DNA of 64,000 bases from contig NZ_QKTW01000014.1 of NCBI RefSeq assembly GCF_003236175.1, positions 62,001 to 126,000 on the forward strand. Direction: 5' to 3'. Made by a program: the position numbers and the translations under genes. Of the stretch, positions 1-64,000 are shown in pieces. The DNA is from Taibaiella soli (GTDB lineage: Bacteria > Bacteroidota > Bacteroidia > Chitinophagales > Chitinophagaceae). The notes under the pieces are model-generated. The model did no database searches and was not told the DNA's origin. It saw only the letters and a program-made list of their open reading frames with translations. Position 1 is the first letter of the stretch. Each line of letters opens with the position of its first letter.

Positions 1-2
1 TG

Positions 3-227
3 GATGAGCACAATCTGAATGAGTTTATGGGTTTGCTGAATGAAGCAGAACGTAATCTTTCCGGCAGGATATTCATTGAAAAAAAACTCGCTTCGATGTT
101 GATAGAAGTAGTTCCAATGCTTTTGAGTATTTCCGAAAGTTATACGGGAAAAGAGCGGAAGGCAATTGACCAGGCTGTGAAAGACATTAGCGAGAAAATA
201 ACTGCAATTTTCTACTGCGAAGAATAA
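3..227 (+). CDS. C-terminal fragment of an unknown protein
   Basis: The reading frame is open to the left edge of the window and ends at a TAA, so this is probably the 3' end of a longer gene rather than a 66-residue gene starting at the internal ATG at 27. The visible part is predicted helical, rich in Glu, Lys and Leu, with no membrane segment or recognisable motif. It converges on the tRNA-Asn terminator that follows. I do not recognise the family. Confidence 0.45.
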   Translation, partial: DEHNLNEFMGLLNEAERNLSGRIFIEKKLASMLIEVVPMLLSISESYTGKERKAIDQAVKDISEKITAIFYCEE

Positions 228-240
228 AATCGCGACAAAT

Positions 241-270
241 AAAAAAGGTTCCGATTGCTCGAAACCTTTT
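241..270 (-). terminator. Rho-independent terminator of the first tRNA-Asn
   Basis: On the minus strand two 12-nt arms (AAAAGGTTTCGA and TCGGAACCTTTT, one T-G wobble) enclose a GCAA tetraloop and are followed by T residues, directly after the tRNA 3' end. The same hairpin recurs after the second tRNA-Asn at 2237-2266. Confidence 0.85.
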
Positions 271-275
271 CTCTG

Positions 276-349
276 CGCTCCCTTCAGGACTTGAACCTGA
301 GACCCTCTGATTAACAGTCAGATGCTCTAACCAACTGAGCTAAGGAAGC
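276..349 (-). tRNA. tRNA-Asn (GTT)
   Basis: A complete 74-nt cloverleaf can be folded on the minus strand. It has a 7-bp acceptor stem (GCTTCCT with AGGGAGC), a D-arm with AGTTGGTTA, an anticodon stem TCTGA/TCAGA holding the loop CTGTTAA with anticodon GTT, a 5-nt variable loop, a T-arm with TTCAAGT, and discriminator G. CCA is not encoded. It is nearly identical to the tRNA at 2273-2346. The gene for a GT-C glycosyltransferase lies between the two copies on the same strand. Confidence 0.96.
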
Positions 350-371
350 TTTTTTTCCTTTTTGAGGACTG

Positions 372-401
372 CAAAGATACAAATGGTTTTATTTGAAGCA
401 A
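372..401 (-). promoter_or_regulatory. Promoter of the first tRNA-Asn
   Basis: On the minus strand a -33 TTG is followed after 19 nt by TATCTTTG, matching the Bacteroidota sigma-A consensus TTG-N19-TAnnTTTG. The -7 box lies 22 nt upstream of the mature tRNA 5' end. Confidence 0.8.
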
Positions 402-497
402 GAGGGCGACAAAAAATCTTTGCAGAAAAATTATGGATTGATCGAACCCGCGGATTTTGAAATTTAAGCTATTGTAATTCCATTATTCAATGCTGGT

Positions 498-2066
498 TCA
501 ATCTTGTCTTTTTTGTGAAAATATCTCGCCCCACGCTTGTCCGTGTTCGGTACGAAAAATTAAATGAAAGCTGCTGTCTGATTTTATTTGTGCGAATCTG
601 TCATCCGGCTCAATATTATCAAAAAGGGCATAGTCTGTTGTGGAGTCAATATTCCAGTCGGCATGCTTAAATATTTTCCCAGATTTTAGCATCCCGGCTT
701 CTGGTTTAACCATACTTACTCGTTGCTGGAATGAACCAAGTCCGATGTTCTTTTCGTAGGCCTGTTTATCCTCTAAATAATGTATCAGGTCTTGCTGCAC
801 TTTCATCGCATTAAAGGCTTGTAAGTTGCAGTCACCAACTCCTGTATTCCATTGGTACGCTTTAAAAATGTTCAGCCCAAGCAGAATGGCTATCGGAATG
901 TACAAATAAAGGGAACTTCTGGAAATCAGCCCGTCTAGCCATATGGCGATATATACAACTACCCAGACTAAAACTGCTATTAAATATCGATGGGTAATAA
1001 AATTGAAAACAGTAAAAGCTATGTACAGCAGGAAAAATCCGCCCCCGAGTAACAGGAATTTCCTGGCTTTGTTTTGATCTGACAACAACCGCGAAGATGC
1101 TATGAATGCCGCAATGAATGACAATGCTAAAATCGCAACATATAATTTACCATCGCCAAATCCTGCATGACCAGTTACCAATCGCCATATAACAGTCGCG
1201 GGTAACAAATACACAAGCCATAACCATTGTTTTTTCCAAATGGCAATTCCAACGGAAAGCAGCAGTAAAAGCCAAAACACACGGTACATCTTATCCACAA
1301 CGAACAAGTCATTCATGCTGTCTACAACCTTTCCAAAAATGGCGCCCCATGAATAATCGATCAGCCCAGTATGTCCTGGATACAAAAACCAGCCATAAGT
1401 ATGATGTTGATAAAGGAAGAAAGCAACAATGATTGCGCCGGCACCGCCCACGCAACCTGTTTTTTTCCACCGTTCAGGCCAGGAAATAGATTTGTTGAAA
1501 AAAGAAAGCAAAACATCTGCGCCCAATACAATTCCCATTACCAAACCACTTTCCTTGGTAAGAAACAGGCAACTCAGGAAGACAAATGACCAGAAATATT
1601 TGCCGGCTGAATAGAAATAGATGGCAGCGAAAGCGAGCAATCCTACAAGTATTTCAGGCAACAACATTGCAGATTGTACAAAAAATGTCACTTGCGCGGC
1701 GAGCAAAATGGTGCTAACGATTGCAACACGTTTATTGAACAGCCGAAGACAGGCGATATAGACGATGCTAAGTTGTGCGAGTGAAACGAAAAGCGCAAAA
1801 CAGTGCTTCGCCACCATTGTGTTGCCAAATATCTTCAACCACATTGCAGCGGAAGCATAAAAGAATAACGGATGGCCGCGGGATGCCTCTACATCAATTG
1901 AGCCAGGTAATAAGGTAGGGCCATGATGGTACATCAGGTTTACTGCTGGTGCGTATGACCAGGCTTCGTCCCAGTAATGCGGGTAGAAAAGGTGTGGAAC
2001 TTTTAGAACGACAAATACAATCAACAGCACAAGCAGCACTGCATAATTGTTCAAAAATGTTCGCAT
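498..2066 (-). CDS. GT-C family membrane glycosyltransferase (ArnT/PMT-like)
   Basis: A 522-residue polytopic membrane protein with about ten hydrophobic segments. After the first membrane helix (residues 9-24) it carries the acidic motif YWDEAWSY (Asp33, Glu34), typical of the catalytic first loop of GT-C enzymes, then RGHPLFF (63-69) and TKES (170-173), both seen in the ArnT/GT39-like group. Such enzymes move a sugar from a polyprenyl-phosphate donor to lipid or protein acceptors on the outer face of the inner membrane; the donor and acceptor here cannot be told from sequence. The gene stands alone between two tRNA-Asn units. No good promoter is visible directly upstream, so read-through from the upstream tRNA unit is possible. 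Confidence 0.8.
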   Translation of the reverse strand: MRTFLNNYAVLLVLLIVFVVLKVPHLFYPHYWDEAWSYAPAVNLMYHHGPTLLPGSIDVEASRGHPLFFYASAAMWLKIFGNTMVAKHCFALFVSLAQLSIVYIACLRLFNKRVAIVSTILLAAQVTFFVQSAMLLPEILVGLLAFAAIYFYSAGKYFWSFVFLSCLFLTKESGLVMGIVLGADVLLSFFNKSISWPERWKKTGCVGGAGAIIVAFFLYQHHTYGWFLYPGHTGLIDYSWGAIFGKVVDSMNDLFVVDKMYRVFWLLLLLSVGIAIWKKQWLWLVYLLPATVIWRLVTGHAGFGDGKLYVAILALSFIAAFIASSRLLSDQNKARKFLLLGGGFFLLYIAFTVFNFITHRYLIAVLVWVVVYIAIWLDGLISRSSLYLYIPIAILLGLNIFKAYQWNTGVGDCNLQAFNAMKVQQDLIHYLEDKQAYEKNIGLGSFQQRVSMVKPEAGMLKSGKIFKHADWNIDSTTDYALFDNIEPDDRFAQIKSDSSFHLIFRTEHGQAWGEIFSQKRQD

Positions 2067-2236
2067 TAAATTCGGTTAAAGTAAGTTAGCCGGGGCCTTA
2101 ATAAACAAGGTACCCGGAAATAAGGGCGCATAATAGCTCTTTTTTGATCTTCTGGCAAGCTTTCGGAGGAAAAGTAAACTTGGAGTTGTTTATAAAGATC
2201 TGTGGCCAGGAAAATATTGGGCAAGTGGTATAAATG

Positions 2237-2266
2237 AAAAAAGGTTCCGATTGCTCGAAACCTTTT
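2237..2266 (-). terminator. Rho-independent terminator of the second tRNA-Asn
   Basis: The hairpin has the same arms and loop as the one at 241-270 and again lies a few bases after a tRNA-Asn 3' end. Confidence 0.85.
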
Positions 2267-2272
2267 CTTTGG

Positions 2273-2346
2273 CGCTCCCTTCAGGACTTGAACCTGAGAC
2301 CCTCTGATTAACAGTCAGATGCTCTAACCAACTGAGCTAAGGAAGC
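2273..2346 (-). tRNA. tRNA-Asn (GTT), second copy
   Basis: A 74-nt cloverleaf with the same acceptor, D, anticodon (GTT) and T arms as the copy at 276-349. The similarity extends into the terminator on one side and the promoter core on the other, so the whole transcription unit is duplicated. Confidence 0.96.
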
Positions 2347-2368
2347 TTTTGTTTCCCTTTTGGGATTG

Positions 2369-2397
2369 CAAAGATACAAATGGATTTGTTTCTGCAA
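2369..2397 (-). promoter_or_regulatory. Promoter of the second tRNA-Asn
   Basis: Minus-strand TTG, an 18-nt spacer and TATCTTTG. The -7 region is identical to that of the first tRNA-Asn over about 16 nt, while the -33 side has diverged. It begins about 10 bp after the stop codon of the upstream glycosyltransferase gene. Confidence 0.78.
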
Positions 2398-2407
2398 AAT
2401 TTTGGGC

Positions 2408-4360
2408 TTAAAAATTCCCGAGAAATTTATAGTTTTTTATTAGTAATGTAATATCTGCGCCCGGAGTGTAGTTTTGGGCATAAGCTTTATTCATTTTTTC
2501 ACGGATAGCTTCGCTGGGCTCGTAGTCAGCCTGAATAAAGTAAGACGGCAAAATGCTTTCGCGGATTTTCGGCAAGTGCGAAGGTGTTCCGGTTGCAGCA
2601 TAACCGATCCATGTTTTTTTGCCTGTCAATACCTGAATGCAGTTGCTAAAAGCCTTTCCAGCATTTTTAACCAGAAAAAAACTAAATGGTAAAAACAGCA
2701 AAAGAAACACGGAAGCTACAATATCAAACACCCGTTTATTGCGTTGCTGTGCAAAGCTATTGAGGTTATAGCGGAGATCCATTGTGTACAGATCACCTGC
2801 GGTATGGCTTGAATTACTACCTACAAAGCTTTGGCTACCCGGCAGGTGGATTTTATAATCATACGAACCACCACAATATGCCATCTGTGCCAGAATTTCC
2901 TGGTAGCTCAATCCATTCACACAGAAAATTACTTCATCGATTCCCGCTGTGTACAATAATTGTTTCATTTCCGGCAATCCACCCAGCGAATGCTGCACAT
3001 CAAGTTTGTCTGCATGAATACGTCCGGCCAATTCCGGCGCGTAGTGCACACGTTGCAGCGTTGCAGCGGTTTGCAAATAGTTTTTTTCATCCGCAACAAT
3101 TACCGCTTTTTTAGGAAGCGTATCATATGGGATGAATTTGAAAATGCCCAGGCGGTATAATAATTCGTGAAGCCCAAGAAGCAACACCGTTCCGGAAAAT
3201 CCAGACAGTACAATGATCGCACGCGAATAGCGCATGCCTGCTTGCAGAAGACCGTAATAGGCTAATATGAAAATGGTGCCGATCAGCATGCCGCGTACTA
3301 CGCGCAACGCCCGGTACGGCTGGTCATAAGCGCCATTAAGATATAGCGAAACAATCCACAGTATGATGTAAACCGGGAATGTTGCATAAACAAGACTCAT
3401 CGAAATAGGACTGATGTTTTTCACCTGTCCCACCCAGAATTCTTTCATGAACCAAAGTGTAATCAGCAACACCAATGCATCAAACAATGGCATACGCAAT
3501 ACTTTCAGAACTTGCTTGGCGGCGCCGAGGACAGCACGCAGAACGATGCCTACATTAATGAATAACGTAAACAGGCTTGCCTGTTGCTTGCTGTAGTGCT
3601 TTCTGACAAATGTCGCCAGTGCTTCATTAAAGATCCGTACATAGGAAAGCGTCGCCTTGCGCGTGCTTTCTCCTTTGTAATGGATCAATGTTGCTTCTGG
3701 GAAGTACATATTATCGTAGCCCGCTTTCTGAATGCGGTACGACAAATCGACATCTTCACAGTACATGAAATAGTCTTCGTCAAATGCACCGCCGATTTCA
3801 TTAATCACATGACGGCGCACCAGCATGCAACAACCCGAGAGCACCTCTACAGGCGCCAGTTGATGTTCGCCGATATGTACTGCGTAGTATTTATTGAAGT
3901 ATGGAGATTTGCTGAATATTTTGTTGATGCCGGTTGTCTTAAAAATGGCAACAGATAATGACGGAAACGATTTTTTGGAATCGGGCGCAAACAGGCCTTT
4001 ACCGTCTATCAGACGCGGGCCGAGCGCTCCGGCTTTTGGATGCGCATCGAGATAGGTGATTGTTTTCTGGAAAAAATCTTCCGGCATCACTGTATCCGGA
4101 TTCAGAAACAACACATATTCTCCCGAAGACCATGCAACGCCTTGATTGTTCGCTTTGGAAAAACCCTTATTGTCCTTGTTTTCGATCAGGATTACCGAAG
4201 GAAAACGTTCCCGGATCATTTCATTGCTGCCATCGTGTGAATTATTATCGACTACAATAATTTCCGCATCATAACCTTTTGCTGCGCGCATAACAGAATG
4301 CAGGCACACTTCCAGGAAGTACTTAACGTTGTAGTTTACAATAATTACGGATAGCTTCAT
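2408..4360 (-). CDS. GT2 glycosyltransferase fused to a degenerate polyprenyl sugar-phosphate transferase
   Basis: A 650-residue protein in two parts. Residues 1-250 form a GT-A fold of family GT2: VVDNNSHDGS (Asp38), NPDT (87-90, metal-binding Asp) and the ED pair at 201-202. Residues 291-405 hold about four membrane helices. Residues 415-540 resemble the nucleotide-binding (CoA_binding_3-like) domain found before the catalytic part of WbaP/WcaJ-type enzymes. KRVFDIVAS (541-549) and the following helix match the start of that catalytic domain, and residues 594-650 match its end. The cytosolic catalytic core between them, with its KFRSM-like segment, is missing. The GT2 half is probably active in surface polysaccharide synthesis; the second half probably serves as an anchor or scaffold. 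Confidence 0.8.
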   Translation of the reverse strand: MKLSVIIVNYNVKYFLEVCLHSVMRAAKGYDAEIIVVDNNSHDGSNEMIRERFPSVILIENKDNKGFSKANNQGVAWSSGEYVLFLNPDTVMPEDFFQKTITYLDAHPKAGALGPRLIDGKGLFAPDSKKSFPSLSVAIFKTTGINKIFSKSPYFNKYYAVHIGEHQLAPVEVLSGCCMLVRRHVINEIGGAFDEDYFMYCEDVDLSYRIQKAGYDNMYFPEATLIHYKGESTRKATLSYVRIFNEALATFVRKHYSKQQASLFTLFINVGIVLRAVLGAAKQVLKVLRMPLFDALVLLITLWFMKEFWVGQVKNISPISMSLVYATFPVYIILWIVSLYLNGAYDQPYRALRVVRGMLIGTIFILAYYGLLQAGMRYSRAIIVLSGFSGTVLLLGLHELLYRLGIFKFIPYDTLPKKAVIVADEKNYLQTAATLQRVHYAPELAGRIHADKLDVQHSLGGLPEMKQLLYTAGIDEVIFCVNGLSYQEILAQMAYCGGSYDYKIHLPGSQSFVGSNSSHTAGDLYTMDLRYNLNSFAQQRNKRVFDIVASVFLLLFLPFSFFLVKNAGKAFSNCIQVLTGKKTWIGYAATGTPSHLPKIRESILPSYFIQADYEPSEAIREKMNKAYAQNYTPGADITLLIKNYKFLGNF

Positions 4361-4421
4361 TCCGGCCGGATAAGAATCAATTTGCTTGAACGCGAATATA
4401 AGCGGCGTAATCGTAATAACG

Positions 4422-4452
4422 AAAAAGCCGCTTACACATTGTGTAAACGGCT
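4422..4452 (-). terminator. Terminator after the SRPBCC/GyrI-like gene
   Basis: On the minus strand arms GCCGTTTACAC and GTGTAAGCGGC form a stem followed by a T-run. It lies between the stop of the gene at 4525-5535 and the start of the glycosyltransferase gene. Confidence 0.75.
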
Positions 4453-4477
4453 CTATTTATTTTGTCAAGTTCTACGT

Positions 4478-4519
4478 TTTAAGTTGTACGTAATAAGTCA
4501 AACCAACGTACAACTTAAA
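4478..4519 (+). repeat. 14-bp perfect inverted repeat with the word ACGTACAAC
   Basis: Arms TTTAAGTTGTACGT (4478-4491) and ACGTACAACTTAAA (4506-4519) are separated by 14 nt, just after the stop codon of the minus-strand gene that ends at 4525. A further partial copy of the word lies at 4471-4478. It resembles the other word-like intergenic repeats of this window. Confidence 0.7.
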
Positions 4520-4524
4520 GCGCT

Positions 4525-5535
4525 CTATTGATACAGATAATAAATGTTTGTGATCCATTTGGTGGAGTCTTTCTCCTGTCCGGGACCTTTGATGTATTCT
4601 TCCACAACCAGATGTTGTTTTTTGCCCATTTCTTTCACTTTACTCATCAATGCATCATGTACAGCACCTTCAGAAGCATAACCGCCTTTGTGTACCGCCA
4701 TCAGTGCCTTAGAAGATTCAACGCGGATCGGCACAATGCCGGTCGCAGTTACCTCGTTGGCTACAGGCATTACAGCGGCTACATCAGTACTTTGGTTATC
4801 GGTATCCCATTTGTAATAGATAGCTGCAGCGGGGCCATTAACAGAGCTACCAGCTGCTTGTCCGATTTTTGAGTAACTCTCCTGAAAAAAGGCGCTGAGC
4901 TCATCCCACTTCATGGATTTGCGGATGCCCGCGTAGATATGCATCGGATATTTAGTGTCCTGTATTGCTGGTGCAGTGTTTTCAGCCACGGGTTCCGGAT
5001 GGCTTTCTACATATTGTTTCATTTTATCCAGCCCATGTTCGAAGTCTTTGCCCAGCATTTTATCCATGCTAAATATTGAAGAAAAAATGCTGTGTGGAAA
5101 TGAATTGTCCATGATAAAGATCCAGGTAGCGTTGGTCATGCCGCCACTGTCGGTGGCTACCAGATATCCGGTTGCTTCTGATTTGAAAGGTTTTATAAAC
5201 TTGAGGCTGAATTGCATGCTGTCGCCGTTCAGATTTTGATTGGTAATTTCTCCCTCACCTGATTTTTTAGGATCTCCAACCCAGTGATAACCACTGCCTA
5301 CTTCTCCGTCATTACCAAAATAAGTCATTTGTACGGCTGTGTCCATTTCATACCAGGGACTCCAGTTCGGCCAGTTTTTAAAATGTGTCATTTGTGCAAA
5401 TACAGCACTTTTGGAGCCTTTAATGGTTGTACTGCGTTGAACGAGAATGGTTTTTGGAGCGATCGCCGCAAGAATGCCAACAATGACGATGACGATCACT
5501 ATAAGGATCAGAAGAACCTTTAAGAATTTTTTCAT
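4525..5535 (-). CDS. Membrane-anchored SRPBCC protein with a GyrI-like effector-binding domain
   Basis: A 336-residue protein. Residues 5-27 are one hydrophobic helix after MKK (signal anchor). Residues 33-175 look like an SRPBCC/polyketide-cyclase fold with the characteristic FKNWPNWSPW segment. Residues 195-335 look like a GyrI/BmrR-type small-molecule-binding domain. Both domains bind hydrophobic ligands, but no enzymatic residues can be assigned, so a ligand-binding or sensing role at the membrane is an inference. It appears monocistronic, with its own terminator, and is divergent from rlmN. Confidence 0.75.
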   Translation of the reverse strand: MKKFLKVLLILIVIVIVIVGILAAIAPKTILVQRSTTIKGSKSAVFAQMTHFKNWPNWSPWYEMDTAVQMTYFGNDGEVGSGYHWVGDPKKSGEGEITNQNLNGDSMQFSLKFIKPFKSEATGYLVATDSGGMTNATWIFIMDNSFPHSIFSSIFSMDKMLGKDFEHGLDKMKQYVESHPEPVAENTAPAIQDTKYPMHIYAGIRKSMKWDELSAFFQESYSKIGQAAGSSVNGPAAAIYYKWDTDNQSTDVAAVMPVANEVTATGIVPIRVESSKALMAVHKGGYASEGAVHDALMSKVKEMGKKQHLVVEEYIKGPGQEKDSTKWITNIYYLYQ

Positions 5536-5679
5536 GAGTCTAGAACAATTTCTCGAAAAATATAAAATTATTTTAATTATAAGTATATATTTTTATTCAA
5601 AACTTTTTAGAAATGAATGAGAATGGTGTTGTCGGGTAGTTAAACTTCAGACAGAATAATATTTCAGATAAACATAACG

Positions 5680-5687
5680 TACCTTTG
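5680..5687 (+). promoter_or_regulatory. -7 box of rlmN, implying a leaderless mRNA
   Basis: TACCTTTG matches TAnnTTTG and is separated from the ATG of rlmN by only four bases (CGCC). The expected transcription start, 4-7 nt after the box, falls on or next to the start codon. The -33 side is weak. Confidence 0.7.
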
Positions 5688-5691
5688 CGCC

Positions 5692-6735
5692 ATGAAAAAT
5701 TTGCGTCAAAGCAGTTTGGAAGAGCTGCAGGCCGTTTTTAAAGAATGGGGTGAGCCTGCTTTTCGAGCCAAACAAGTGTATGAATGGATCTGGAAAAAGT
5801 TTGTGGGTGATATCAGTGAAATGACGAATCTGTCTAAATCGCTCCGCGAAAAATTAGCTGAACATTATTATATTCCTAAAGTAAAAGTGCATCACGCACA
5901 GTACAGCAATGATGGTACCATCAAAAGCCGTCTGCAGCTTCATGATACACATTTTATCGAAGGTGTTTTGATTCCTACTGATAAGCGTATGACTGCCTGT
6001 GTTTCTTCGCAGGTAGGTTGTAGCCTTTCTTGCAAATTCTGCGCTACAGGCTATTTGCCACGTAAGCGCAATCTGGATTACGATGAGATTGTAGACGAAG
6101 TGGTACTGATCAATGAGCAGGCGCAAAAGCACTATGGTAAAAATCTGAGCAATATCGTTTTTATGGGTATGGGCGAACCTTTGCTCAACTATAAGAACGT
6201 ATTGAAGGCGATTGAAAAAATCACTTCGCCAGATAGTTTAGGTATGAGTCCGCGTCGCATTACGGTTTCCACTGCCGGTGTTGCCAAAATGATCCGTCAG
6301 CTGGGCGATGATCAGGTGAAATTCAAGCTGGCTCTATCACTGCATGCTGCGAATGACGAAAAGCGCAATGAAATCATGCCGATTAACGAAAGCAATAATC
6401 TGGCTGCGCTGGTTGATGCATTGAATCATTTTTACACGATGACGGGTAACGAAATTACGTTTGAGTACATCTTGTTTAAAGACTTTAATGATAGCTTAAG
6501 GGATGCGGACGAGCTGATTAAGCTTTACCGTAAGGTGCCTGCAGATCTGGTAAATATCATCGAGTACAATCCAATTGATGCTGCTGCTTTTGAAAAACCG
6601 GAAGAAGATGTTGCGGAGCGTTTCATGGAATATCTCGAATCTAAAAAAGTAAATGCCCGTCTGCGTCGCAGCCGCGGTAAAGATATTGATGCTGCATGCG
6701 GTCAGTTAGCAAATGTGGATCATCCGACTGCATAA
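5692..6735 (+). CDS. rlmN: RlmN, dual-specificity 23S rRNA (A2503-C2) / tRNA methyltransferase
   Basis: A 347-residue radical SAM methyltransferase that methylates C2 of A2503 in 23S rRNA and of A37 in some tRNAs. The 4Fe-4S ligands are Cys110, Cys114 and Cys117 in GCSLSCKFCATG (CxxxCxxC). A glycine-rich SAM segment FMGMGEPLLN follows. The C-terminal Cys336 in DIDAACGQL corresponds to the cysteine that is methylated and forms the covalent RNA intermediate. Length and both ends fit the family. The ATG is favoured because the family N-terminus (SLEELQ, FRAKQVYEWIW) follows it directly. It is a single gene convergent with fabH, with a strong two-way terminator between them. Confidence 0.96.
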   Translation: MKNLRQSSLEELQAVFKEWGEPAFRAKQVYEWIWKKFVGDISEMTNLSKSLREKLAEHYYIPKVKVHHAQYSNDGTIKSRLQLHDTHFIEGVLIPTDKRMTACVSSQVGCSLSCKFCATGYLPRKRNLDYDEIVDEVVLINEQAQKHYGKNLSNIVFMGMGEPLLNYKNVLKAIEKITSPDSLGMSPRRITVSTAGVAKMIRQLGDDQVKFKLALSLHAANDEKRNEIMPINESNNLAALVDALNHFYTMTGNEITFEYILFKDFNDSLRDADELIKLYRKVPADLVNIIEYNPIDAAAFEKPEEDVAERFMEYLESKKVNARLRRSRGKDIDAACGQLANVDHPTA

Positions 6736-6752
6736 TGCGGTAATTGAATGTA

Positions 6753-6943
6753 AATGTGAGGGAATGTGATTAATATGTTTCCTTGAAGAATAAACAAGAA
6801 AGGCGTTAAGTTTTAAACTTAACGCCTTTCTTGTTTTTAATTATTTGGGGACAATACATTCACCATATTGAACACATTCAGCACATTCCTTATAGCATTG
6901 TCGCATTTTTTAATTATCGTATTAAATCACATTCCCTCACATT
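6753..6943 (+). repeat. Inverted repeat with 19-bp arms around the rlmN/fabH terminator
   Basis: AATGTGAGGGAATGTGATT (6753-6771) is the exact reverse complement of 6925-6943. The arms lie on either side of the terminator hairpin. Around the right arm the words CACATTC and CACATTA recur several times, like other word-like repeats in this window. Confidence 0.75.
6792..6838 (+). terminator. Bidirectional terminator between rlmN and fabH
   Basis: Two perfectly complementary 22-nt arms (6792-6813 and 6815-6836) containing AGGCGTTAAG, with a T-run on the plus side and A residues before the left arm. It can stop transcription from both convergent genes. Confidence 0.9.
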
Positions 6944-6964
6944 AAAACACATTCTTCACATTAA

Positions 6965-7951
6965 TTAATAAGCCCACTTAATATAAGTAGCGCCCCATGT
7001 AAAGCCACCGCCAAAAGCTGCGAGGATAATATTATCGCCTTTTTTCAGTTGACTTTCCCATTCCCACAAACAGAGCGGTAAAGTACCGTTGGTTGTGTTA
7101 CCATAGCGTTGAATGTTGACCATTACTTTTTCCTGCGGCAAGCCCATGCGCTCGCGGGTTGCGTCGATGATGCGTTTATTGGCCTGGTGTGGAACCAGCC
7201 ACGATACATCTTCAGAGCTAAGGTTGTTGCGTTCCATGATTTCTGCAGAAACGTCAGCCATGTTTTTCACAGCAAATTTGAAAACAACCTGACCTTCCTG
7301 GTACACATAGTGTTCCTTGTTCATGACTGTTTCAATTGATGCGGGTTTTACTGAACCGCCTGCTTTTTGATGCAGATGCGCACGGCCAGCTCCGTCACTT
7401 CTGAGAATAGAATCACGGATACCTGTTTCATCAGTTGTTGGTTCCAGCAAAACGGCGCCTGCACCGTCGCCAAAGATGATACACGTAGCACGGTCTTCAT
7501 AATCGATGATGGAGCTCATTTTGTCAGCACCCACCACAATAATCTTTTTATGACGGCCAGTTTCGATAAATTGGGAAGCAGTAGTCAGTGCAAATAAGAA
7601 ACCGCTACATGCAGCGTTGATATCGTAGCCAAAAGCATTTTTCAAACCTGCTTTATCAGCAATTACGTTGGCAGTTGCCGGGAATTGCATATCAGGCGTA
7701 GTTGTAGCACAGATAATCAGATCAATATCCAGAGGGCTGATACCTCGTTTCTGAAGCAATACTTTTACCGCTTCAACGGCCATATCAGAAGTTCCTCTTT
7801 CGCCTTTCAACAAACGGCGTTCCGAAATTCCGGTGCGCGCTTGTATCCACTCGTCATTGGTATCTACCATCGTTTCCAGCTCCGCATTTGTAAGAACGTA
7901 CTCAGGGACATATCCACCCACTGCTGTGATGGCAGCATGAATTTTCTGCAT
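6965..7951 (-). CDS. fabH: 3-oxoacyl-ACP synthase III (FabH)
   Basis: A 328-residue thiolase-fold enzyme that starts fatty-acid synthesis by condensing acetyl-CoA or a branched acyl-CoA with malonyl-ACP. The catalytic triad is visible: Cys115 in NAACSGFLF, His255 in VPHQANKRI and Asn285 in YGNTTNGT. Length and the C-terminal GGGFTWG motif are normal for FabH. It lies 93 bp downstream of fabG on the same strand but has its own promoter-like region with an inverted repeat. Confidence 0.95.
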
Positions 7952-7970
7952 CTATTGATTTTTAAAAAGG

Positions 7971-8030
7971 CAAAATTAGTTATGTCAGCACACATTTCAC
8001 AATAGATATGTTATAATCTATTGTGAAATG
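7971..8030 (-). promoter_or_regulatory. fabH promoter overlapped by a 15-bp inverted repeat
   Basis: On the minus strand TAATTTTG (7971-7978) is a good -7 box, with a TTG 21 nt upstream (8000-8002). That TTG lies inside an inverted repeat with arms CATTTCACAATAGAT (7993-8007) and its complement (8016-8030). No T-run follows the hairpin, so it is a poor terminator for fabG. An operator covering the -33 region is an alternative reading. Confidence 0.55.
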
Positions 8031-8044
8031 TTTATAGGCACTGA

Positions 8045-8791
8045 TTATGTATTCATACCGCCGCAGGCACTGATTACCTGACCGGTTACATAGCTGCTTA
8101 ATTCAGAGGCAAGAAAGAGCGCAACGTTGGCAATTTCTTCCGGTTTGCCGAAGCGTTGCATAGGAATTTTCTCAAACCATTTGTCACCGCCACCATCTTT
8201 CAGGTAATGTGTCATATCGGTTTCGATAAAGCCTGGGGCGATGGCATTTACGCGAATATTGCGGCTGCCGATTTCCTGGGCGATAGATTTTGTAAAACCG
8301 ATGATACCTGCTTTGGAAGCTGCATAGCTGCTTTGGCCGGGATTACCTTTCATGCCCACAATAGAGCTGAGGTTGATGATGCTGCCGCTGCGCGCTTTCA
8401 TCATAGGTTTGATTACCTGACGAGTGAGGTTGTAGACAGATTTCAGATTGGCCTGCATTACTTCATCCCATTGCTCCGGAGTAAGGCGGAGCAGGAGATT
8501 ATCGCGGGAAATACCAGCATTGTTTACACAGATATCGATAACGCCAAAATCCTTTGCCACATCGCTTGCGAGTTGTTCTGCTGCAGCATAATCGCCGGCA
8601 TCAGATTTATAACCTTTTGCTTTTACACCAAAAGCAGACAGCTTTTCTTCGAGCGCCTTTGCACGTTCTTCAGAAGAGAGATAGGTAAACGCAATATTTG
8701 CACCTTGTTCCGCAAATTTGATGGCGATTGCTTCACCAATACCACGGCTTGCTCCGGTAATGAGCGCAACCTTATTTTCCAGCAATTTCAT
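8045..8791 (-). CDS. fabG: 3-oxoacyl-ACP reductase (FabG)
   Basis: A 248-residue classical short-chain dehydrogenase of the FabG type, reducing 3-oxoacyl-ACP with NADPH. It has the cofactor motif TGASRGIG (12-19), NNAG (90-93) and a catalytic set Asn115, Ser143, Tyr156 and Lys160 in SYAASK. The segment NAGISRDNLLLRL is typical of FabG rather than other SDRs. fabH follows on the same strand, consistent with fatty-acid elongation genes being grouped, although acpP and fabF are not in the window. Confidence 0.92.
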   Translation of the reverse strand: MKLLENKVALITGASRGIGEAIAIKFAEQGANIAFTYLSSEERAKALEEKLSAFGVKAKGYKSDAGDYAAAEQLASDVAKDFGVIDICVNNAGISRDNLLLRLTPEQWDEVMQANLKSVYNLTRQVIKPMMKARSGSIINLSSIVGMKGNPGQSSYAASKAGIIGFTKSIAQEIGSRNIRVNAIAPGFIETDMTHYLKDGGGDKWFEKIPMQRFGKPEEIANVALFLASELSSYVTGQVISACGGMNT

Positions 8792-8906
8792 TTCCAGTTG
8801 GATATTTGGCCGCTAAAATAATGATTGCTGTAAGAATAACATATTTCCGGCCTGTAAAACCGCAAAAAAGTGGGATTTACAAGCCGGATTTTGACTTTGA
8901 TATAGC

Positions 8907-9635
8907 TTATTTGTCACTAGTTACCGGCCCAGGGTGCGGGTAACGCAGTTTGTTTGGATGTGCGGAGAAATCAAAGGTCATCATATCGGGGTTGTAACCG
9001 GACTGCTTATTTACATTTTCAATCATCGCGCTGTATTTTGAATTATGCTCCTCGTTGAGTTTTTTACCGTTTACAAACACTGATCCCAAAGAATACTTGA
9101 TTTCAATTTTTTTGCTGGTGTCTACAAGTTGATCATCGAGCATATTCAATACGAGCAAGTCTCCGAGATGCCTCGCGCTATCTCGGTCTGGTAGGACTTT
9201 ATTGGGCGGTGTGTTGAACCAGGCTGCCGACGAACTTTTTGCAGGTTGGTCGGCAGCGATGTAAGCTGTTGTCTTGAAAATTTCCGCTATACGAACGCCG
9301 TCACTGCGTATGCTGACAGTTGAATTTTCAGTCATACCACCGTTTTTGAGGCAGGTTATGAATTTCTCGTTGTATACCCGCTGCTGTTTTTTAGATAATT
9401 TTTCTTTTTTAAAACTGCATCGTTTGTCTTTGTAGGTGAATTCATAGGGTTCATTTAATTCGAGAATTCCGTCCAGCACTGCGTCTACGGTTACGAAACC
9501 GTAAGTTCCGGTTTTAAACATCAGATCGCTTGCTTTTTGCAGGCTATCTCTGAGCGATGGTCGCAATTGTTGCGCCGATACGGTTTGTGTGCCGATAAGA
9601 GCCGATAGCACGAGTATCAGAAAGGGTTTTGGCAT
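8907..9635 (-). CDS. Secreted protein of unknown family (paralogue of the upstream gene)
   Basis: 242 residues from the ATG at 9635, chosen because a signal peptide (MPKPFLILVLSALIG..., cleavage after about residue 21, SA-Q) starts there; an in-frame upstream extension has no signal character and overlaps the neighbouring gene. The mature protein begins with AQQLRPSLRDSLQKASD and a following VDAVLDGIL segment, both shared with the gene at 9683-10111. I see no catalytic motif, lipobox or membrane helix. A periplasmic or secreted role is inferred only from the signal peptide. The family is not recognised. Confidence 0.8.
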   Translation of the reverse strand: MPKPFLILVLSALIGTQTVSAQQLRPSLRDSLQKASDLMFKTGTYGFVTVDAVLDGILELNEPYEFTYKDKRCSFKKEKLSKKQQRVYNEKFITCLKNGGMTENSTVSIRSDGVRIAEIFKTTAYIAADQPAKSSSAAWFNTPPNKVLPDRDSARHLGDLLVLNMLDDQLVDTSKKIEIKYSLGSVFVNGKKLNEEHNSKYSAMIENVNKQSGYNPDMMTFDFSAHPNKLRYPHPGPVTSDK

Positions 9636-9682
9636 GGTGCGTTTTTTTGAATTGGGTGAATGTGGACTAAAATTTAAGCATA

Positions 9683-10111
9683 TTATTTGGCATGTGTTCC
9701 CATAAGCTCTCTGTTCTCTTTCATCGTTGGGCCCCATAGGCGGGAATTGGTGTCGAATATTTGCATCGTACTTACACTGTCGGAACGCCAGCTGGCTTTA
9801 ATGTTTGCCGGCTCATATTGCTCAATCAGGAAGGCCCGGAACTTTGCAGCATATTCTTGCTGCATTTTTTCGGAAAGTTTTGCGTCACTAAACCTGACTA
9901 TGCTGTCCTCATAGGAAAATTCAAATGGCGTACCTGGTTTCAGAATACCATCTTTAAAAGCATCAACAATGATGAAGTAAGCTGATCCCTTGTCATACAT
10001 TCCATCACTTGCTTTTTGCAGGCTGTCCTTATAAGAGGGGCGCCATTGTTGGGCTGACGTGATTTGTGTGAAAAGAATAGATACTGAAAGGGTTAGGAAG
10101 AGTTTTTTCAT
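9683..10111 (-). CDS. Small secreted protein of unknown family, tandem paralogue
   Basis: 142 residues from MKKLFLTLSVSILF (ATG at 10111; a second ATG four codons upstream lacks the lysine-rich start of a signal peptide). Cleavage is expected before AQQWRPSYKDSLQKASD. That segment and VDAFKDGIL match the downstream gene at 8907-9635 closely, so the two arose by duplication; this copy lacks about 100 residues at the C-terminal side. They are 47 bp apart and probably co-transcribed. Function unknown. Confidence 0.8.
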   Translation of the reverse strand: MKKLFLTLSVSILFTQITSAQQWRPSYKDSLQKASDGMYDKGSAYFIIVDAFKDGILKPGTPFEFSYEDSIVRFSDAKLSEKMQQEYAAKFRAFLIEQYEPANIKASWRSDSVSTMQIFDTNSRLWGPTMKENRELMGTHAK

Positions 10112-10300
10112 TAGTATATACATTTTTGAATTAGATGTGATTAAGTTAGAATTTATGCATCGAAAAAATACAACACGTTATGTTAAAACCGCATTCAAAT
10201 GCATAGGAACAAATATTTGATTGGGGGTCTTTATATTGGCATTAACATTTATATTTCGTTTTTATTCTTTAACTTTTGCTTCTAAAAAATAAAAAAACCG

Positions 10301-10597
10301 ATGAAAAAAATCTTCAGCCTGTTATTGGCAACTACAATGCTGTTTGGCGCAAGTATACTGCACGCACAAACGCAACCTGCAAAAACTACACAGACTACCA
10401 CTACAACAACACATACGAAGAAAGATGGTACTCCTGACAAGCGCTATAAGGAGAACAAGACAGGAACTACAACATCTACCACTACGACAACACATACAAA
10501 AAAGGACGGCACTCCGGATCAGCGTTATAAAGAAAACAAAACAACCACTACTGATCACAAGAGTACCACAACGACTACTACAACTCAGAAAAAATAA
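10301..10597 (+). CDS. Small secreted Thr-rich protein with two KKDGTPD repeats
   Basis: 98 residues: signal peptide (MKKIFSLLLATTMLFGA..., cleavage near HAQ at 23), then Thr-rich linkers and two copies of THTKKDGTPDxRYKENK (about residues 41-57 and 68-84). The repeats are also similar at DNA level. The mature protein is strongly basic and should be disordered. From memory, KKDGTPD motifs recur in Bacteroidota hypothetical proteins, but I know of no assigned function. It stands alone with a strong terminator. Confidence 0.82.
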   Translation: MKKIFSLLLATTMLFGASILHAQTQPAKTTQTTTTTTHTKKDGTPDKRYKENKTGTTTSTTTTTHTKKDGTPDQRYKENKTTTTDHKSTTTTTTTQKK

Positions 10598-10625
10598 AGA
10601 AAGGCTGCGATATTGCAGCCTTTCT
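10598..10625 (+). terminator. Terminator between the KKDGTPD gene and hemW
   Basis: AGAAAGGCTGC and GCAGCCTTTCT form an 11-bp stem with a 6-nt loop directly after the TAA. hemW converges from the other side, so the hairpin may serve both genes. Confidence 0.8.
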
Positions 10626-10638
10626 CGTTAGTTAGTTT

Positions 10639-11772
10639 TTATACAATAAACAGATCGCTTGCGATCCGGTCTGCGAACAGCTTTCCAGCTTTTGTTAGCA
10701 GCAGTTTATTTTCCTCCAGAACCTGCCAGCCTTTTTCAATAAAGACACGACTGTTTTCCACGATATGTTTTAAGGCGTCGCTGCCGAATTCCGTTTCAAT
10801 TTTTTGCAGGTCAGTGCCCCACATGGTTCGCTGAGAGGTCATGATGTATTCGTTGAGCTGCTCTTGTTGTGTCAGTATTTCTTCTTCGAAAGGAATTTTA
10901 TTTTCGGTAAGAATCGATTTTAGATAAAGTGCATTGTTGGCGATGTTCCACCGGCGGTTGCGGCCGTTAAATGAATGGGCTGAAGGGCCGATGCCGAGAT
11001 AGGGTAACCCACGCCAGTAATTGGTGTTATGCACGGCATAATGGCCAGGCAAAGCCAAGTTTGAGATTTCGTAATGATCAAATCCCATTTCCTCCGCTTT
11101 TTCCATCAGTATCTCAAATTGCCCGGCAGCCTGTTCCGGATCTACGGCAACCGTTTTTTTCTTTTGAATATTTCTCGCCAGTGCGGTGCCTTCTTCTACA
11201 GTCAGGGCATAAGACGAAAAATGCGGAATCTGCAGCGATTTTACCTGCGCCAGATTGTACAGCCAGTCTTCATCTGTAAGTCCGGGTGTTCCGTAAATCA
11301 AGTCGATAGTTATATTGGTAAACCCGGCGTCTTGTGCTGCTTTGATGGCGTAATCCGCTTGTTGTGCATTGTGTGCCCGGTTCATGTATTTCAGATCATT
11401 TTCCCGGAACGATTGTACGCCGATGCTAAAGCGGTTGACTGGCGTATTGCACAGCGAATGCACATATTGGCTGTTCAGGTCATCTGGATTTGTTTCCAGC
11501 GTAAATTCTTTGATTTGCTGCACCGGATAATGCTCATAGATAAATTCGGCGATTCGGTTGATCTCATCAGCGCTCAATAAAGAAGGTGTTCCGCCGCCAA
11601 AATAAATTGTTTCAATCCGTGCGTGCTCCGGCAGGTAATGGCGTTGCATTTCCAATTCCTCCAAAATGCCGCGCAGCATATCGTCTTTCATTTTCAGTGA
11701 TGTAGAAAAATGAAAATTGCAATAAGTACAAGCCTGTTTGCAAAAAGGAATATGAATATAAATGCCAGCCAT
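10639..11772 (-). CDS. hemW: HemW, radical SAM heme chaperone (coproporphyrinogen oxidase-like)
   Basis: A 377-residue radical SAM protein. The cluster ligands are Cys11, Cys15 and Cys18 in PFCKQACTYCNF, directly after the short N-terminus. That short N-terminus and the absence of the additional cysteine found in HemN favour HemW, which binds heme and delivers it to target proteins. GGGTPSLL (59-66) is the SAM-binding GGE-like motif, and the C-terminal HemN domain is present. It is divergent from the Omp85-like gene with 46 bp between starts. Confidence 0.9.
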   Translation of the reverse strand: MAGIYIHIPFCKQACTYCNFHFSTSLKMKDDMLRGILEELEMQRHYLPEHARIETIYFGGGTPSLLSADEINRIAEFIYEHYPVQQIKEFTLETNPDDLNSQYVHSLCNTPVNRFSIGVQSFRENDLKYMNRAHNAQQADYAIKAAQDAGFTNITIDLIYGTPGLTDEDWLYNLAQVKSLQIPHFSSYALTVEEGTALARNIQKKKTVAVDPEQAAGQFEILMEKAEEMGFDHYEISNLALPGHYAVHNTNYWRGLPYLGIGPSAHSFNGRNRRWNIANNALYLKSILTENKIPFEEEILTQQEQLNEYIMTSQRTMWGTDLQKIETEFGSDALKHIVENSRVFIEKGWQVLEENKLLLTKAGKLFADRIASDLFIV

Positions 11773-11780
11773 GTCGGTCG

Positions 11781-11808
11781 TTGTGTTAAATAATGTTCAC
11801 TACATTTG
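11781..11808 (+). promoter_or_regulatory. Promoter of the Omp85-like gene
   Basis: TTG (11781-11783), a 17-nt spacer and TACATTTG (11801-11808) lie 10 nt before the ATG at 11819, giving a very short leader. Confidence 0.65.
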
Positions 11809-11818
11809 AAACAACTGC

Positions 11819-13609
11819 ATGCAATTACAAACAATAAGAATCTTGTTTTTCCTGCTTTTGCTGCATCTGTCAGGGATGTATGCGAATGCACAAAGCTACG
11901 TCGTCTTATTGCATTCTGTAGACAGTAACAATACGGCACTAAAAAAGGCGATAGAAGTACCGGAAAAATTCTATTCGCAGTTGGACGCTTATAATTTCTT
12001 TCAGCAGCTCGTGCCACAGCTCCAGGAAAAAGGATACCTCGCAGCTTCCGTCGATAGTTTTTCAGTTTCGCAGGCACAGTATGATATTTTTCTTTACCTG
12101 GGCAATTATTATAAATGGAGCAAGATTTCCTTTGATTCCATTCCGCGGGCATTGCTGGTTTCTGCCGCTATCAACACACAGCAGTGGGAGGGTCGGGCAT
12201 TAAATCCGAAACAGATTTCGCGGATGAGTGAAAAACTGCTGCAATATTGTGAGGATAATGGTTACCCGTTTGCGAAGGTTTGGCTGGATGATGTACATAT
12301 TGACAGTGTAGGTGGGGTAGAAGGTCGTTTTATGATTAATCGCGGACAGGTAAGGAAAATCGATTCAATAGAAGTGGTTGGCGACATAAAAGTTTCCCAA
12401 AATTACCTGATGCGCTACCTCGATATTCATAAAGGAGATTTGTATTCGGAAAAGAAACTACACAGTATTTCCCCGCGCTTGAAAGAGCTTCCGTTTTTGC
12501 AGGAAGCGCAGCCCTGGTCTGTTTCTTTTAAGCTGTTGGATACACGTCTGAAATTGCATCTTGCGGAGCGAAAAGCTAATCAGCTTAATGCCATTGTGGG
12601 TTTGTTGCCAAACAGCACGGAAACCAATAAATTCCTGCTCACAGTCGATGCGCTTTTTGCATTCCAGAATATTTTAGGATCGGGCGAATCGATGAGCGTG
12701 ACATACCAGAATTTGCAGTATAAATCACCATCGTTAAAAGTGGATTTTGCCTGGCCTTATTTGTTCAATACACCGATTGGGGCAGACGGTCATTTTGAGT
12801 ACTACCGGAAGGATACTACTTATCGCAGGACGTTGCTGCAGTTAGGCGCCCGTTATCAGCTCACAGCTACAGACTATGTGCGTGTTTTTTATCAGAACCA
12901 AAGCAACCGATTGATTACGGTAGATACCAATTATGTGTTGAGCACGCATCAATTGCCCGATAATGCCGATGTTTCGGCGAATGGTGGGGGCCTTGAGCTG
13001 GTGCTGAATCGTACAGATTACCGTATCAGTCCGAGGAAAGGCTGGCAGGTACGGCTGAGCGGAAGTACTTTATTGAGGAAAGTGAAAGAAAATGATGAAA
13101 TTCTTGCCCTTTCTGACGGTACTGGTTTTAATTATTCCGGTTTATACGATTCGCTAAAAAACGATGCATACCAATATCACCTGCAGGCCGATTTAGCTTA
13201 TTACCAGCCTTTAGGGAAAAAAGCCACATTAAAAACAGCATATGACGGCGCCTGGATCAGCGGCGATCATCTTTTCCGGAATGAGTTATATCAGATCGGT
13301 GGGTTTAAATTGCTGCGTGGATTTGATGAGCTGAGTATTTATGCGTCTATGTATCATGTGGTTACGGTAGAAATACGATTATTGCTCAGCCAGAATTCCT
13401 ACGTATATGCTTTCAGCGACAACGGATATGTACAATCGCATTTTAATGGTACGTATACGGACAATATTTACAATGGTTTTGGCGTTGGTACTACACTGGA
13501 AACAAAATCGGGGCTTTTTACAATCAGTTACGCACTTGGCAGAAGCGATATAAACCCCGTTCAGTTTAAACAGTCAAAGATTCATTTCGGGTACGTGGCA
13601 TACTTTTAG
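11819..13609 (+). CDS. Outer-membrane barrel protein of the BamA/TamA (Omp85) type
   Basis: 596 residues with a signal peptide (1-25, cleavage at NAQ-S). About residues 160-240 look like a POTRA domain (IDSIEVVGDIKVSQNYLMRYLDI and a following LKELPFLQ). The rest is alternating polar/aromatic strands ending in an aromatic residue (VAYF), as expected for an outer-membrane barrel. It is shorter than BamA, which carries five POTRA domains, so it is a TamA-like or ShlB-like relative. Its substrate is unknown. Confidence 0.75.
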   Translation: MQLQTIRILFFLLLLHLSGMYANAQSYVVLLHSVDSNNTALKKAIEVPEKFYSQLDAYNFFQQLVPQLQEKGYLAASVDSFSVSQAQYDIFLYLGNYYKWSKISFDSIPRALLVSAAINTQQWEGRALNPKQISRMSEKLLQYCEDNGYPFAKVWLDDVHIDSVGGVEGRFMINRGQVRKIDSIEVVGDIKVSQNYLMRYLDIHKGDLYSEKKLHSISPRLKELPFLQEAQPWSVSFKLLDTRLKLHLAERKANQLNAIVGLLPNSTETNKFLLTVDALFAFQNILGSGESMSVTYQNLQYKSPSLKVDFAWPYLFNTPIGADGHFEYYRKDTTYRRTLLQLGARYQLTATDYVRVFYQNQSNRLITVDTNYVLSTHQLPDNADVSANGGGLELVLNRTDYRISPRKGWQVRLSGSTLLRKVKENDEILALSDGTGFNYSGLYDSLKNDAYQYHLQADLAYYQPLGKKATLKTAYDGAWISGDHLFRNELYQIGGFKLLRGFDELSIYASMYHVVTVEIRLLLSQNSYVYAFSDNGYVQSHFNGTYTDNIYNGFGVGTTLETKSGLFTISYALGRSDINPVQFKQSKIHFGYVAYF

Positions 13610-13645
13610 AAAGAATTTTTGTAAATTCAATTAAACGGGGTGGCT

Positions 13646-14185
13646 ATGGGATACAAAACTGCTATATTTCTGACTTTACTTACTGCTGCGGGCCAGCAAT
13701 CGGTGAAAGCGCAACGTTTGCAAGAAGTTTCCTTTTATCTCGGCAGTCAAGGTGTTTCCACAATTGCCAAAGATTACTACCACAATCTTTTCGTTGCAGG
13801 AGACGATCACAAATCCATTTCTATCGTAGACAGTATGTGGACGAGCAACTGCAACACACGTCCATTCTATTTGCTGCTTATCTCTAATATGCTGGTTAAT
13901 GCCGATGGTGCGCTCGGTGATACGCTCGGCGTTTATTGCAAGCGCTTTATCGAAACCCGTCCGGACGATATTATTGATTTTCTGTATTGCGGCAATCCGG
14001 CAGTGAATCGTGATTTTATTCAGCATTGGGCATACCAGATTGCCGGTGAAATCATGGCAGACCGGGGCGAAAATCCGGTGGCTTCCCGTGAAAAACTCTT
14101 AAGCGTTGCATTAGAAAAATGCAAACCGGAAAATCGCTCTAAACTAGAATTCTTCTTTAGCCGGGTCGCTAAATTTTGTGTTTAA
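13646..14185 (+). CDS. Secreted protein of unknown function
   Basis: 179 residues from the ATG at 13646; a GTG two codons upstream is also possible. A signal peptide (MGYKTAIFLTLLTAAGQQSVKAQ) is followed by a mostly helical domain with four cysteines (in SNCNT, YCKR, YCGN and EKCKP). I do not recognise the fold. It follows the Omp85-like gene by 36 bp on the same strand and may be co-transcribed with it. Confidence 0.7.
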   Translation: MGYKTAIFLTLLTAAGQQSVKAQRLQEVSFYLGSQGVSTIAKDYYHNLFVAGDDHKSISIVDSMWTSNCNTRPFYLLLISNMLVNADGALGDTLGVYCKRFIETRPDDIIDFLYCGNPAVNRDFIQHWAYQIAGEIMADRGENPVASREKLLSVALEKCKPENRSKLEFFFSRVAKFCV

Positions 14186-14202
14186 TTAGTAGTTGCCTCT
14201 TA

Positions 14203-14232
14203 TTTGATACATCAGATTAAACATTACATTTG
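14203..14232 (+). promoter_or_regulatory. Promoter of the DUF4271 gene
   Basis: TTTG (14203-14206), an 18-nt spacer and TACATTTG (14225-14232), 13 nt before the ATG at 14246. The TTG at 14204 that could be read as an upstream start codon is better explained as the -33 element. Confidence 0.75.
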
Positions 14233-14245
14233 CGCGGCTTCCGCT

Positions 14246-15136
14246 ATGAAATTGTATCGTCAACGAATTGCATTCATCGTTTTATTTTTTTGTCTCAGTT
14301 GCTTCGCTTTCGCGTCCAGCGCAAAAGTGAATCCGGCGGCATACGGCATTACGCAATTGGCAGATTCGGCAACTATGGCAAGACTGGTTCTGTTTAAAAC
14401 AGACAGTCTGATACAAAGCCATCCTATGCTGGCGCAGAAAAATATCATTCATGCATTGCAAAGACCGCATGGGTCTGTGGATAAAACGACCGATTTCTAT
14501 CTTATACTTTTCCTGTTTTTTATGCTCGGGCTGATACGCATGAGCAATCCGAGATATTTTCAGGCTTTGATCCGGGCGTTCAGTTCGCCGGGTATGAGTA
14601 ATCGGCAGGTGAAAGAGCAAATCGAGCATGCAGAATTGCCTAATTTCCTGATGAATATTTTTTTCGGGATTGTAACTGGAGGCTATCTGTATTATGTGAT
14701 TAATATTTTTGTACCGCTGAAACATAGCAATCTGCCTCAGTCAATACTTTTGGGACTTCTTATTGCAGGTGTTTTGCTTATTTATCTGGTCAAATATCTT
14801 GTTATTCGCTTCAGTGGCTGGGTGTTTAGAGTTGAGGGTGTTACGAATGAATATATATTCAATGTATTTCTTATCAATAAAATAATATCCATTGCGCTGC
14901 TTCCGTTCATTGTGATTTTAGCCTTTGGTAATCCCGGTTGGCTCAGTACACTGGTGATTTTCACGTTTATACTTATCGGATTGCTTTGGATTAACCGCTA
15001 CATGCGGTCTTGGCAGATATTTGGTTCTTTTTTTCAATATTCGAAATTCCATTTTTTTACGTACCTTTGCGCCTCAGAATTATTGCCGTTGGCAGTGTTA
15101 CTGAAGTTGATGGTGCGAGGCTTACTCTACTATTGA
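14246..15136 (+). CDS. DUF4271 family membrane protein
   Basis: 296 residues from the ATG that follows the promoter. It has an N-terminal signal peptide or anchor, an extracytoplasmic stretch to about residue 80, then five or six membrane helices. The arrangement and the neighbouring hemD fit the Bacteroidota DUF4271 family, which is commonly found next to a uroporphyrinogen-III synthase-like gene. No enzymatic residues are evident and the function is not known. The promoter for hemD lies inside its 3' end. Confidence 0.72.
   Translation: MKLYRQRIAFIVLFFCLSCFAFASSAKVNPAAYGITQLADSATMARLVLFKTDSLIQSHPMLAQKNIIHALQRPHGSVDKTTDFYLILFLFFMLGLIRMSNPRYFQALIRAFSSPGMSNRQVKEQIEHAELPNFLMNIFFGIVTGGYLYYVINIFVPLKHSNLPQSILLGLLIAGVLLIYLVKYLVIRFSGWVFRVEGVTNEYIFNVFLINKIISIALLPFIVILAFGNPGWLSTLVIFTFILIGLLWINRYMRSWQIFGSFFQYSKFHFFTYLCASELLPLAVLLKLMVRGLLYY
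15062..15069 (+). promoter_or_regulatory. Candidate -7 box for hemD inside the DUF4271 gene
   Basis: TACCTTTG followed by CGCC is identical over 12 nt to the rlmN promoter core. It lies 135 nt before the hemD ATG. No clear -33 element is seen. Confidence 0.45.
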
Positions 15137-15203
15137 TATTAGAAAAGACGTTACACCATTAGCAGAGCATTGTTAACCCTTAACTACTCTTTTTCGATCC
15201 CGT

Positions 15204-15998
15204 ATGGCCAAAACTGTTCGAACACAAAGTAAAGGCACTGAGAAGAAGGAACTCAAAGTGAATTCCATTCTGATTACCCAGCCAAAGCCGGATACGGATA
15301 AATCTCCGTATTTCGAACTCGCTAAAAAGTACAATCTCAAACTTGAATTCCATCCGTTTATTCGCGTAGAAGGGCTTTCTGGTAAAGACTTCCGCAAACA
15401 GCGTATTGATATCAATGAATTTACTGCCATCATTTTCAACAGCCGCAATGCAGTAGATCATTTCTTTCGTATTTGTGAGGAATTGAAAGTGAAGGTGTCG
15501 CAGGAAATGAAGTATTTCTGTATCACGGAAGCTGTGGCGCTTTATCTGCAAAAATTTATCCTTTACCGCAAGCGTAAGGTGTTTTTCTCTGCGGACGGGT
15601 CTACGGAAGGTTTGCTGGAAGTTATCGGAAAGCATAAGAACAATGAAAAGTTCATTTTGCCGAAATCAGATAACGGGAAAATGGATGTAAACCAGTTCCT
15701 GACAAAAAATAAAATCGAATTCGCAGAAGCTACGCTTTATCGCACGGTTTCCAACGATATCGCTCCGGTGATGAAAGATGCGTATGATATGATCGTATTT
15801 TTCAGCCCATTCAGTGTTCAGACTTTGTTTGAGTATGATGCGGCGTACAAGCAAAATGGCACCATCATTGGCGCATTTGGCCCAAGCACGTCAAAAGCGG
15901 TAGAAGAAGCTGGCCTTCGCCTGGATGTAAAAGCACCGGCGCCAAACGCACCTTCTATGGTTTCTGCCTTGGAGCAATATCTTACAGAAAAGAAATAA
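15204..15998 (+). CDS. hemD: Uroporphyrinogen-III synthase-like protein (HemD)
   Basis: 264 residues with the two-lobed HemD layout: ILITQPKPDTDKSPYFELAKKYNLKLEF at the start, FNSRNAVDHFF (first lobe), and the C-terminal FFSPFSVQTLF and GAFGPSTSKAVEEAGLRLDVKAPAPNAPSMVSAL segments typical of the family. It would convert hydroxymethylbilane to uroporphyrinogen III for heme synthesis. Sequence conservation in HemD is low, so the assignment rests on these segments and on the DUF4271 neighbour. The N-terminal 20 residues are lysine-rich and atypical. Confidence 0.82.
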   Translation: MAKTVRTQSKGTEKKELKVNSILITQPKPDTDKSPYFELAKKYNLKLEFHPFIRVEGLSGKDFRKQRIDINEFTAIIFNSRNAVDHFFRICEELKVKVSQEMKYFCITEAVALYLQKFILYRKRKVFFSADGSTEGLLEVIGKHKNNEKFILPKSDNGKMDVNQFLTKNKIEFAEATLYRTVSNDIAPVMKDAYDMIVFFSPFSVQTLFEYDAAYKQNGTIIGAFGPSTSKAVEEAGLRLDVKAPAPNAPSMVSALEQYLTEKK

Positions 15999-16030
15999 GC
16001 GCCCTCGACCCCGAAGGGGAATTACAGTGC
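15999..16030 (+). repeat. Stop-associated CCCC-GAA-GGGG repeat, copy 1
   Basis: Directly after the hemD TAA: CCCTCGACCCCGAAGGGG followed by AATTACAGTGCGA. It matches the repeats at 32679-32712 and 60502-60550 in layout: C-block, GAA, G-block, then A/C-rich sequence with CAGNGCGA. Confidence 0.65.
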
Positions 16031-16042
16031 GAAACATAATTG

Positions 16043-16075
16043 AAAGGAATGATCGAAAGGTCATTCCTTTTTTTG
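16043..16075 (+). terminator. hemD terminator
   Basis: AAAGGAATGA (16043-16052) and TCATTCCTTT (16061-16070) form a stem with an 8-nt loop, followed by a run of T. Confidence 0.85.
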
Positions 16076-16084
16076 TTTTTGTTT

Positions 16085-16250
16085 GGCAAAGTCTCCAGAC
16101 TTGGTCGCAGTGGTCGCCGGTCTCTTGAGCGCTGCATGTTTCCCAAAAATGGTCAGATGGCTCTAAGCCGTCCAATCATTTTGACTTCACGTTTGACTTT
16201 TGACGTTTCGCAATTCACCACTGACCATTCACCATTGACCAATCAGCGAT
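16085..16250 (+). repeat. Degenerate GTCTC/GACTT repeat and CACCATT word repeat
   Basis: 16085-16138 is a diverged copy of the 51-nt element at 34191-34241 (AAGTCTCcaGACTT, then TGG.CGCCGGTCTC, then GC.GCATG). 16179-16250 consists of degenerate words such as TTGACTT, GTTTGACTTTTGAC and CACCATTGACC. Open frames through this stretch upstream of the next gene are therefore not credible coding sequence. Confidence 0.65.
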
Positions 16251-16261
16251 ATCTTTATCCC

Positions 16262-18292
16262 ATGTCCAACCGATTAAAGAACGAACAAAGTCCATATTTG
16301 CTGCAGCACGCCCACAATCCTGTTGATTGGTATCCATGGGGTGATGAGGCGTTTGAGCGCGCAAAGGCCGAGAATAAGCCTGTAATCGTCAGCATTGGCT
16401 ATGCGGCGTGCCATTGGTGTCATGTAATGGAGCGGGAGAGTTTTGAGGATAAAACAGTTGCCGCGTATATGAATGAGCACTTTATTTGTATCAAAGTAGA
16501 TCGCGAAGAACATCCTGATGTAGACCACCTGTATATGGATGCGGTGCAGGCGATCAGCGGCAGTGGCGGCTGGCCTTTAAATGCGTTTGTGACGCCTGAA
16601 AGGATACCGTTTTATGGAGGTACTTATTTCCCGCCAGGCCCGGCATATAATCGTCCCTCATGGTCGCAGGTACTGCAGCGGATGAATGAAATCTGGCATC
16701 AGCAGCCGGGAGAAATAAAAACACAGACAACGCAGATGGTTCAGTTTCTGAAACAGACGGCTCAGACGAGCATGTCTTCAGATAAAACAGCAGACTGGAA
16801 TATGGACAGTTGTAGAAAGATGGTTGAAAACCTGCTGCAGATGGCCGATACAGAACAAGGTGGTTTTGGTCGCGCGCCGAAATTTCCGGGTACAATGGCA
16901 ATCAGTTTTTTACTGGAACATTATCATTTCACCAAACACGAACCATCATTAAAACAGGCATTACTCAGCCTTGATAAAATGCTTGAGGGCGGGATTTATG
17001 ACCAGCTGGGCGGTGGTTTTGCACGTTATGCAACCGATAACGAATGGCTGATTCCGCATTTCGAGAAAATGCTGTACGATAATGCGTTGCTGATTGTCAG
17101 CCTGGCAGACGCGTATGCTTTAACCAAAGAAAATCGTTACAAAAAAATAATAGAGGAGACCGTTGCTTTTGCTGATCGTGAACTCTGGAACGGAGTAGGT
17201 GGTTATTTCAGTGCGTTAGACGCAGACAGTGAAGGTGTGGAAGGGAAATATTACACATGGACATGGACAGAATGGGTGGATGCATTAGGTGGAAATGACG
17301 AAGTGGTAGCCGCTTATTTTGGTGTCAGCGAAGAAGGGAACTGGGAAGAAACAAATATTCTGAGTGTTGTTTCAACAGACGAAACATTGGCTGCGCGGTT
17401 TCTATTGCCGCTGGAAGAAATTCAAAACCGTATTGCGTCAGCAAAGACTAAACTTTTTGAATTTCGGAAGTCTAAGATCCGTCCTGCAACGGATGATAAA
17501 ACATTGCTTTCGTGGAATGCGCTGATGAATCTTGCGCTGACGAAAGCCGGGCAGGTATTGGAAAACGACGTTTACAAACAGAAGGCTACCGCACACATGC
17601 AGTGGTTGTTGCAGACGTTTGTAACACCGTCAGGAGATTTGCTGCATACCTGGAAGGACGGGATTGCCCGTATCAGCGCTAATCTGGATGATTACGCTTA
17701 TTTGATCCAGGCCCTGTTGCAGTTGGCTTCGGTGACCGGGGAACTCCGGTGGATACCAGAAGCAAAAAACTGGTGTGACTATGTTTTAACGCATTTCCAG
17801 CACGAGTCTGGCAACTTTTTTTATTTCACTTCCGATCTGCAAAAAGACATCCCAATTCGCAAACTTGATTTATACGACGGCGCTACACCTTCGGGTAATG
17901 CCGTAATGGCGCACAACCTGCTGTGGTTGGGCCTTTGTACAGAAAATCACAGTTGGCTGGAACAATCACATTTTATGATGCGTCAAACAGTATCGACAGC
18001 GATGCGGTATCCCTATTCTTTTGGGAACTGGTGTATTCTGGCACAGCGATATACTAAAGACCCCAAAACTGTCGTTTGTATAGGAGTGAAGGCTGGAATT
18101 CATGCTGCTGTATTGAGAGAATATTTTACTCCGAATTGCTACCTGATAGAAACAGTTGAAGAAAATTTTGAAATACCGGTGCTGAGAGACAAGTATTTTC
18201 AGGGAGAAAACTATATATTTGTTTGCACACGACAAGCGTGTCTGGCTCCCTATAAAGAGCCGGAAGCTGTTTTGCCCCTGATAAGAGGGTAG
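16262..18292 (+). CDS. Thioredoxin-domain protein of the YyaL / DUF255 family
   Basis: 676 residues from the ATG at 16262, where the family N-terminus begins ([21 protein letters not shown]). The open frame extends further upstream, but only through intergenic repeats. Residues 1-165 are the DUF255 thioredoxin-like domain with Cys50-His-Trp-Cys53. About 230-660 is the alpha/alpha-barrel (six-hairpin glycosidase-like) part, with [29 protein letters not shown] and [10 protein letters not shown] segments. Homologues include human SPATA20; the cellular role is not established. It stands alone after hemD. Confidence 0.92.
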
Positions 18293-18476
18293 GCAGGCTG
18301 GAAGTTTGATAGTTGGTCCATGCAATTCATTTTGAAATTCTTAACAAATTTTTTTGTGAGACTTGCATTTTTGGAAAAATCTTCAAATATTGTGTGCCAG
18401 TTTCATTGTAAGCAATACAAGTGAAACAGAAAAAATTACTTTATTTGCCAATCGCAAAAACAACAATAACAGTAGT

Positions 18477-19733
18477 ATGAAACAACTTTCCCTGAAGATC
18501 TCGGCTGTAGCATTACTGGCACTGGCTGCAAGCTGTGGAAAATCGGGTTCTGGAGGTCAACTGGTTGGTGAGCCAACTATGATGAACTACAAGGCGCCTG
18601 TACCACTCGGAATGGTGTACGTTCCCTCTGGTGTTTTGAAGATAGGAGCAAGCGACGAGGATGTACGTGGTAAAAACGACGCATTGGTTCGCACTGTCCA
18701 GATGACCGGATTTTACATGGATGCTACGGAAATCTCCAACTCCGAATATCGTCAGTTCACTAACTGGGTACGTGACTCTATCGCGCACACAACGTTGGGA
18801 GACTTTATCGATAACCCGGACGGAACGCAGCGTGTTGATATGCGCAAACGTATCAACTACCGTGATCAGGATGTTCAGGATCAGTTGTCAAACTTGTACA
18901 TTGCTGCTGAGCAGTCTGGCTGGGGCAAGAAAGAATTCGACAATTCAAAACTCGTGTTTCACTACGAAACGTTCGACTATGATGCGTCTATAAAAAATCC
19001 TGGACAACCGCGTCAAAGCTTTATCCGCAAATACGATCAGGCAATTTATCCGGATACAACAGTTTGGGTAAAACAATTCAGTTATTCATATAACGAACCG
19101 ATCGCAATGCAATACAACTGGTTCCCGGCATTCAACAACTATCCGGTTGTGGGTGTGAATTACAACCAGGCAAATGCTTTCTGTCACTGGCGTACAAACC
19201 TGTGGCGTTCTAACCGCGAAGGTCAGAAACTGTATTTTGAAGGTGAATTCCGTTTGCCGAATGAAATGCAATGGGAATGGGCAGCACGTGGTGGTCGTAA
19301 CCAGGCTCCTTACCCATGGGGTGGTCCTTACCTCGTAAACAAGAAAGGTTGTTACCTTGCAAACTTCAAGCCATTGCGCGGCAACTACGCAGCTGATGGT
19401 GGTCTTTATACAGTTCCGGTTCAGAGCTATTGGGCAAACGACTACGGTTTGTATAACATGGCCGGTAACGTAGCTGAATGGACAAGTTCACAATACTACG
19501 GTAGTTCATATGATGCCGTTGCAGACGTAAACCCTAACATCCAGGTAAAACTCCGCGAAAGCGACCCTCAATGGATGAAACGTATGGTGGTTCGTGGTGG
19601 TAGCTGGCGTGATGTTTCCTTCTACCTTCAGAATGGAACACGTGACTGGGAATATTCAGATACTGCTAAATCTTATATCGGTTTCCGTTGTATCTATCAG
19701 GAAATCGCACAATCCCTCACCAACAGACGTTAA
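18477..19733 (+). CDS. gldK: GldK, type IX secretion lipoprotein
   Basis: 418 residues from the ATG at 18477, where a lipoprotein signal starts (lipobox ALAASC, Cys20). The mature part is a formylglycine-generating-enzyme-like (FGE-sulfatase) domain: GMVYVPSGVLKIG, YPWGGPYL, GNVAEWTSS, RGGSWRD and GFRC. This is the GldK/PorK arrangement. With GldN it forms the periplasmic ring under the outer membrane in type IX secretion and gliding. The order gldK-L-M-N and tight spacing are as in other Bacteroidota. I could not identify a convincing promoter in the 184 bp upstream. Confidence 0.95.
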   Translation: MKQLSLKISAVALLALAASCGKSGSGGQLVGEPTMMNYKAPVPLGMVYVPSGVLKIGASDEDVRGKNDALVRTVQMTGFYMDATEISNSEYRQFTNWVRDSIAHTTLGDFIDNPDGTQRVDMRKRINYRDQDVQDQLSNLYIAAEQSGWGKKEFDNSKLVFHYETFDYDASIKNPGQPRQSFIRKYDQAIYPDTTVWVKQFSYSYNEPIAMQYNWFPAFNNYPVVGVNYNQANAFCHWRTNLWRSNREGQKLYFEGEFRLPNEMQWEWAARGGRNQAPYPWGGPYLVNKKGCYLANFKPLRGNYAADGGLYTVPVQSYWANDYGLYNMAGNVAEWTSSQYYGSSYDAVADVNPNIQVKLRESDPQWMKRMVVRGGSWRDVSFYLQNGTRDWEYSDTAKSYIGFRCIYQEIAQSLTNRR

Positions 19734-19777
19734 GTTTAAATTAGTTCATTTTTTCAAGCCAAAAGAAAAACAAAAAC

Positions 19778-20626
19778 ATGAATTCATTAGCACTGTTTTT
19801 TGAAACCAAACAGGGTAAATATCTTAAAAATCTGATCATTGGTCTTGGGGCCTCTGTGGTATTGTTAGGTGCGCTGTTTAAAATCCAGCACTGGAAAGGT
19901 GCAGGTGTGATGCTCACAGTAGGTATGTGTACAGAAGCATTCATTTTCGCAATCCTCGGTTTGCTCCCACCACATAAAGATTACTACTGGGAACGCTACT
20001 ATCCTAATCTGGACGAAAATCCACACGTAGAAGCTTACCGTAAAGGTGTTAAATTCCAACCTCCTACTGCTGCACTGGGTGCTGCTGGTGGTAATGGTGC
20101 AGGTGCTTCTGCTACTGCATCTCTGGATAAAATGCTCGAAGAAGCAAACGTTACTCCGGCTAATCTGAAACGCCTTAACGAAAACTTCCAGAAATTCGGA
20201 ATGACTGTAGATCAAATGAAAGACATCACTGATGTTACTGCTGCTACAGGTACTTACTCTCAGGCTGCACGCGAAACAGCTGAAGCGCTGGGTCAGATGA
20301 AAGGTACATTCCTTGGAGCTACGCAAACAATGACTGCGTTTAACAATGCAGCCGACGATACAGCGAAATTCCACCAACAAGTACAGGTTCTTTCTAAAAA
20401 CCTCGGTTCACTCAATCAGATTTACGAAGTTGAATTGCAGGATGCACATAACCACCTGAAAGCTATGAACAAATTCTATAGCAACCTGGTGAGCGCGTCA
20501 GACGCAATGGCTTCTAGTGCAGAAGATGCTAAAGCAGCTAAAGATCAAATTGGTATGTTGGCTAAAAACCTCACCGTACTCAACCAGATCTACGGTAACA
20601 TGCTGACTGCTATGCAGGGTCGTTAA
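19778..20626 (+). CDS. gldL: GldL, inner-membrane motor subunit of type IX secretion
   Basis: 282 residues. Two membrane helices (about 17-34 and 45-63) are followed by PPHKDYYWERYYP, a family signature, and a long helical cytoplasmic domain with heptad-like Leu/Ala spacing. Glu53 lies inside the second helix, at the place where a conserved buried acidic residue is known to be needed for proton-driven torque. GldL and GldM form the rotary motor that powers type IX secretion. It starts 44 bp after gldK. Confidence 0.95.
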   Translation: MNSLALFFETKQGKYLKNLIIGLGASVVLLGALFKIQHWKGAGVMLTVGMCTEAFIFAILGLLPPHKDYYWERYYPNLDENPHVEAYRKGVKFQPPTAALGAAGGNGAGASATASLDKMLEEANVTPANLKRLNENFQKFGMTVDQMKDITDVTAATGTYSQAARETAEALGQMKGTFLGATQTMTAFNNAADDTAKFHQQVQVLSKNLGSLNQIYEVELQDAHNHLKAMNKFYSNLVSASDAMASSAEDAKAAKDQIGMLAKNLTVLNQIYGNMLTAMQGR

Positions 20627-20703
20627 TAATTGTGCCGTGAGAAACGGCGCATTATGAGAAGTAAATCAAAATATTGTAGTAACCATAGTAAATTAATAAC
20701 AGG

Positions 20704-22266
20704 ATGTCTCTACCTAAAGAGCCGCGGCAGCTAATGATCAACCTGATGTACTTGGTGTTGACCGCTATGCTTGCCTTAAATGTGTCATCCGAAATCCTGC
20801 ATGCGTTCAAAACCATTAACAACAGCGTTTCTAAATCAAACGAAGCGATCAATGGTAAAAATAACGAGACCATGCTGGCATTTCAGGCGAACGAAGACAT
20901 GGACGGACAGAAGGAGCGTGTAAAGCCCTTCAACGATAAAGCAAAAGAAATATCGAAAGAAGCCGACAGAGTATATCAATATCTTGAAAACTGGAAGGAA
21001 CGCGTTGTAGCGGAAGCTGGTGGATATGATGTAGAAAACGGCGAAAAATCGATCAAACGTGAAGATGATATCAATGCTTCTACTCGTTTGTTGGTTGAAA
21101 ACAAAGGCGGCGATTCTATCAAAGCTCAGTTGGAAGCGCTTCGTAAATACATGCTGGATCGCGTGTCTGACTCTTCGAGAACAATGATGGGCCAACAGCT
21201 CGCTATTCAGATTGTGGATCCTAAGCCGAACGACAACAACCCACAGGGTGACTGGTCTACTGGTAACTTCTACAATATGCCTACTCTGGCAGCGGTAACA
21301 TTGTTCGCTAAAATGCAGAACGATATCCGTAACTCTGAAGCGATTGTAATTCAAAGATTATTTGATGAAGCAAACGCAAAACAAATTAAGTTCGATGCCA
21401 TCACTGCGATTGCTGTTCCTAAAACAAGCTACGCATTGCAGGGTCAGAAAGTAGAAGCTGAAATCATGGTTGCTGCCTATAACAAATCAGTAAACCCTCA
21501 GATCTCTTCTAGCTCTGGTCAGATCAAAATCGAAAACGGTGTAGGTCATTGGACTGGTAGTGCTGCCGGTGTTGGTATGCAAACAGTACGTGGTCAAATC
21601 ACACTGGATCTGGGTAGCCGCAAAATCACACAACCTTGGGATTTCCAATACATGGTAGGTTCTACAGGTGCGTCTATTCAGCTTGATAAAATGAATGTGT
21701 TCTACATCGGTGTTCCGAACCCAATCACAGTTTCTGCGGCTGGTTATTCAATGGAAGATGTAAGCATTTCAATCCCAGGTGCTGAAGTTCATGCAGATCC
21801 TGCAAGAGGTAAAGGTGCCTACAATGTAAGCGTTGGTAAACTCGGTGATATTGTAGCTTCTATTATCGCTAAGAAACATGAAGGTGGTACTGCTGAAGTT
21901 GGTAAAATGAAAATCCGCGTGAAAATGATTCCTGATCCGGAACCACAAGTAGGTGGTAAATCAGGAGGTATAATGCCAGCAAGTACTTTCCGTGTACAAA
22001 GCGGTGTCGCTGCGGTGTTGAAGAACTTTGACTTTGAAGCTTCATTTAAAATATTGAGTTACTCTTTCTCTATGACGAAAAAGCGTGATCCAGATATTAA
22101 AGGACCGTTTGTAGCTTCAAACGCATACTTCCACTCAAGCCCTCAGATTCAGGCTTTAGTAGAACAATGTAAACCAGGTGATATCGTTTATATCGATGAT
22201 ATTAAAGCTCAGGGCCCTGATGGACGTGTTCGTACCTTACCGACTATAGCATTTAAACTTAATTAG
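20704..22266 (+). CDS. gldM: GldM, periplasmic shaft of the type IX secretion motor
   Basis: 520 residues. MSLPKEPRQLMINLMYLVLTAMLALNVS contains the single N-terminal membrane helix (about 11-28), which packs inside the GldL ring. The remainder is periplasmic: a helical D1 region, then beta-rich domains with SGQIKIENGVGHWTGSA and the C-terminal GPFVASNAYFHSSPQIQALVEQ signature of GldM/PorM. It links the motor to the GldK/GldN ring. It is in operon with gldL and gldN (77 and 28 bp gaps). Confidence 0.95.
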   Translation: MSLPKEPRQLMINLMYLVLTAMLALNVSSEILHAFKTINNSVSKSNEAINGKNNETMLAFQANEDMDGQKERVKPFNDKAKEISKEADRVYQYLENWKERVVAEAGGYDVENGEKSIKREDDINASTRLLVENKGGDSIKAQLEALRKYMLDRVSDSSRTMMGQQLAIQIVDPKPNDNNPQGDWSTGNFYNMPTLAAVTLFAKMQNDIRNSEAIVIQRLFDEANAKQIKFDAITAIAVPKTSYALQGQKVEAEIMVAAYNKSVNPQISSSSGQIKIENGVGHWTGSAAGVGMQTVRGQITLDLGSRKITQPWDFQYMVGSTGASIQLDKMNVFYIGVPNPITVSAAGYSMEDVSISIPGAEVHADPARGKGAYNVSVGKLGDIVASIIAKKHEGGTAEVGKMKIRVKMIPDPEPQVGGKSGGIMPASTFRVQSGVAAVLKNFDFEASFKILSYSFSMTKKRDPDIKGPFVASNAYFHSSPQIQALVEQCKPGDIVYIDDIKAQGPDGRVRTLPTIAFKLN

Positions 22267-22294
22267 TATCATAATCAGCAAATTTTTTCAGGAT

Positions 22295-23212
22295 ATGAAA
22301 ATCCTCCATACATACAAGATTGCCGCGAGTGTAGCTTTAGCATGCATGAGCTCTGTATCTTTTGCTCAGTCGCCAAACATTACAGACCAAGCTCAGACGC
22401 AGATGAGCGCTGCAGATGCTGTAAATACTGCCTGGAAACCTTCTTTGGTTAAGGATGGTGTTTATGATCAAGCTCCGCATATCTCTAATCCGATTATGTG
22501 GCAGCCGATCCGCGAAGCCGACGTAATGTATAAAAAGAGAGTATGGCGTGAGATTGATATCCGTGAAAAACAAAACCAGGCGTTCCGTTACCCAGGTGAC
22601 GAGAATACAGGTGGCGGTTATTTCATTGAAATTTTGCTGGACGCTGTGAAAAAAGGTAAAATCAAAGCGTACTCAACTTTCGATGATCGTTTTACTACTG
22701 CTATGAGTAAGCAGGAGGTAATGGATCAGTTGACTGGTAAAGATGATTCTACATTAGTTACTGACGTTGTTACCGGCGCTCAGACTGTGCAGATCACACA
22801 CAAAGATTTCAACCCAGATTTGATCATTAAATACCGTATTAAGGAAGATTGGATTTTCGATCGCAACCAAGGCCGTATGGTAGTTCGTATCATTGGTATC
22901 GCTCCGATCGTTGCTAAAATCGACCCAACTACAGGTGAACCACGTGGCCAGTCTCCTTTGTTCTGGATCTACTATCCTGAAGCTCGTCAGGCATTGGCTC
23001 AGTACGAAGTATTTAACCCGGATAACGACGTTCAACGTCTGACATGGGATGATTTCTTCGAAAATCGTTTCTTCTCCAGCTACATCATCAAAGCAAGCAA
23101 TGGATTTGATGAGTACATCTCTAACCAATATCCAGGTATGGAGTCGCTGTACGAAGCTCAACGCATCAACGATCAAATCTTCAATAAAGAACATGATATG
23201 TGGGTTTATTAA
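22295..23212 (+). CDS. gldN: GldN, periplasmic ring protein of type IX secretion
   Basis: 305 residues with a signal peptide (1-24, SFAQ). The family segments ADVMYKKRVWREIDIREKQN, FNPDLIIKYRIKEDWIFDR and SPLFWIYYPEARQ are present, as in GldN/PorN. It partners GldK at the outer membrane. It is the last gene of the gld operon and is followed by a strong terminator. Confidence 0.95.
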   Translation: MKILHTYKIAASVALACMSSVSFAQSPNITDQAQTQMSAADAVNTAWKPSLVKDGVYDQAPHISNPIMWQPIREADVMYKKRVWREIDIREKQNQAFRYPGDENTGGGYFIEILLDAVKKGKIKAYSTFDDRFTTAMSKQEVMDQLTGKDDSTLVTDVVTGAQTVQITHKDFNPDLIIKYRIKEDWIFDRNQGRMVVRIIGIAPIVAKIDPTTGEPRGQSPLFWIYYPEARQALAQYEVFNPDNDVQRLTWDDFFENRFFSSYIIKASNGFDEYISNQYPGMESLYEAQRINDQIFNKEHDMWVY

Positions 23213-23235
23213 TCCCAGATCAAACAATACACAGA

Positions 23236-23270
23236 AACAGCCGGTCTCAAAACCGGCTGTTTTCTTTTCT
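23236..23270 (+). terminator. Terminator of the gldKLMN operon
   Basis: AACAGCCGGT and ACCGGCTGTT pair around CTCAAA and run into TTTCTTTTCT. This marks the end of the operon before comB. Confidence 0.9.
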
Positions 23271-23315
23271 ACTCTGCGCAAACTGTTCTAAATTGCGCCA
23301 CTTTTAGTTTTAGTT

Positions 23316-24050
23316 ATGTCCGATAGTGTTTTGCCTCGTTTAGAAATCTGCCTTTCTCCTGCTTTATTGCACCTTTTTGATACCAGGGATACGATTGTAG
23401 TAATCATTGATGTATTCCGTGCTACTTCGACGATCGCCGCTGCGCTTCATAATGGTGCTAAAAGTGTCATCCCGGTTGCATCTGTGCCTGAGTGTATTGA
23501 GATTGGTAAAAGGACGGAGAACAGCATTACAGCCGGCGAGCGCGATGGTAAAATAGCAGAAGGATTACAACATGGTAATTCTCCTTTGGAATACCCGAGC
23601 ACATTTGTGGAAGGTAAAACGCTGGTACTGACTACAACCAACGGAACACGTCTGTTGCATATGGTGGAAGACGCGGCTGAAATTATTACGGGCTCCTTCC
23701 TGAACCTTTCTGCGGTTTGCGATTTTCTGATTGCGCAGAAGAAAAATGTGTTGCTTGGTTGCGCTGCCTGGAAAGACCGTTTTAATCTTGAAGACACCTT
23801 ATTTGCAGGAGCGGTAGCTACAAAGGTTGCAGATCATTTTGCTACTAATTGTGATAGCGTTCGCGCTGCGAAATATCTGCACGAATCTGCCGTGGCAAAA
23901 GGAAACTATATAGATTTTCTGAGAGATAGTTCACACTACAAACGCCTCTCCGCCTATGGTCTGGAGCACGATATGGAATACTGCACCACACCTGATCAAC
24001 ACCCGGTAGTTCCTATTTTAAAAGGTGATAAACTTGTGATTCATCAATAG
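23316..24050 (+). CDS. comB: 2-phosphosulfolactate phosphatase family protein (ComB)
   Basis: 244 residues with the ComB signatures IDVFRATSTIAAAL (31-44), ITAGERDGK and TTTNGTRLL. ComB removes phosphate from 2-phospho-3-sulfolactate to give sulfolactate, a step of archaeal coenzyme M synthesis. Bacteroidota do not make coenzyme M, so here the product may feed another sulfonate route; sulfonolipids are known in gliding Bacteroidota, but this link is inference. It sits directly after the gld operon, separated by a terminator. Confidence 0.85.
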   Translation: MSDSVLPRLEICLSPALLHLFDTRDTIVVIIDVFRATSTIAAALHNGAKSVIPVASVPECIEIGKRTENSITAGERDGKIAEGLQHGNSPLEYPSTFVEGKTLVLTTTNGTRLLHMVEDAAEIITGSFLNLSAVCDFLIAQKKNVLLGCAAWKDRFNLEDTLFAGAVATKVADHFATNCDSVRAAKYLHESAVAKGNYIDFLRDSSHYKRLSAYGLEHDMEYCTTPDQHPVVPILKGDKLVIHQ

Positions 24051-24059
24051 TATTTAGTA

Positions 24060-24143
24060 TCAAGTACCAAGTATAAAGCTGTTGTAAATTAGAACCCAGT
24101 CATTTTACTAAACACAGCTGGCTACCTGATACTTGCTACTTGA
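24060..24143 (+). repeat. Inverted word-like repeat TCAAGTANCAAGTAT
   Basis: TCAAGTACCAAGTAT (24060-24074) and its complement with one mismatch (24129-24143) flank AGCTG/CAGCT, giving a nested stem-loop between the convergent comB and MBL-fold genes. Confidence 0.65.
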
Positions 24144-24155
24144 TTCCGCCGAAGG

Positions 24156-24794
24156 CTATTGAAGAAACGGGTTGTGTGTTTTCTCATGACCAACCGTAGT
24201 TGCTGGTCCGTGGCCTGGGTGAACTGCCGTATCATCTGGTAAGGTAAACAGCTGCGTTTCGATGCTACTGATCAGCGTTGCGAAATCGCCGCCAGGCAAG
24301 TCTGTACGGCCAATGCTGCCATAAAATAAAACATCCCCGCCGATTGCCCACTTACCCGGTGCATAGTAAAAAATAACGCTTCCAGGCGAATGGCCCGGTG
24401 CAAAGCGGATCTCTAGTGTTTCATCTCCAATCTTGAACGGTTCATTTTCTTTTAAGAAGAAATCCTGCACTGGCGCCTCCTTCAGCGGCAGACCAAACAT
24501 AGCAGCAGAAGTGGCGGCATTTTTCAATACAGGCAAGTCTTTCTCATGCAGTCCGAACGGAATATTGTATTTCTCTTTTACCGCCTGAATCCCAAGAATA
24601 TGATCGATGTGCGCGTGTGTATTGATGATTGCCTGCGGCTCCAGACCGTTCTCACTGATGTACTGAGTAAACCTCTTTGTCTCAGAAGCGTCATACATGC
24701 CTGGATCCACAATCCAGCATTGCTTTTTTTCGTTTATGATGAGGTAGGTATTTTCCTGAAACGGATTAAAGTTAAATGAGTGAATACGTAACAT
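24156..24794 (-). CDS. MBL-fold metallohydrolase (glyoxalase II-like)
   Basis: 212 residues with the metallo-beta-lactamase fold: THAHIDH (His60, His62, Asp64, His65), GHSPGS (His135), GGDVLFYGSIGR (Asp154) and HPGHGP (192-197). All di-metal ligands are present, so it should be active. The size and motifs fit the small glyoxalase-II-like/YcbL group of thioester hydrolases; the true substrate is unknown. A -7 box TAGATTTG is seen at 24827-24834 on the minus strand. Confidence 0.88.
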   Translation of the reverse strand: MLRIHSFNFNPFQENTYLIINEKKQCWIVDPGMYDASETKRFTQYISENGLEPQAIINTHAHIDHILGIQAVKEKYNIPFGLHEKDLPVLKNAATSAAMFGLPLKEAPVQDFFLKENEPFKIGDETLEIRFAPGHSPGSVIFYYAPGKWAIGGDVLFYGSIGRTDLPGGDFATLISSIETQLFTLPDDTAVHPGHGPATTVGHEKTHNPFLQ

Positions 24795-24900
24795 AAATAA
24801 GCAGATTTTTCAGTAATTTTCAATTGCAAATCTATTAATATTACGCGGTAGGAAAGGGTGGAGCATTTTTACAACAAGGATTAAAAACTGTTCTCATTTT

Positions 24901-27900
24901 ATGAGCATGTTTATCAAACAGAAGGCGGGACTTATTTCGGTATTTATTTTGGCATTAAGCTTGTTTTTCGTGGAAAAACCGCGGGCGCAAGCATACCTGG
25001 AGACTTATGGACAAAACCGCGTGCAGTACCGGAAATATAGCTGGAAATATTTCGATACAAAACACTTCAGAATTTATCATTATGATGCCGCCGGGCGTCA
25101 ACTGGCACGTTATATTGCGGAGCAGGCGGAGAAAGATCTTACAGTAATAGAAAAGCGCCTTGGCGGAGAATTCCCGCATCGTTTTAATATCATTCTATAT
25201 AACAACTACGACGAATACCGTCAAACGAACGTGGGCCTGAAATACGATTCTCAGTTTGAGAACGTGCCTGCCGGAACGGTCGATTTAGTCGGCGACAGAC
25301 TGGTTGTTTACTTTACCGGCATTCACACTGATCTGAGGAGACAATTGCGCTCAGGTATGAGCCGTGTGGTCATGGAACGTATGATCTTTGGTGAAAGTTT
25401 CCGCCAGATGGTAAAAAATGCCGTGTTGCTGAATCTGCCGCAATGGACTACCGATGGATTTATCGCTTACCTCGTGGATGGTTGGGATGCGAAAACGAAC
25501 AACGACTGGAAAAATCTGCTGGAAGAATATCCGCACAAAGGGTTTTATGAACTTGGCGAAATGAAGCCGGAACTGGCCGGTAAAGCTTTCTGGAAATTCG
25601 TGACAGAACGCTACGGTGAAGGCAGCATGAAAAACCTGTTGTATACAATGGAGCTGAAAAGTAGTCTGAATGAAGGCATTAAAATGGTATTCAACCAAAA
25701 CGTGCACAAGACTTATGATTCATGTGTGGCTTTCTATAAAAGGGTTTATACAGAAGAAAATACACGTACAGAAACGCCGGATAGCGCCAGCGCTTTGCTG
25801 GAAATAGATGTGCCGAAGGAGAATGGTATTGTGCGCTCAGTAACCGTGTCGCCAAAAGGGAATGATGTGGCCTATGTCTCATGGAAGTATGGCGAGTACC
25901 AGGTATACATCCAAAAAACAGAAAAAGAGAAAACCCGTTCGCTGATATTGGAAGGTGGTCGTCAGGATTACAATGAAGTAAATCCTGACCCGAATTATCC
26001 ATTGCTGGCTTGGTCTAATAATGGTTATAAACTGGCGATGGTTTATAAAAAGGGTACGCAGACCCGCATTCGCATTTACAGCTCGCTCAAAGCTAAGATT
26101 GAAAACTATGTGATTCCGGGTAATCGTTTTGATCGCGTGCTGGGGCTTTGCTTCATGGAGAATGATGATAAACTTGTTCTTTCCGCGATTAAGAAAAGCC
26201 AGACAGACCTTTATGAATTTACCATTAAAGGCAACAAAATAAAAAACATCACCAACGATGCCTGGGATGACCTGCAGCCATGGTTTGTAAGCGGCGGTGC
26301 ACACAAAGGAATTCTGTTTTTGTCAAACCGTCCGCAGGCCAATATGAATGTACCGATCGGTGTGAATGAACTTCCGGTAGGAACAATGAACGTTTTCTTT
26401 TACGACACAAAAACAGAGAGTCCTGTTTTGATGCGCTGCTCCAATATTACTAAAGGAGATATTTCACAACCGATTCAGTATGGCAACGATAATTTTGCCT
26501 ATCTCTATGATGTCAACGGCGTGCAGAATAAATACGTCGTGATGTTTAAACGTGATGTGCATAATATGGATTCCGCTTATGCAGTTCCCGTTACTAATTA
26601 CAGCCACAGTTTGTTGAATCATCAATACAATCCGGCAAGTAAACAGGTTGCAGATGTAATGCAGCAAGGCGACAAGGTGAAAATCTATTTCAAGCCACTA
26701 CAAATACCCGATTCCAATTTTGTGCCGAAACCATTGACGCAGGCGCTCTTGGTTGATACGAAGAGTCCCGACAGTACGAAGAGTGGGTTCCTGAATATCC
26801 AGACGCTGACAATGCCAGAAGTAGAATATGACGAAGTGGACGATTCAACAGCGAGTAGTACACATCCTTCGGTAATGAAAAGCGGCAATGCATTTCAATC
26901 TGAGTTTTCGGACACATCAGCTCCGAAACAGGCACCAAGACATGTACGTAAAGCCAAAGAAAAATCTTCCATTCCGGGACTTGCAGGTTTGCCTGTTGGT
27001 CCGGATAGTACTTATCTGAAGATGAAGGCGGAATCGTACAGGCTCAACTTTAAACCTGATTTCTTTACGATTCGTCTCGACAACAGCATATTGTTCAATA
27101 AATATCAGTCGGTACGTTATAATGGCGGATCATACTCCAATCCTGATCTGAGCGGTTTGCTGACAGTAAGTCTGAATGACGCGTTGGAAAACCATCGTTT
27201 TACAGGAGGTTTCCGCTTACCGATCAATTTCTCGGGTTTCACCTATTTTATGGAGTATGAAAACTTTACCCGGAGAACCGACTGGGGTATTTTGTACATG
27301 CGCACACAAAACAATTACAATTACGCAGTCAATTTCACAGATCCCAATACCGGTAGTCTTGTATACACCGAATACACAACCGGAAAGCTGTCTACGAATC
27401 TCGTACAGGGTTATGCTAATTTCCCGCTTGACCGTATTCGTAGTGTCCGTATGACTTTGGGTTTCCGCCAGGATGCGCTTGATTATAAAGCAATCGATAC
27501 GATCAGCCTGACTTATCTGCCGCGTGACAAGCAATACTGGACAATGAGCCGCGTTGAGTATGTGTTTGATAACAGCACCAGTCCTACTATGAATATCCAC
27601 CGTGGTTTCCGTTATAAATTCTTTGGTGAATACATGTACCAGATGAATAATAATGGTGGTGGCGTTTACAATATTGGTACCGATTTCCGTTTCTACCAGA
27701 AACTTTATCGCAACGCCATTCTCGCAACCCGTCTGGCGGGCGCGCATTCTGGTGGCGAACAAAAAATCTTATATACACTTGGTGGCGTTGATAACTGGAT
27801 CAATCCGCAGTACAATAATTTTGCGCCAACGAGCAATAGTACGACCTATGCTTTTCAGGCATTGGCAACGAGCATGAGAGGTTATCCTCAGAATGCCCGT

Positions 27901-28272
27901 AATGGTAATACTTACGCCGTATTTAACGGAGAACTCCGCGTGCCGATCTTCTCCACATTCAGCAATCGTCCGATACAATCAGCCTTTCTGCGGCATATGC
28001 AGGTGATTGGTTTCCTGGATGCGGGCTCAGCCTGGAATGGTCTCTTGCCAAATGCAGAGGCGAATACTAATACATATACGCTCGGTCCGGATAATCAGGC
28101 CAACAATGTAATACTGAAGCTCAACGTTACTGGTCAATCAGGGCTGGCAATGGGTTATGGTGCTGGTTTGCGCACCATGTTGCTCGGCTATTTTATGCGC
28201 CTTGATGCAGCCTGGAATATCGAAGGACGAACTAAGCCAATCTGGTATTTCTCACTCGGAACAGATTTCTAG
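24901..28272 (+). CDS. Large envelope protein: peptidase-MA-like, TolB-type propeller and outer-membrane barrel
   Basis: 1123 residues. A signal peptide (1-30) is followed by a peptidase-MA-like domain (about 45-275). In it, the usual HExxH zinc motif is replaced by RSGMSRVVMER, so it should not be catalytic; WTTDGFIAYLVDGWD still matches the family's second part. About 300-620 looks like a TolB/DPP-IV-type propeller. About 740-1123 is beta-rich with an Omp85-like ending (WYFSLGTDF). It is probably anchored in the outer membrane with periplasmic domains. Related architectures exist in Bacteroidota; no function is established. Confidence 0.75.
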   Translation: MSMFIKQKAGLISVFILALSLFFVEKPRAQAYLETYGQNRVQYRKYSWKYFDTKHFRIYHYDAAGRQLARYIAEQAEKDLTVIEKRLGGEFPHRFNIILYNNYDEYRQTNVGLKYDSQFENVPAGTVDLVGDRLVVYFTGIHTDLRRQLRSGMSRVVMERMIFGESFRQMVKNAVLLNLPQWTTDGFIAYLVDGWDAKTNNDWKNLLEEYPHKGFYELGEMKPELAGKAFWKFVTERYGEGSMKNLLYTMELKSSLNEGIKMVFNQNVHKTYDSCVAFYKRVYTEENTRTETPDSASALLEIDVPKENGIVRSVTVSPKGNDVAYVSWKYGEYQVYIQKTEKEKTRSLILEGGRQDYNEVNPDPNYPLLAWSNNGYKLAMVYKKGTQTRIRIYSSLKAKIENYVIPGNRFDRVLGLCFMENDDKLVLSAIKKSQTDLYEFTIKGNKIKNITNDAWDDLQPWFVSGGAHKGILFLSNRPQANMNVPIGVNELPVGTMNVFFYDTKTESPVLMRCSNITKGDISQPIQYGNDNFAYLYDVNGVQNKYVVMFKRDVHNMDSAYAVPVTNYSHSLLNHQYNPASKQVADVMQQGDKVKIYFKPLQIPDSNFVPKPLTQALLVDTKSPDSTKSGFLNIQTLTMPEVEYDEVDDSTASSTHPSVMKSGNAFQSEFSDTSAPKQAPRHVRKAKEKSSIPGLAGLPVGPDSTYLKMKAESYRLNFKPDFFTIRLDNSILFNKYQSVRYNGGSYSNPDLSGLLTVSLNDALENHRFTGGFRLPINFSGFTYFMEYENFTRRTDWGILYMRTQNNYNYAVNFTDPNTGSLVYTEYTTGKLSTNLVQGYANFPLDRIRSVRMTLGFRQDALDYKAIDTISLTYLPRDKQYWTMSRVEYVFDNSTSPTMNIHRGFRYKFFGEYMYQMNNNGGGVYNIGTDFRFYQKLYRNAILATRLAGAHSGGEQKILYTLGGVDNWINPQYNNFAPTSNSTTYAFQALATSMRGYPQNARNGNTYAVFNGELRVPIFSTFSNRPIQSAFLRHMQVIGFLDAGSAWNGLLPNAEANTNTYTLGPDNQANNVILKLNVTGQSGLAMGYGAGLRTMLLGYFMRLDAAWNIEGRTKPIWYFSLGTDF

Positions 28273-28290
28273 GCAGATAAAATGATATAA

Positions 28291-28325
28291 TTAGTGCCGG
28301 TATTATTACCGGCACTAATTTTTTA
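28291..28325 (+). terminator. Terminator after the propeller/barrel gene
   Basis: TTAGTGCCGGTA (28291-28302) pairs with TACCGGCACTAA (28307-28318), followed by TTTTTTT. Confidence 0.9.
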
Positions 28326-28384
28326 TGTGTTTAATCCTGAAACGAATAATTGCCCGGATGCTCAGATAACCTGTTGTTTTTCCC

Positions 28385-28392
28385 TATTTTTG
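28385..28392 (+). promoter_or_regulatory. Candidate -7 box of the MCE operon
   Basis: TATTTTTG followed by C fits TAnnTTTG. It implies a leader of about 75 nt before the ATG at 28473; the leader holds a small hairpin (AAGATTG with CAATCTT, 28431-28451). The -33 side is weak. Confidence 0.5.
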
Positions 28393-28472
28393 CGATAAGC
28401 TACCGCTTAGAGGAGGATAGAACAAGCGTAAGATTGCGGTTCCCAATCTTTAATGAAGACAAAAAAATTGCA

Positions 28473-29417
28473 ATGAAAATAGCAAAGGAAGTCAGGATAG
28501 GATTAGTCGTGGCGATCGCCATACTTGTATTTTTTACCGGTTTTTACTTTTTGAAAGGGTCAAATCTCTTCTCAGGGGAAAATAATTTCTATGCCGATTA
28601 TGATAATGTGCAAGGATTGACACCGTCTGCAGTGGTGCAGATCAAAGGTGTGAATGTGGGCAAAGTGACCGATATTAACCTGGATAGTAAGGTCCGCGTT
28701 ACATTGGCCATCGATAAAAAAGTGCACATCCCGGTAGGTACCAAAGCTGAATTGATTTCGCTGGATCTTCTGGGTACAAAGGCAATCCGACTGGATCTGA
28801 CTAACAGCTCCGAATATGCTAAGAACGGTGATGTATTGCCAGCTGCGGTAGAATCGGGAATCATCGATAATATTTCTTCCGAAATTTCACCGCTGGTAAC
28901 AGATGTAAGAGCAACAGTTGCTATGCTGGATTCTGTATTGACCGGTATCAATGGCATTGTAAACAAACAGACGCAGGAAAATATTGCAGGCAGCATTGCT
29001 TCGCTCAACGAAACAATGCATCATTTTTCCAGTCTTTCTAACCGTTTAGATAAAGAAAGCGAGCAAATTGCGGGTATTGTGGACAATGCAAATAGCATTA
29101 CTACCAATCTGAAAGACAATAACGAGCATATTTCCAACATTCTGAAGAATGCAGAAGCCACTACCGATCAGCTTTCCAAAGCACCGATCGAACAAACGGT
29201 GAAGAACCTGCAATCTACTTCTGATCAGCTGAATACTTTGATGGCTAAGATCAATAATGGTGAAGGTTCAGCGGGTATGCTGGTCAATGATAAGCAACTT
29301 TACAACGAGTTGACGCAGGCACTTGCCAAAATGAAAGAACTGATGGCAGATCTGAAATCACACCCTTCCCGCTATATAAACGTTTCGGTGTTCGGTAAAA
29401 AACAAAAAGATAAATAA
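28473..29417 (+). CDS. MCE/MlaD family lipid-transport protein
   Basis: 314 residues from the ATG at 28473. MKIAKEVRIGLVVAIAILVFFTGFYFLKG is a signal-anchor helix. The MCE core follows (about 36-115: YADYDNVQGLTPSAVVQIKGVNVGKV, then VPVGTKAELISLDLLGTKAIRLDL). The rest is a long helical/coiled region. MlaD-type proteins form hexameric rings that pass phospholipids between inner and outer membrane. The OstA-like gene follows by 8 bp, a pairing known in Bacteroidota. The permease and ATPase partners are not in this window. Confidence 0.88.
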   Translation: MKIAKEVRIGLVVAIAILVFFTGFYFLKGSNLFSGENNFYADYDNVQGLTPSAVVQIKGVNVGKVTDINLDSKVRVTLAIDKKVHIPVGTKAELISLDLLGTKAIRLDLTNSSEYAKNGDVLPAAVESGIIDNISSEISPLVTDVRATVAMLDSVLTGINGIVNKQTQENIAGSIASLNETMHHFSSLSNRLDKESEQIAGIVDNANSITTNLKDNNEHISNILKNAEATTDQLSKAPIEQTVKNLQSTSDQLNTLMAKINNGEGSAGMLVNDKQLYNELTQALAKMKELMADLKSHPSRYINVSVFGKKQKDK

Positions 29418-29425
29418 GCGTTTAA

Positions 29426-31174
29426 TTGATTGTGGTGCGTGTAGTTTTAAAAAAATCTCTATTTCGAAAAATAATTTTGTCATGCATCCTCGGGTGCATG
29501 ATATTTTTTGTTGCTACAGCCCAGAAGCAACAAAAGCAGCAACAGCAGCAACAAAATCAGGATACGTCCAAACAGGTAAACGTAATCATCAAATATGCTC
29601 AGATAGGCGGTGGCTTTGTAAAAGGCGATACGCAGATGAATCGTCTGGTGGGTAACGTGCAGCTGGAACAAAACGGAACACTGATGTTTTGCGATAGTGC
29701 GTTCATTAATCTCAATGCCAATAACGTAGAGGCTTTCGGCGATGTAAAAATCGTGCAGCCCGATGGCACGCAGGTGATGAGTGATTATCTGCGCTATGTA
29801 GGTAATACGAAACAGGCCTATCTGAAAGGCAATGTGAGTCTCACGGACGGCAAAAGCAATCTCTGGTGTGAAGAACTGTATTATGATGTTGGTACTAAAA
29901 TCGGTCGCTACGAAAATGGTGGTACGCTGCAGACTGAGTCTACAACAGTGACCAGTAATGCAGGAACTTACAACGTAACAACAAAAGACGCGCGTTTTTC
30001 CGGTGAAGTTTATGTAACCGATCCGCCGTATGAGATAACATCAGATGAATTGGGCTATAACACCCAGACCAAGCTGGTTGTGTTTTATGCGCCGGCCATT
30101 GTCACGAGCGACAAGTCTATTTTGCATACCGGCAATGGCAGTACCTGGGATGGCAAGAGCGAAATTGCGCATTTCGTGGTGCGTTCATCGATTCTCAACG
30201 AAGGGCAATATATTGAAGCCGATAAGATTGATTACAACCATAAGACAGGCTTTGGTCATGCCGAAGGCAAAGTAATCAGCATTGACACGGCTCAGAAAAT
30301 AACGTTGTATTGCGGCATTGCAGACTACAATGAAAAGGCAAGAAAGCTGAAAGCTTATGTGAAGCCGGTAATGAAGAAAATGAATGGCAATGACAGCTTG
30401 TTTATCCGTGCTGATACATTTTTCTCAGCGCCTGTTCCGAAGCCAGTTGACACGCTGAAGATGAGCGTGAGCAAAGCCAAAGATTCGCTGACTGTTGTTA
30501 AAAAAGGAAAGTCGAAAAACAAAAAAGGACTCGCAGTATTGGCTGCGACACCGCAGACAGTGAACGATACCACGAACACCACGCCAGCGGCAGATTCTAC
30601 AGCACCGAGATATTTTATTGGCTATAACCACGTTATTATTTTCTCTGATTCGATGCAAGGGCGGTGCGATAGTATTGTATACTCGATGGCCGATTCTACG
30701 CTGCGGATGATTAAAGATCCGGTAGCATGGTTCCGGCAAAGTCAGGTGACGGGCGACACAATTCTCGCTTATCTGGAAAATAACAAAGTAAAGAAAGTCT
30801 ACATTCCGAATAACGCTTTGTTGATTCAACAATCAGGACCGGCAAAAGCACAGATGTTTGATCAGGTGCAGGGTAAAACGCTTAGTGTGTTTTTTGCAAA
30901 TGATAAGATTGACCATGCCGTTGTATTTCCAAATGCGGAGTGTATTTATTTCTCTAAAGATGAGGTAGGGGCGTATCTCGGTGTAGTGCAGGGACAATCT
31001 GAACGGATGCGGATTACTTTCAAAAATGAGGAAGTAAACCATGTTTATTTCGAGCAGGATCCGAAACATACGATGTCACCGCTGACGAAAGTCAATATTT
31101 CCGAAACACGTCTGAGCCGTTTTCAATGGCTGGATGCCAAACGTCCGAAAAGCCTGCTGGAGCTGTTTGAATAA
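29426..31174 (+). CDS. OstA-like (LptA/LptD N-terminal type) envelope protein
   Basis: 582 residues, with no ATG at the expected start. The signal peptide (VLKKSLFRKIILSCILGCMIFFVATAQ) needs a TTG at 29426 or GTG at 29432/29435. A Gln-rich tract follows (about 33-46). About 50-270 is the OstA beta-jellyroll (GDTQMNRLVGNVQLEQNGTLMFCDSA, AFGDVKI, YLKGNVSLTDG), found in LptA and in the N-terminus of LptD, which bind lipopolysaccharide. There is a Ser/Lys-rich insert near 350-390 and a second OstA-like part to the end. A role in LPS export is inferred from the fold. It is coupled to the MCE gene. Confidence 0.8.
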   Translation: MIVVRVVLKKSLFRKIILSCILGCMIFFVATAQKQQKQQQQQQNQDTSKQVNVIIKYAQIGGGFVKGDTQMNRLVGNVQLEQNGTLMFCDSAFINLNANNVEAFGDVKIVQPDGTQVMSDYLRYVGNTKQAYLKGNVSLTDGKSNLWCEELYYDVGTKIGRYENGGTLQTESTTVTSNAGTYNVTTKDARFSGEVYVTDPPYEITSDELGYNTQTKLVVFYAPAIVTSDKSILHTGNGSTWDGKSEIAHFVVRSSILNEGQYIEADKIDYNHKTGFGHAEGKVISIDTAQKITLYCGIADYNEKARKLKAYVKPVMKKMNGNDSLFIRADTFFSAPVPKPVDTLKMSVSKAKDSLTVVKKGKSKNKKGLAVLAATPQTVNDTTNTTPAADSTAPRYFIGYNHVIIFSDSMQGRCDSIVYSMADSTLRMIKDPVAWFRQSQVTGDTILAYLENNKVKKVYIPNNALLIQQSGPAKAQMFDQVQGKTLSVFFANDKIDHAVVFPNAECIYFSKDEVGAYLGVVQGQSERMRITFKNEEVNHVYFEQDPKHTMSPLTKVNISETRLSRFQWLDAKRPKSLLELFE

Positions 31175-31192
31175 GGGAAAATTCAAAAAAAG

Positions 31193-31223
31193 TTTGTTTC
31201 GAAAGGAAAACGCTCTACTTTTG
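31193..31223 (+). promoter_or_regulatory. Strong consensus promoter of a short transcription unit
   Basis: TTTG (31193-31196), a 19-nt spacer and TACTTTTG (31216-31223) followed by C: the best-matching Bacteroidota promoter in the window. No long gene follows before the terminator at 31341. Confidence 0.85.
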
Positions 31224-31244
31224 CAGCTCAATTTAGAAACAGGA

Positions 31245-31313
31245 ATGTCTCGAAAGTTATATAAACGTATGTGTCAACTTACTAAACAGGTAGGCAGATA
31301 TGGTATTGTATAA
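31245..31313 (+). CDS. Probable 22-residue basic microprotein
   Basis: The only open frame in a transcript bounded by the promoter at 31193-31223 and the terminator at 31341-31372. ATG at 31245 lies about 15 nt after the expected transcription start, a usual leader length here. The product begins MSRKLYKRMCQLTKQ and ends VGRYGIV: 22 residues, three Arg and three Lys, no acidic residue, one Cys. It has no signal peptide. A small ribosome- or RNA-binding peptide is conceivable, or the RNA may act as a non-coding RNA. I do not recognise it. Confidence 0.5.
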   Translation: MSRKLYKRMCQLTKQVGRYGIV

Positions 31314-31340
31314 CCTCAGATATACAAAAGATACCCAAAA

Positions 31341-31372
31341 GCGGCTTACCGGACTCGGTGAGCCGCTTTTTT
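31341..31372 (+). terminator. Terminator of the microprotein unit
   Basis: GCGGCTTACCG (31341-31351) and CGGTGAGCCGC (31356-31366) pair with one T-G wobble around GACT, preceded by AAAA and followed by TTTTTT. Confidence 0.9.
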
Positions 31373-31423
31373 GTTGCTAAATACACCCGGGATATTGTAT
31401 ACATTTTAAACTAAATATTGATA

Positions 31424-32686
31424 ATGAGTACGCTTAGCCGTCTGGCCGAAACACTGATCGGATCTGAAATTGTTCGTCTTGGTAACGAGATCAACGCAAG
31501 AATTGCTAAAGGAGAAAAAATCTACAATTATACCATTGGCGATTTTGACCCTGAAATTTTCCCAATTCCGCAGGAACTTGAAAATGGCATTATAGAAGCG
31601 TACCAAAAACGTTATACCAATTATCCTCCCGGTGATGGTGTACTGGAATTGCGTGAGGCGGTTAGTGAATTTATCAACATGCAGGAAGGTATTCAATATG
31701 CGTCCAACGAAGTATTGATTGCGAGTGGTGGTCGTCCGCTGATTTACTCTCTGTTCCGCACGATTGTAGATCCGGGAGACAAGGTAATCTATGCGGTTCC
31801 ATCCTGGAACAACAATCACTATGTACACATGAACGGTGCTGAACATTGCGTGATTGAAGCGTTGCCGGAAAACAACTTCATGCCGCGCGCTGCGGACATC
31901 GCACCGCACATCAAAGGTGCTACGCTGATTTGTCTTTGTACGCCGCAAAACCCTACTGGTACTACATTAGACAAAGCCGAGCTGGAGAAAATATGTGATC
32001 TGGTACTCGAAGAAAATAAATCGCGTGCAGAAGGCGAAAAGAAACTGTACGTGATGTTTGATCAGATGTATTTCACACTTACTTACGGCGATACCAAACA
32101 TTACAATCCGGTAAGTCTGCGTCCTGAAATGAAGGCGTATACGATATTGATTGATGGTATTTCTAAAGCACTCGCAGCAACTGGTTTGCGTGTAGGTTGG
32201 GCATTAGGTCCGGTAAAAGTGATTGCTAAAATGAAAGCTTTGCTGAGTCACATCGGTGCATGGGCGCCAATGGCAGAACAAAAAGCTACAGCAAAATATC
32301 TGAAACAGGACAGCGCACTTGAAAGCTACCTTACGCATTTTAAAGCCGAACTGGAAGAAAGACTCTGGAGCATTTACAATGGTTTTATTGCACTGAAAGA
32401 AAAAGGATTTTGTGTAGATGCAGTAGCACCGCAAGCAGCGATTTACCTCACCATCAAACTGGATCTGGCGGGTAAAACAACCGAAGCGGGCACGCAATTG
32501 ACGAACCAATCTGATGTAACGGACTACATTCTGAGCGAAGCAAAACTTGCTGTAGTTCCGTTTTACGCATTCGGCGCGGATAAACAATCACCTTGGTATC
32601 GTCTGAGCATCGGTACGTGTAAAAAAGAAGAGATCAGCGAAATGCTGGGCAAATTGGAAGCGGCACTTTCAAAGCTAAACCCCTAG
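31424..32686 (+). CDS. PLP-dependent aminotransferase, class I/II (aspartate aminotransferase-like)
   Basis: 420 residues from the ATG at 31424; a TTG two codons earlier is less likely. The fold-type I landmarks are NPTG with Asn176, Asp213 in MFDQMYF, PLP-binding Lys248 in DGISKALAATGLRVGW, and Arg256. The N-terminal segment YNYTIGDFDPEIFPIP is of the aspartate-aminotransferase superfamily, but the substrate cannot be fixed. An aspartate kinase gene follows, which would fit a role in aspartate-family amino-acid metabolism. Confidence 0.85.
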   Translation: MSTLSRLAETLIGSEIVRLGNEINARIAKGEKIYNYTIGDFDPEIFPIPQELENGIIEAYQKRYTNYPPGDGVLELREAVSEFINMQEGIQYASNEVLIASGGRPLIYSLFRTIVDPGDKVIYAVPSWNNNHYVHMNGAEHCVIEALPENNFMPRAADIAPHIKGATLICLCTPQNPTGTTLDKAELEKICDLVLEENKSRAEGEKKLYVMFDQMYFTLTYGDTKHYNPVSLRPEMKAYTILIDGISKALAATGLRVGWALGPVKVIAKMKALLSHIGAWAPMAEQKATAKYLKQDSALESYLTHFKAELEERLWSIYNGFIALKEKGFCVDAVAPQAAIYLTIKLDLAGKTTEAGTQLTNQSDVTDYILSEAKLAVVPFYAFGADKQSPWYRLSIGTCKKEEISEMLGKLEAALSKLNP

Positions 32687-32768
32687 CCCCTGAAGGGGAA
32701 TCTCAGCGCGACTATCACCCGGTTGCATTTTTGACTTTTGACTTTTGACTTTTAAATTTTGACTTTAT
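32679..32768 (+). repeat. Stop-associated CCCC-GAA-GGGG repeat (copy 2) and GACTTTT words
   Basis: The repeat overlaps the stop codon of the aminotransferase gene (AACCCCTAG, then CCCCTGAAGGGG and AATCTCAGCGCGA). From 32729 it runs into tandem TTTTGAC words up to the aspartate kinase start. Compare 15999-16030 and 60502-60550. Confidence 0.7.
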
Positions 32769-32772
32769 AAAC

Positions 32773-34038
32773 ATGCAAGTGTACAAATTCGGCGGAGCGT
32801 CGATAGCGACTCCGGAACGTATGGCGGCATTATTGCCGATTATTCAAGAGGCTACCCAGCCAATCATTATGGTCGTATCTGCATTAGGCAAGACCACCAA
32901 CGCACTCGAAGACATTGTGTCTGCTGCCTGTAAGGGCGACAAGGAAAAGGCACATGATATGGCGCGTAAGTTGGAGCAGATTCACCTTGATTATGCAAAA
33001 ACACTGCTGAACACCGAAAACTTTGCAAAAGCCGAAAAAGCGCTCAATGTATTTTTTACAGAGCTGCAATGGGCAATTGATGACGCTGAAGCTGCGAAAT
33101 ACGATTACTCTTACGACCAGATCGTTTGTATGGGAGAATTACTTTCTACGCGCATTTTCGGCTTTTACCTCCAACAAGAAGGCCTCAATTTTGAGTGGGC
33201 TGATGTGCGCGATGTAGTTCGTACAGACGAGACTTTCCGTGATGCACGTGTGGATTGGAACTATTCTGAAACGCAGGCGAAACAAAAACTCGGCACACTT
33301 TTATCGCAAGGTAAAAGCATCGTAACACAAGGTTTTATTGGCGCTACTGCCGATAATGCTTCCGTAACACTGGGCCGTGAAGGTTCTGATTATACCGCAG
33401 CGATGCTGGCCGCGATGCTGGGTGCTACCGGGGTTACCATCTGGAAAGATGTAGAAGGTCTTCAGAACGCTGATCCGAAGCTGTTTCCGAACACGGTTAA
33501 AATTGAGGCGATCACTTACCACGAGGTGATTGAAATGGCCTATTATGGTGCACAGGTTATTCACCCGAAAACCATTAAGCCGCTGCAGAATAACGGCATT
33601 CCTTTGTACGTGCGCTGCTTCCTTAATAAGGATCTGAAAGGAACGGTAATTCAGAATGAAGTCAACAGCATTTTTTATCCGCCGCTGATTGTTTTGAAAC
33701 AGAAACAAATCTTGCTGCAGGTAACAACGCGTGATTTCTCGTTCGTCACAGAAGACAACCTGAGTAACCTCTACAGCATCTTCCATAAACTGAAGATTAA
33801 AGTAAACCTGATTCAGAATGCTGCGATCAGCTTCGTAGCTTGTATTGATCACAAAGAAGATCAGATTCAGGCGTTGGTTACTGAGCTCGAAAAAGACTAT
33901 AAAGTATTCCGCAACGAAGATGTAAGCCTGCTTACAATTCGTCACTACACGCCGGAAATTCTTTTTGAAATGACCAAAGGCAAATACACGCTGCTGGAAC
34001 AAAAAACAAGACAGACGGTACAGGTGGTGATGAAATAA
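32773..34038 (+). CDS. lysC: Aspartate kinase
   Basis: 421 residues. It starts with MQVYKFGGAS (kinase motif with Lys5), has VTQGFIGAT and LGREGSDYTAAMLAA in the amino-acid kinase domain, and about 310-400 forms the regulatory ACT region. It phosphorylates aspartate at the head of lysine, threonine, methionine and diaminopimelate synthesis. It is monofunctional, with no homoserine dehydrogenase domain. The YYGAQVIHPKTIKPL segment is typical. The ATG is preceded only by repeats. Confidence 0.92.
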   Translation: MQVYKFGGASIATPERMAALLPIIQEATQPIIMVVSALGKTTNALEDIVSAACKGDKEKAHDMARKLEQIHLDYAKTLLNTENFAKAEKALNVFFTELQWAIDDAEAAKYDYSYDQIVCMGELLSTRIFGFYLQQEGLNFEWADVRDVVRTDETFRDARVDWNYSETQAKQKLGTLLSQGKSIVTQGFIGATADNASVTLGREGSDYTAAMLAAMLGATGVTIWKDVEGLQNADPKLFPNTVKIEAITYHEVIEMAYYGAQVIHPKTIKPLQNNGIPLYVRCFLNKDLKGTVIQNEVNSIFYPPLIVLKQKQILLQVTTRDFSFVTEDNLSNLYSIFHKLKIKVNLIQNAAISFVACIDHKEDQIQALVTELEKDYKVFRNEDVSLLTIRHYTPEILFEMTKGKYTLLEQKTRQTVQVVMK

Positions 34039-34040
34039 TC

Positions 34041-34440
34041 ATCTAAGTTGACAATTGACAGTGGACAGTTGACAATTGCCATGTTTGTCGTGTCGAGGAT
34101 ACGAGACATCTCACGTGATGTGATTTATTTAATTAATTATGTCCTTGTATGAAGCAATTTGCACGAAATATCAATAAAGAAGTACTGTTGAGCGAAGTCT
34201 CTGACTTCGTTCGAGTGGCCGCGGTCTCCTGACCGCAGCATAATAAAACGATACAATTAAAGGTGCTTGCATCGACAAACAGAAAGAGACTGCTCAACGC
34301 AGTCTCTTTCTGTTTAAAAATATTACTACGGTCAGGAGACCGTTTCCGTCAGAACGAAGTCAGAGACTTCGCTCAGCTGTGAGGTCGCGCCCAGTATTTT
34401 AAAAATAAGTGTAACTGTCAATTGTCAACTGTCAATTGAA
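34041..34440 (+). repeat. Nested 400-bp inverted structure of intergenic repeats
   Basis: This 406-bp gap holds no credible gene. Its outer arms are TTGACAATTGACAG words (34045-34078) and their complement (34410-34438). Inside lies a 51-nt element at 34191-34241 (AGCGAAGTCTCTGACTTCG, then CGGTCTCCTGACCG), repeated in inverted orientation at 34329-34376. Each half of that element is itself palindromic. A terminator sits in the centre (34277-34320). At 34088-34116 there is a further partial palindrome with TGTCGAGGATACGAGACA. A related copy is at 16085-16138. Confidence 0.75.
34277..34320 (+). terminator. Terminator in the gap after lysC
   Basis: Perfect 17-bp arms (34277-34293 and 34299-34315; core AGAAAGAGACTGC) with loop TCAAC. 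It is about 240 bp after the lysC stop and can serve either strand, including the minus-strand lipoprotein gene. Confidence 0.75.
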
Positions 34441-34444
34441 TTTA

Positions 34445-34873
34445 TCAGATCTTGGTAAATGTCAACGCGTCCGTTCCGCCATTACCGCCGCTTACATCCT
34501 CAAGTAGAATGGTAGTATTATTTGTGTTTAGAATATGCCAGTCATTATTTAATTCATCAAAAGGACTTGTGTTTCCAAAGTTAAGTTCCAGTTTCGCCTG
34601 GTCGTCGTCTGTTCCGGTTTTCCAGGTGCCATTGACTGTGCTGCCGCCGTTGGATGCTGTAGCGCTGCCGTTAGCATTAAAAGCGAATTCATAACCGGTA
34701 AAATGGTTTGTTTCGTCATTGCCGTTATCGCTGAAAAAAGAAACCTTCCAGACGCCAGCCTGTATATTGCTGTCATTACTCACGGGAGGACTAACTGTCT
34801 CATCGCCGTGACCACAGGCAGAAAGAAACAGTATAAATACGGGTAGAAAAAGGAGTTTTAGGAATCGTTTCAT
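34445..34873 (-). CDS. Small lipoprotein of unknown function
   Basis: 142 residues from the ATG at 34873, chosen because the lipoprotein signal starts there (MKRFLKLLFLPVFILFLSAC, lipobox LSAC, Cys20). The mature part, with WKVSFFSDNGNDETNHFTGYEFAFNANGSATA and GTWKTG, suggests a small lipocalin-like beta-barrel; this is only a pattern resemblance. It is Asn- and Gly-rich. It is divergent from the following barrel gene. Confidence 0.75.
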   Translation of the reverse strand: MKRFLKLLFLPVFILFLSACGHGDETVSPPVSNDSNIQAGVWKVSFFSDNGNDETNHFTGYEFAFNANGSATASNGGSTVNGTWKTGTDDDQAKLELNFGNTSPFDELNNDWHILNTNNTTILLEDVSGGNGGTDALTFTKI

Positions 34874-34978
34874 ATGGTTTGATGTTTTAATGAATATACG
34901 GATCATTTTTCTGTGCTGCCATTCAACTAGTTACAGCATTCGAAAACAAAGTATAAATTGCGGGTACAGAAACCTGAT

Positions 34979-35716
34979 ATGAACCTTTTGCCGAAATATT
35001 GTTTTTTATTTTTTAGCTTTTTTGCGGTCGCGAAAAATGTAGTCGCGCAAAATGTATTTTTCAGTGCGGAACTCGGTGGTGGGCTGGCCTATGTGACAAA
35101 AAAAGATTTGCCGAATACAGATTATAAACCACGCCTGACGCCCAATTGCTCGGTTTCGATTCTTGTTCCCGTTTCTAAAAAGATAATGCTTGAAAGTGGG
35201 TTGGAGTACGCAGAGAAAGGATTCAATTCAAACTCATTTGCTGCAGATCCCGATAACCCCGAATATATCAGCCGTTTCATTGGAACTGCAAAGCGCAGTT
35301 ACTTAAATATCCCGTTAGTGGTGTCCTGTCAGATATGGCATACTGCAAAACATCAGATGTTTGCCGGCGCGGGAATGAATTTTGGTTTCTTGCTGAATGC
35401 TTCTGTTGAAGGCTCCTGGGAAAATTATAGAGAAGGACTCTTTCTTGGAGCCAGCGAAATGCAATATTCAGAACGCATAGGCCTCATGCAGTCTTACGAT
35501 AAGAATGGGTATGACAAAATCGACTTGTACCTTTTTGATGCGGGATTGAAATTGCAGGTACGATACGTCTACAATAATCGCTATACCGTCCGGTTATTTC
35601 ATCAGCTAGGACTTACTGATCCATCAGCGACCACCCTTAGTGGGAGTGCTGGAAAAATTCACCAGCAATATACTGGTGTTTCCATAGGCGTTGTTTTCCC
35701 CCGGTTTAAAAATTAA
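34979..35716 (+). CDS. Outer-membrane beta-barrel protein (PorT-like)
   Basis: 245 residues from the ATG at 34979. A signal peptide (MNLLPKYCFLFFSFFAVAKNVVAQ) is followed by alternating strands such as VFFSAELGGGLAYV, LESGLEYAEKGF, SYLNIPLVVSCQIW and HQMFAGAGMNFGFLL. This is the eight-stranded outer-membrane barrel pattern (OMP_b-brl_2) common in Bacteroidota; PorT of type IX secretion is one member, but there is no specific evidence for that role. Its last 11 bases overlap the convergent PNPOx-like gene. Confidence 0.75.
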   Translation: MNLLPKYCFLFFSFFAVAKNVVAQNVFFSAELGGGLAYVTKKDLPNTDYKPRLTPNCSVSILVPVSKKIMLESGLEYAEKGFNSNSFAADPDNPEYISRFIGTAKRSYLNIPLVVSCQIWHTAKHQMFAGAGMNFGFLLNASVEGSWENYREGLFLGASEMQYSERIGLMQSYDKNGYDKIDLYLFDAGLKLQVRYVYNNRYTVRLFHQLGLTDPSATTLSGSAGKIHQQYTGVSIGVVFPRFKN

Positions 35717-36122
35717 ATTCTACAATCAATGGTGAAGGGTGATTAAAGTCTGAGAACCGGATCCACTTTGGCGTTACCGTGAAATATGCAATGTGCTCCC
35801 ATTCGGTTCGTCCAATGCCATCGGGAAAAGTGCGCAGGTAAATTTCCTGATAAGGTTTTAATTCATCGCCAGTAAGCAATCGTGCTTCTCCTTCGTATTG
35901 TACGGTTTGCTCGCCATCCCAGCCAATTACAGCTGCAAGCGCGGGGTTGCGTACGAGGTTGTCATATTTCCGTGTATCCGAAGTAGTATCGAAAATAAGC
36001 TCCAGATTTTCTGTAATGGCTACGCCCACTAATGCGGATTGGGGCATATGATGTTTTGCAACTGAAGAAATCACTGCGTGGTGATGTTCTGATAAGAATT
36101 CATACAAAGCGGCGACGGTCAT
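35706..36122 (-). CDS. Pyridoxamine 5'-phosphate oxidase-like flavin-binding protein
   Basis: 138 residues from the ATG at 36122 (MTVAALYEFLSEHHHAVISSV), where the family N-terminus begins. The split-barrel segments AVISSVAKHHMPQSALVGVA, LELIFDTTSDTRKYDNLVRNPALAAVIGWDG and TPKWIRFSDF match the PNPOx-like/FMN-binding group. True PdxH is longer, so this is more likely a general flavin- or F420-type oxidoreductase or stress protein. It overlaps the barrel gene tail to tail by 11 bp. Confidence 0.8.
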   Translation of the reverse strand: MTVAALYEFLSEHHHAVISSVAKHHMPQSALVGVAITENLELIFDTTSDTRKYDNLVRNPALAAVIGWDGEQTVQYEGEARLLTGDELKPYQEIYLRTFPDGIGRTEWEHIAYFTVTPKWIRFSDFNHPSPLIVEFNF

Positions 36123-36181
36123 GGCTTTTAATTTTACAATGAGAGAATGTCTCACAAATTTACAGCTTCGCAACTTTGCAT

Positions 36182-36215
36182 AAAAAAGCGCCCCAACAGA
36201 CTGTTGGGGCGCTTT
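36182..36215 (-). terminator. hscA terminator
   Basis: On the minus strand AAAGCGCCCCAACAG and CTGTTGGGGCGCTTT pair over 15 bp with a 1-nt nominal loop, followed by TTTT. Confidence 0.9.
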
Positions 36216-36223
36216 CTTATGTG

Positions 36224-38083
36224 TTAGATTATTTTTTTGCCTTTCATCGCATCTTTCAATGCAGCATCCATTACACGTTCTGCAAATGGACGACTCACAT
36301 CATTGAGCAATTCCATTTCCTTCTGGATGAGGTCTTTATCTTTTGCATCAATGGCATTGCGCAGCAGCTGCATATGTTTTTCCGTAACCGCCAATTCATC
36401 GTCGTTGAGAAATTCGCGCTGCTTTAAGATGAATTTTTCCGTTGTTTCCAGCATTTGCTGTGCTTCTGTAGCAGCTTCTACCAGAGCACGCGTTTTGATG
36501 TCTTCCTTAGCATTCGTCAGCGAATCCAGCAGCATTCTTTCTACTTCTTCGTCAGTAAGTCCATATTGCGGTTTTACTTCAATACTTTGGGCTGTACCGC
36601 TGCGAAGTTCTGTAGCGCTTACTTTCAGGATACCATCCGCATCGATCATAAAGGTTACTTCTACTTTCGGCAACCCGGCCGGCATTGCGGGAATTCCGGT
36701 GAGGTTAAATTCTGCGAGTTTGCGGTTGTCGGCAACCATATCACGTTCACCTTGATAAACAGAAATACGCATACCGCTTTGTCCGTCTTTCTGCGTCGTG
36801 TATTGACGACCGGCACGATTCGGAATTTTAGAATTGCGTGGGATCAACACATCCATGAGTCCGCCCATTGTTTCAATACCGAGGCTTAATGGCGTTACAT
36901 CCAGGAGCAGCATTTCTGTATTGTTGCCCGCCAGAATATCTGCCTGTACTGCCGCGCCGAGCGCAACTACTTCGTCAGGATTCAGTTCGTCATGAACTTC
37001 TTTGCCGAAGAAATCACGGATGGCTTGTTTGACCAAAGGTACGCGGGTAGATCCGCCAACCATCACCACTGCATCAATGTTGGCAGGGGTGAGGTTTGCG
37101 TCGTTCAACGCATTCCTGCAGCTTTCCAGTGTACGGTTAATCAACGGTTGAATAAGTTCGTTGAATTGTGTCCGTGTTACGGTTGCTGTCTTGCCGTTAA
37201 TTTCACCTGAGAAATCTTCGTTGCTGCTTAAGTGTTTTTTCGCTGCTTCTGCAGTCAGACGTAATTGTTGCGACAGTGATTTATCAGTCGCCAATTGTTC
37301 GTCGGAAATATTCAGCTGTTGTTGGAAATATTGCACCAGTGCGCGGTCCATATCGTCACCGCCAAGGTATGTATCGCCGTGTGTAGACAATACTTCGAAA
37401 ATACCATTGCTGATATGTAAGACAGAGATATCAAATGTACCTCCGCCGAGATCATAAACTGCAATTGTTTTTTCTTCGTCCGGTTTTACGCCCAATCCGT
37501 AAGCGAGGCTGGCAGCAGTTGGTTCGTTGACAATGCGCAGTACATCCAGACCTGCCAGACGGCCGGCATCACGTGTTGCTTGTCGCTGTGCATCGTTAAA
37601 ATAAGCCGGAACCGTAATTACAGCTTTAGTTACGGTTGTCTTGAGAATATGTTCGGCGCGGTGTTTCAGCTCTTTCAGAATATAAGATGAAAGCTCAATT
37701 GGTGAATAGAAACGGTCGCCTACCTGAATTTTTACTAGTGAATCGGTGTTGTCGTCAATAACTTTATAGGAGAAAAGACCGGCATGATCGCTTACATCTT
37801 TGTAAGACTTACCCATCAGTCGCTTTACAGAGTAAATGGTATTCTGTGGCTCGGCTACCAGCTTTTCACGAGCCGGGGCACCAACTGTAATATTGCCAAA
37901 AGAATCAAAGTATACAATAGACGGAACCAGCGTAAGGCCGTCAATTTCGCGTAGTGCGATTGGTTGTTTTGTGTCCTGACGCACAATCGCGATCAGACTA
38001 TTGGTAGTACCCAGATCAATACCTACAATCGTTTCTTCCTGTTGTAAACTTCCTGTTGCCAGGTTAATCCCTACTTTAGCCAT
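36224..38083 (-). CDS. hscA: HscA-type Hsp70 chaperone for Fe-S cluster assembly
   Basis: 619 residues with Hsp70 signatures: GIDLGTTNS (21-29), [31 protein letters not shown] and [12 protein letters not shown]. The N-terminal segment [28 protein letters not shown] and the total length, shorter than DnaK and without its acidic C-terminal tail, point to HscA. HscA works with HscB and the scaffold IscU to transfer Fe-S clusters. No isc genes are adjacent in this window. The promoter has TACCTTTG 19 nt before the ATG. Confidence 0.88.
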
Positions 38084-38102
38084 GTTCAGTCAAAATTGAC
38101 CG

Positions 38103-38110
38103 CAAAGGTA
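38103..38110 (-). promoter_or_regulatory. -7 box of hscA
   Basis: Minus-strand TACCTTTG, followed by CGG. The upstream -33 region falls in word-like repeats (TTTTCAATTGTCAATTG), so the repeat abuts or supplies the -33 element. Confidence 0.65.
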
Positions 38111-38290
38111 CTTACAATTGACAATTGAAAACGGACAATTGACAATTCATTGCATAAAGCCTAAGGCCCGAAGCAATTCGACAATTCGATAATGGTTCGG
38201 CACGCGTATTGTTTCCCGCAGAAACGCATAAGGAGCAAAGACGCTGGGATTCACAACTGACAACTGACCACGCATAATCAGCCATCAGCG
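38111..38290 (+). repeat. Word-like repeats with a TTTCCCGC element
   Basis: 38111-38150 consists of ACAATTGACAATTGA words. 38212-38243 (TTTCCCGCAGAAACGCATAA, then GGAGCAAAGACGC) is related, in inverted orientation, to 47045-47081. 38251-38270 has ACAACTGACAACTGACC. No gene is visible in this gap between hscA and the oxygenase. Confidence 0.65.
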
Positions 38291-38291
38291 A

Positions 38292-39095
38292 TTACCTCCG
38301 GTGTTTTGTCTTAGTGGTCTTATTGTCAAAAAACTTTGAAAGGAAGTTTTTAGCCATACCTTCTGCCTGAAATTTGAAACGCTTTACAGCACCGTCTTCA
38401 GGGCGGGCGTAAAATGTAGTGCGATGCACATAAGACTTATGATTTACCGGCATGGCAGAAAAATAATAATTGGAAATGCAGGCGCGAACACCGTCATACA
38501 AGATTTTTCCTACAGAGTGGATAGATTCTGTATGTGTTTCCATTACCGCGAGGCGGTTGAATTTTGAATGGATTTCGAGCCGTTCAGTCATTGGTTTATT
38601 CCATAGTTCCAGGTTGCCGCCTTGGTTTTCAGGCCATTCCGGACTGATATAATACAGCGTATTAATAACCCGGTATTTCTTGCCATCGCCATCATGTGAA
38701 TTATCGAGGTGCGGCATCAGGAAATCATCTTTCAGCATCATGGAAATGCCCGATCCATAAAGTGATTCATCCGCTTCAAGAGCTTCCAGTCCTGTTATTT
38801 CAGCTACAATATCGATCACTCTTTTATCCTGAAATGAAAATAAAATTGCCTTCATCAGTGGATTATAATCCTCCAGTTTAATACCTACCCGTTTGCGTTC
38901 CTTTTCGGTATTGCGGAGCATCAGCTTCCGGGGATCAGGAAGAGCGTCGAAACAGGCCTGAGCCCATTCTATAGGTAAAAGGTCGTCAATAAAAAAATGG
39001 CGTACCGGACCTGATTGTTCCCAGTATGCTTTAAGTGACTCCTTATGCTCTTGTAGTTTTTGAGCAATCGCCCCGCCAAATTGTTCCTGATTCAT
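38292..39095 (-). CDS. 2-oxoglutarate/Fe(II)-dependent oxygenase (prolyl-hydroxylase-like)
   Basis: 267 residues. The iron-binding facial triad is visible: His129-x-Asp131 in MPHLDNSH and His193 in SIHSVGKI. Arg204 in RACISNYYFS is suited to bind 2-oxoglutarate. NTLYYISPEWPENQGGNLELW is typical of the P4H-like double-stranded beta-helix. The substrate is unknown. Such proteins in surface-glycan loci often hydroxylate sugars or peptides, but there is no such context here. Upstream and downstream gaps contain repeats. Confidence 0.85.
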   Translation of the reverse strand: MNQEQFGGAIAQKLQEHKESLKAYWEQSGPVRHFFIDDLLPIEWAQACFDALPDPRKLMLRNTEKERKRVGIKLEDYNPLMKAILFSFQDKRVIDIVAEITGLEALEADESLYGSGISMMLKDDFLMPHLDNSHDGDGKKYRVINTLYYISPEWPENQGGNLELWNKPMTERLEIHSKFNRLAVMETHTESIHSVGKILYDGVRACISNYYFSAMPVNHKSYVHRTTFYARPEDGAVKRFKFQAEGMAKNFLSKFFDNKTTKTKHRR

Positions 39096-39211
39096 GTACT
39101 GTTATTGCTCTTTAAAAATAGCTATTCCTTTGGAAGTGAAAATAAATTATATTATATTAAAACTGTTTTAAATTTATAATTCTGGTATTAGTTACACTCA
39201 AAACGATTTGT

Positions 39212-39730
39212 ATGAAAAGCACGATCAAGATTTTGCTCACAATGACGATGGTTTGGTTTGCGGTAATGACAAATGCACAACAACCCAAAACGGCACTGGA
39301 TCTTAATAACCGGTTGGCATCCATCACAGATTCTCTGTACAGCAAAGGTCAGGATTGGGGGAATAAGTTTGTGGAGACGACTAATACGAGGGACTTTGCA
39401 AGTCTGAAACCTTACCGGGAAAATATACAGCATTACATCGCGTCAGAATTGAAAGTTGTGAAAGGTATGAAGGATATTAATGGTTCTGAAAATCTGCGGA
39501 ACGTTATCATAGAGTTTCTTAATTACGAAAACAAAATGATCGATAACGGTTTTGTGCCGGTCGAAAAACTGCCCCAAACCGCGAGTGACGATGATGTAAA
39601 AAAAGTAATCAATGATCTTGCGGAAGCATCGAAAGATGAGGCTGACTTGTTAAAGAGAGTAAGTGAAGCGCAAGACAGTTATGCAAAGAAGAATGGCTTT
39701 ACGATAGAAGCACCGGCCGAAAGCCACTAG
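39212..39730 (+). CDS. Secreted helical protein of unknown function
   Basis: 172 residues with a signal peptide (1-23, TNAQQ). The mature protein is helical and charged: LNNRLASITDSLYSKGQDWGNKF, then SLKPYRENIQHYIASELKVVKGM and LRNVIIEFLNYENKMI. It resembles the LIC11966-type surface proteins from memory, without certainty. The gene at 39879 encodes a distant relative with the same spacing of helical segments. Confidence 0.75.
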   Translation: MKSTIKILLTMTMVWFAVMTNAQQPKTALDLNNRLASITDSLYSKGQDWGNKFVETTNTRDFASLKPYRENIQHYIASELKVVKGMKDINGSENLRNVIIEFLNYENKMIDNGFVPVEKLPQTASDDDVKKVINDLAEASKDEADLLKRVSEAQDSYAKKNGFTIEAPAESH

Positions 39731-39878
39731 CAGCGCTTGTTAATCGTGTATGAGGTTGTTGGTTTTAAAAGTCTGCAGGGCTGGTAGAATAACTCAAGAA
39801 TTCAGCGACCGGAAAAATCAGCGATCTAAAACTTTGGCCTCAAATTTGAAATAGTCGGTGTAAAAACGCCACTGACTA

Positions 39879-40316
39879 ATGAAAGTATTTTTTATCTGCT
39901 TTTCTATTTATTGTACTTGTTGTTTTCTTTCTTGCCGTTCCGGACAAGTGAATGATGGCGAGCTGCTGGCGATTCAGGACAGTATTGCTATTAAAGTAAG
40001 TAATTGGACAAAGCTTGCGGAGAATGGCAGATTCAAGGAATTGAGCGAGACGCGGCAGGACCTGGAACGCTTTGTAGATCTGAGTTTGCCGAAGGTTCAG
40101 CGTTTGCATGGAAAAGAATTACAGCAACAGGTGTTGCATCATTTGGAATACCTGCAGGCAGCTTCTCCCGATATATTGAAGCCATTTGAGCAACTCACAC
40201 ATAATTCCGATAACAAAGAGATATCAAGCCTCGCGGATAAGATCAATAATTTCAGCAAGGAGGAAGAGCGCATCAATGTAAGGATGGATCATATCCGAAT
40301 TAAACTGCTTCGCTAA
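39879..40316 (+). CDS. Small lipoprotein, distant paralogue of the upstream gene
   Basis: 145 residues with a lipoprotein signal (lipobox FLSC, Cys19). LLAIQDSIAIKVSNWTKLAENG, LSETRQDLERFVDLSLPKVQRL and QQVLHHLEYLQ parallel the segments of the gene at 39212. Helical, no catalytic motif. Its stop codon is 9 bp before a consensus sigma-54 promoter. Confidence 0.75.
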   Translation: MKVFFICFSIYCTCCFLSCRSGQVNDGELLAIQDSIAIKVSNWTKLAENGRFKELSETRQDLERFVDLSLPKVQRLHGKELQQQVLHHLEYLQAASPDILKPFEQLTHNSDNKEISSLADKINNFSKEEERINVRMDHIRIKLLR

Positions 40317-40324
40317 ACAAAATT

Positions 40325-40340
40325 GGCACGGGATTTGCTA
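40325..40340 (+). promoter_or_regulatory. Consensus sigma-54 promoter
   Basis: TGGCACGGGATTTGCT matches the sigma-54 (RpoN) consensus TGGCACG-N4-TTGCW at every fixed position, with GG and GC exactly 12 nt apart. Transcription should start near 40350. It is the only such site I found. An enhancer-binding activator site was not identified. Confidence 0.8.
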
Positions 40341-40349
40341 CGCTATATC

Positions 40350-40475
40350 AATAGAGGAAATTAAAAACTGCTACGATTGATTGTCGATTAGATTGTTTAA
40401 AGCTGTTTCGAAAAGGTAGATTGATTTGTTTTAGGTTTAGCCCGTACGGTGCCTCTCCGCTACGGGCTTTTTTTG
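40350..40475 (+). ncRNA. Probable sigma-54-dependent small RNA
   Basis: About 125 nt lie between the sigma-54 promoter and a strong terminator (AGCCCGTA at 40439-40446 with TACGGGCT at 40461-40468, inner CGG/CCG pairs, then seven T). The stretch contains no ATG frame. A non-coding RNA is therefore the simplest reading. It may act under nitrogen limitation or another RpoN-controlled state, but this is inference from the promoter type alone. Confidence 0.6.
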
Positions 40476-40680
40476 TAAGTATTGCAGATTGCTTGAAGGG
40501 TGGGCTTGATGATTTTTAAAAATAATATTAATAGGATACGGGAAAAATTATGGGATACTGCTGTTGTTACTCACCCTGTATTATTCGCGGAGAAAAACAG
40601 TTAAAGTTGGATCCGAATAAAAAGTAGATAATTAGTCTTTAAATAAACATCGCGGAAATGCCGCGAAATAAAATTTTTGT
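40476..40680 (+). other. Upstream region and leader of the DUF5684 gene
   Basis: No gene is visible. It is AT-rich around 40515-40560. A small hairpin (CGCGG, loop AAATG, CCGCG at 40651-40665) lies just before the ATG at 40681, within the presumed leader. Confidence 0.4.
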
Positions 40681-41088
40681 ATGATTGCTTTAATAGTGCT
40701 CGCAGTGCTTTTCTACCTAAGCCTGACTATTCTGATGATTGTTTCACAATGGAAAATTTATCAGAAAGCCGGTTTTGAAGGTTGGGAATGTATCATTCCC
40801 TTCTACAATCTCTACATCCTTACAAAGATTATCGGGAAGCCCAGCTGGTGGATGCTATTGATTTTTATTCCTATTGCAAACATTGTTTTCATAGTTTGGA
40901 TGGTCAATCTTTTATCAAAGAGTTTCGGAAAATCAGAGGGATTTACGGTAGGCCTGATCTTTCTCGGTTTTGTTTTTTATCCGATACTCGCTTTTGGTGA
41001 TGCAACGTATATAGGTCCCGGAGGCTATAGCGGCAGGAGCATCGTAGATGAATTAAACAGCGGATTGGATGATCTTGAAAAATCCTAA
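40681..41088 (+). CDS. DUF5684 family membrane protein
   Basis: 135 residues with three or four membrane helices. KIYQKAGFEGWECIIPFYNLYILTKIIGKPSWWMLL, then IANIVFIVWMVNLLSKSFGKSEGFTVGL and FVFYPILAFGDATYIGP are the DUF5684 signature, sometimes annotated as signal-peptidase-I-like although no catalytic Ser/Lys pair is present. Function unknown. It follows the sigma-54 RNA but is separated from it by a terminator. Confidence 0.8.
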   Translation: MIALIVLAVLFYLSLTILMIVSQWKIYQKAGFEGWECIIPFYNLYILTKIIGKPSWWMLLIFIPIANIVFIVWMVNLLSKSFGKSEGFTVGLIFLGFVFYPILAFGDATYIGPGGYSGRSIVDELNSGLDDLEKS

Positions 41089-41120
41089 AGCGTAGCAATA
41101 GACGATTATTTTTGAATTTT

Positions 41121-41156
41121 AAGCCCGCAGGTAAACATCGCTGCGGGCTTTTTTGT
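41121..41156 (+). terminator. Terminator of the DUF5684 gene
   Basis: AAGCCCGCAG (41121-41130) pairs with CTGCGGGCTT (41141-41150), loop of 10 nt, then TTTT. Confidence 0.9.
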
Positions 41157-41277
41157 GCATATAACGTGCATAAGTAGAAAGTGTTTTCTTGTTTTTTAAC
41201 CGTATTTTTTAGAGTAGCAGTATATATTATTAGTGTTTGTTTTCACTTATTTTTGAAGTCTTACAAATCCTTGTGCT

Positions 41278-44200
41278 TTGCGGTTAAAATCGTTGGAAAT
41301 AAAAGGCTTTAAATCTTTTGCTGACAAGACCCATGTGGTGCTTGATAATCCGATTACCGGTATCGTAGGGCCGAACGGCTGTGGTAAATCGAATATCATA
41401 GACGCTATCCGCTGGGTAATTGGCGAGCATAAGATCAAGGCACTGCGCTCAGATAATCTTGAAGATCTCATCTTCAATGGCTCGCGTTCGCGTAATGCGT
41501 CGGGCATGGCCGAGGTATCGCTCACTTTTGAAAACACCAGAAATCTGCTTCCTACCGAATTTACAACGGTGACAATCACCCGTAAATTTTATAAAAGCGG
41601 AGAAAGTGAATACCGGTTGAATGATGTGACCTGCCGCCTGAAAGACATTCACAATCTTTTCCTTGATACCGGCGTATCCAATGATTCCTATGCAATCATC
41701 GAACTGGGTATGGTGGATGATATAATCAAAGATAAAGACGGATCGCGGCGGCGCATGCTGGAGCAGGCCGCGGGTATTTCCATTTATAAAACAAGAAAGA
41801 AAGAAGCGAAGCAAAAACTGGAACTGACGGAACAGGACATTGCCCGCATCGAAGATCTTTTGTTTGAAATTGCAAACAATCTGCGCACGTTGGAAAATCA
41901 GGCGAAGAAAGCAGAGCGCTATTTTCAGATCAAAGAGGAATATAAAGAAATCAGCATTGAACTGGCAAAGGCTTCACTTGAAGATTTCAATGAACAATAT
42001 AAATCGCTTAATGAGCAACACGAGCATGAAGTAGACCGGAAGTTACAATTGGAAGCTATTGTAGCAACTGGTGAAGCGGCTATTGAACATGATAAAACTA
42101 GTCTGATTGGCCGGGAACAAGAGTTGAGCGGATTACAAAAGCAGTTTAACGAACTCGTCAACCGGATACGTCAGATAGAAGGCGATAAAAAACTTGCCGC
42201 TCAAAGACTCGATCATCTGAAAGAACGAGAAATAAATCTGAACGAATTTCTGGCCGGAGCGGGTACGCAACAGGAGCAGCTTGAAGAATCGATTTCGTTT
42301 GCCGACCGGCAGATTGGTGATGAAAATGATGCGTTACAAGAATTGAATGATCAATTGCAGACGCTGCGTGACATGGCTGACGAAAAGCGAGAAGCATTTG
42401 ATGCCGGGAAACTAGCGTTAGAAAATCTGCGTTCCGAACATCAGCAACGCCAGCGAACACAATTTGACGCAGAGAAAAAGGTAGCGGTAGCAGATACCTC
42501 TGTAATGAATTTGCAACGTGGCATGCATCAGATTCAGGAAGAAAAGGCACAGCGTAATGCACAGATTGCAACGCTCATAAATGAACGAACGGAAACGGAG
42601 GACGAACTACAGCATAAACAGGACGAACTGCAAGACCTGGTAACGAGCCAGGAGGAAATTAAGGCAAAGATCCTGCAGAACCAGCAACAATTAGAAAATC
42701 TGCGTGCACAACTGGTAGAAGAAAACCGGAAATTGGATGCCCGCCGAAACGAACATGATCTGTTGAAATCGTTGGTGGAAAGCCTGGAAGGATATCCGGA
42801 CAGCATCAAATTTTTAAAAAATAATGAAGACTGGCATGCAAATGCACAATTGCTTTCGGATGTTTTTGTAGTGCAGAATGAATATCGTACAGCGCTGGAA
42901 AACGTGCTGGATAGCTATCTCAATTATTACATCGTTGATAATATGCAAGAGGCAGTGCTTGCGGTGCGACTGCTGGACGAACATAAAAAAGGGAAAGCTC
43001 AGTTCTTTGTATTAAGCCATTTCAGTGGCTATGAGCCGCATACACACCCTGCGCCACAAGGAACTGTTCCCGCACTGAGTGTGATCTCGTTTGATGAAAA
43101 ATATAAAGATCTTGCGCAGCATATATTGGGCAATGTGTACATAACGGAAGATGATCCTTCTTTTCTCCCGTTAGAAAATGGGAACGTCATTGTGGCACGC
43201 TCCGGAAAAATGGTGCGTGGTAAATACACGCTGGGCGGTGGTTCCATTGGTTTGTTTGAAGGCAATAAAATTGGTCGTGCGAAGAATCTGGAACGCCTTG
43301 CCGAAGATATAGATCAATTGACCCAGACGACGACTCGACTTAAAACGCTCATCGAAGAAACACAAACAAGGATTACTGGTTTTAATGAAACACTGCATGA
43401 TCAGGCGATTGAGCAGACCAGGCAAGAAATCAACCGCCTGCAAAACCATATGGTCAATCTTGGTCATCGTGTGGAGAACTTCGAGCACTTGAATCAGACG
43501 GGTGATAAACGATTGCGTGATTTGCAGGATCAACTAGACCTTACACACGAAGATATCAGCGATGTGCGTCAGGAACTGGACGAGATAACGGAGCAACTGC
43601 AGTCACTGAAGCAACGTGAAACCAATGCACAGCATGAGTTTCAGGCAGTGGAGCAGGAGTTTAATATGGCGACGCAGCAGTACAATCAGCAAAACATACA
43701 GTATACACGTCAGCAGAGTAAGATTGAAAATCTAAAACAGGAATTAGGTTTTCGCCATAACCAACTTGCTGATTTAAAAAGGCAGATTGTAAGTAATCAG
43801 GAACAACTGCAGCAAACAACTGTTCAGCTTTCAGAAACAGAAGGCAAATTGCATGGCGGTGATACTGAGCTGTACGATTTATTGACGAAGAAAGAAAAAG
43901 ATGAAGCCGAACTGAATGAGAAAGATCGTTTGTTTTACGAATTCAGAAATTCGGTAACAGCGGCGGAAGGTCAACTCAATCAAAAGCGTCGTGAAAAAGA
44001 ACAGGCCGAAGTAATTCTGAACAGTATCAAAGACAAGCTCAATGATATGAAACTTCGTCTGACAGGTATGAAAGAACGTTTGAGCGTTGAGTTTAAGGTA
44101 AACCTAGACGATATTCTCGACGATCCGCGTATTACGCAAATGACCGTTGATGAGCTGGTCACAGAAGCCGAACGCATTAAAAAGCGACTGGAAAATATGG

Positions 44201-44802
44201 GTGAAGTAAACCCGACGGCAATTGAAGCATATACGGAAATGAAAGCGCGGCATGATTTTATCGTAGAGCAGAAAGATGATCTGGTAAGTGCCAAAGAATC
44301 ATTGCTCAAAACGATAGAAGAGGTAGAAAATACTGCGAACCTGAAATTTCGTGAAACATTTGATGCTGTACGGGAAAATTTTATCCAGGTATTTAAAGCT
44401 TTGTTTACCGAAGAAGACACTTGCGATCTGCGACTGACTGATCCGGATAATATTGCGGATAGCGGCATTGAGATTTATGCACAGCCGAAAGGAAAGCGTC
44501 CGAGTACGTTGACACAGCTTTCCGGCGGAGAAAAGACATTGACTTCAACGGCATTTCTCTTCGCGATTTATCTTATCAAACCAGCCCCATTCTGTATTCT
44601 AGATGAAGTAGACGCACCGCTTGATGATGCAAACGTCGGGAAATTTACGCAGATGATCCGCAAGTTTTCAGATAACTCACAATTCATCATTGTTACGCAC
44701 AACAAGCAAACAATGGCTGCTGTGGACGTAATTTATGGTGTGACCATGCAGGAAGCCGGTGTGAGCAAATTAGTGCCGGTAGATTTCAGAAGCCTGAATT
44801 AA
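41278..44802 (+). CDS. smc: Chromosome segregation SMC protein
   Basis: 1174 residues starting at a TTG, which is where the invariant N-terminus MRLKSLEIKGFKSFA begins; no in-frame ATG precedes it. Walker A GPNGCGKSN (31-39), two long coiled coils (about 170-500 and 680-1000), a hinge (about 505-670), the ABC signature LSGGEK, and Walker B CILDEVDAPLDD near the C-terminus. SMC dimers with ScpA/ScpB compact and segregate the chromosome. TATTTTTG at 41248-41255 is a candidate -7 box. The gene stands alone. Confidence 0.96.
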   Translation: MRLKSLEIKGFKSFADKTHVVLDNPITGIVGPNGCGKSNIIDAIRWVIGEHKIKALRSDNLEDLIFNGSRSRNASGMAEVSLTFENTRNLLPTEFTTVTITRKFYKSGESEYRLNDVTCRLKDIHNLFLDTGVSNDSYAIIELGMVDDIIKDKDGSRRRMLEQAAGISIYKTRKKEAKQKLELTEQDIARIEDLLFEIANNLRTLENQAKKAERYFQIKEEYKEISIELAKASLEDFNEQYKSLNEQHEHEVDRKLQLEAIVATGEAAIEHDKTSLIGREQELSGLQKQFNELVNRIRQIEGDKKLAAQRLDHLKEREINLNEFLAGAGTQQEQLEESISFADRQIGDENDALQELNDQLQTLRDMADEKREAFDAGKLALENLRSEHQQRQRTQFDAEKKVAVADTSVMNLQRGMHQIQEEKAQRNAQIATLINERTETEDELQHKQDELQDLVTSQEEIKAKILQNQQQLENLRAQLVEENRKLDARRNEHDLLKSLVESLEGYPDSIKFLKNNEDWHANAQLLSDVFVVQNEYRTALENVLDSYLNYYIVDNMQEAVLAVRLLDEHKKGKAQFFVLSHFSGYEPHTHPAPQGTVPALSVISFDEKYKDLAQHILGNVYITEDDPSFLPLENGNVIVARSGKMVRGKYTLGGGSIGLFEGNKIGRAKNLERLAEDIDQLTQTTTRLKTLIEETQTRITGFNETLHDQAIEQTRQEINRLQNHMVNLGHRVENFEHLNQTGDKRLRDLQDQLDLTHEDISDVRQELDEITEQLQSLKQRETNAQHEFQAVEQEFNMATQQYNQQNIQYTRQQSKIENLKQELGFRHNQLADLKRQIVSNQEQLQQTTVQLSETEGKLHGGDTELYDLLTKKEKDEAELNEKDRLFYEFRNSVTAAEGQLNQKRREKEQAEVILNSIKDKLNDMKLRLTGMKERLSVEFKVNLDDILDDPRITQMTVDELVTEAERIKKRLENMGEVNPTAIEAYTEMKARHDFIVEQKDDLVSAKESLLKTIEEVENTANLKFRETFDAVRENFIQVFKALFTEEDTCDLRLTDPDNIADSGIEIYAQPKGKRPSTLTQLSGGEKTLTSTAFLFAIYLIKPAPFCILDEVDAPLDDANVGKFTQMIRKFSDNSQFIIVTHNKQTMAAVDVIYGVTMQEAGVSKLVPVDFRSLN

Positions 44803-44895
44803 TCACTGATTTGGAAGTCAAAAAAGTAATGCATTGACTTCCAAATTAGCTAAGTCGAGATATCAGTGATCAGATGTCATCGGTCATAACGTCAG
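44802..44895 (+). repeat. Nested stem-loop repeat after smc
   Basis: Outer arms ATCACTGAT (44802-44810) and ATCAGTGAT (44862-44870) enclose a 13-bp stem ATTTGGAAGTCAA / TTGACTTCCAAAT (44809-44821, 44834-44846). The following CAGATGTCAT... words recur up to 44895. It fills the gap between convergent smc and the membrane-protein gene. Confidence 0.65.
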
Positions 44896-44898
44896 ATG

Positions 44899-45459
44899 TT
44901 AAACATCAGATGTTTTTTTGAATTCCTTATCAAAATCCTCGACTCTTGCATTTTCCGGAATTTTTTTACGGTCCAGCAAAGCCGCAATTTCTTTGTGATA
45001 GAAAACAAGGATACCCGCAATTATTATTTTGATCACCTGATAAGGGACGGTAAAGCTGTCGTTGCCGCCGATACCCATTTTGGTGCGTTGGTAGGCTTGA
45101 TAAAGCGTTCTGCCAAACAAAGGAAGGGTATCGACGAGTAGAAATATGCCTGCTGTCATTACCACAACGTCTACAATACTTTTTTGATCAATCAGTACGG
45201 TAAATTTTTCCTCCTTAAAGCCCTGATCCAATTTGAATTTGTCAATGATAATTTCGGGCTTTGCAACAGTAAACCAAAAACAAGCGCAGCTGATCACCAC
45301 CGATATCATTGCAATAAAAACGGCTATTAATGGCGAATCGTCGGGGCCGAACCTCATTGAAAATACCTGAAGCGCCTGTACAATGGCGAGGAAAATATCT
45401 TTGAGCAGAAACAATCCGATTATACGGAGAATAATAATAAATAAGCTTCTTGGGGTCAT
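44899..45459 (-). CDS. Membrane protein of unknown function
   Basis: 186 residues with four hydrophobic segments (about 7-28, 43-66, 91-113 and 138-157) and a charged C-terminal tail. I recognise no family motif. It converges on smc and is divergent from the acyl-CoA dehydrogenase gene. Confidence 0.72.
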   Translation of the reverse strand: MTPRSLFIIILRIIGLFLLKDIFLAIVQALQVFSMRFGPDDSPLIAVFIAMISVVISCACFWFTVAKPEIIIDKFKLDQGFKEEKFTVLIDQKSIVDVVVMTAGIFLLVDTLPLFGRTLYQAYQRTKMGIGGNDSFTVPYQVIKIIIAGILVFYHKEIAALLDRKKIPENARVEDFDKEFKKTSDV

Positions 45460-45556
45460 GTGGTAGTTTTTAATTCCGCCAAATATAACAGAATAGGTAA
45501 ATTTATGTAAGTCCTTGTTGGAATGATTTTTCTTTCACCATTTCAAAAAACAAATC

Positions 45557-46912
45557 ATGTCACTATTCAAGAAAATAAAACAAGCTTACCATCTGTATAA
45601 AGAAATAGATATGGATGCTCTGGGTAAATTATCGGAAAAAGTGGATTTACCGGAGGTGATGAAAGCTTTCGGAAAAATGGATGAAAAGCAGTTGCACGGC
45701 CTGATGAAAATGATTGGGCATGATGGTAAACATAAAGAGTTGCCGCCCATTAATGCAGATTTCTATCAGGTTTCGGAATTATTAACTGATGATGAGCGGA
45801 CATTGCAACTGAAAGTGCGTGCTTTTATGGAGAAAGAAGTAAAACCAATTATTAACGAATACTGGCTGCGTGCTGAATTTCCGCATGAGTTGATCCCTAA
45901 ACTTGCTGCGTTAAATATTTGTGGTGTTACCTATAAAGGCTATGGTTGTCCGGGTTTGTCAAATGTGATGGAAGGTGCGCTGGCAATGGAAATGGCGCGT
46001 ATCGATTCTTCGATTGCCACTTTTTTCGGCGTGCAAAGCGGGTTGGCAATGGGTTCTATCTACTTGCTGGGGTCAGAAGACCAAAAACAGGAATGGTTGC
46101 CTAAAATGCAGCAGATGCAATTGATAGGCGCGTTCGGTCTTACAGAGCCCGAAGTGGGCTCGGCTGTGGCGGGTGGTCTTACAACTACAGCTAAAAGAAA
46201 TGGCGACAGCTGGACGCTGAATGGACAGAAAAAATGGATCGGGAATTCAACATTTGCCGATGTAATCATTATCTGGGCGCGGGATGTGGACGATGATAAT
46301 GTAAAAGGATTTTTGGTTCGCAGAGGAACACCAGGGATTGAAGTAGAGAAGATGGAAGATAAGATGGCGCTGCGTGTGGTGCAGAATGGGTTAATCACCC
46401 TGAAAGATTGCGTTGTTCAGGAGCACGACCGGTTGCAAAATGCCAATAGTTTTAAAGATACGGCGAAAGTGCTCCGCATGACGCGTGCCGGCGTTGCGTG
46501 GGAAGCTGTAGGCTGTGCACGTGGTGCGTATGAAAGTGCGCTGGCTTATACGCGTGAAAGAAAGCAATTTGGGAAACCGATTGCTTCGTTTCAGCTGATA
46601 CAAAATCATCTGGTAGAAATGCTTTCCAATCTAACCGCTATGCAAACGATGGTTTTTCGTCTGTCGCAATTGCAGGATGAAAATAAGCTAACCGATGAGC
46701 ATGCATCTTTAGCCAAAGTGTTTTGTACGCTGCGTACCCGAGATATTGTAAGTCGGGCGCGGGAGGTTATGGGCGGGAATGGCATCTTGCTTCAGTACGA
46801 TGTAGCGCGTTTTGTTGCGGATGCGGAAGCTATTTATTCTTACGAAGGAACCAAGGAGATTAATTCATTGATTGTAGGCAGAGCGATTACGGGATTTAGT
46901 GCGTTTGTTTAG
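45557..46912 (+). CDS. Acyl-CoA dehydrogenase, glutaryl-CoA dehydrogenase-like
   Basis: 451 residues. It has AFGLTEPEVGS and WTLNGQKKWIGNSTFAD (flavin and substrate pocket), RKQFGKPIASFQLIQNHL, and the C-terminal SYEGTKEINSLIVGRAITGFSAF with the catalytic Glu, closest in pattern to glutaryl-CoA dehydrogenases. An N-terminal extension of about 60 residues before the core is unusual. The exact acyl substrate is uncertain. No electron-transfer flavoprotein genes are nearby. Confidence 0.85.
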   Translation: MSLFKKIKQAYHLYKEIDMDALGKLSEKVDLPEVMKAFGKMDEKQLHGLMKMIGHDGKHKELPPINADFYQVSELLTDDERTLQLKVRAFMEKEVKPIINEYWLRAEFPHELIPKLAALNICGVTYKGYGCPGLSNVMEGALAMEMARIDSSIATFFGVQSGLAMGSIYLLGSEDQKQEWLPKMQQMQLIGAFGLTEPEVGSAVAGGLTTTAKRNGDSWTLNGQKKWIGNSTFADVIIIWARDVDDDNVKGFLVRRGTPGIEVEKMEDKMALRVVQNGLITLKDCVVQEHDRLQNANSFKDTAKVLRMTRAGVAWEAVGCARGAYESALAYTRERKQFGKPIASFQLIQNHLVEMLSNLTAMQTMVFRLSQLQDENKLTDEHASLAKVFCTLRTRDIVSRAREVMGGNGILLQYDVARFVADAEAIYSYEGTKEINSLIVGRAITGFSAFV

Positions 46913-47098
46913 AAAGTCAAAAATCAAAAACCAAAAGTGAGTGGGGCGTTATGAGCGGGTCAAACATGAAACGTCAGACGTCTATATATTATTACACAAC
47001 TTTGCGTCGCTGCCTTTGTGAGAAACACTTGTTTATTATGGGCTTCGTGTTTGCGCCTCTTATGTGTCTTTGCGGGAAAAAACACTCGCGGAGCGCCA
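46913..47098 (+). repeat. Word-like repeats and inverted copy of the TTTCCCGC element
   Basis: 46913-46983 holds AGTCAAAAATCAAAAACCAAA-type and GTCAAACATGAAACGTCAGACGTC words. 47045-47081 (CGTGTTTGCGCCTCTTATG, then TGTCTTTGCGGGAAA) is the complement-strand relative of 38212-38243. No gene is visible. Confidence 0.6.
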
Positions 47099-47758
47099 TT
47101 ATCGCATTAATTTCCCGTAGATAAGCATCAATACACACAGTATCACGACCACCAATATTAACACGTAAGGTTTTATTTTTTCCCATTCTGCTTGTTTTTG
47201 CTGTTCTGCTGTCAGCTTTTTGATTTCGGCAAGCAATATGATATCTGATGCAGCGAGCGTATTGAGTCGCGCAATAATCTCCGGTATGTAATCATAGCGA
47301 AGTGACTTCATGCTTTTCAGTAATTCCCCTACAATATTTCTATTCAGCTCCTGATGATTTGCCCGTTCCAGTATGGCCATATCATCATTAGAAAGTATCA
47401 GTAAGATATAATCGCGTAATGCGGCGTGACTCATTCTGTAAATATCCACTGTAGTCATGTGTTTACTCAGACTGAGACATTGCTGGTAGATCCATTCGGG
47501 CGTTACAGACGCCGGTTGTTTCGTCATGGAATATCCGGCCAGCCAGCGTTCTTCATCGTAAGCAACCCGACGGTGTGCGTTGGATAGTACATGATAAGCT
47601 TCCTGTATTTCCCTGAAAAAACCTTCGGTGTATTGGTTGTGTGTGTTTTTATCCGGATGATATTGGTGTGCAAGTGCGCGATATGCTTTTTTTATTTCCT
47701 GCAAACTGGCATTGGGTGGGACGGCCAGCGTTTTATAATGGTCTTTGAATGGCATCAT
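47099..47758 (-). CDS. Membrane-anchored J-domain protein
   Basis: 219 residues. Residues 5-70 form a J domain with the HPD motif at 34-36 (HQYHPDKN), the site that stimulates Hsp70 ATPase. It lacks the Gly/Phe and zinc-finger regions of DnaJ. A helical middle follows, then a C-terminal membrane helix (about 196-214, YVLILVVVILCVLMLIYG). It is likely a specialised co-chaperone tethered to the inner membrane with the J domain in the cytoplasm. The Hsp70 partner is not known. Confidence 0.85.
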   Translation of the reverse strand: MMPFKDHYKTLAVPPNASLQEIKKAYRALAHQYHPDKNTHNQYTEGFFREIQEAYHVLSNAHRRVAYDEERWLAGYSMTKQPASVTPEWIYQQCLSLSKHMTTVDIYRMSHAALRDYILLILSNDDMAILERANHQELNRNIVGELLKSMKSLRYDYIPEIIARLNTLAASDIILLAEIKKLTAEQQKQAEWEKIKPYVLILVVVILCVLMLIYGKLMR

Positions 47759-47862
47759 TGGCAGAAATAGACTGTGAAATTACAGCTTTTAAGTTATTGG
47801 AAGGTAATCAGGACCTGCGAAAAATGGCATGGTATTTGGTATACGAAGGCAAAGGTTAATGG

Positions 47863-48627
47863 ATGAATATTGGATATAAAAAGGAGTTTTTTGTTTCACT
47901 TGCGATATGCTTTTTTACAACCGATGCGCATCAGCTTTTCGGGCAAAATATGGTAGACACGGTGAAGATGTTGAACGGTGAGAATCGGGTAGGTAAGGTG
48001 CTCGATCAGAATAATGAACAGATAAGGTTTATTTACAGGAACGAAACATTGGTTTACACTATTGATAAATTTTCTATAAACAAAATAGTCTTTGGCAGCG
48101 GACGCGTGGAAATGATGAACAATGGGTCTTCTATATCTACTGCCACAGCGATGCCCGGTAATGTTGCTATATTGCCGTTCACGTTTTATGATAAATCGCT
48201 TGCGCCTGCAACTGCTATGACTTTTCAGAATGAAATGCAAAACGAAGCTTTCGTTTTCTTGTCTGACAATGACGGTGCTTTTCATTTCCTCAATCCAGAT
48301 ACAACCAATATAACACTTGCCCGGAGTGGCATTGATCAGAACACAATCAAGAGACATACTTACTCAGATTTATGCAGGATACTGGGCGTACGGTACGTGC
48401 TGATTGGTGGTGTGCATATTAGTGCCGCTGATAAGAATGAATCGAATGAGGTTGCTACGGCGCAGGTCAATAGGGAGTATAAAAATGAAATGGAGGTAAC
48501 AATTTATTCGGCAGACAACACGCAGATTTATACCGACCGTCATACTGCGATGCTCAGAAATGAAGAATCCTATAAAGATGCTTTGCGTTATATACTGAAA
48601 CGTTGTCCTGTGTATAATAAAAAATAG
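47863..48627 (+). CDS. Secreted protein of unknown function
   Basis: 254 residues with an N-terminal signal sequence (about 1-27, FGQN). VDTVKMLNGENRVGKVLDQNNEQIRFIYRNETLVYTIDKFSINKIVF is a small beta domain often seen in Bacteroidota envelope proteins. The second half (NVAILPFTF..., CRILGVRYVLIGGVHIS) resembles TolB-N/CsgG-type periplasmic folds that assemble or sense at the outer membrane, which is only a resemblance. Divergent from the J-domain gene. Confidence 0.72.
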   Translation: MNIGYKKEFFVSLAICFFTTDAHQLFGQNMVDTVKMLNGENRVGKVLDQNNEQIRFIYRNETLVYTIDKFSINKIVFGSGRVEMMNNGSSISTATAMPGNVAILPFTFYDKSLAPATAMTFQNEMQNEAFVFLSDNDGAFHFLNPDTTNITLARSGIDQNTIKRHTYSDLCRILGVRYVLIGGVHISAADKNESNEVATAQVNREYKNEMEVTIYSADNTQIYTDRHTAMLRNEESYKDALRYILKRCPVYNKK

Positions 48628-48908
48628 TTGTTATGGTCTGGCTGTAAATGACTATAGATTAGCGGTAATTTAAACTTGTAGATGTTCATTAATTTATAAG
48701 AAAATATTTTTTAGTTCGGGGAGTGGAAATCTGCCCGTATTTACATACTTTTATTCCCAATAATGGCCAATAGAGCCATTTTCCCCTCATTACATCAGAA
48801 ACACAGAAAGAGAGCACTGTATTTCACGAGAGCAATTGCACAGTTTAAAAATTATTGAAACCAGCGAAGCAAAATACCGTCCGGTATACCGGTAAGGGTA
48901 TATAATGT
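48628..48908 (+). other. Gene-free stretch with hairpins
   Basis: No credible gene. A hairpin AATGGC/GCCATT (around 48761-48778) ends in TTTTCCCC and could terminate the preceding gene weakly. A perfect 12-nt palindrome CCGGTATACCGG lies near 48881-48892, just upstream of the next promoter. Confidence 0.4.
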
Positions 48909-48938
48909 TTTGTGGGTTATGCATATAAAAGATCTTTG
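48909..48938 (+). promoter_or_regulatory. Promoter of a short structured RNA
   Basis: TTTG (48909-48912), an 18-nt spacer and GATCTTTG (48931-48938), which departs from TAnnTTTG only at the first base. Confidence 0.6.
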
Positions 48939-48944
48939 CTTTGA

Positions 48945-49060
48945 ATGATTACTCCCAAGAGATAGTAATCTACCTCCCCACGAATGCCGCATTGGCATTA
49001 ATTCCACAATCATCTAAAAGCAAACTCCCCCCAGCGATCGGTTCTCCGGTCGCTTTTTTT
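48945..49060 (+). ncRNA. Probable C-rich structured small RNA
   Basis: About 115 nt from the promoter to a terminator (AGCGATCGG, TTCT, CCGGTCGCT, then seven T; 49033-49060). The RNA folds into GATTACT/AGTAATC (48947-48953 with 48964-48970), AATGCC/GGCATT (48983-48988 with 48994-48999) and the terminator. Three C-rich stretches lie in loops or single strands: CTCCCAAG, CTACCTCCCCAC and ACTCCCCCCAG. No convincing ORF is enclosed: the ATG at 48945 stops after six codons, and a longer frame would run through the terminator into the next gene. C-rich unpaired motifs are used by several bacterial small RNAs to pair with G-rich mRNA leaders. Confidence 0.55.
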
Positions 49061-49090
49061 ATGTCCGGAAACGATATAAATTTTAAGATG

Positions 49091-49120
49091 TACCTTTGGC
49101 GCCTACAAAACATACCTTTG
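49091..49120 (+). promoter_or_regulatory. Two -7 boxes before the YkgJ-like gene
   Basis: TACCTTTG occurs at 49091-49098 and again at 49113-49120. The first is followed by GCGCC, closely resembling the rlmN and hemD promoter cores. If used, they place the translation start downstream of the ATGs at 49061 and 49088. Confidence 0.5.
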
Positions 49121-49639
49121 GCACATAATCCGAAATACACGACTGATCTGGCTTTCCTTGCAAAAACGGCTGTTGAAAAAGAAGAAGAGAATGAACATTT
49201 CCGTCTTTTTCTGAAACATGAAGATGGTCGTAAAGTTGATGGTATTGCACACCGGGTTTACGAAGAAGTGAATGCCGGAGTGGATTGCACGCTTTGCGGT
49301 AATTGCTGCAAAACACTGGTGGTTAATATTACCAACGACGAGATTAAAGATTTGTCTGCATTCCTGGAACAACCGGAACCACAGGTACGGGAAAAATATA
49401 TTGAAGAAAGCCTTGCCGGCAATTGTTTTATCAATTCGATTCCATGCCATTTTCTTGATGGTACCAAATGCAGCATTTATACACATCGTTTTACAGAATG
49501 CCGCGATTTTCCGCATTTACATAAGCCGGGATTCAGCGAACGTTTTCTGGGAACGTTATTACATTACGGCAGTTGCCCGATTATCTATAACGTGGTGGAA
49601 GAAGTAAAAAAGGAATTGGGATTTATTATTATCGGGTAG
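49118..49639 (+). CDS. YkgJ-family cysteine-cluster protein
   Basis: 173 residues from a TTG at 49118. This start is favoured because two -7 boxes and an RNA terminator occupy the frame upstream, and it gives a family-like N-terminus (AHNPKYTTDLAFLAKTAVEKEEENEHF). ATG at 49088 or 49061 remain possible. The family's cysteine pattern CTLCGNCCKTL, then CHFLDGTKCSIYTHRFTECRDFP suggests a zinc or Fe-S cluster site; the function of the family is not established. The stop codon lies inside a perfect palindrome (49636-49663). Confidence 0.8.
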   Translation: MAHNPKYTTDLAFLAKTAVEKEEENEHFRLFLKHEDGRKVDGIAHRVYEEVNAGVDCTLCGNCCKTLVVNITNDEIKDLSAFLEQPEPQVREKYIEESLAGNCFINSIPCHFLDGTKCSIYTHRFTECRDFPHLHKPGFSERFLGTLLHYGSCPIIYNVVEEVKKELGFIIIG

Positions 49640-49663
49640 AGACGTTGCATGCAACGTCTCTAC
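49636..49663 (+). repeat. Perfect 28-nt palindrome overlapping a stop codon
   Basis: GTAGAGACGTTGCA and its exact complement form a 28-nt perfect palindrome. Bases 2-4 are the TAG stop of the YkgJ-like gene. A near-identical palindrome follows another stop codon at 62161-62188. From memory, the GTAGAGACG...CGTCTCTAC palindrome is iterated in many bacterial genomes. Confidence 0.85.
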
Positions 49664-49672
49664 GAGACATCA

Positions 49673-50308
49673 TTAATTACCAGCCATAATTGACTCCATT
49701 GTTTTTTCTACTGATTCCAGTTTTTGGAAACCTTGTGCCAGTAAATAATATTGATCGGCATAATGCAATACGGTGCAGGGGAAGCCTTCGATACCCGCTG
49801 CTTTTACCCATTGGAAATCCTGTTGCGTGCCATATTTCGCATCTTCTGAGTTCATTGATTCGATGAATTCATCCGCATTAAGACCGAATGCTGTTGCCAA
49901 CTCGCGGTAAGTGTTTTCATCATTAAAGCTTTTGCCCTCGATGAAATGTTTTAGTTGCAGTGCGTGTGCAAAGTCCACCATTTTATCAGGCTGCATTTGT
50001 CCGAATGCATAGATTGCGCGACAAGGTGGTTCTGAGTTGTTGATATCTGAGCCGTCGCGGAGAAAATCGAGGTAAGGTTCGCCGAATTTAGCGCCGGAAA
50101 AATCTTCTACACGTTTATAAGCGCCGAGAATATAATTAGCCATGTTGGAAACCGGACCGATGCGCTCGCCGGTGATCATGCCACCTACGATCACGCGAAA
50201 ATCAAAATCAGCAGCGTATTTCTGCTCCATTTCCTGCATCACATTGCTGAATCCATAACACCAGCCGCAGAGTGGGTCCATTACATATAAAACGGTTCCT
50301 TTTTTCAT
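49673..50308 (-). CDS. DsbA-family thioredoxin-fold protein (FrnE-like)
   Basis: 211 residues, no signal peptide, so cytoplasmic. The active site is CGWC (Cys14, Cys17) in DPLCGWCYGF. The helical insert and GIEGFPCTVLHYADQYYLL (cis-Pro loop) fit the DsbA/FrnE group of thiol oxidoreductases or isomerases. On the minus strand a -7 box TAATTTTG (50313-50320) ends four bases before the ATG, as for rlmN, so the mRNA is probably leaderless. Confidence 0.87.
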   Translation of the reverse strand: MKKGTVLYVMDPLCGWCYGFSNVMQEMEQKYAADFDFRVIVGGMITGERIGPVSNMANYILGAYKRVEDFSGAKFGEPYLDFLRDGSDINNSEPPCRAIYAFGQMQPDKMVDFAHALQLKHFIEGKSFNDENTYRELATAFGLNADEFIESMNSEDAKYGTQQDFQWVKAAGIEGFPCTVLHYADQYYLLAQGFQKLESVEKTMESIMAGN

Positions 50309-50312
50309 GCTG

Positions 50313-50320
50313 CAAAATTA
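50313..50320 (-). promoter_or_regulatory. -7 box of the DsbA-family gene, implying a leaderless mRNA
   Basis: Minus-strand TAATTTTG followed by CAGC and then the ATG. The geometry is identical to rlmN (box, four bases, ATG). The -33 element is not clear. Confidence 0.55.
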
Positions 50321-50353
50321 ACTGTAAATGAAAATATTTCAGATAAAATGCGT

Positions 50354-51691
50354 TTATCGCTGTATTGATTTGCTGGTAACCAACGATTCTTTAACGTAGA
50401 ACATTATGATGCCCAATACAATGATGCCTAAAGCGAGCGCAATAAAGATTGTTTCGCTCATGGTAAGAATGTAGAGCCAGATAATAATGGAGATAATTGC
50501 AGGAATCGGGAACAATGGCATTTTAAATGGTCGTTCGTCGCCGGGTTTTGTATAGTGCCAGCGGATCACACCGACAGCCTGCGATACGAACTGAATCAGA
50601 ATGCGCATCGTTACAATTGCAGAAATGACTTCACCCAAACGGAACAGCAGGCTGAAAATAAAAGCGAGTCCGCCGAGCGCCAGTAATGATACATGCGGAA
50701 ATTTTAACCGTGGATGTACCTTGCCGAATACAGGGAAGAAATCGCCCTTAAGCGCGGCTGCATACGGCACGCGCGAGTAGCCGAGTATTACAGCGAATAG
50801 TGATGCCAGCGCGATGCATAGAATCAGAAATGTGGCAACCTGAGCCACAGTGTGATTATATACCGTTTCAAAAAACAGGCTGATTACGAAATCGGAATGT
50901 GCGAGTTGCTGCCAGGGAACAACGCCAAGGATCACGGTTTGCATGCCAAGATACAAGATGGCAATACCGGTGATGGATAAAAATATAGCGCGTGGTATAT
51001 TCTTCGATGGATTTTTAATTTCTCCTCCGAGATGACAAACATTATAATAACCCAGGTAAGAATAAACAGCTTTTAGCGAAGCCTGACCTAAAGCAGCAAA
51101 GAACAGTTTGGAACAATCGAATGACCAGTAGCTGCGATCGAAAACCTGGCTGGTATTAAATTTGGGTGCTCCGGAGAAAATAATCCAGAGCATGGTGCCA
51201 ATGGTGATCGCTGAAAGTACGATCGATATTTTTCCGATGCTTTTAATATCACGGTAAAGCAGGGCAACGAGGACTATTACTAATGCACCACTTACCATTT
51301 TCTTCTGAATCGGGTCTAGCGGAATGAGGTAAGAGAAATACTGGGAGAAACCAATTGCGCCGCTGGCCACCACTAACGGGGCCTGAATACTGGTTTGCCA
51401 GACAAAAAGAAAAGCCATTAACCGGCCGGCATTACCACCAAATAATTTCTGCAGGAACACATAACTGCCACCGGCTTCAGGCCATTTTGCGCCCATCTCG
51501 GCCCAGACCATTCCATCCATGTATGCGAGAAATGCGCCAATCACCCAGGCTATCAGACTCGCAGGACCGGCCATCAGACTTACCATTCCGGAGATGATAA
51601 TAAACGGCCCGATGCCCACCATATCGATCATGTTGATAGCGGTAGCTTGCGGTAATGACAGGCCTCGTTGTAATTGGTGCTCGTTTTGCAT
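50354..51691 (-). CDS. APC-superfamily amino-acid permease
   Basis: 445 residues with about twelve membrane helices. The N-terminal GLSLPQATAINMIDMVGIGPFIIISGM corresponds to the unwound first helix of APC transporters, and KWPEAGGSYVFLQKLFGG to the next conserved loop. GGEIKNPSKNIPRAI is the typical cytoplasmic loop. The substrate is probably an amino acid, not further defined. TTTG-N19 and TAACCTTTG upstream on the minus strand (around 51700-51735) may be its promoter. Confidence 0.87.
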   Translation of the reverse strand: MQNEHQLQRGLSLPQATAINMIDMVGIGPFIIISGMVSLMAGPASLIAWVIGAFLAYMDGMVWAEMGAKWPEAGGSYVFLQKLFGGNAGRLMAFLFVWQTSIQAPLVVASGAIGFSQYFSYLIPLDPIQKKMVSGALVIVLVALLYRDIKSIGKISIVLSAITIGTMLWIIFSGAPKFNTSQVFDRSYWSFDCSKLFFAALGQASLKAVYSYLGYYNVCHLGGEIKNPSKNIPRAIFLSITGIAILYLGMQTVILGVVPWQQLAHSDFVISLFFETVYNHTVAQVATFLILCIALASLFAVILGYSRVPYAAALKGDFFPVFGKVHPRLKFPHVSLLALGGLAFIFSLLFRLGEVISAIVTMRILIQFVSQAVGVIRWHYTKPGDERPFKMPLFPIPAIISIIIWLYILTMSETIFIALALGIIVLGIIMFYVKESLVTSKSIQR

Positions 51692-51756
51692 CAGATAAAA
51701 GTCAGACCAAAGGTTAAAACTCGGCAGCTAAAATGCAAATAAGGAATCAATATAGG

Positions 51757-51890
51757 GCAATGGTCAATGGTGAATGGTCAATAGTCAAACGTCAAACCTC
51801 AAACCTCAAACTTGAAACGTCAAACTTGAAACCTTTCTGTGGTTCTTGACCTTTCATGTTGGCAGTTTCACCACTATTCACCATTCACCA
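51757..51890 (+). repeat. Word-like repeat tract (CAATGGTGAATGG / GTCAAACCTCAAAC)
   Basis: Degenerate words CAATGGTCAATGGTGAATGG, then GTCAAACGTCAAACCTCAAAC and CTTGAAACGTCAAAC, ending in CACTATTCACCATTCACC, which complements the beginning. The tract fills the gap between the permease and the response-regulator gene and can form a large imperfect stem. Confidence 0.7.
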
Positions 51891-52523
51891 TTAGATGAAT
51901 TTATTATCTCTCGCCGTTTTTATTGCATCTGCTTTAGAATGCACGTCGAGCTTGTGGTAGATATTTTTGATGTGGCTTTTTACGGTCTCGAGGTCGATGA
52001 ATAATTCTTCGGCAATGCGTTTGCGACTTTTGCCGGTTGATATTTGTTCCAGAATTTCCGTTTCACGGCGAGTTAGCGGAGAAGCTTCATTGCGCTGAAA
52101 CGAATGAATGACCATACGGGCAATGTGTGCGCTCATAGGTCCGCCGCCTTCCATTACTTCATGGATGGCACTGATGATCTTTTCCGGTGGTGTGTTTTTG
52201 GTAAGATACCCGGAAGCGCCATTGCCCAGCGCGCGGAAAATCAGCGTATCCTGTTCATAAACTGTAAGGATCAGAATATATGTTTCCGGCAAAGCCTTTT
52301 TCAGTTTCGGTAAACCGTCGATGCCTGAAACTCCCGGAAGTTCTACATCGAGCAGTAATACATCCGGATCATCTTTGTCAATTTTTTTCAGCGCGTCCTC
52401 TACAGATGCATAAGTGCTCACCACCGTATAACCCGGCGTATGGCCGATCAGGTAAGCATAGCCTTCACGGATGGTCTCATCATCTTCTATAATGCTGACA
52501 CGTATGTTTAAATCGCGAGTCAT
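51891..52523 (-). CDS. NarL/FixJ-type response regulator
   Basis: 210 residues. The receiver domain (8-125) has phosphoacceptor Asp59 in LLLDVELPG, acidic pair Glu13/Asp14/Asp15 and the conserved Lys in YLTKNTPPE. The C-terminal LuxR-type helix-turn-helix (about 147-207) has LTRRETEILEQISTGKSRKRIAEELFIDLETVKSHIKNIYHKLDV. It lies 134 bp downstream of a propeller-type sensor kinase on the same strand, its probable partner. Confidence 0.92.
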   Translation of the reverse strand: MTRDLNIRVSIIEDDETIREGYAYLIGHTPGYTVVSTYASVEDALKKIDKDDPDVLLLDVELPGVSGIDGLPKLKKALPETYILILTVYEQDTLIFRALGNGASGYLTKNTPPEKIISAIHEVMEGGGPMSAHIARMVIHSFQRNEASPLTRRETEILEQISTGKSRKRIAEELFIDLETVKSHIKNIYHKLDVHSKADAIKTARDNKFI

Positions 52524-52657
52524 CTTTTTTTGTTTTTGGTGATTTTTAAATCTGCAAAGTTGCGAAAGCGTAAAATTGCGTAGAAAGCGACTTTACAAAG
52601 AACAGCTTCACAAATTTGCAACCGATATAAAGTTAAAATTTTCTTCCCGTGCGATTA

Positions 52658-55630
52658 TCACTTCATGGAAGGGATTTTGAAACTCAATGAGATAATAGTG
52701 CCGCGTTCTTTCGCAGCGTCAATGTAAAGACGGCCGTGAATACGTTCGGCCCGCATCTGCATGTTGTTGATACCGTGACCTTTCTTTGCGGTCATAATGT
52801 CAAAACCTTTACCGTTGTCTTTGAAAACGATCTGCAGCACATCTTTCTGCTTAATAGCCGCATCAAGTGAGACTTCTGTAGCGCCGGAATATTTCAGCGA
52901 GTTATTCATCGCCTCTTTGAAGATCATAATCAGATTCCGGCTTACGTCCATTGGCAAGCGGAAGTTGCGCCAGCGTTCGTCAGTGCCGGTAAATGTAAAG
53001 TTGACTTCCGTATCCTGATATAATTCGCCGCCGAAATCACGCAGGCGGTGAATGATTTCGTAGAGATTATCGTTAGAAGGTTTGAGTGACCAGAGAATAT
53101 CGCGTGTGCCGCTGTAAAGCTGTGCTGTATTGTCTTGTATCTGATCAATGATTCGTTTTGAATCCGGATTGATATCGCCGATTTTCGTTTTCAGGACATT
53201 GGTCAATACATTGATGCGCGTTAGTTTATTGCCCACTTCATCATGGAAGTCTTCCGCTGTGCGCTGACGCACTTTTGCCTGTTCTTCACGACGTAGTTTT
53301 TCCACCATCAGCAACCGGTTTTGTTTTCTTTTGTTGGCGATGTATTGCATGATTACACCTAACAAAATACAGGCTGCGAGTATCAGCAGGCGAAACAGAT
53401 TTGTTTTTTGGAACGGCGTGATAATGACGAAAGGATAGGTTAATTCTTTCATCGTGCCATCGTCCGTAGTGCATTGCACACGAAATGTATAATTGCCCGG
53501 TGGCAGCGCTGAATAGGTTACTGCATTAGTTGCAGCCCAGTCAGACCACGGTGCTTCCAATCCATCAATGCGATAGCGGTAACGCAATTGGCCGGCACCG
53601 CTCAGCGATACTGCCTGAAATACAAATGTGATATTGTTTTTCTGATACGGCAATTCAAGATGATAAGGAACGCCATACCAGCTATCCGTGCTGTCATACC
53701 AGTTTTGATTGGTAATGTTTTCTCCGAATATTTTTACCGATTGCATTACAATGCTGATCGGGTGAGCCGTTACCATTTTCGACTTTGGCTGATAATGGAG
53801 TGCTCCGTTCGTCGTGCCAAACCAGATACTGCCATCTGTCATTTTAAAAACAGCGTTATGGTTGCTTTCCATGCCATTCACGCCTTGCTCACGGCCGAAG
53901 AAATAGATAACCGGCGAGCCGTTGCTGAAGCTGATTTTATGAATACCAAAACCGGTGCCAGCCCATACATTCCCTTCGTTGTCGGTTACCAGATTGTAGA
54001 TAAAATCAGAATGCAGTCCGTTGCTTTTGTTGTAAGTGTTGTAAACATGCGTTTTCAGATCGTAGCAAATAAGGCCATTGTCGCTGGTTCCGATCCAAAG
54101 CTGACTGCCGCGCATGGTGAAACACTGGGCTACAGAGCTGTCGGGTGCCGCGCGGGTAATAAAAGGATTTACCACGCCTTCGCTAAAAAGTTTTAGTCCT
54201 TCATTGGTGGCGATGAGTATACTATCTGCTCCGATTTGTATGAATGCTTCTACAGAGTTGCCCTTGAGCGGTACTTTCCGGAAGGTGTCTTTGTATAGAT
54301 AGACTGCGCCATTTGCAAAGCCGATGAATAATTTTCCTGTGGTATCGGTATACATGCAGGAAACGAAATTGGATGGAAATGAGCGTGCCGGAGCAGTATA
54401 TGATTTGAATCCGCGATAATCATAGCGCCAGGCGCCGTATCCTTTTGATCCGATCCAGAGTTCATTGCCGTTGCGTACTGCCAGTGCAGTGATCAATGGT
54501 GTGAGGCCGCCGGGAACGATAATCTTTCCGCTTTGTCCATTTGCGTAAGCGTATAAACCTGCATCATAAGTGCCGAGATACAGCATGCCATTGCGTGTTG
54601 CAGCAATGCTCATGATCTGTGCGCTGGGCAGACCAACGCTTTCATCTAAGCCTGTGAACAAAGAACCCGAAAACCGGAACAGGCCTTGACCGTCGGAAGC
54701 CAGCCAGACGTTTCCTTCTTCATCCGAAAAAATGTCGTCGAAGCCGTTGTCACTTAAACCGTTCTTTTTATTGTAAATCTGTATGGATGTGTCATTAGTT
54801 CGGATAACGCCGCTGGCGGTACCAAACCAGAGATTGTGCTGGTTGTCTTCAGTCGCTGATGTGACAATGGGTAAATTTTCAAGCACATGAGCCGAAATAT
54901 CAGGACGGACAATTGAATCAGGGCGAAGCTGCAGTATACCCGCGTTTGTCAGCAATAAAGTGCCATGCGTTTTAGTAGATCTGAATTTGTAAATGGCGAG
55001 GCGCGCGTTATTGGCCAATGCCGGAACGCTCAGGCTGTCCCATTTACGGTTTTTGTAATGAAGCAATGCACCACGTGTCAGCGCAACCCAGAGCCCATCC
55101 TGATCGGTGTAGATAGATGAAACCATTGAATCACGTACAGGAATGGGCATTTCATGCACCTGATTTTTCAGAATATAGCAAAGCCGTCCGCTGCCCGCAC
55201 ACCAGACTGTATCCGTTTTTGTCATCCGGATATTATAGAGACCTTTCGGCATCAGATGCGTGGTGGATATATTCTGAAAATGGGCGCCGTCAAAAATGGA
55301 AATGCCGCTCATGGTTCCTACCCAGATGCGGTTGCTACTGTCTTTGGTGAGTGTGGTGACTACGTTGGCGATAAGTCCGTCGCGCACGGTGTAGTTTACA
55401 AACATACTGCCGTCATACCGTGAAATGCCGCCGAGTGTGCCTACCCAGAGGTGTCCCATCTTATCCTGAGTCATGCAGGTAACCTGCGATTGCACCAGTC
55501 CGTCTTCGATATTGAGATTGTAAAACGGAACGCGCTGGGCATTCGCAGAAAATATCCCTGCAAGGCCAAACAGCATGCAGATAAAGTACCTGAAACCTGA
55601 GGATAGTGATATGTTCTTGCGTGCCGTCAT
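52658..55630 (-). CDS. Sensor kinase with N-terminal two-component propeller
   Basis: 990 residues. Signal peptide (1-31), then many Reg_prop-type repeats (IWVGTMSGISIFDG-like units; about 35-650) forming periplasmic propellers, a Y_Y_Y domain (about 665-745, LRYRYRIDGLEAPW), one membrane helix (about 750-770), a HisKA_3 dimerisation domain with His796 in DFHDEVGNKL, and a HATPase (Asn in KEAMNNSLKYSG, DNGKGFD). It lacks the fused DNA-binding domain of hybrid polysaccharide sensors. It probably phosphorylates the downstream LuxR-type regulator. Divergent from a TonB-type receptor. The stimulus is unknown. Confidence 0.9.
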   Translation of the reverse strand: MTARKNISLSSGFRYFICMLFGLAGIFSANAQRVPFYNLNIEDGLVQSQVTCMTQDKMGHLWVGTLGGISRYDGSMFVNYTVRDGLIANVVTTLTKDSSNRIWVGTMSGISIFDGAHFQNISTTHLMPKGLYNIRMTKTDTVWCAGSGRLCYILKNQVHEMPIPVRDSMVSSIYTDQDGLWVALTRGALLHYKNRKWDSLSVPALANNARLAIYKFRSTKTHGTLLLTNAGILQLRPDSIVRPDISAHVLENLPIVTSATEDNQHNLWFGTASGVIRTNDTSIQIYNKKNGLSDNGFDDIFSDEEGNVWLASDGQGLFRFSGSLFTGLDESVGLPSAQIMSIAATRNGMLYLGTYDAGLYAYANGQSGKIIVPGGLTPLITALAVRNGNELWIGSKGYGAWRYDYRGFKSYTAPARSFPSNFVSCMYTDTTGKLFIGFANGAVYLYKDTFRKVPLKGNSVEAFIQIGADSILIATNEGLKLFSEGVVNPFITRAAPDSSVAQCFTMRGSQLWIGTSDNGLICYDLKTHVYNTYNKSNGLHSDFIYNLVTDNEGNVWAGTGFGIHKISFSNGSPVIYFFGREQGVNGMESNHNAVFKMTDGSIWFGTTNGALHYQPKSKMVTAHPISIVMQSVKIFGENITNQNWYDSTDSWYGVPYHLELPYQKNNITFVFQAVSLSGAGQLRYRYRIDGLEAPWSDWAATNAVTYSALPPGNYTFRVQCTTDDGTMKELTYPFVIITPFQKTNLFRLLILAACILLGVIMQYIANKRKQNRLLMVEKLRREEQAKVRQRTAEDFHDEVGNKLTRINVLTNVLKTKIGDINPDSKRIIDQIQDNTAQLYSGTRDILWSLKPSNDNLYEIIHRLRDFGGELYQDTEVNFTFTGTDERWRNFRLPMDVSRNLIMIFKEAMNNSLKYSGATEVSLDAAIKQKDVLQIVFKDNGKGFDIMTAKKGHGINNMQMRAERIHGRLYIDAAKERGTIISLSFKIPSMK

Positions 55631-55836
55631 ATATGTAGTGAAGTTAAAATATTTGTCCGTTTGTTTCAGTCGTGATTCTTTTAAAGTTTCCGGTGAGGTC
55701 TTAATGTGAAATTACTTTATTCTCTGGGCAATATCTGTAATCTCGTTTCTAAATTCCCCCGTTTTATACCCCGGTATTTCTGGTGTTTTCAAACATATCC
55801 CCCCGGCCGGGTGAACCTGTTGCAATATCATGCCGA

Positions 55837-55844
55837 TACTTTTG
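55837..55844 (+). promoter_or_regulatory. -7 box of the TonB-type receptor gene
   Basis: TACTTTTG, 17 nt before the ATG at 55862. A TTG lies 14 nt upstream, closer than usual. The position supports the start at 55862 over upstream alternatives. Confidence 0.5.
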
Positions 55845-55861
55845 TTGACGAATCATTTCCT

Positions 55862-58306
55862 ATGAAAGTTGTTGCTGCTTTCTTTTGTTTTTTTCTTTGC
55901 CTGCAAAGTACGTTTGCCCGCCAGTCCGCAAGCGGTGTAGAAGGTAGTGTGACCGATAATAAAGGTGCCGCTTTGGTAGGTGTGACGATTGCACTGCTGA
56001 ATGCCAATGACCATAAACTGGTAAAAGCGGATGTCACCAATGACAAAGGATTTTACCGGATCGAATTCAGCACAGCCGGCGATTATATAGTCCAGGCAAG
56101 CTTTCTGGGTTTTAATACCTACACATCCGACAAAATAAAGTTCAGCGGTCATGATAAAATAACGCTGCCTGTTATAACACTTTCGGAGCAGTCAACGACC
56201 CTCGGTGATGTAACGGTAAAGGCAAGCAAACCGTTGATAGAAGTGCAGGCCGATAAACTGGTGGTAAATGTGGAGAACAGTATTGTCAATACGGGTTCAT
56301 CCGCGTTAGAAGTTTTATCCCGGTCGCCCGGCGTAAGTGTTGATCAGAATGATAACATCAGTCTGAAAGGCAAGCAAGGTGTGACCATAATGATGGATGG
56401 CAAACTGGTGCCCATTTCGGGGGAAGATCTTGCCAACATGCTCCGCGGCATGTCTGCCAGCTCTATCGAAAAAATCGAACTGATCTCCAATCCATCGGCG
56501 CGCTATGATGCGGCTGGAACGGGCGGTATCATTAATATCATCACGAAGAAAAATAAGAAAGACGGTTTTAACGGAAGTGTGAATGCCAATTATGGACAGG
56601 GCATATATCCCAAAGCGGGTGCAGGTTTTAACCTCAATTACCGGAATAAAAAACTCAACGTTTATTCGAGTTATAATTATGCTTATCGTAAAAACTCGAA
56701 TGAGCTTCAACTTGACCGGCGGTTTTATCAGGATGGTGTATTCAGCACCGCGTATAAACAACATAACTATATCACTTTTCCTTTACAGAATCATACGGCC
56801 AGCCTTGGCGCTGATTATAGCATTAGTCCCAAAACCAGTGTGGGCGCATCTTTTACCGGTAGTGTCAATCCGTATTCACCAACAGGATCGGCCTATACTC
56901 ATGTTGTAGATGCGGCAGATATAACACAATCCCGTTTCTCTACTTACAATACTCAAGACAACAGATTACATAACTATGCCGTAAATGCAAATATTCGTCA
57001 CAAGTTTGACAGCACCGGTACCGAACTCAGTGTAGACGCCGATTACGCCCGGTATTGGAATAGTAATACACAAGATTATACCACGCAATATTATCTCGCA
57101 GATGGAAGTACAGATCCTGTATTAAATCCTTATTTGCTGCATGGCGATCTTTCTGGTCTTACGCAGATTCGCGCGTTAAAGGCTGATTTTACACATAATT
57201 TCAAAAACGGAATTCATTTTGAAGCAGGCGGCAAAAGCAGCTATGTGACAGCAGATAATCAGTCTGCATTTTATGACCAGAGCAATGGCGGGAATGTGTT
57301 TGATTCGTCCAAAAGCAATCATTTTATCTACGATGAAAATATTAATGCCGCTTACGTGAACGGAAGTAAAGAATGGAAAAAATGGAGCACGCAGATCGGA
57401 CTGAGACTGGAGCAAACAAATATCGAAGGAGATCAAAAAGTAAATAACACCAGCTTTGACAAGCATTATACACAGCTATTTCCAAGCATTTCAGTGCACA
57501 GGCACATCAATGAGATTAATGATCTGGGGCTGACGTTAAGCAGACGTATTGAGCGCCCGGACTATAGCCAGCTTAATCCGTTTAAATTCTATCTCGATCC
57601 GACTTCATACAGAGAGGGTAATCCGTATCTCAATCCAGCTTTGACTTACGCCGTAGAATTGTCGCATACGTACAAAAACAAGTTCATCACCACGCTCTCG
57701 TTCAGTCGCACGACAAATGTGATTACGGAGGTAATTCAGCCTGTTGACAGTATTAATCACGTATCGCAGATTACGGATAAAAATCTTGCCAGTATGAGCT
57801 TTGTGGGACTTAGTGGCGCTTATCCGATACAGGTGTTCAAATGGTGGAACAGTACCAACAGCATTAATCTTTATTATGCTTTTTACGAAGGAAATCTTGC
57901 GAATACACCGTTGAAGAATGGCAAACCGGCATTTGAATTGAACTCTGTGAATAGCTTTATACTTCCGCGTGACTGGTCGCTGGAGGGAAGCCTTTATTAT
58001 CAATCCGCGCAGGTCTATGGCTATATGAATTTAAAGCCGATCTGGATGTTGAATGCCGGCGTGCAAAAGAATATTTTATCGAAACAGGCCACGATAAAAT
58101 TAAGCATCACCGATATTTTCAGACATGGCAGTCCATCCGGTACCAATGTCTATTCCAATTATTATGAAGCCTTCGTTGTAAAACGCGATACACGCGTTGC
58201 TACCATATCATTTGTTTATCGTTTCGGTCGTAAAAATCTGTCTCCCGTACGCCGCCGCAGTAGCGGTGCAGAAGACGAGATCCGGCGTGCCGGCAGCGGT
58301 GGTTAA
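55862..58306 (+). CDS. TonB-dependent-receptor-like outer-membrane protein
   Basis: 814 residues from the ATG at 55862, where a signal peptide starts (MKVVAAFFCFFLCLQSTFA); the open frame upstream shows no signal. Residues 25-105 are a carboxypeptidase-regulatory-like domain (GVEGSVTDNKGAALVGVTIAL). About 125-225 is a plug domain (IEVQADKLVVNVENSIV, LSRSPGVSVDQNDNISLKGKQGVTIMMDGK). The remainder is an outer-membrane barrel of the OMP_b-brl_3 kind (RRIERPDYSQLNPF, YREGNPYLNPA). No SusD partner follows. The substrate is unknown; iron or peptide uptake are common. The C-terminus is Arg-rich and unusual. Confidence 0.88.
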   Translation: MKVVAAFFCFFLCLQSTFARQSASGVEGSVTDNKGAALVGVTIALLNANDHKLVKADVTNDKGFYRIEFSTAGDYIVQASFLGFNTYTSDKIKFSGHDKITLPVITLSEQSTTLGDVTVKASKPLIEVQADKLVVNVENSIVNTGSSALEVLSRSPGVSVDQNDNISLKGKQGVTIMMDGKLVPISGEDLANMLRGMSASSIEKIELISNPSARYDAAGTGGIINIITKKNKKDGFNGSVNANYGQGIYPKAGAGFNLNYRNKKLNVYSSYNYAYRKNSNELQLDRRFYQDGVFSTAYKQHNYITFPLQNHTASLGADYSISPKTSVGASFTGSVNPYSPTGSAYTHVVDAADITQSRFSTYNTQDNRLHNYAVNANIRHKFDSTGTELSVDADYARYWNSNTQDYTTQYYLADGSTDPVLNPYLLHGDLSGLTQIRALKADFTHNFKNGIHFEAGGKSSYVTADNQSAFYDQSNGGNVFDSSKSNHFIYDENINAAYVNGSKEWKKWSTQIGLRLEQTNIEGDQKVNNTSFDKHYTQLFPSISVHRHINEINDLGLTLSRRIERPDYSQLNPFKFYLDPTSYREGNPYLNPALTYAVELSHTYKNKFITTLSFSRTTNVITEVIQPVDSINHVSQITDKNLASMSFVGLSGAYPIQVFKWWNSTNSINLYYAFYEGNLANTPLKNGKPAFELNSVNSFILPRDWSLEGSLYYQSAQVYGYMNLKPIWMLNAGVQKNILSKQATIKLSITDIFRHGSPSGTNVYSNYYEAFVVKRDTRVATISFVYRFGRKNLSPVRRRSSGAEDEIRRAGSGG

Positions 58307-58340
58307 GACGGTATTTAATCTCGCTTTTTTGTTTTTTTGT

Positions 58341-58387
58341 TCCCCCGGTGTGCTCCTGCATTAACCAAATGAGCCGGGGGATTTTTT
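58341..58387 (+). terminator. Terminator after the TonB-type receptor
   Basis: CCCCCGG (58342-58348) pairs with CCGGGGG (58374-58380) over a 25-nt loop and is followed by ATTTTTT. Confidence 0.8.
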
Positions 58388-58447
58388 ATGTCTCTTCGCG
58401 GCGTGCTTCATGCTTTTTTCATAGTTTACAGGCTCTATTAGGTGTGT

Positions 58448-59131
58448 ATGGCCAAAATATTAGTAGTAGAAGATGAACCAAAAGTAGCAGCGCTGATTAA
58501 TCGTGGCCTTTCCGAAAGTGGCTATGAGATCAGTATCGCGCCGGACGGTGAAACAGGTCGTCAGATGATTTTTCAGCACGAGTATGATTTGTTGATCCTG
58601 GATGTAATGTTGCCCGGTATTAATGGAATAGAACTGTGCCGTATGGTAAGAAAGGCCGGATTAAAACTGCCAGTTCTAATGTTGACAGCTCTTGGCACTA
58701 CTGAAAATATTATTGCCGGGTTGGACAATGGAGCAGACGATTATCTCGTGAAACCATTTAAGTTTTCAGAGCTGGAAGCCAGGATACGTGCGTTGTTGCG
58801 TCGTACCGGCGGAAGTGATGCCGGTGACGCAGAAAAGCTTTCGCTTGCCGATCTTGAAATGGATATGACAGCTCGTATTGTAAAAAGACAAGGTAAGGAG
58901 ATAGTGCTTACCGCTACAGAATATCGCCTGCTTGAGTGTTTTCTGCGCAACAAAGGGCGCGTGCTTTCACGTATGGAGTTGCTTGAAAAAGTCTGGGGCG
59001 TAGAATTTAACATGGCGACAAATGTGGTGGACGTTTATGTGAATTATCTCCGTAAGAAAATTGATAAAGATTACGATCCGAAACTGCTGCATACCGTTAC
59101 AGGTATGGGTTATATTTTAAAAGAAGGGTAG
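58448..59131 (+). CDS. OmpR/PhoB-type response regulator
   Basis: 227 residues from the ATG at 58448; a GTG two codons earlier is possible. Receiver domain with Glu8/Asp9, phosphoacceptor Asp52 (LLILDVMLPG) and the Lys in YLVKPF. The C-terminal winged helix has LTATEYRLLECFLRNKGRVLSRMELLEKVWG and VVDVYVNYLRKKID. The kinase gene starts one base after its stop codon, so they form a two-gene operon. Target genes unknown. Confidence 0.93.
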   Translation: MAKILVVEDEPKVAALINRGLSESGYEISIAPDGETGRQMIFQHEYDLLILDVMLPGINGIELCRMVRKAGLKLPVLMLTALGTTENIIAGLDNGADDYLVKPFKFSELEARIRALLRRTGGSDAGDAEKLSLADLEMDMTARIVKRQGKEIVLTATEYRLLECFLRNKGRVLSRMELLEKVWGVEFNMATNVVDVYVNYLRKKIDKDYDPKLLHTVTGMGYILKEG

Positions 59132-60505
59132 ATGACCATTCAGATAAAAACGACTGTATTGTTTACGGTACTCACTGCGGGATTTATCTTTCTGGTGAGC
59201 ATGGTCGTATACTTTTTTTCCAGCAAATTTGCGTTTCAGGATTTTTACAAACGCCTTGAGATACGCGCCCATATTGTGGCCAGTGCATTGCTGGAGAATG
59301 ATAAAACCAATACCGCAGTTTATGAGGCCATTCGCGAGCAATATCTTGAAAAGCTAAACCAGGAGAAAGAATATTTGCTGCCGGTGAAAAATGGCGTAGT
59401 TGATCAAAAAGCTGCAGATAGCATGGGCATCAATCCTTCGTTTTTAAAGAAAATTATTTCGCTGCATGAGGCAAATTATAACCAGCATGGCCTTTATTAT
59501 TCTGGTGTATTGCATGCAAATAATAACGGTAACTACATTGTCGTGATTTCTGCAAGAAACGATTATGGCGATGAGGTATTGCGAAACCTTCGTCAGATCT
59601 TGCTTGCGTGCGGCGTGGTTTCCACGTTGATCGTTTTTACAATTGGCCTGTTTTTTTCGAAGGCCATTTTTCTACCCATCAGAAATATTATTTCCCGCGT
59701 AAAAGAAATCAGTATCGGAAGTCTGCATCTGCGGTTGCCAGAGCAGAAAGAACACGATGAAATAGCAGTGTTGACACGAACATTTAATGATCTGCTTTCC
59801 AGACTGGAAGCAGCTTTTGATATTCAGAAGAACTTTGTGAGTAATGCTTCTCATGAATTACGCACGCCGTTGACGGCAATTATTGGCGAAGCTGACCTTG
59901 CTTTGTATAAAGAACGTAATCCGGCCGAGTACAAAGCAAGTCTGGAAGTAATTCTCCATGAAGCGGAGATTTTACAAAACCTTACCAACAATCTACTCAC
60001 GCTTGCACAAACCGACAGCGCTGCTGCTTCGCTGCAAATGGAGCCTGTGCGCTTAGATGAAGTGCTGAATGATATTAAGCTGATGGTTTCTAAAATGCAT
60101 CCTGAATATCAGTTAACGCTTACGATGCCTGATGTACACGGTTATATGGACGCACCTTATGCCAATGGTAACTATGCGCTGCTTCGTCTGGCGATCAGTA
60201 ACGTAGTGCTCAATGCTTTTAAATACTCCGGAAAGCCCGTATCGATATTATTACAGACCGAAAATAAAAAGCATACCATTTCCATTTCAGATGAAGGTAT
60301 CGGCATTCCTGAAGAGGAATTGAAATATATTTTCGTGCCATTTTTCCGCGCATCAAATATCGGAACAATCGAAGGTCACGGTATAGGTTTGCCGCTTACG
60401 TTTAATATTGTCCGTTTTCATGAAGGCGAAATCAAAGTACAATCTGCCGTCGGCGTAGGAACAAAGGTTGCCATTGTGCTGCCGGTTTGCAGGCCTTATA
60501 ATTAG
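59132..60505 (+). CDS. HAMP-type sensor histidine kinase
   Basis: 457 residues. Membrane helices at about 8-30 and 156-177 enclose a periplasmic sensor of about 125 residues. HAMP (178-230) is followed by HisKA with His241 in NASHELRTPLTAI and a HATPase (NVVLNAFKYSG, DEGIGIP, GHGIGLPL). It is directly coupled to the response regulator upstream, its presumed partner. Resembles CusS/ArlS-like kinases; the signal is unknown. Confidence 0.92.
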   Translation: MTIQIKTTVLFTVLTAGFIFLVSMVVYFFSSKFAFQDFYKRLEIRAHIVASALLENDKTNTAVYEAIREQYLEKLNQEKEYLLPVKNGVVDQKAADSMGINPSFLKKIISLHEANYNQHGLYYSGVLHANNNGNYIVVISARNDYGDEVLRNLRQILLACGVVSTLIVFTIGLFFSKAIFLPIRNIISRVKEISIGSLHLRLPEQKEHDEIAVLTRTFNDLLSRLEAAFDIQKNFVSNASHELRTPLTAIIGEADLALYKERNPAEYKASLEVILHEAEILQNLTNNLLTLAQTDSAAASLQMEPVRLDEVLNDIKLMVSKMHPEYQLTLTMPDVHGYMDAPYANGNYALLRLAISNVVLNAFKYSGKPVSILLQTENKKHTISISDEGIGIPEEELKYIFVPFFRASNIGTIEGHGIGLPLTFNIVRFHEGEIKVQSAVGVGTKVAIVLPVCRPYN

Positions 60506-60660
60506 GCCCCCTCTAGCTCCTCCGAAGGAGGAGGACTTTCAGCGCGAATATGCCGTCCAAATTTCGCGAGCCCTTCCTTACAAACGTGATGAATTGTACG
60601 CAACGACGTATTAACCTTTCAACGTATTAACTTATTAACGAGCCTTCGGCTCTAATCATT
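60502..60660 (+). repeat. Stop-associated repeat (copy 3) and ACGTATTAAC words
   Basis: From the TAG stop of the kinase gene: GGCCCCCTCTAGCTCCTCC, GAA, GGAGGAGG, ACTTTCAGCGCGAATATG, the fullest copy of the family seen at 15999 and 32679. From about 60595 the words ACGTATTAAC and AACGTATTAACTTATTAACG recur. The gap to the next ATG (60766) holds no gene; AGCCTTCGGCT (60641-60651) is a small hairpin. Confidence 0.65.
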
Positions 60661-60765
60661 TTCTAATAAAGCTCTAATCCACTTTTAATTTCCCGCTTAG
60701 GCCGTTCTAATACCATTAAAGGAGCTTTGTCCTATCAAACTATTCAAGGCACAAACACCTTTATT

Positions 60766-61248
60766 ATGGAAAATGTTTTGATACCCACTGATTTTACATT
60801 GGCTTCGCTGCGGCCCATTGCGCTGTTGGCGGAAGCTTTGCCTGACAGGGAATTCGCGGTCACATTATTTCATCCGTTCCGCATGCCCTCAGATATCAGG
60901 AGCTTATTGTTTCTGCAAAAGAGCATACCTGTATCACAAATATTCGGCGACGAATTGCGTGCCGAATGCAGACGCTTAAAACAGCAATACGGCCAAACGA
61001 TCGCCAGCATTAATTTCAAGCCGTTGTACGGTACTACAAAAGCGACAATGAGCTTGTTTATTGAAGGCAACGAAATAGATATCCTGCTTTATGATGACCG
61101 GTATACTTATATAATACCACATCAATACAGTGAAAAAATTGCAGACTGTATCAAGCTTGTGACAGTTCAAATACTTGCTGCAAGCCAGTTGCGGAAGAAG
61201 AAAGTACCCGCACCATCTGTTTTATTGTTCAAAGAATTAACTGTTTAA
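60766..61248 (+). CDS. Universal-stress-protein-like domain protein
   Basis: 160 residues from the ATG at 60766 (MENVLIPTDFTLASLRPIALLAEAL), which gives the Usp-type first strand and VLIPTDFT motif; a TTG upstream is less likely. The ATP-binding glycine motif of canonical Usp is not evident, so nucleotide binding is uncertain. Three bases separate it from the bestrophin gene, implying co-expression and perhaps a regulatory link. Confidence 0.7.
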   Translation: MENVLIPTDFTLASLRPIALLAEALPDREFAVTLFHPFRMPSDIRSLLFLQKSIPVSQIFGDELRAECRRLKQQYGQTIASINFKPLYGTTKATMSLFIEGNEIDILLYDDRYTYIIPHQYSEKIADCIKLVTVQILAASQLRKKKVPAPSVLLFKELTV

Positions 61249-61250
61249 CT

Positions 61251-62159
61251 ATGCTACTGAAGAAAAATATTCCTTTCAAATACGTTTTCGGGAAAGTAAA
61301 GTACGAGATACTCGTTGTTTTCCTTTACGGGACGACGATTGCATTGCTCTATGAAAACTACCACGATATCCGCATTTCCATACCAATTGCCGTGCCTACA
61401 GTATTGGGGACCGTGTTGTCATTGTTGCTCGGTTTTCGGTCCAACCAGGCTTACGACCGCTGGTGGGAAGCGCGGCATATCTGGGGCGCTATCGTCAATG
61501 ACGGACGTACGTTGACGCGTCAGTTGTTGGGCTTCGTAAAGAGCAGCTATGATGGCGACGGTGCACAGCAACTCTGCGATAGAATGGTGCGTCGGCAAAT
61601 AGCTTGGAACTATGCGCTGGCGCAACATCTTCGCGGACAAAGTAATCCACGTGAATTGAGAAAATACATTAGTGCAGAAGAGTATGAATACGTTACCAGT
61701 TATACAGTCGTGCCTTCGGGCTTGTTGGAAATGCAGTCGCAGGATCTTACAAAAGCTCTGGATGAAGGCTGGATCAATACCTTTCAACAGGTGGAGATAG
61801 ACCGCACGCTCAGCCGTCTCTGCGATTCGATGGGGAAGTGTGAACGCATCAAGAATACAGTGTTTCCGGCTACGTACAGCTTGTATATTCACTTTACACT
61901 GTTGTTGTTTATCGGGTTGCTGCCGTTCAGTCTGATCGATTATTTCGGTTATGTGGAAATCTTAATTACCGTAGCAATTGCGGTTAGTTTTTCGCTGATT
62001 GAAAAAATGGCGATCCATCTGCAAGACCCATTTGAAAACAAGCCGACCGATACGCCAATGACCACCATATCCCGCAACATAGAAAGAGATCTGTTCCAAA
62101 TGCTTCGTGAGAAGAGCATTCCGGAATACAAAAAGGAAGATGCATTTTATGTGATGTAA
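61251..62159 (+). CDS. Bestrophin-family ion channel (YneE-like)
   Basis: 302 residues with about four membrane helices. LGFRSNQAYDRWWEAR and GAIVNDGRTLTRQ are the hallmarks of bacterial bestrophins (YneE/RFP-TM type). LQDPFENKPTDTPM corresponds to the conserved C-terminal segment. Bacterial bestrophins are pentameric channels; a characterised one conducts cations, mammalian ones chloride. The Usp-like gene precedes it by 2 bp. Confidence 0.9.
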   Translation: MLLKKNIPFKYVFGKVKYEILVVFLYGTTIALLYENYHDIRISIPIAVPTVLGTVLSLLLGFRSNQAYDRWWEARHIWGAIVNDGRTLTRQLLGFVKSSYDGDGAQQLCDRMVRRQIAWNYALAQHLRGQSNPRELRKYISAEEYEYVTSYTVVPSGLLEMQSQDLTKALDEGWINTFQQVEIDRTLSRLCDSMGKCERIKNTVFPATYSLYIHFTLLLFIGLLPFSLIDYFGYVEILITVAIAVSFSLIEKMAIHLQDPFENKPTDTPMTTISRNIERDLFQMLREKSIPEYKKEDAFYVM

Positions 62160-62160
62160 T

Positions 62161-62188
62161 GTAGAGACGTAGCATGCTGCGTCTCTAC
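62161..62188 (+). repeat. 28-nt palindrome after the bestrophin stop codon
   Basis: GTAGAGACGTAGCA and TGCTGCGTCTCTAC pair with one T-G wobble. It starts one base after the stop codon. Sister copy at 49636-49663. Confidence 0.8.
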
Positions 62189-62233
62189 AAAACCACCTGT
62201 TTTTTGGCTGATTTTCGAACTCTGGGTGGAAAT

Positions 62234-62267
62234 GAAAGAAGGTTGGCAATTGCCAACCTTTCTTTTT
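62234..62267 (+). terminator. Bidirectional terminator between bestrophin and ACMSD genes
   Basis: AAGGTTGGCAA and TTGCCAACCTT form a continuous stem centred at 62250, with A-rich and T-rich flanks (AAAGA, CTTTTTG). Confidence 0.85.
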
Positions 62268-62355
62268 GTTTTTTACTGGCGTGAGTGTTCTGTAGGGTCA
62301 CTCGTGTCTGTCAATTTCACCAGATTGTATCTGGTGCTTAGAAAACATCAGACGT

Positions 62356-63354
62356 TTATTTGCCCATCCACTGCATTGCATTTTCAAACAGCAGTTTATT
62401 CTTCAGCTCTTGTGAATAATTCATGCTTTCAATCAGCTTGCCCGGATGATGTTCACCCAATGGAAACGGATAATCGCTACCCATACAAATCTTATCCTGA
62501 CCAATTACATCCACAACATAATCCAGTGTCTTCGGATCGTGCACCAGGGCGTCAATCCAGAATTTGCCGAGATAGTTACGAGGATTCACATCGTTGTCAA
62601 TTGCAACCAAATCAGGGCGCACATTGAAGCCATGTTCAATACGGCCGATCGTAAACGGAAACGAACCGCCACCATGAGCAAAAGCTACACGCAGTTTCGG
62701 ATATTTTTCAAATACACCGCCAAAAATCATAGAAGCAATAGCACGCGCTGTTTCAGCAGGCATGCCTACCAGCCATGGCAGCCAGTATTTCATCATGTCC
62801 TTTTCGCCCATCATCTCCCATGGATGCACAAAAATACAGCAGTCCAGTTCTTCCGCAGCTTTCCAGAACGGATCGAAATAAGGATCACTCAGGTTTTTAC
62901 CATTGATGTTAGAACCGATTTCCAGACCAGGCATTTTCAGTTCTTTCACACAACGCTCCATTTCCTTAATCGCCATGTCGATATCCTGCAAAGGCACTGT
63001 GCCCACAGCTATAAAGCGCTCGGGATGCAGATCTACGCATTGCGCCATGTGGTCGTTAAAGAAGCGGGAAGTTTCCTGGCCGTGTTCTGGTTTTGCCCAG
63101 TAGTTAAACAAAACAGGAATTGTAGAAAGCACTTGTACACCTACTTCCGTCATGTCCATCTCTTTCATGCGCACACCCGGATCCCAGCAGTTTTGTTCTA
63201 CTTCACGGAAAACTTTATCACCCTTAATCATTCGCGCACAACCCGGACAATGATGCTCCAGATGAATAAATTCACCATAGCCAAACTTCTTGAACCAATC
63301 CGGAATATGCTCCGGCATGATGTGTGTGTGGATGTCTATCTTTTTATAATTCAA
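62356..63354 (-). CDS. 2-amino-3-carboxymuconate-6-semialdehyde decarboxylase (ACMSD)
   Basis: 332 residues of the amidohydrolase superfamily. His9 and His11 in DIHTHIMP bind zinc. HPWEMMGEKDMMKYWLPW, LVGMPAETARAIASMI, GGVFEKYPKLRVAFAHGGG and SDYPFPLGEHHPGKLIESM follow the animal and bacterial ACMSD sequence closely. ACMSD diverts the kynurenine pathway of tryptophan breakdown from NAD synthesis to glutarate-type catabolism. Other kynurenine genes are not in the window. The nearby thiolase fits catabolism. Confidence 0.9.
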   Translation of the reverse strand: MNYKKIDIHTHIMPEHIPDWFKKFGYGEFIHLEHHCPGCARMIKGDKVFREVEQNCWDPGVRMKEMDMTEVGVQVLSTIPVLFNYWAKPEHGQETSRFFNDHMAQCVDLHPERFIAVGTVPLQDIDMAIKEMERCVKELKMPGLEIGSNINGKNLSDPYFDPFWKAAEELDCCIFVHPWEMMGEKDMMKYWLPWLVGMPAETARAIASMIFGGVFEKYPKLRVAFAHGGGSFPFTIGRIEHGFNVRPDLVAIDNDVNPRNYLGKFWIDALVHDPKTLDYVVDVIGQDKICMGSDYPFPLGEHHPGKLIESMNYSQELKNKLLFENAMQWMGK

Positions 63355-63590
63355 AATTCAAAAGTTAAAAGTCAAAAAATAATACTCGCGTCATTGCGAG
63401 GTACGAAGCAGGCTGCAGGTTATTATTGATGAGTTATGATGTATCAGTTTCGTCCAGCGAAGTCGACGCAGACTCGCGTTTGTCATGCTGAGCGTAGTCG
63501 AAGCATTGCGCGCGGCCCACATTACACTGTCATGTCGACGGAAGGAGACATGACAGTGTAATCACATAAGCACTCACAACTGACAACTCA
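63355..63590 (+). repeat. Cluster of four intergenic repeat types
   Basis: This gene-free gap holds AAAGTTAAAAGTCAAAA words (63355-63380), CGTCATTGCGAGGTACGAAG (63389-63410), GTCATGCTGAGCGTAGTCGA (63482-63506), a 16-bp hairpin ATTACACTGTCATGTC with its complement (63521-63536, 63547-63562), and ACAACTGACAACTCACT words (from 63573). From memory, the second and third types are widespread short repeats in Bacteroidota and other bacteria. Confidence 0.7.

Positions 63591-64000
<410 letters not shown>

Follow-up and report, generated by a model that had tools for sequence, protein, structure and literature searches.

The window analysed here, a stretch of 64,000 nucleotides of Taibaiella soli DNA, contains a compact unit of promoter, 22-codon open reading frame (ORF) and intrinsic terminator, followed on the same strand by the genes for an aminotransferase and an aspartate kinase (aspartokinase) (Table 1). 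An earlier note on this DNA had described the promoter, a basic ORF and a strong terminator, and sequence and fold confirm that all three are present. They also confirm its account of the peptide, which has six Arg/Lys residues (3 Lys and 3 Arg, besides 2 Tyr) and no Asp or Glu. The terminator had been placed 28 nt after the stop codon; its stem begins after 23 nt and the GC-rich part after 27 nt. Transcription of the unit probably starts near 31231.

Table 1. Features of the leader unit and of the genes behind it, in window coordinates.
Feature	Position	Strand	Basis or detail
Promoter TTTG-N19-TACTTTTG	31193..31223	+	Sequence and pattern match; TTTG at 31193, TACTTTTG at 31216-31223
Leader ORF, 22 codons, peptide MSRKLYKRMCQLTKQVGRYGIV	31245..31313	+	ATG at 31245; stop codon 31311-31313
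Putative regulatory Lys codons K4 (31254-31256) and K7 (31263-31265)	31254..31265	+	Leader alignment and fold
Predicted 1:2 (anti-antiterminator) hairpin of the RNA without a stalled ribosome	31256..31314	+	RNA folding with only the 5′ arm of the terminator made
Antiterminator strand GGTAGGC (region 2)	31289..31295	+	Complementary to GCTTACC at 31344-31350
Inner hairpin TTGTAT...ATACAA within the antiterminator loop	31306..31327	+	Predicted fold
Intrinsic terminator	31337..31373	+	Stem 31337-31370; 5′ arm includes GCTTACC at 31344-31350
Class I/II aminotransferase (aspartate-aminotransferase-like), first controlled gene	31424..32686	+	Pfam PF00155
Aspartate kinase, second gene of the presumed operon	32773..34038	+	TIGR00657, 258 bits (cut-off 208.7)

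The promoter motif, which we take to be of the Bacteroidota type, occurs once in the window in its exact TTTG-N19 form, compared with 0.45 occurrences expected by chance, and was present in 40 of 100 shuffles; with a spacer of N17-21 four matches were found and 2.37 expected. Since these counts are near chance, the promoter taken by itself does not reach significance, and its earlier description as the best in the window holds only for the exact N19 spacing. Judged by sequence comparison, it is conservation in relatives that places the unit beyond chance. The leader RNA has a predicted fold of -49.3 kcal/mol, compared with -27.1 kcal/mol for shuffles (z -6.26; 0 of 200 as low), which is in large part due to the terminator. 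With 15 pairs, the terminator stem is the longest among 10 terminator-like sites in 29000-34500.

The start codon of the aminotransferase lies 53 nt past the terminator stem. Within this gap, the best match to a separate promoter covers 7 of 10 positions, a value equalled by 81% of shuffles, while the leader promoter scores 10 of 10 by the same measure. Across 21 leaders the distance from terminator stem to start codon is 18–66 nt, which leaves little or no space for a second promoter. The earlier view that the promoter serves no larger gene is not borne out, given this short gap and the relatives of the unit, which precede the same aminotransferase–aspartokinase operon. The aminotransferase itself was below the cut-off of all 25 NCBIfam models among the matches listed for it. 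A search of the genome for a canonical LL-diaminopimelate aminotransferase gave five matches, none over the cut-off, and a dapD relative reached 295 bits, below its cut-off of 375.

A DNA search of 59 related genomes with the 251-base unit returned only the unit itself and two short fragments. One of these (L002:1501-1528), from a different genus, shares 89% identity over 28 nt with the promoter and ribosome-entry region of the window, but spans the start of another gene, whose open frame resembles ATP synthase subunit a by eye, and is likely a chance match; the other (L003) is a terminator and was set aside on reading. Because this search yielded no relatives of the whole unit, we sought them via the downstream aminotransferase. 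Relatives of this protein were found at E<=1e-60 in 33 of the 59 genomes, among them the window's own, and 30 of these loci were kept; from a genome collection the best 80 of 287 were taken; the nearest belong to Chitinophagaceae, Chitinophagales, Flavipsychrobacter and uncultured Bacteroidetes. Upstream of the aminotransferase, all 110 loci were inspected or scanned and then scored by a covariance model, R1, which was built solely from 16 aligned aminotransferase leaders (alignment A2). A leader lies directly upstream in 3 of the 30 loci from related genomes (G000, G001, G030) and in 18 of the 80 collection loci, 15 of them at 76.9–125.2 bits and three divergent ones at 34.1–41.1 bits (L095, 41.1; L097, 34.1; L107, 41.1). 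Thirteen of these 18 are part of A2 and match R1 by construction; the three divergent leaders were excluded from A2 and from the ORF set described below and retained among the 18, L035 and L037 were left out of A2 as near copies of L034 and L036, and L059, with a weak match before the aminotransferase (25.2 bits, E 0.022), was scored as leaderless.

The aligned leaders have in common a TATAA or CATAA element, a Lys-rich ORF, a GGTARGCC-like strand, a TTATGTAGCT-like strand and a terminator of the form GGCTTACC...GGTRAGCC (AGCTTACC in L057). Upstream of the ORF, a TAnnTT(T/C)G box is found in 18 of 21 aminotransferase leaders, the exceptions being the three divergent ones. The short ORF is conserved and, as the earlier note had said, of a sort that gene callers pass over. 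The records of L035 and L097 are labelled Azovibrio restrictus and Phycisphaerales; both carry a Chitinophagales-like aminotransferase, a leader and an aspartokinase, and these bins may be mislabelled.

In the 80 collection loci, aspartokinase directly follows the aminotransferase in all 18 with a leader, compared with one (L060) of the 62 leaderless loci (Fisher p 5e-17, not to be taken literally as the loci are related). The p value is 6e-13 when the three divergent leaders are scored as leaderless and 1.5e-16 after dropping four of the leaderless loci with short flanks (L083, only 53 nt upstream; L065, L080 and L111, less than 350 nt downstream). Moreover, in three further loci (L123, L136, L181) the gene directly behind the leader is aspartokinase. 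It counts against the attenuator reading proposed below that 62 of the 80 aminotransferase relatives lack such a leader.

Searching with R1 revealed a wider family. In the 394 genomes of the taxonomic family, 328 had a match at E<=0.01, a number that overstates the true leaders because weak R1 matches can be bare terminators; four weak matches in the own genome (L145, L147, L148, L150) proved to be a terminator without a suitable leader and were left out of the count. Across 295 genomes of the class, 52 matched at E<=1e-4, including 6 from the window's own family. We inspected 110 of the better family matches (the 30 best and 80 more, with the same match taken twice in L137/L169, L139/L170 and L142/L171) together with the one further good match in the own genome, a hisG leader of like architecture with a His run, MIQNLHMHHHHLIHRVSWDAIVQH (L144:1501-1651, contig C32). 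Of these 111 loci, assigned by BLAST to one reference each (those for hisG and asd being over their NCBIfam cut-offs), 56 have hisG as the next gene, 28 have asd, 22 the aminotransferase and 3 aspartokinase, with 2 left without assignment; in L161 the stretch ended before the gene, and in L177 neither a gene nor a peptide fits. His makes up 31.5% of the residues of 51 distinct hisG leaders, each with at least three, and 26 asd leaders are composed of 29.7% Lys and 14.2% Thr. In the class search, hisG is next in 20 of 28 further loci and asd in 2; our script found no ATG ORF in L243 and L257. Three leaders with a WWW run (L246, L254, L262) precede genes with like beginnings (trpE-type), and the gene after L254 fits anthranilate synthase component I best, at 414 bits, below the cut-off of 517.7. 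An NNN leader (L248) precedes asnB (840.6 bits, cut-off 499). For two leaders with MMCCMMCI (L250, L255) no target gene was assigned. Although R1 was trained on one class only, the leader codons, as read from these sequences, follow the pathway product of the next gene.

Two of these loci deserve separate mention. In L248 (positions 1-1700, minus strand) the leader MKTQTHNNNRFFALASR, with its Asn run, lies directly before asparagine synthase B and is a candidate asparagine attenuator. L255 (1500-1840) carries two tandem attenuator-like units with Met/Cys-rich leaders, MMCCMMCI followed by an M/C-rich ORF recognised by eye. Each unit has a terminator of its own, and an open frame follows at 1968; they could serve the control of sulfur amino acids.

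The window leader has the layout of a classical ribosome-mediated transcription attenuator: an intrinsic terminator lies between the ORF and the first gene, an antiterminator strand is complementary to the 5′ arm of this terminator, and a region 1:2 pairing in the predicted fold competes with the antiterminator. Between the GGTARGCC strand and the terminator arm, six of seven columns pair in all 16 aligned leaders and one in 14 of them. For 104 distinct leaders of all classes, region 2 and its own terminator arm reach a duplex score of 17.96, compared with 14.82 (sd 0.29, highest 15.8; 0 of 300 reach 17.96) for swapped arms and 11.4 for a shuffled region 2. Swaps within a class are less extreme (7, 9 and 0 of 300 reach the own value for aminotransferase, asd and hisG leaders, respectively), and by this measure the duplex is poor in a few aminotransferase leaders (lowest 9.5); both points count against the attenuator. 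In many asd leaders both strands have changed together (GGAAGG with CCTTCC). The divergent leaders L095, L097 and L107 have another terminator core (GGCTTGC), still before the aminotransferase and aspartokinase genes, and by eye L107 and L095 seem to have altered the antiterminator strand to match.

Folding of the window RNA predicts alternative structures. When no ribosome is present, the 1:2 hairpin is predicted; with the terminator made no further than its 5′ arm and a ribosome stalled at Lys4 or Lys7, the antiterminator is predicted to form, and with a ribosome at the stop codon only the terminator. A ribosome stalled at Lys14 would cover the antiterminator strand, and no antiterminator is predicted. 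In these calculations the ribosome is a crude mask of all RNA to 15 nt past the first base of the A-site codon. Against the switch, the full-length minimum-energy fold keeps the terminator in every state folded, which implies that it would depend on co-transcriptional timing. Furthermore, the 1:2 pairing is imperfect in A2, with 76% and 74% of cells paired in its two helices. In the outer helix 6 of the 15 pairs show two-sided change, in the inner helix none; the number of pairs with such changes exceeds shuffles weakly (9 versus 6.2, with 41 of 500 as high), while cells with two-sided change (20 versus 8.1) and the covariation score are above all 500 shuffles. A further point against is that the window ORF extends past region 2, while the commonest stop place is inside it.

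Which amino acid is sensed can be approached from 27 distinct leader ORFs, 24 before an aminotransferase (the window's included) and 3 before an aspartokinase. Lys is the sole residue found in all 27, and makes up 23.4% of residues in the ORF frame of the 24 aminotransferase leaders, compared with 4.7 and 7.1% in the other frames, and 27.3% in the aspartokinase leaders. Moreover, a Lys follows Tyr, His or Asn in 27 of 27 (K7 in the window; codon AAG in 19, AAA in 8), although this motif was defined after the peptides had been inspected, L181 (Asn-Lys) was matched by hand, and L124 and L125 were scored on an earlier His-Lys rather than the aligned Tyr-Lys. Structure accounts for part of this invariance, as the AA of the codon sits in a stem. 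In every leader but that of the window (26 of 27), a second Lys follows 2–5 codons later. Lys enrichment is present across the set and weak in the window peptide, which has three Lys, as many as Arg, within a range of 2–5 across leaders; its lack of acidic residues is not general either (8 Asp/Glu over 27 leaders). From the presence of Lys in every leader and from the invariant motif we infer that lysine is the signal, a reading that is weakest for the window peptide itself. Both aspartokinase and asd act on the lysine branch.

An attenuator that senses arginine, tyrosine/histidine, mixed basic residues or general translation speed instead of lysine appears unlikely. Arg makes up 11.2% of the residues of the aminotransferase leaders and is present in 25 of the 27 ORFs, K-R pairs recur, and the window peptide has as many Arg as Lys in addition to its two Tyr. 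However, Arg is missing from two leaders and Tyr from six, the residue before the invariant Lys varies, and aspartokinase and asd, as noted, belong to the lysine branch.

We therefore regard the unit at 31193-31373, with considerable confidence, as a ribosome-mediated transcription attenuator that probably senses lysine; sequence comparison gives attenuation as such good support. After a start near 31231, a ribosome would translate the leader ORF behind RNA polymerase. If Lys-tRNA were short, it would stall at K4 or K7 and cover region 1, and region 2, left free, would pair with 31344-31350 to form the antiterminator, so that the aminotransferase and aspartokinase genes would be transcribed. 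With plentiful lysine, the ribosome would reach the stop codon and cover region 2, and the terminator would form. In the absence of translation, the 1:2 hairpin would hide region 2, which again would lead to termination.

The earlier note had favoured a microprotein or an independent small RNA, and a free-standing product of this kind, unconnected to the next gene, now seems very improbable. The unit does have its own promoter, ORF and terminator, and the terminated RNA, of about 140 nt, could accumulate; a role in trans has a precedent in rnTrpL/peTrpL of Sinorhizobium meliloti, where one is reported for attenuator RNA and peptide (PMC10117765). The ORF, hairpins and terminator are nevertheless laid out as in an amino acid attenuator, and the link to aminotransferase and aspartokinase, the short gap to the gene, the antiterminator complementarity, the variation of the peptides outside the Lys positions and the existence of related leaders before his, trp, asn and asd genes all argue against it. 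A riboswitch or protein-binding leader that needs no translation would also explain a structured leader with a terminator on an amino acid gene, but is scarcely credible given the in-frame codon runs of sister leaders and the Rfam search, in which only two tRNAs reached gathering scores in the window. At a loose threshold of E 5, the stretch 31150-31450 gave six matches, all hairpin look-alikes far below these scores, and the lysine riboswitch (RF00168) was in neither set. The two tRNA genes (276-349 and 2273-2346, minus strand) have equal Rfam scores (71.8 bits) and are possibly duplicates.

The kind of switch proposed here is classical attenuation, which has long been known; we found no record of it for the aminotransferase–aspartokinase pair. 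Like the his operon attenuator of Proteobacteria, which consists of a leader peptide with a codon run, alternative hairpins and a terminator, leaders of the window type combine a leader peptide with alternative hairpins and a terminator. The nearest catalogued relative is Bacteroid-trp RNA (RF01692), a tryptophan leader of Bacteroidota that shares the short ORF with regulatory codons, the terminator and the biosynthetic gene, and from which the window leader differs in its codons and controlled genes. RF01692 did not match the window, nor 31150-31450 up to E 5; the WWW leaders score 88.5 (L262), 48.4 (L254) and 43.1 bits (L246), the first above and the others below its cut-off of 49. Eight loci (two each of hisG, asd, aspartokinase and aminotransferase leaders) matched no Rfam family at gathering score, and among the leaders tested the tryptophan ones alone matched a leader family.

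The authors of a 2010 survey stated that they knew of demonstrated leader-peptide systems in Proteobacteria and Actinobacteria only, leaving out one atypical case, and they added Firmicutes (PMC2965389). Strong clues for leader-peptide attenuation upstream of amino acid biosynthesis operons are described for Flavobacterium psychrophilum in a passage of PMC9723704 that does not name the genes. In S. meliloti, SEP5, a short ORF in the 5′ UTR of a gene called aspartate dehydrogenase, has six Thr and three Lys codons and is suggested to encode a leader peptide in the aspartate pathway (PMC10117765). This alphaproteobacterial peptide has no shown relation to our leaders and, as described there, is closer to the asd leaders than to that of the window. 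Among the matches listed in full-text searches, subscription papers aside and as judged by titles and the openings of abstracts, none was recognisably about a lysine-codon attenuator of aspartokinase or about the present leader family beyond Bacteroid-trp, which does not establish priority.

Overall, an unexplained mini-gene becomes a predicted element that would control lysine-branch genes in bacteria of the Chitinophagaceae type, and R1 reveals related leaders in many Bacteroidia genomes. The lysine riboswitch does this job elsewhere. We lean, by a modest degree, towards the broader view that a lysine-codon attenuator of the aspartokinase operon does it here, and that it is one setting of a single Bacteroidia scaffold, in which the hairpins stayed and the codons were exchanged to suit His, Trp, Asn, Lys/Thr and perhaps Met/Cys. 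Short basic ORFs before biosynthetic genes in Bacteroidota may thus be leader peptides rather than microproteins.
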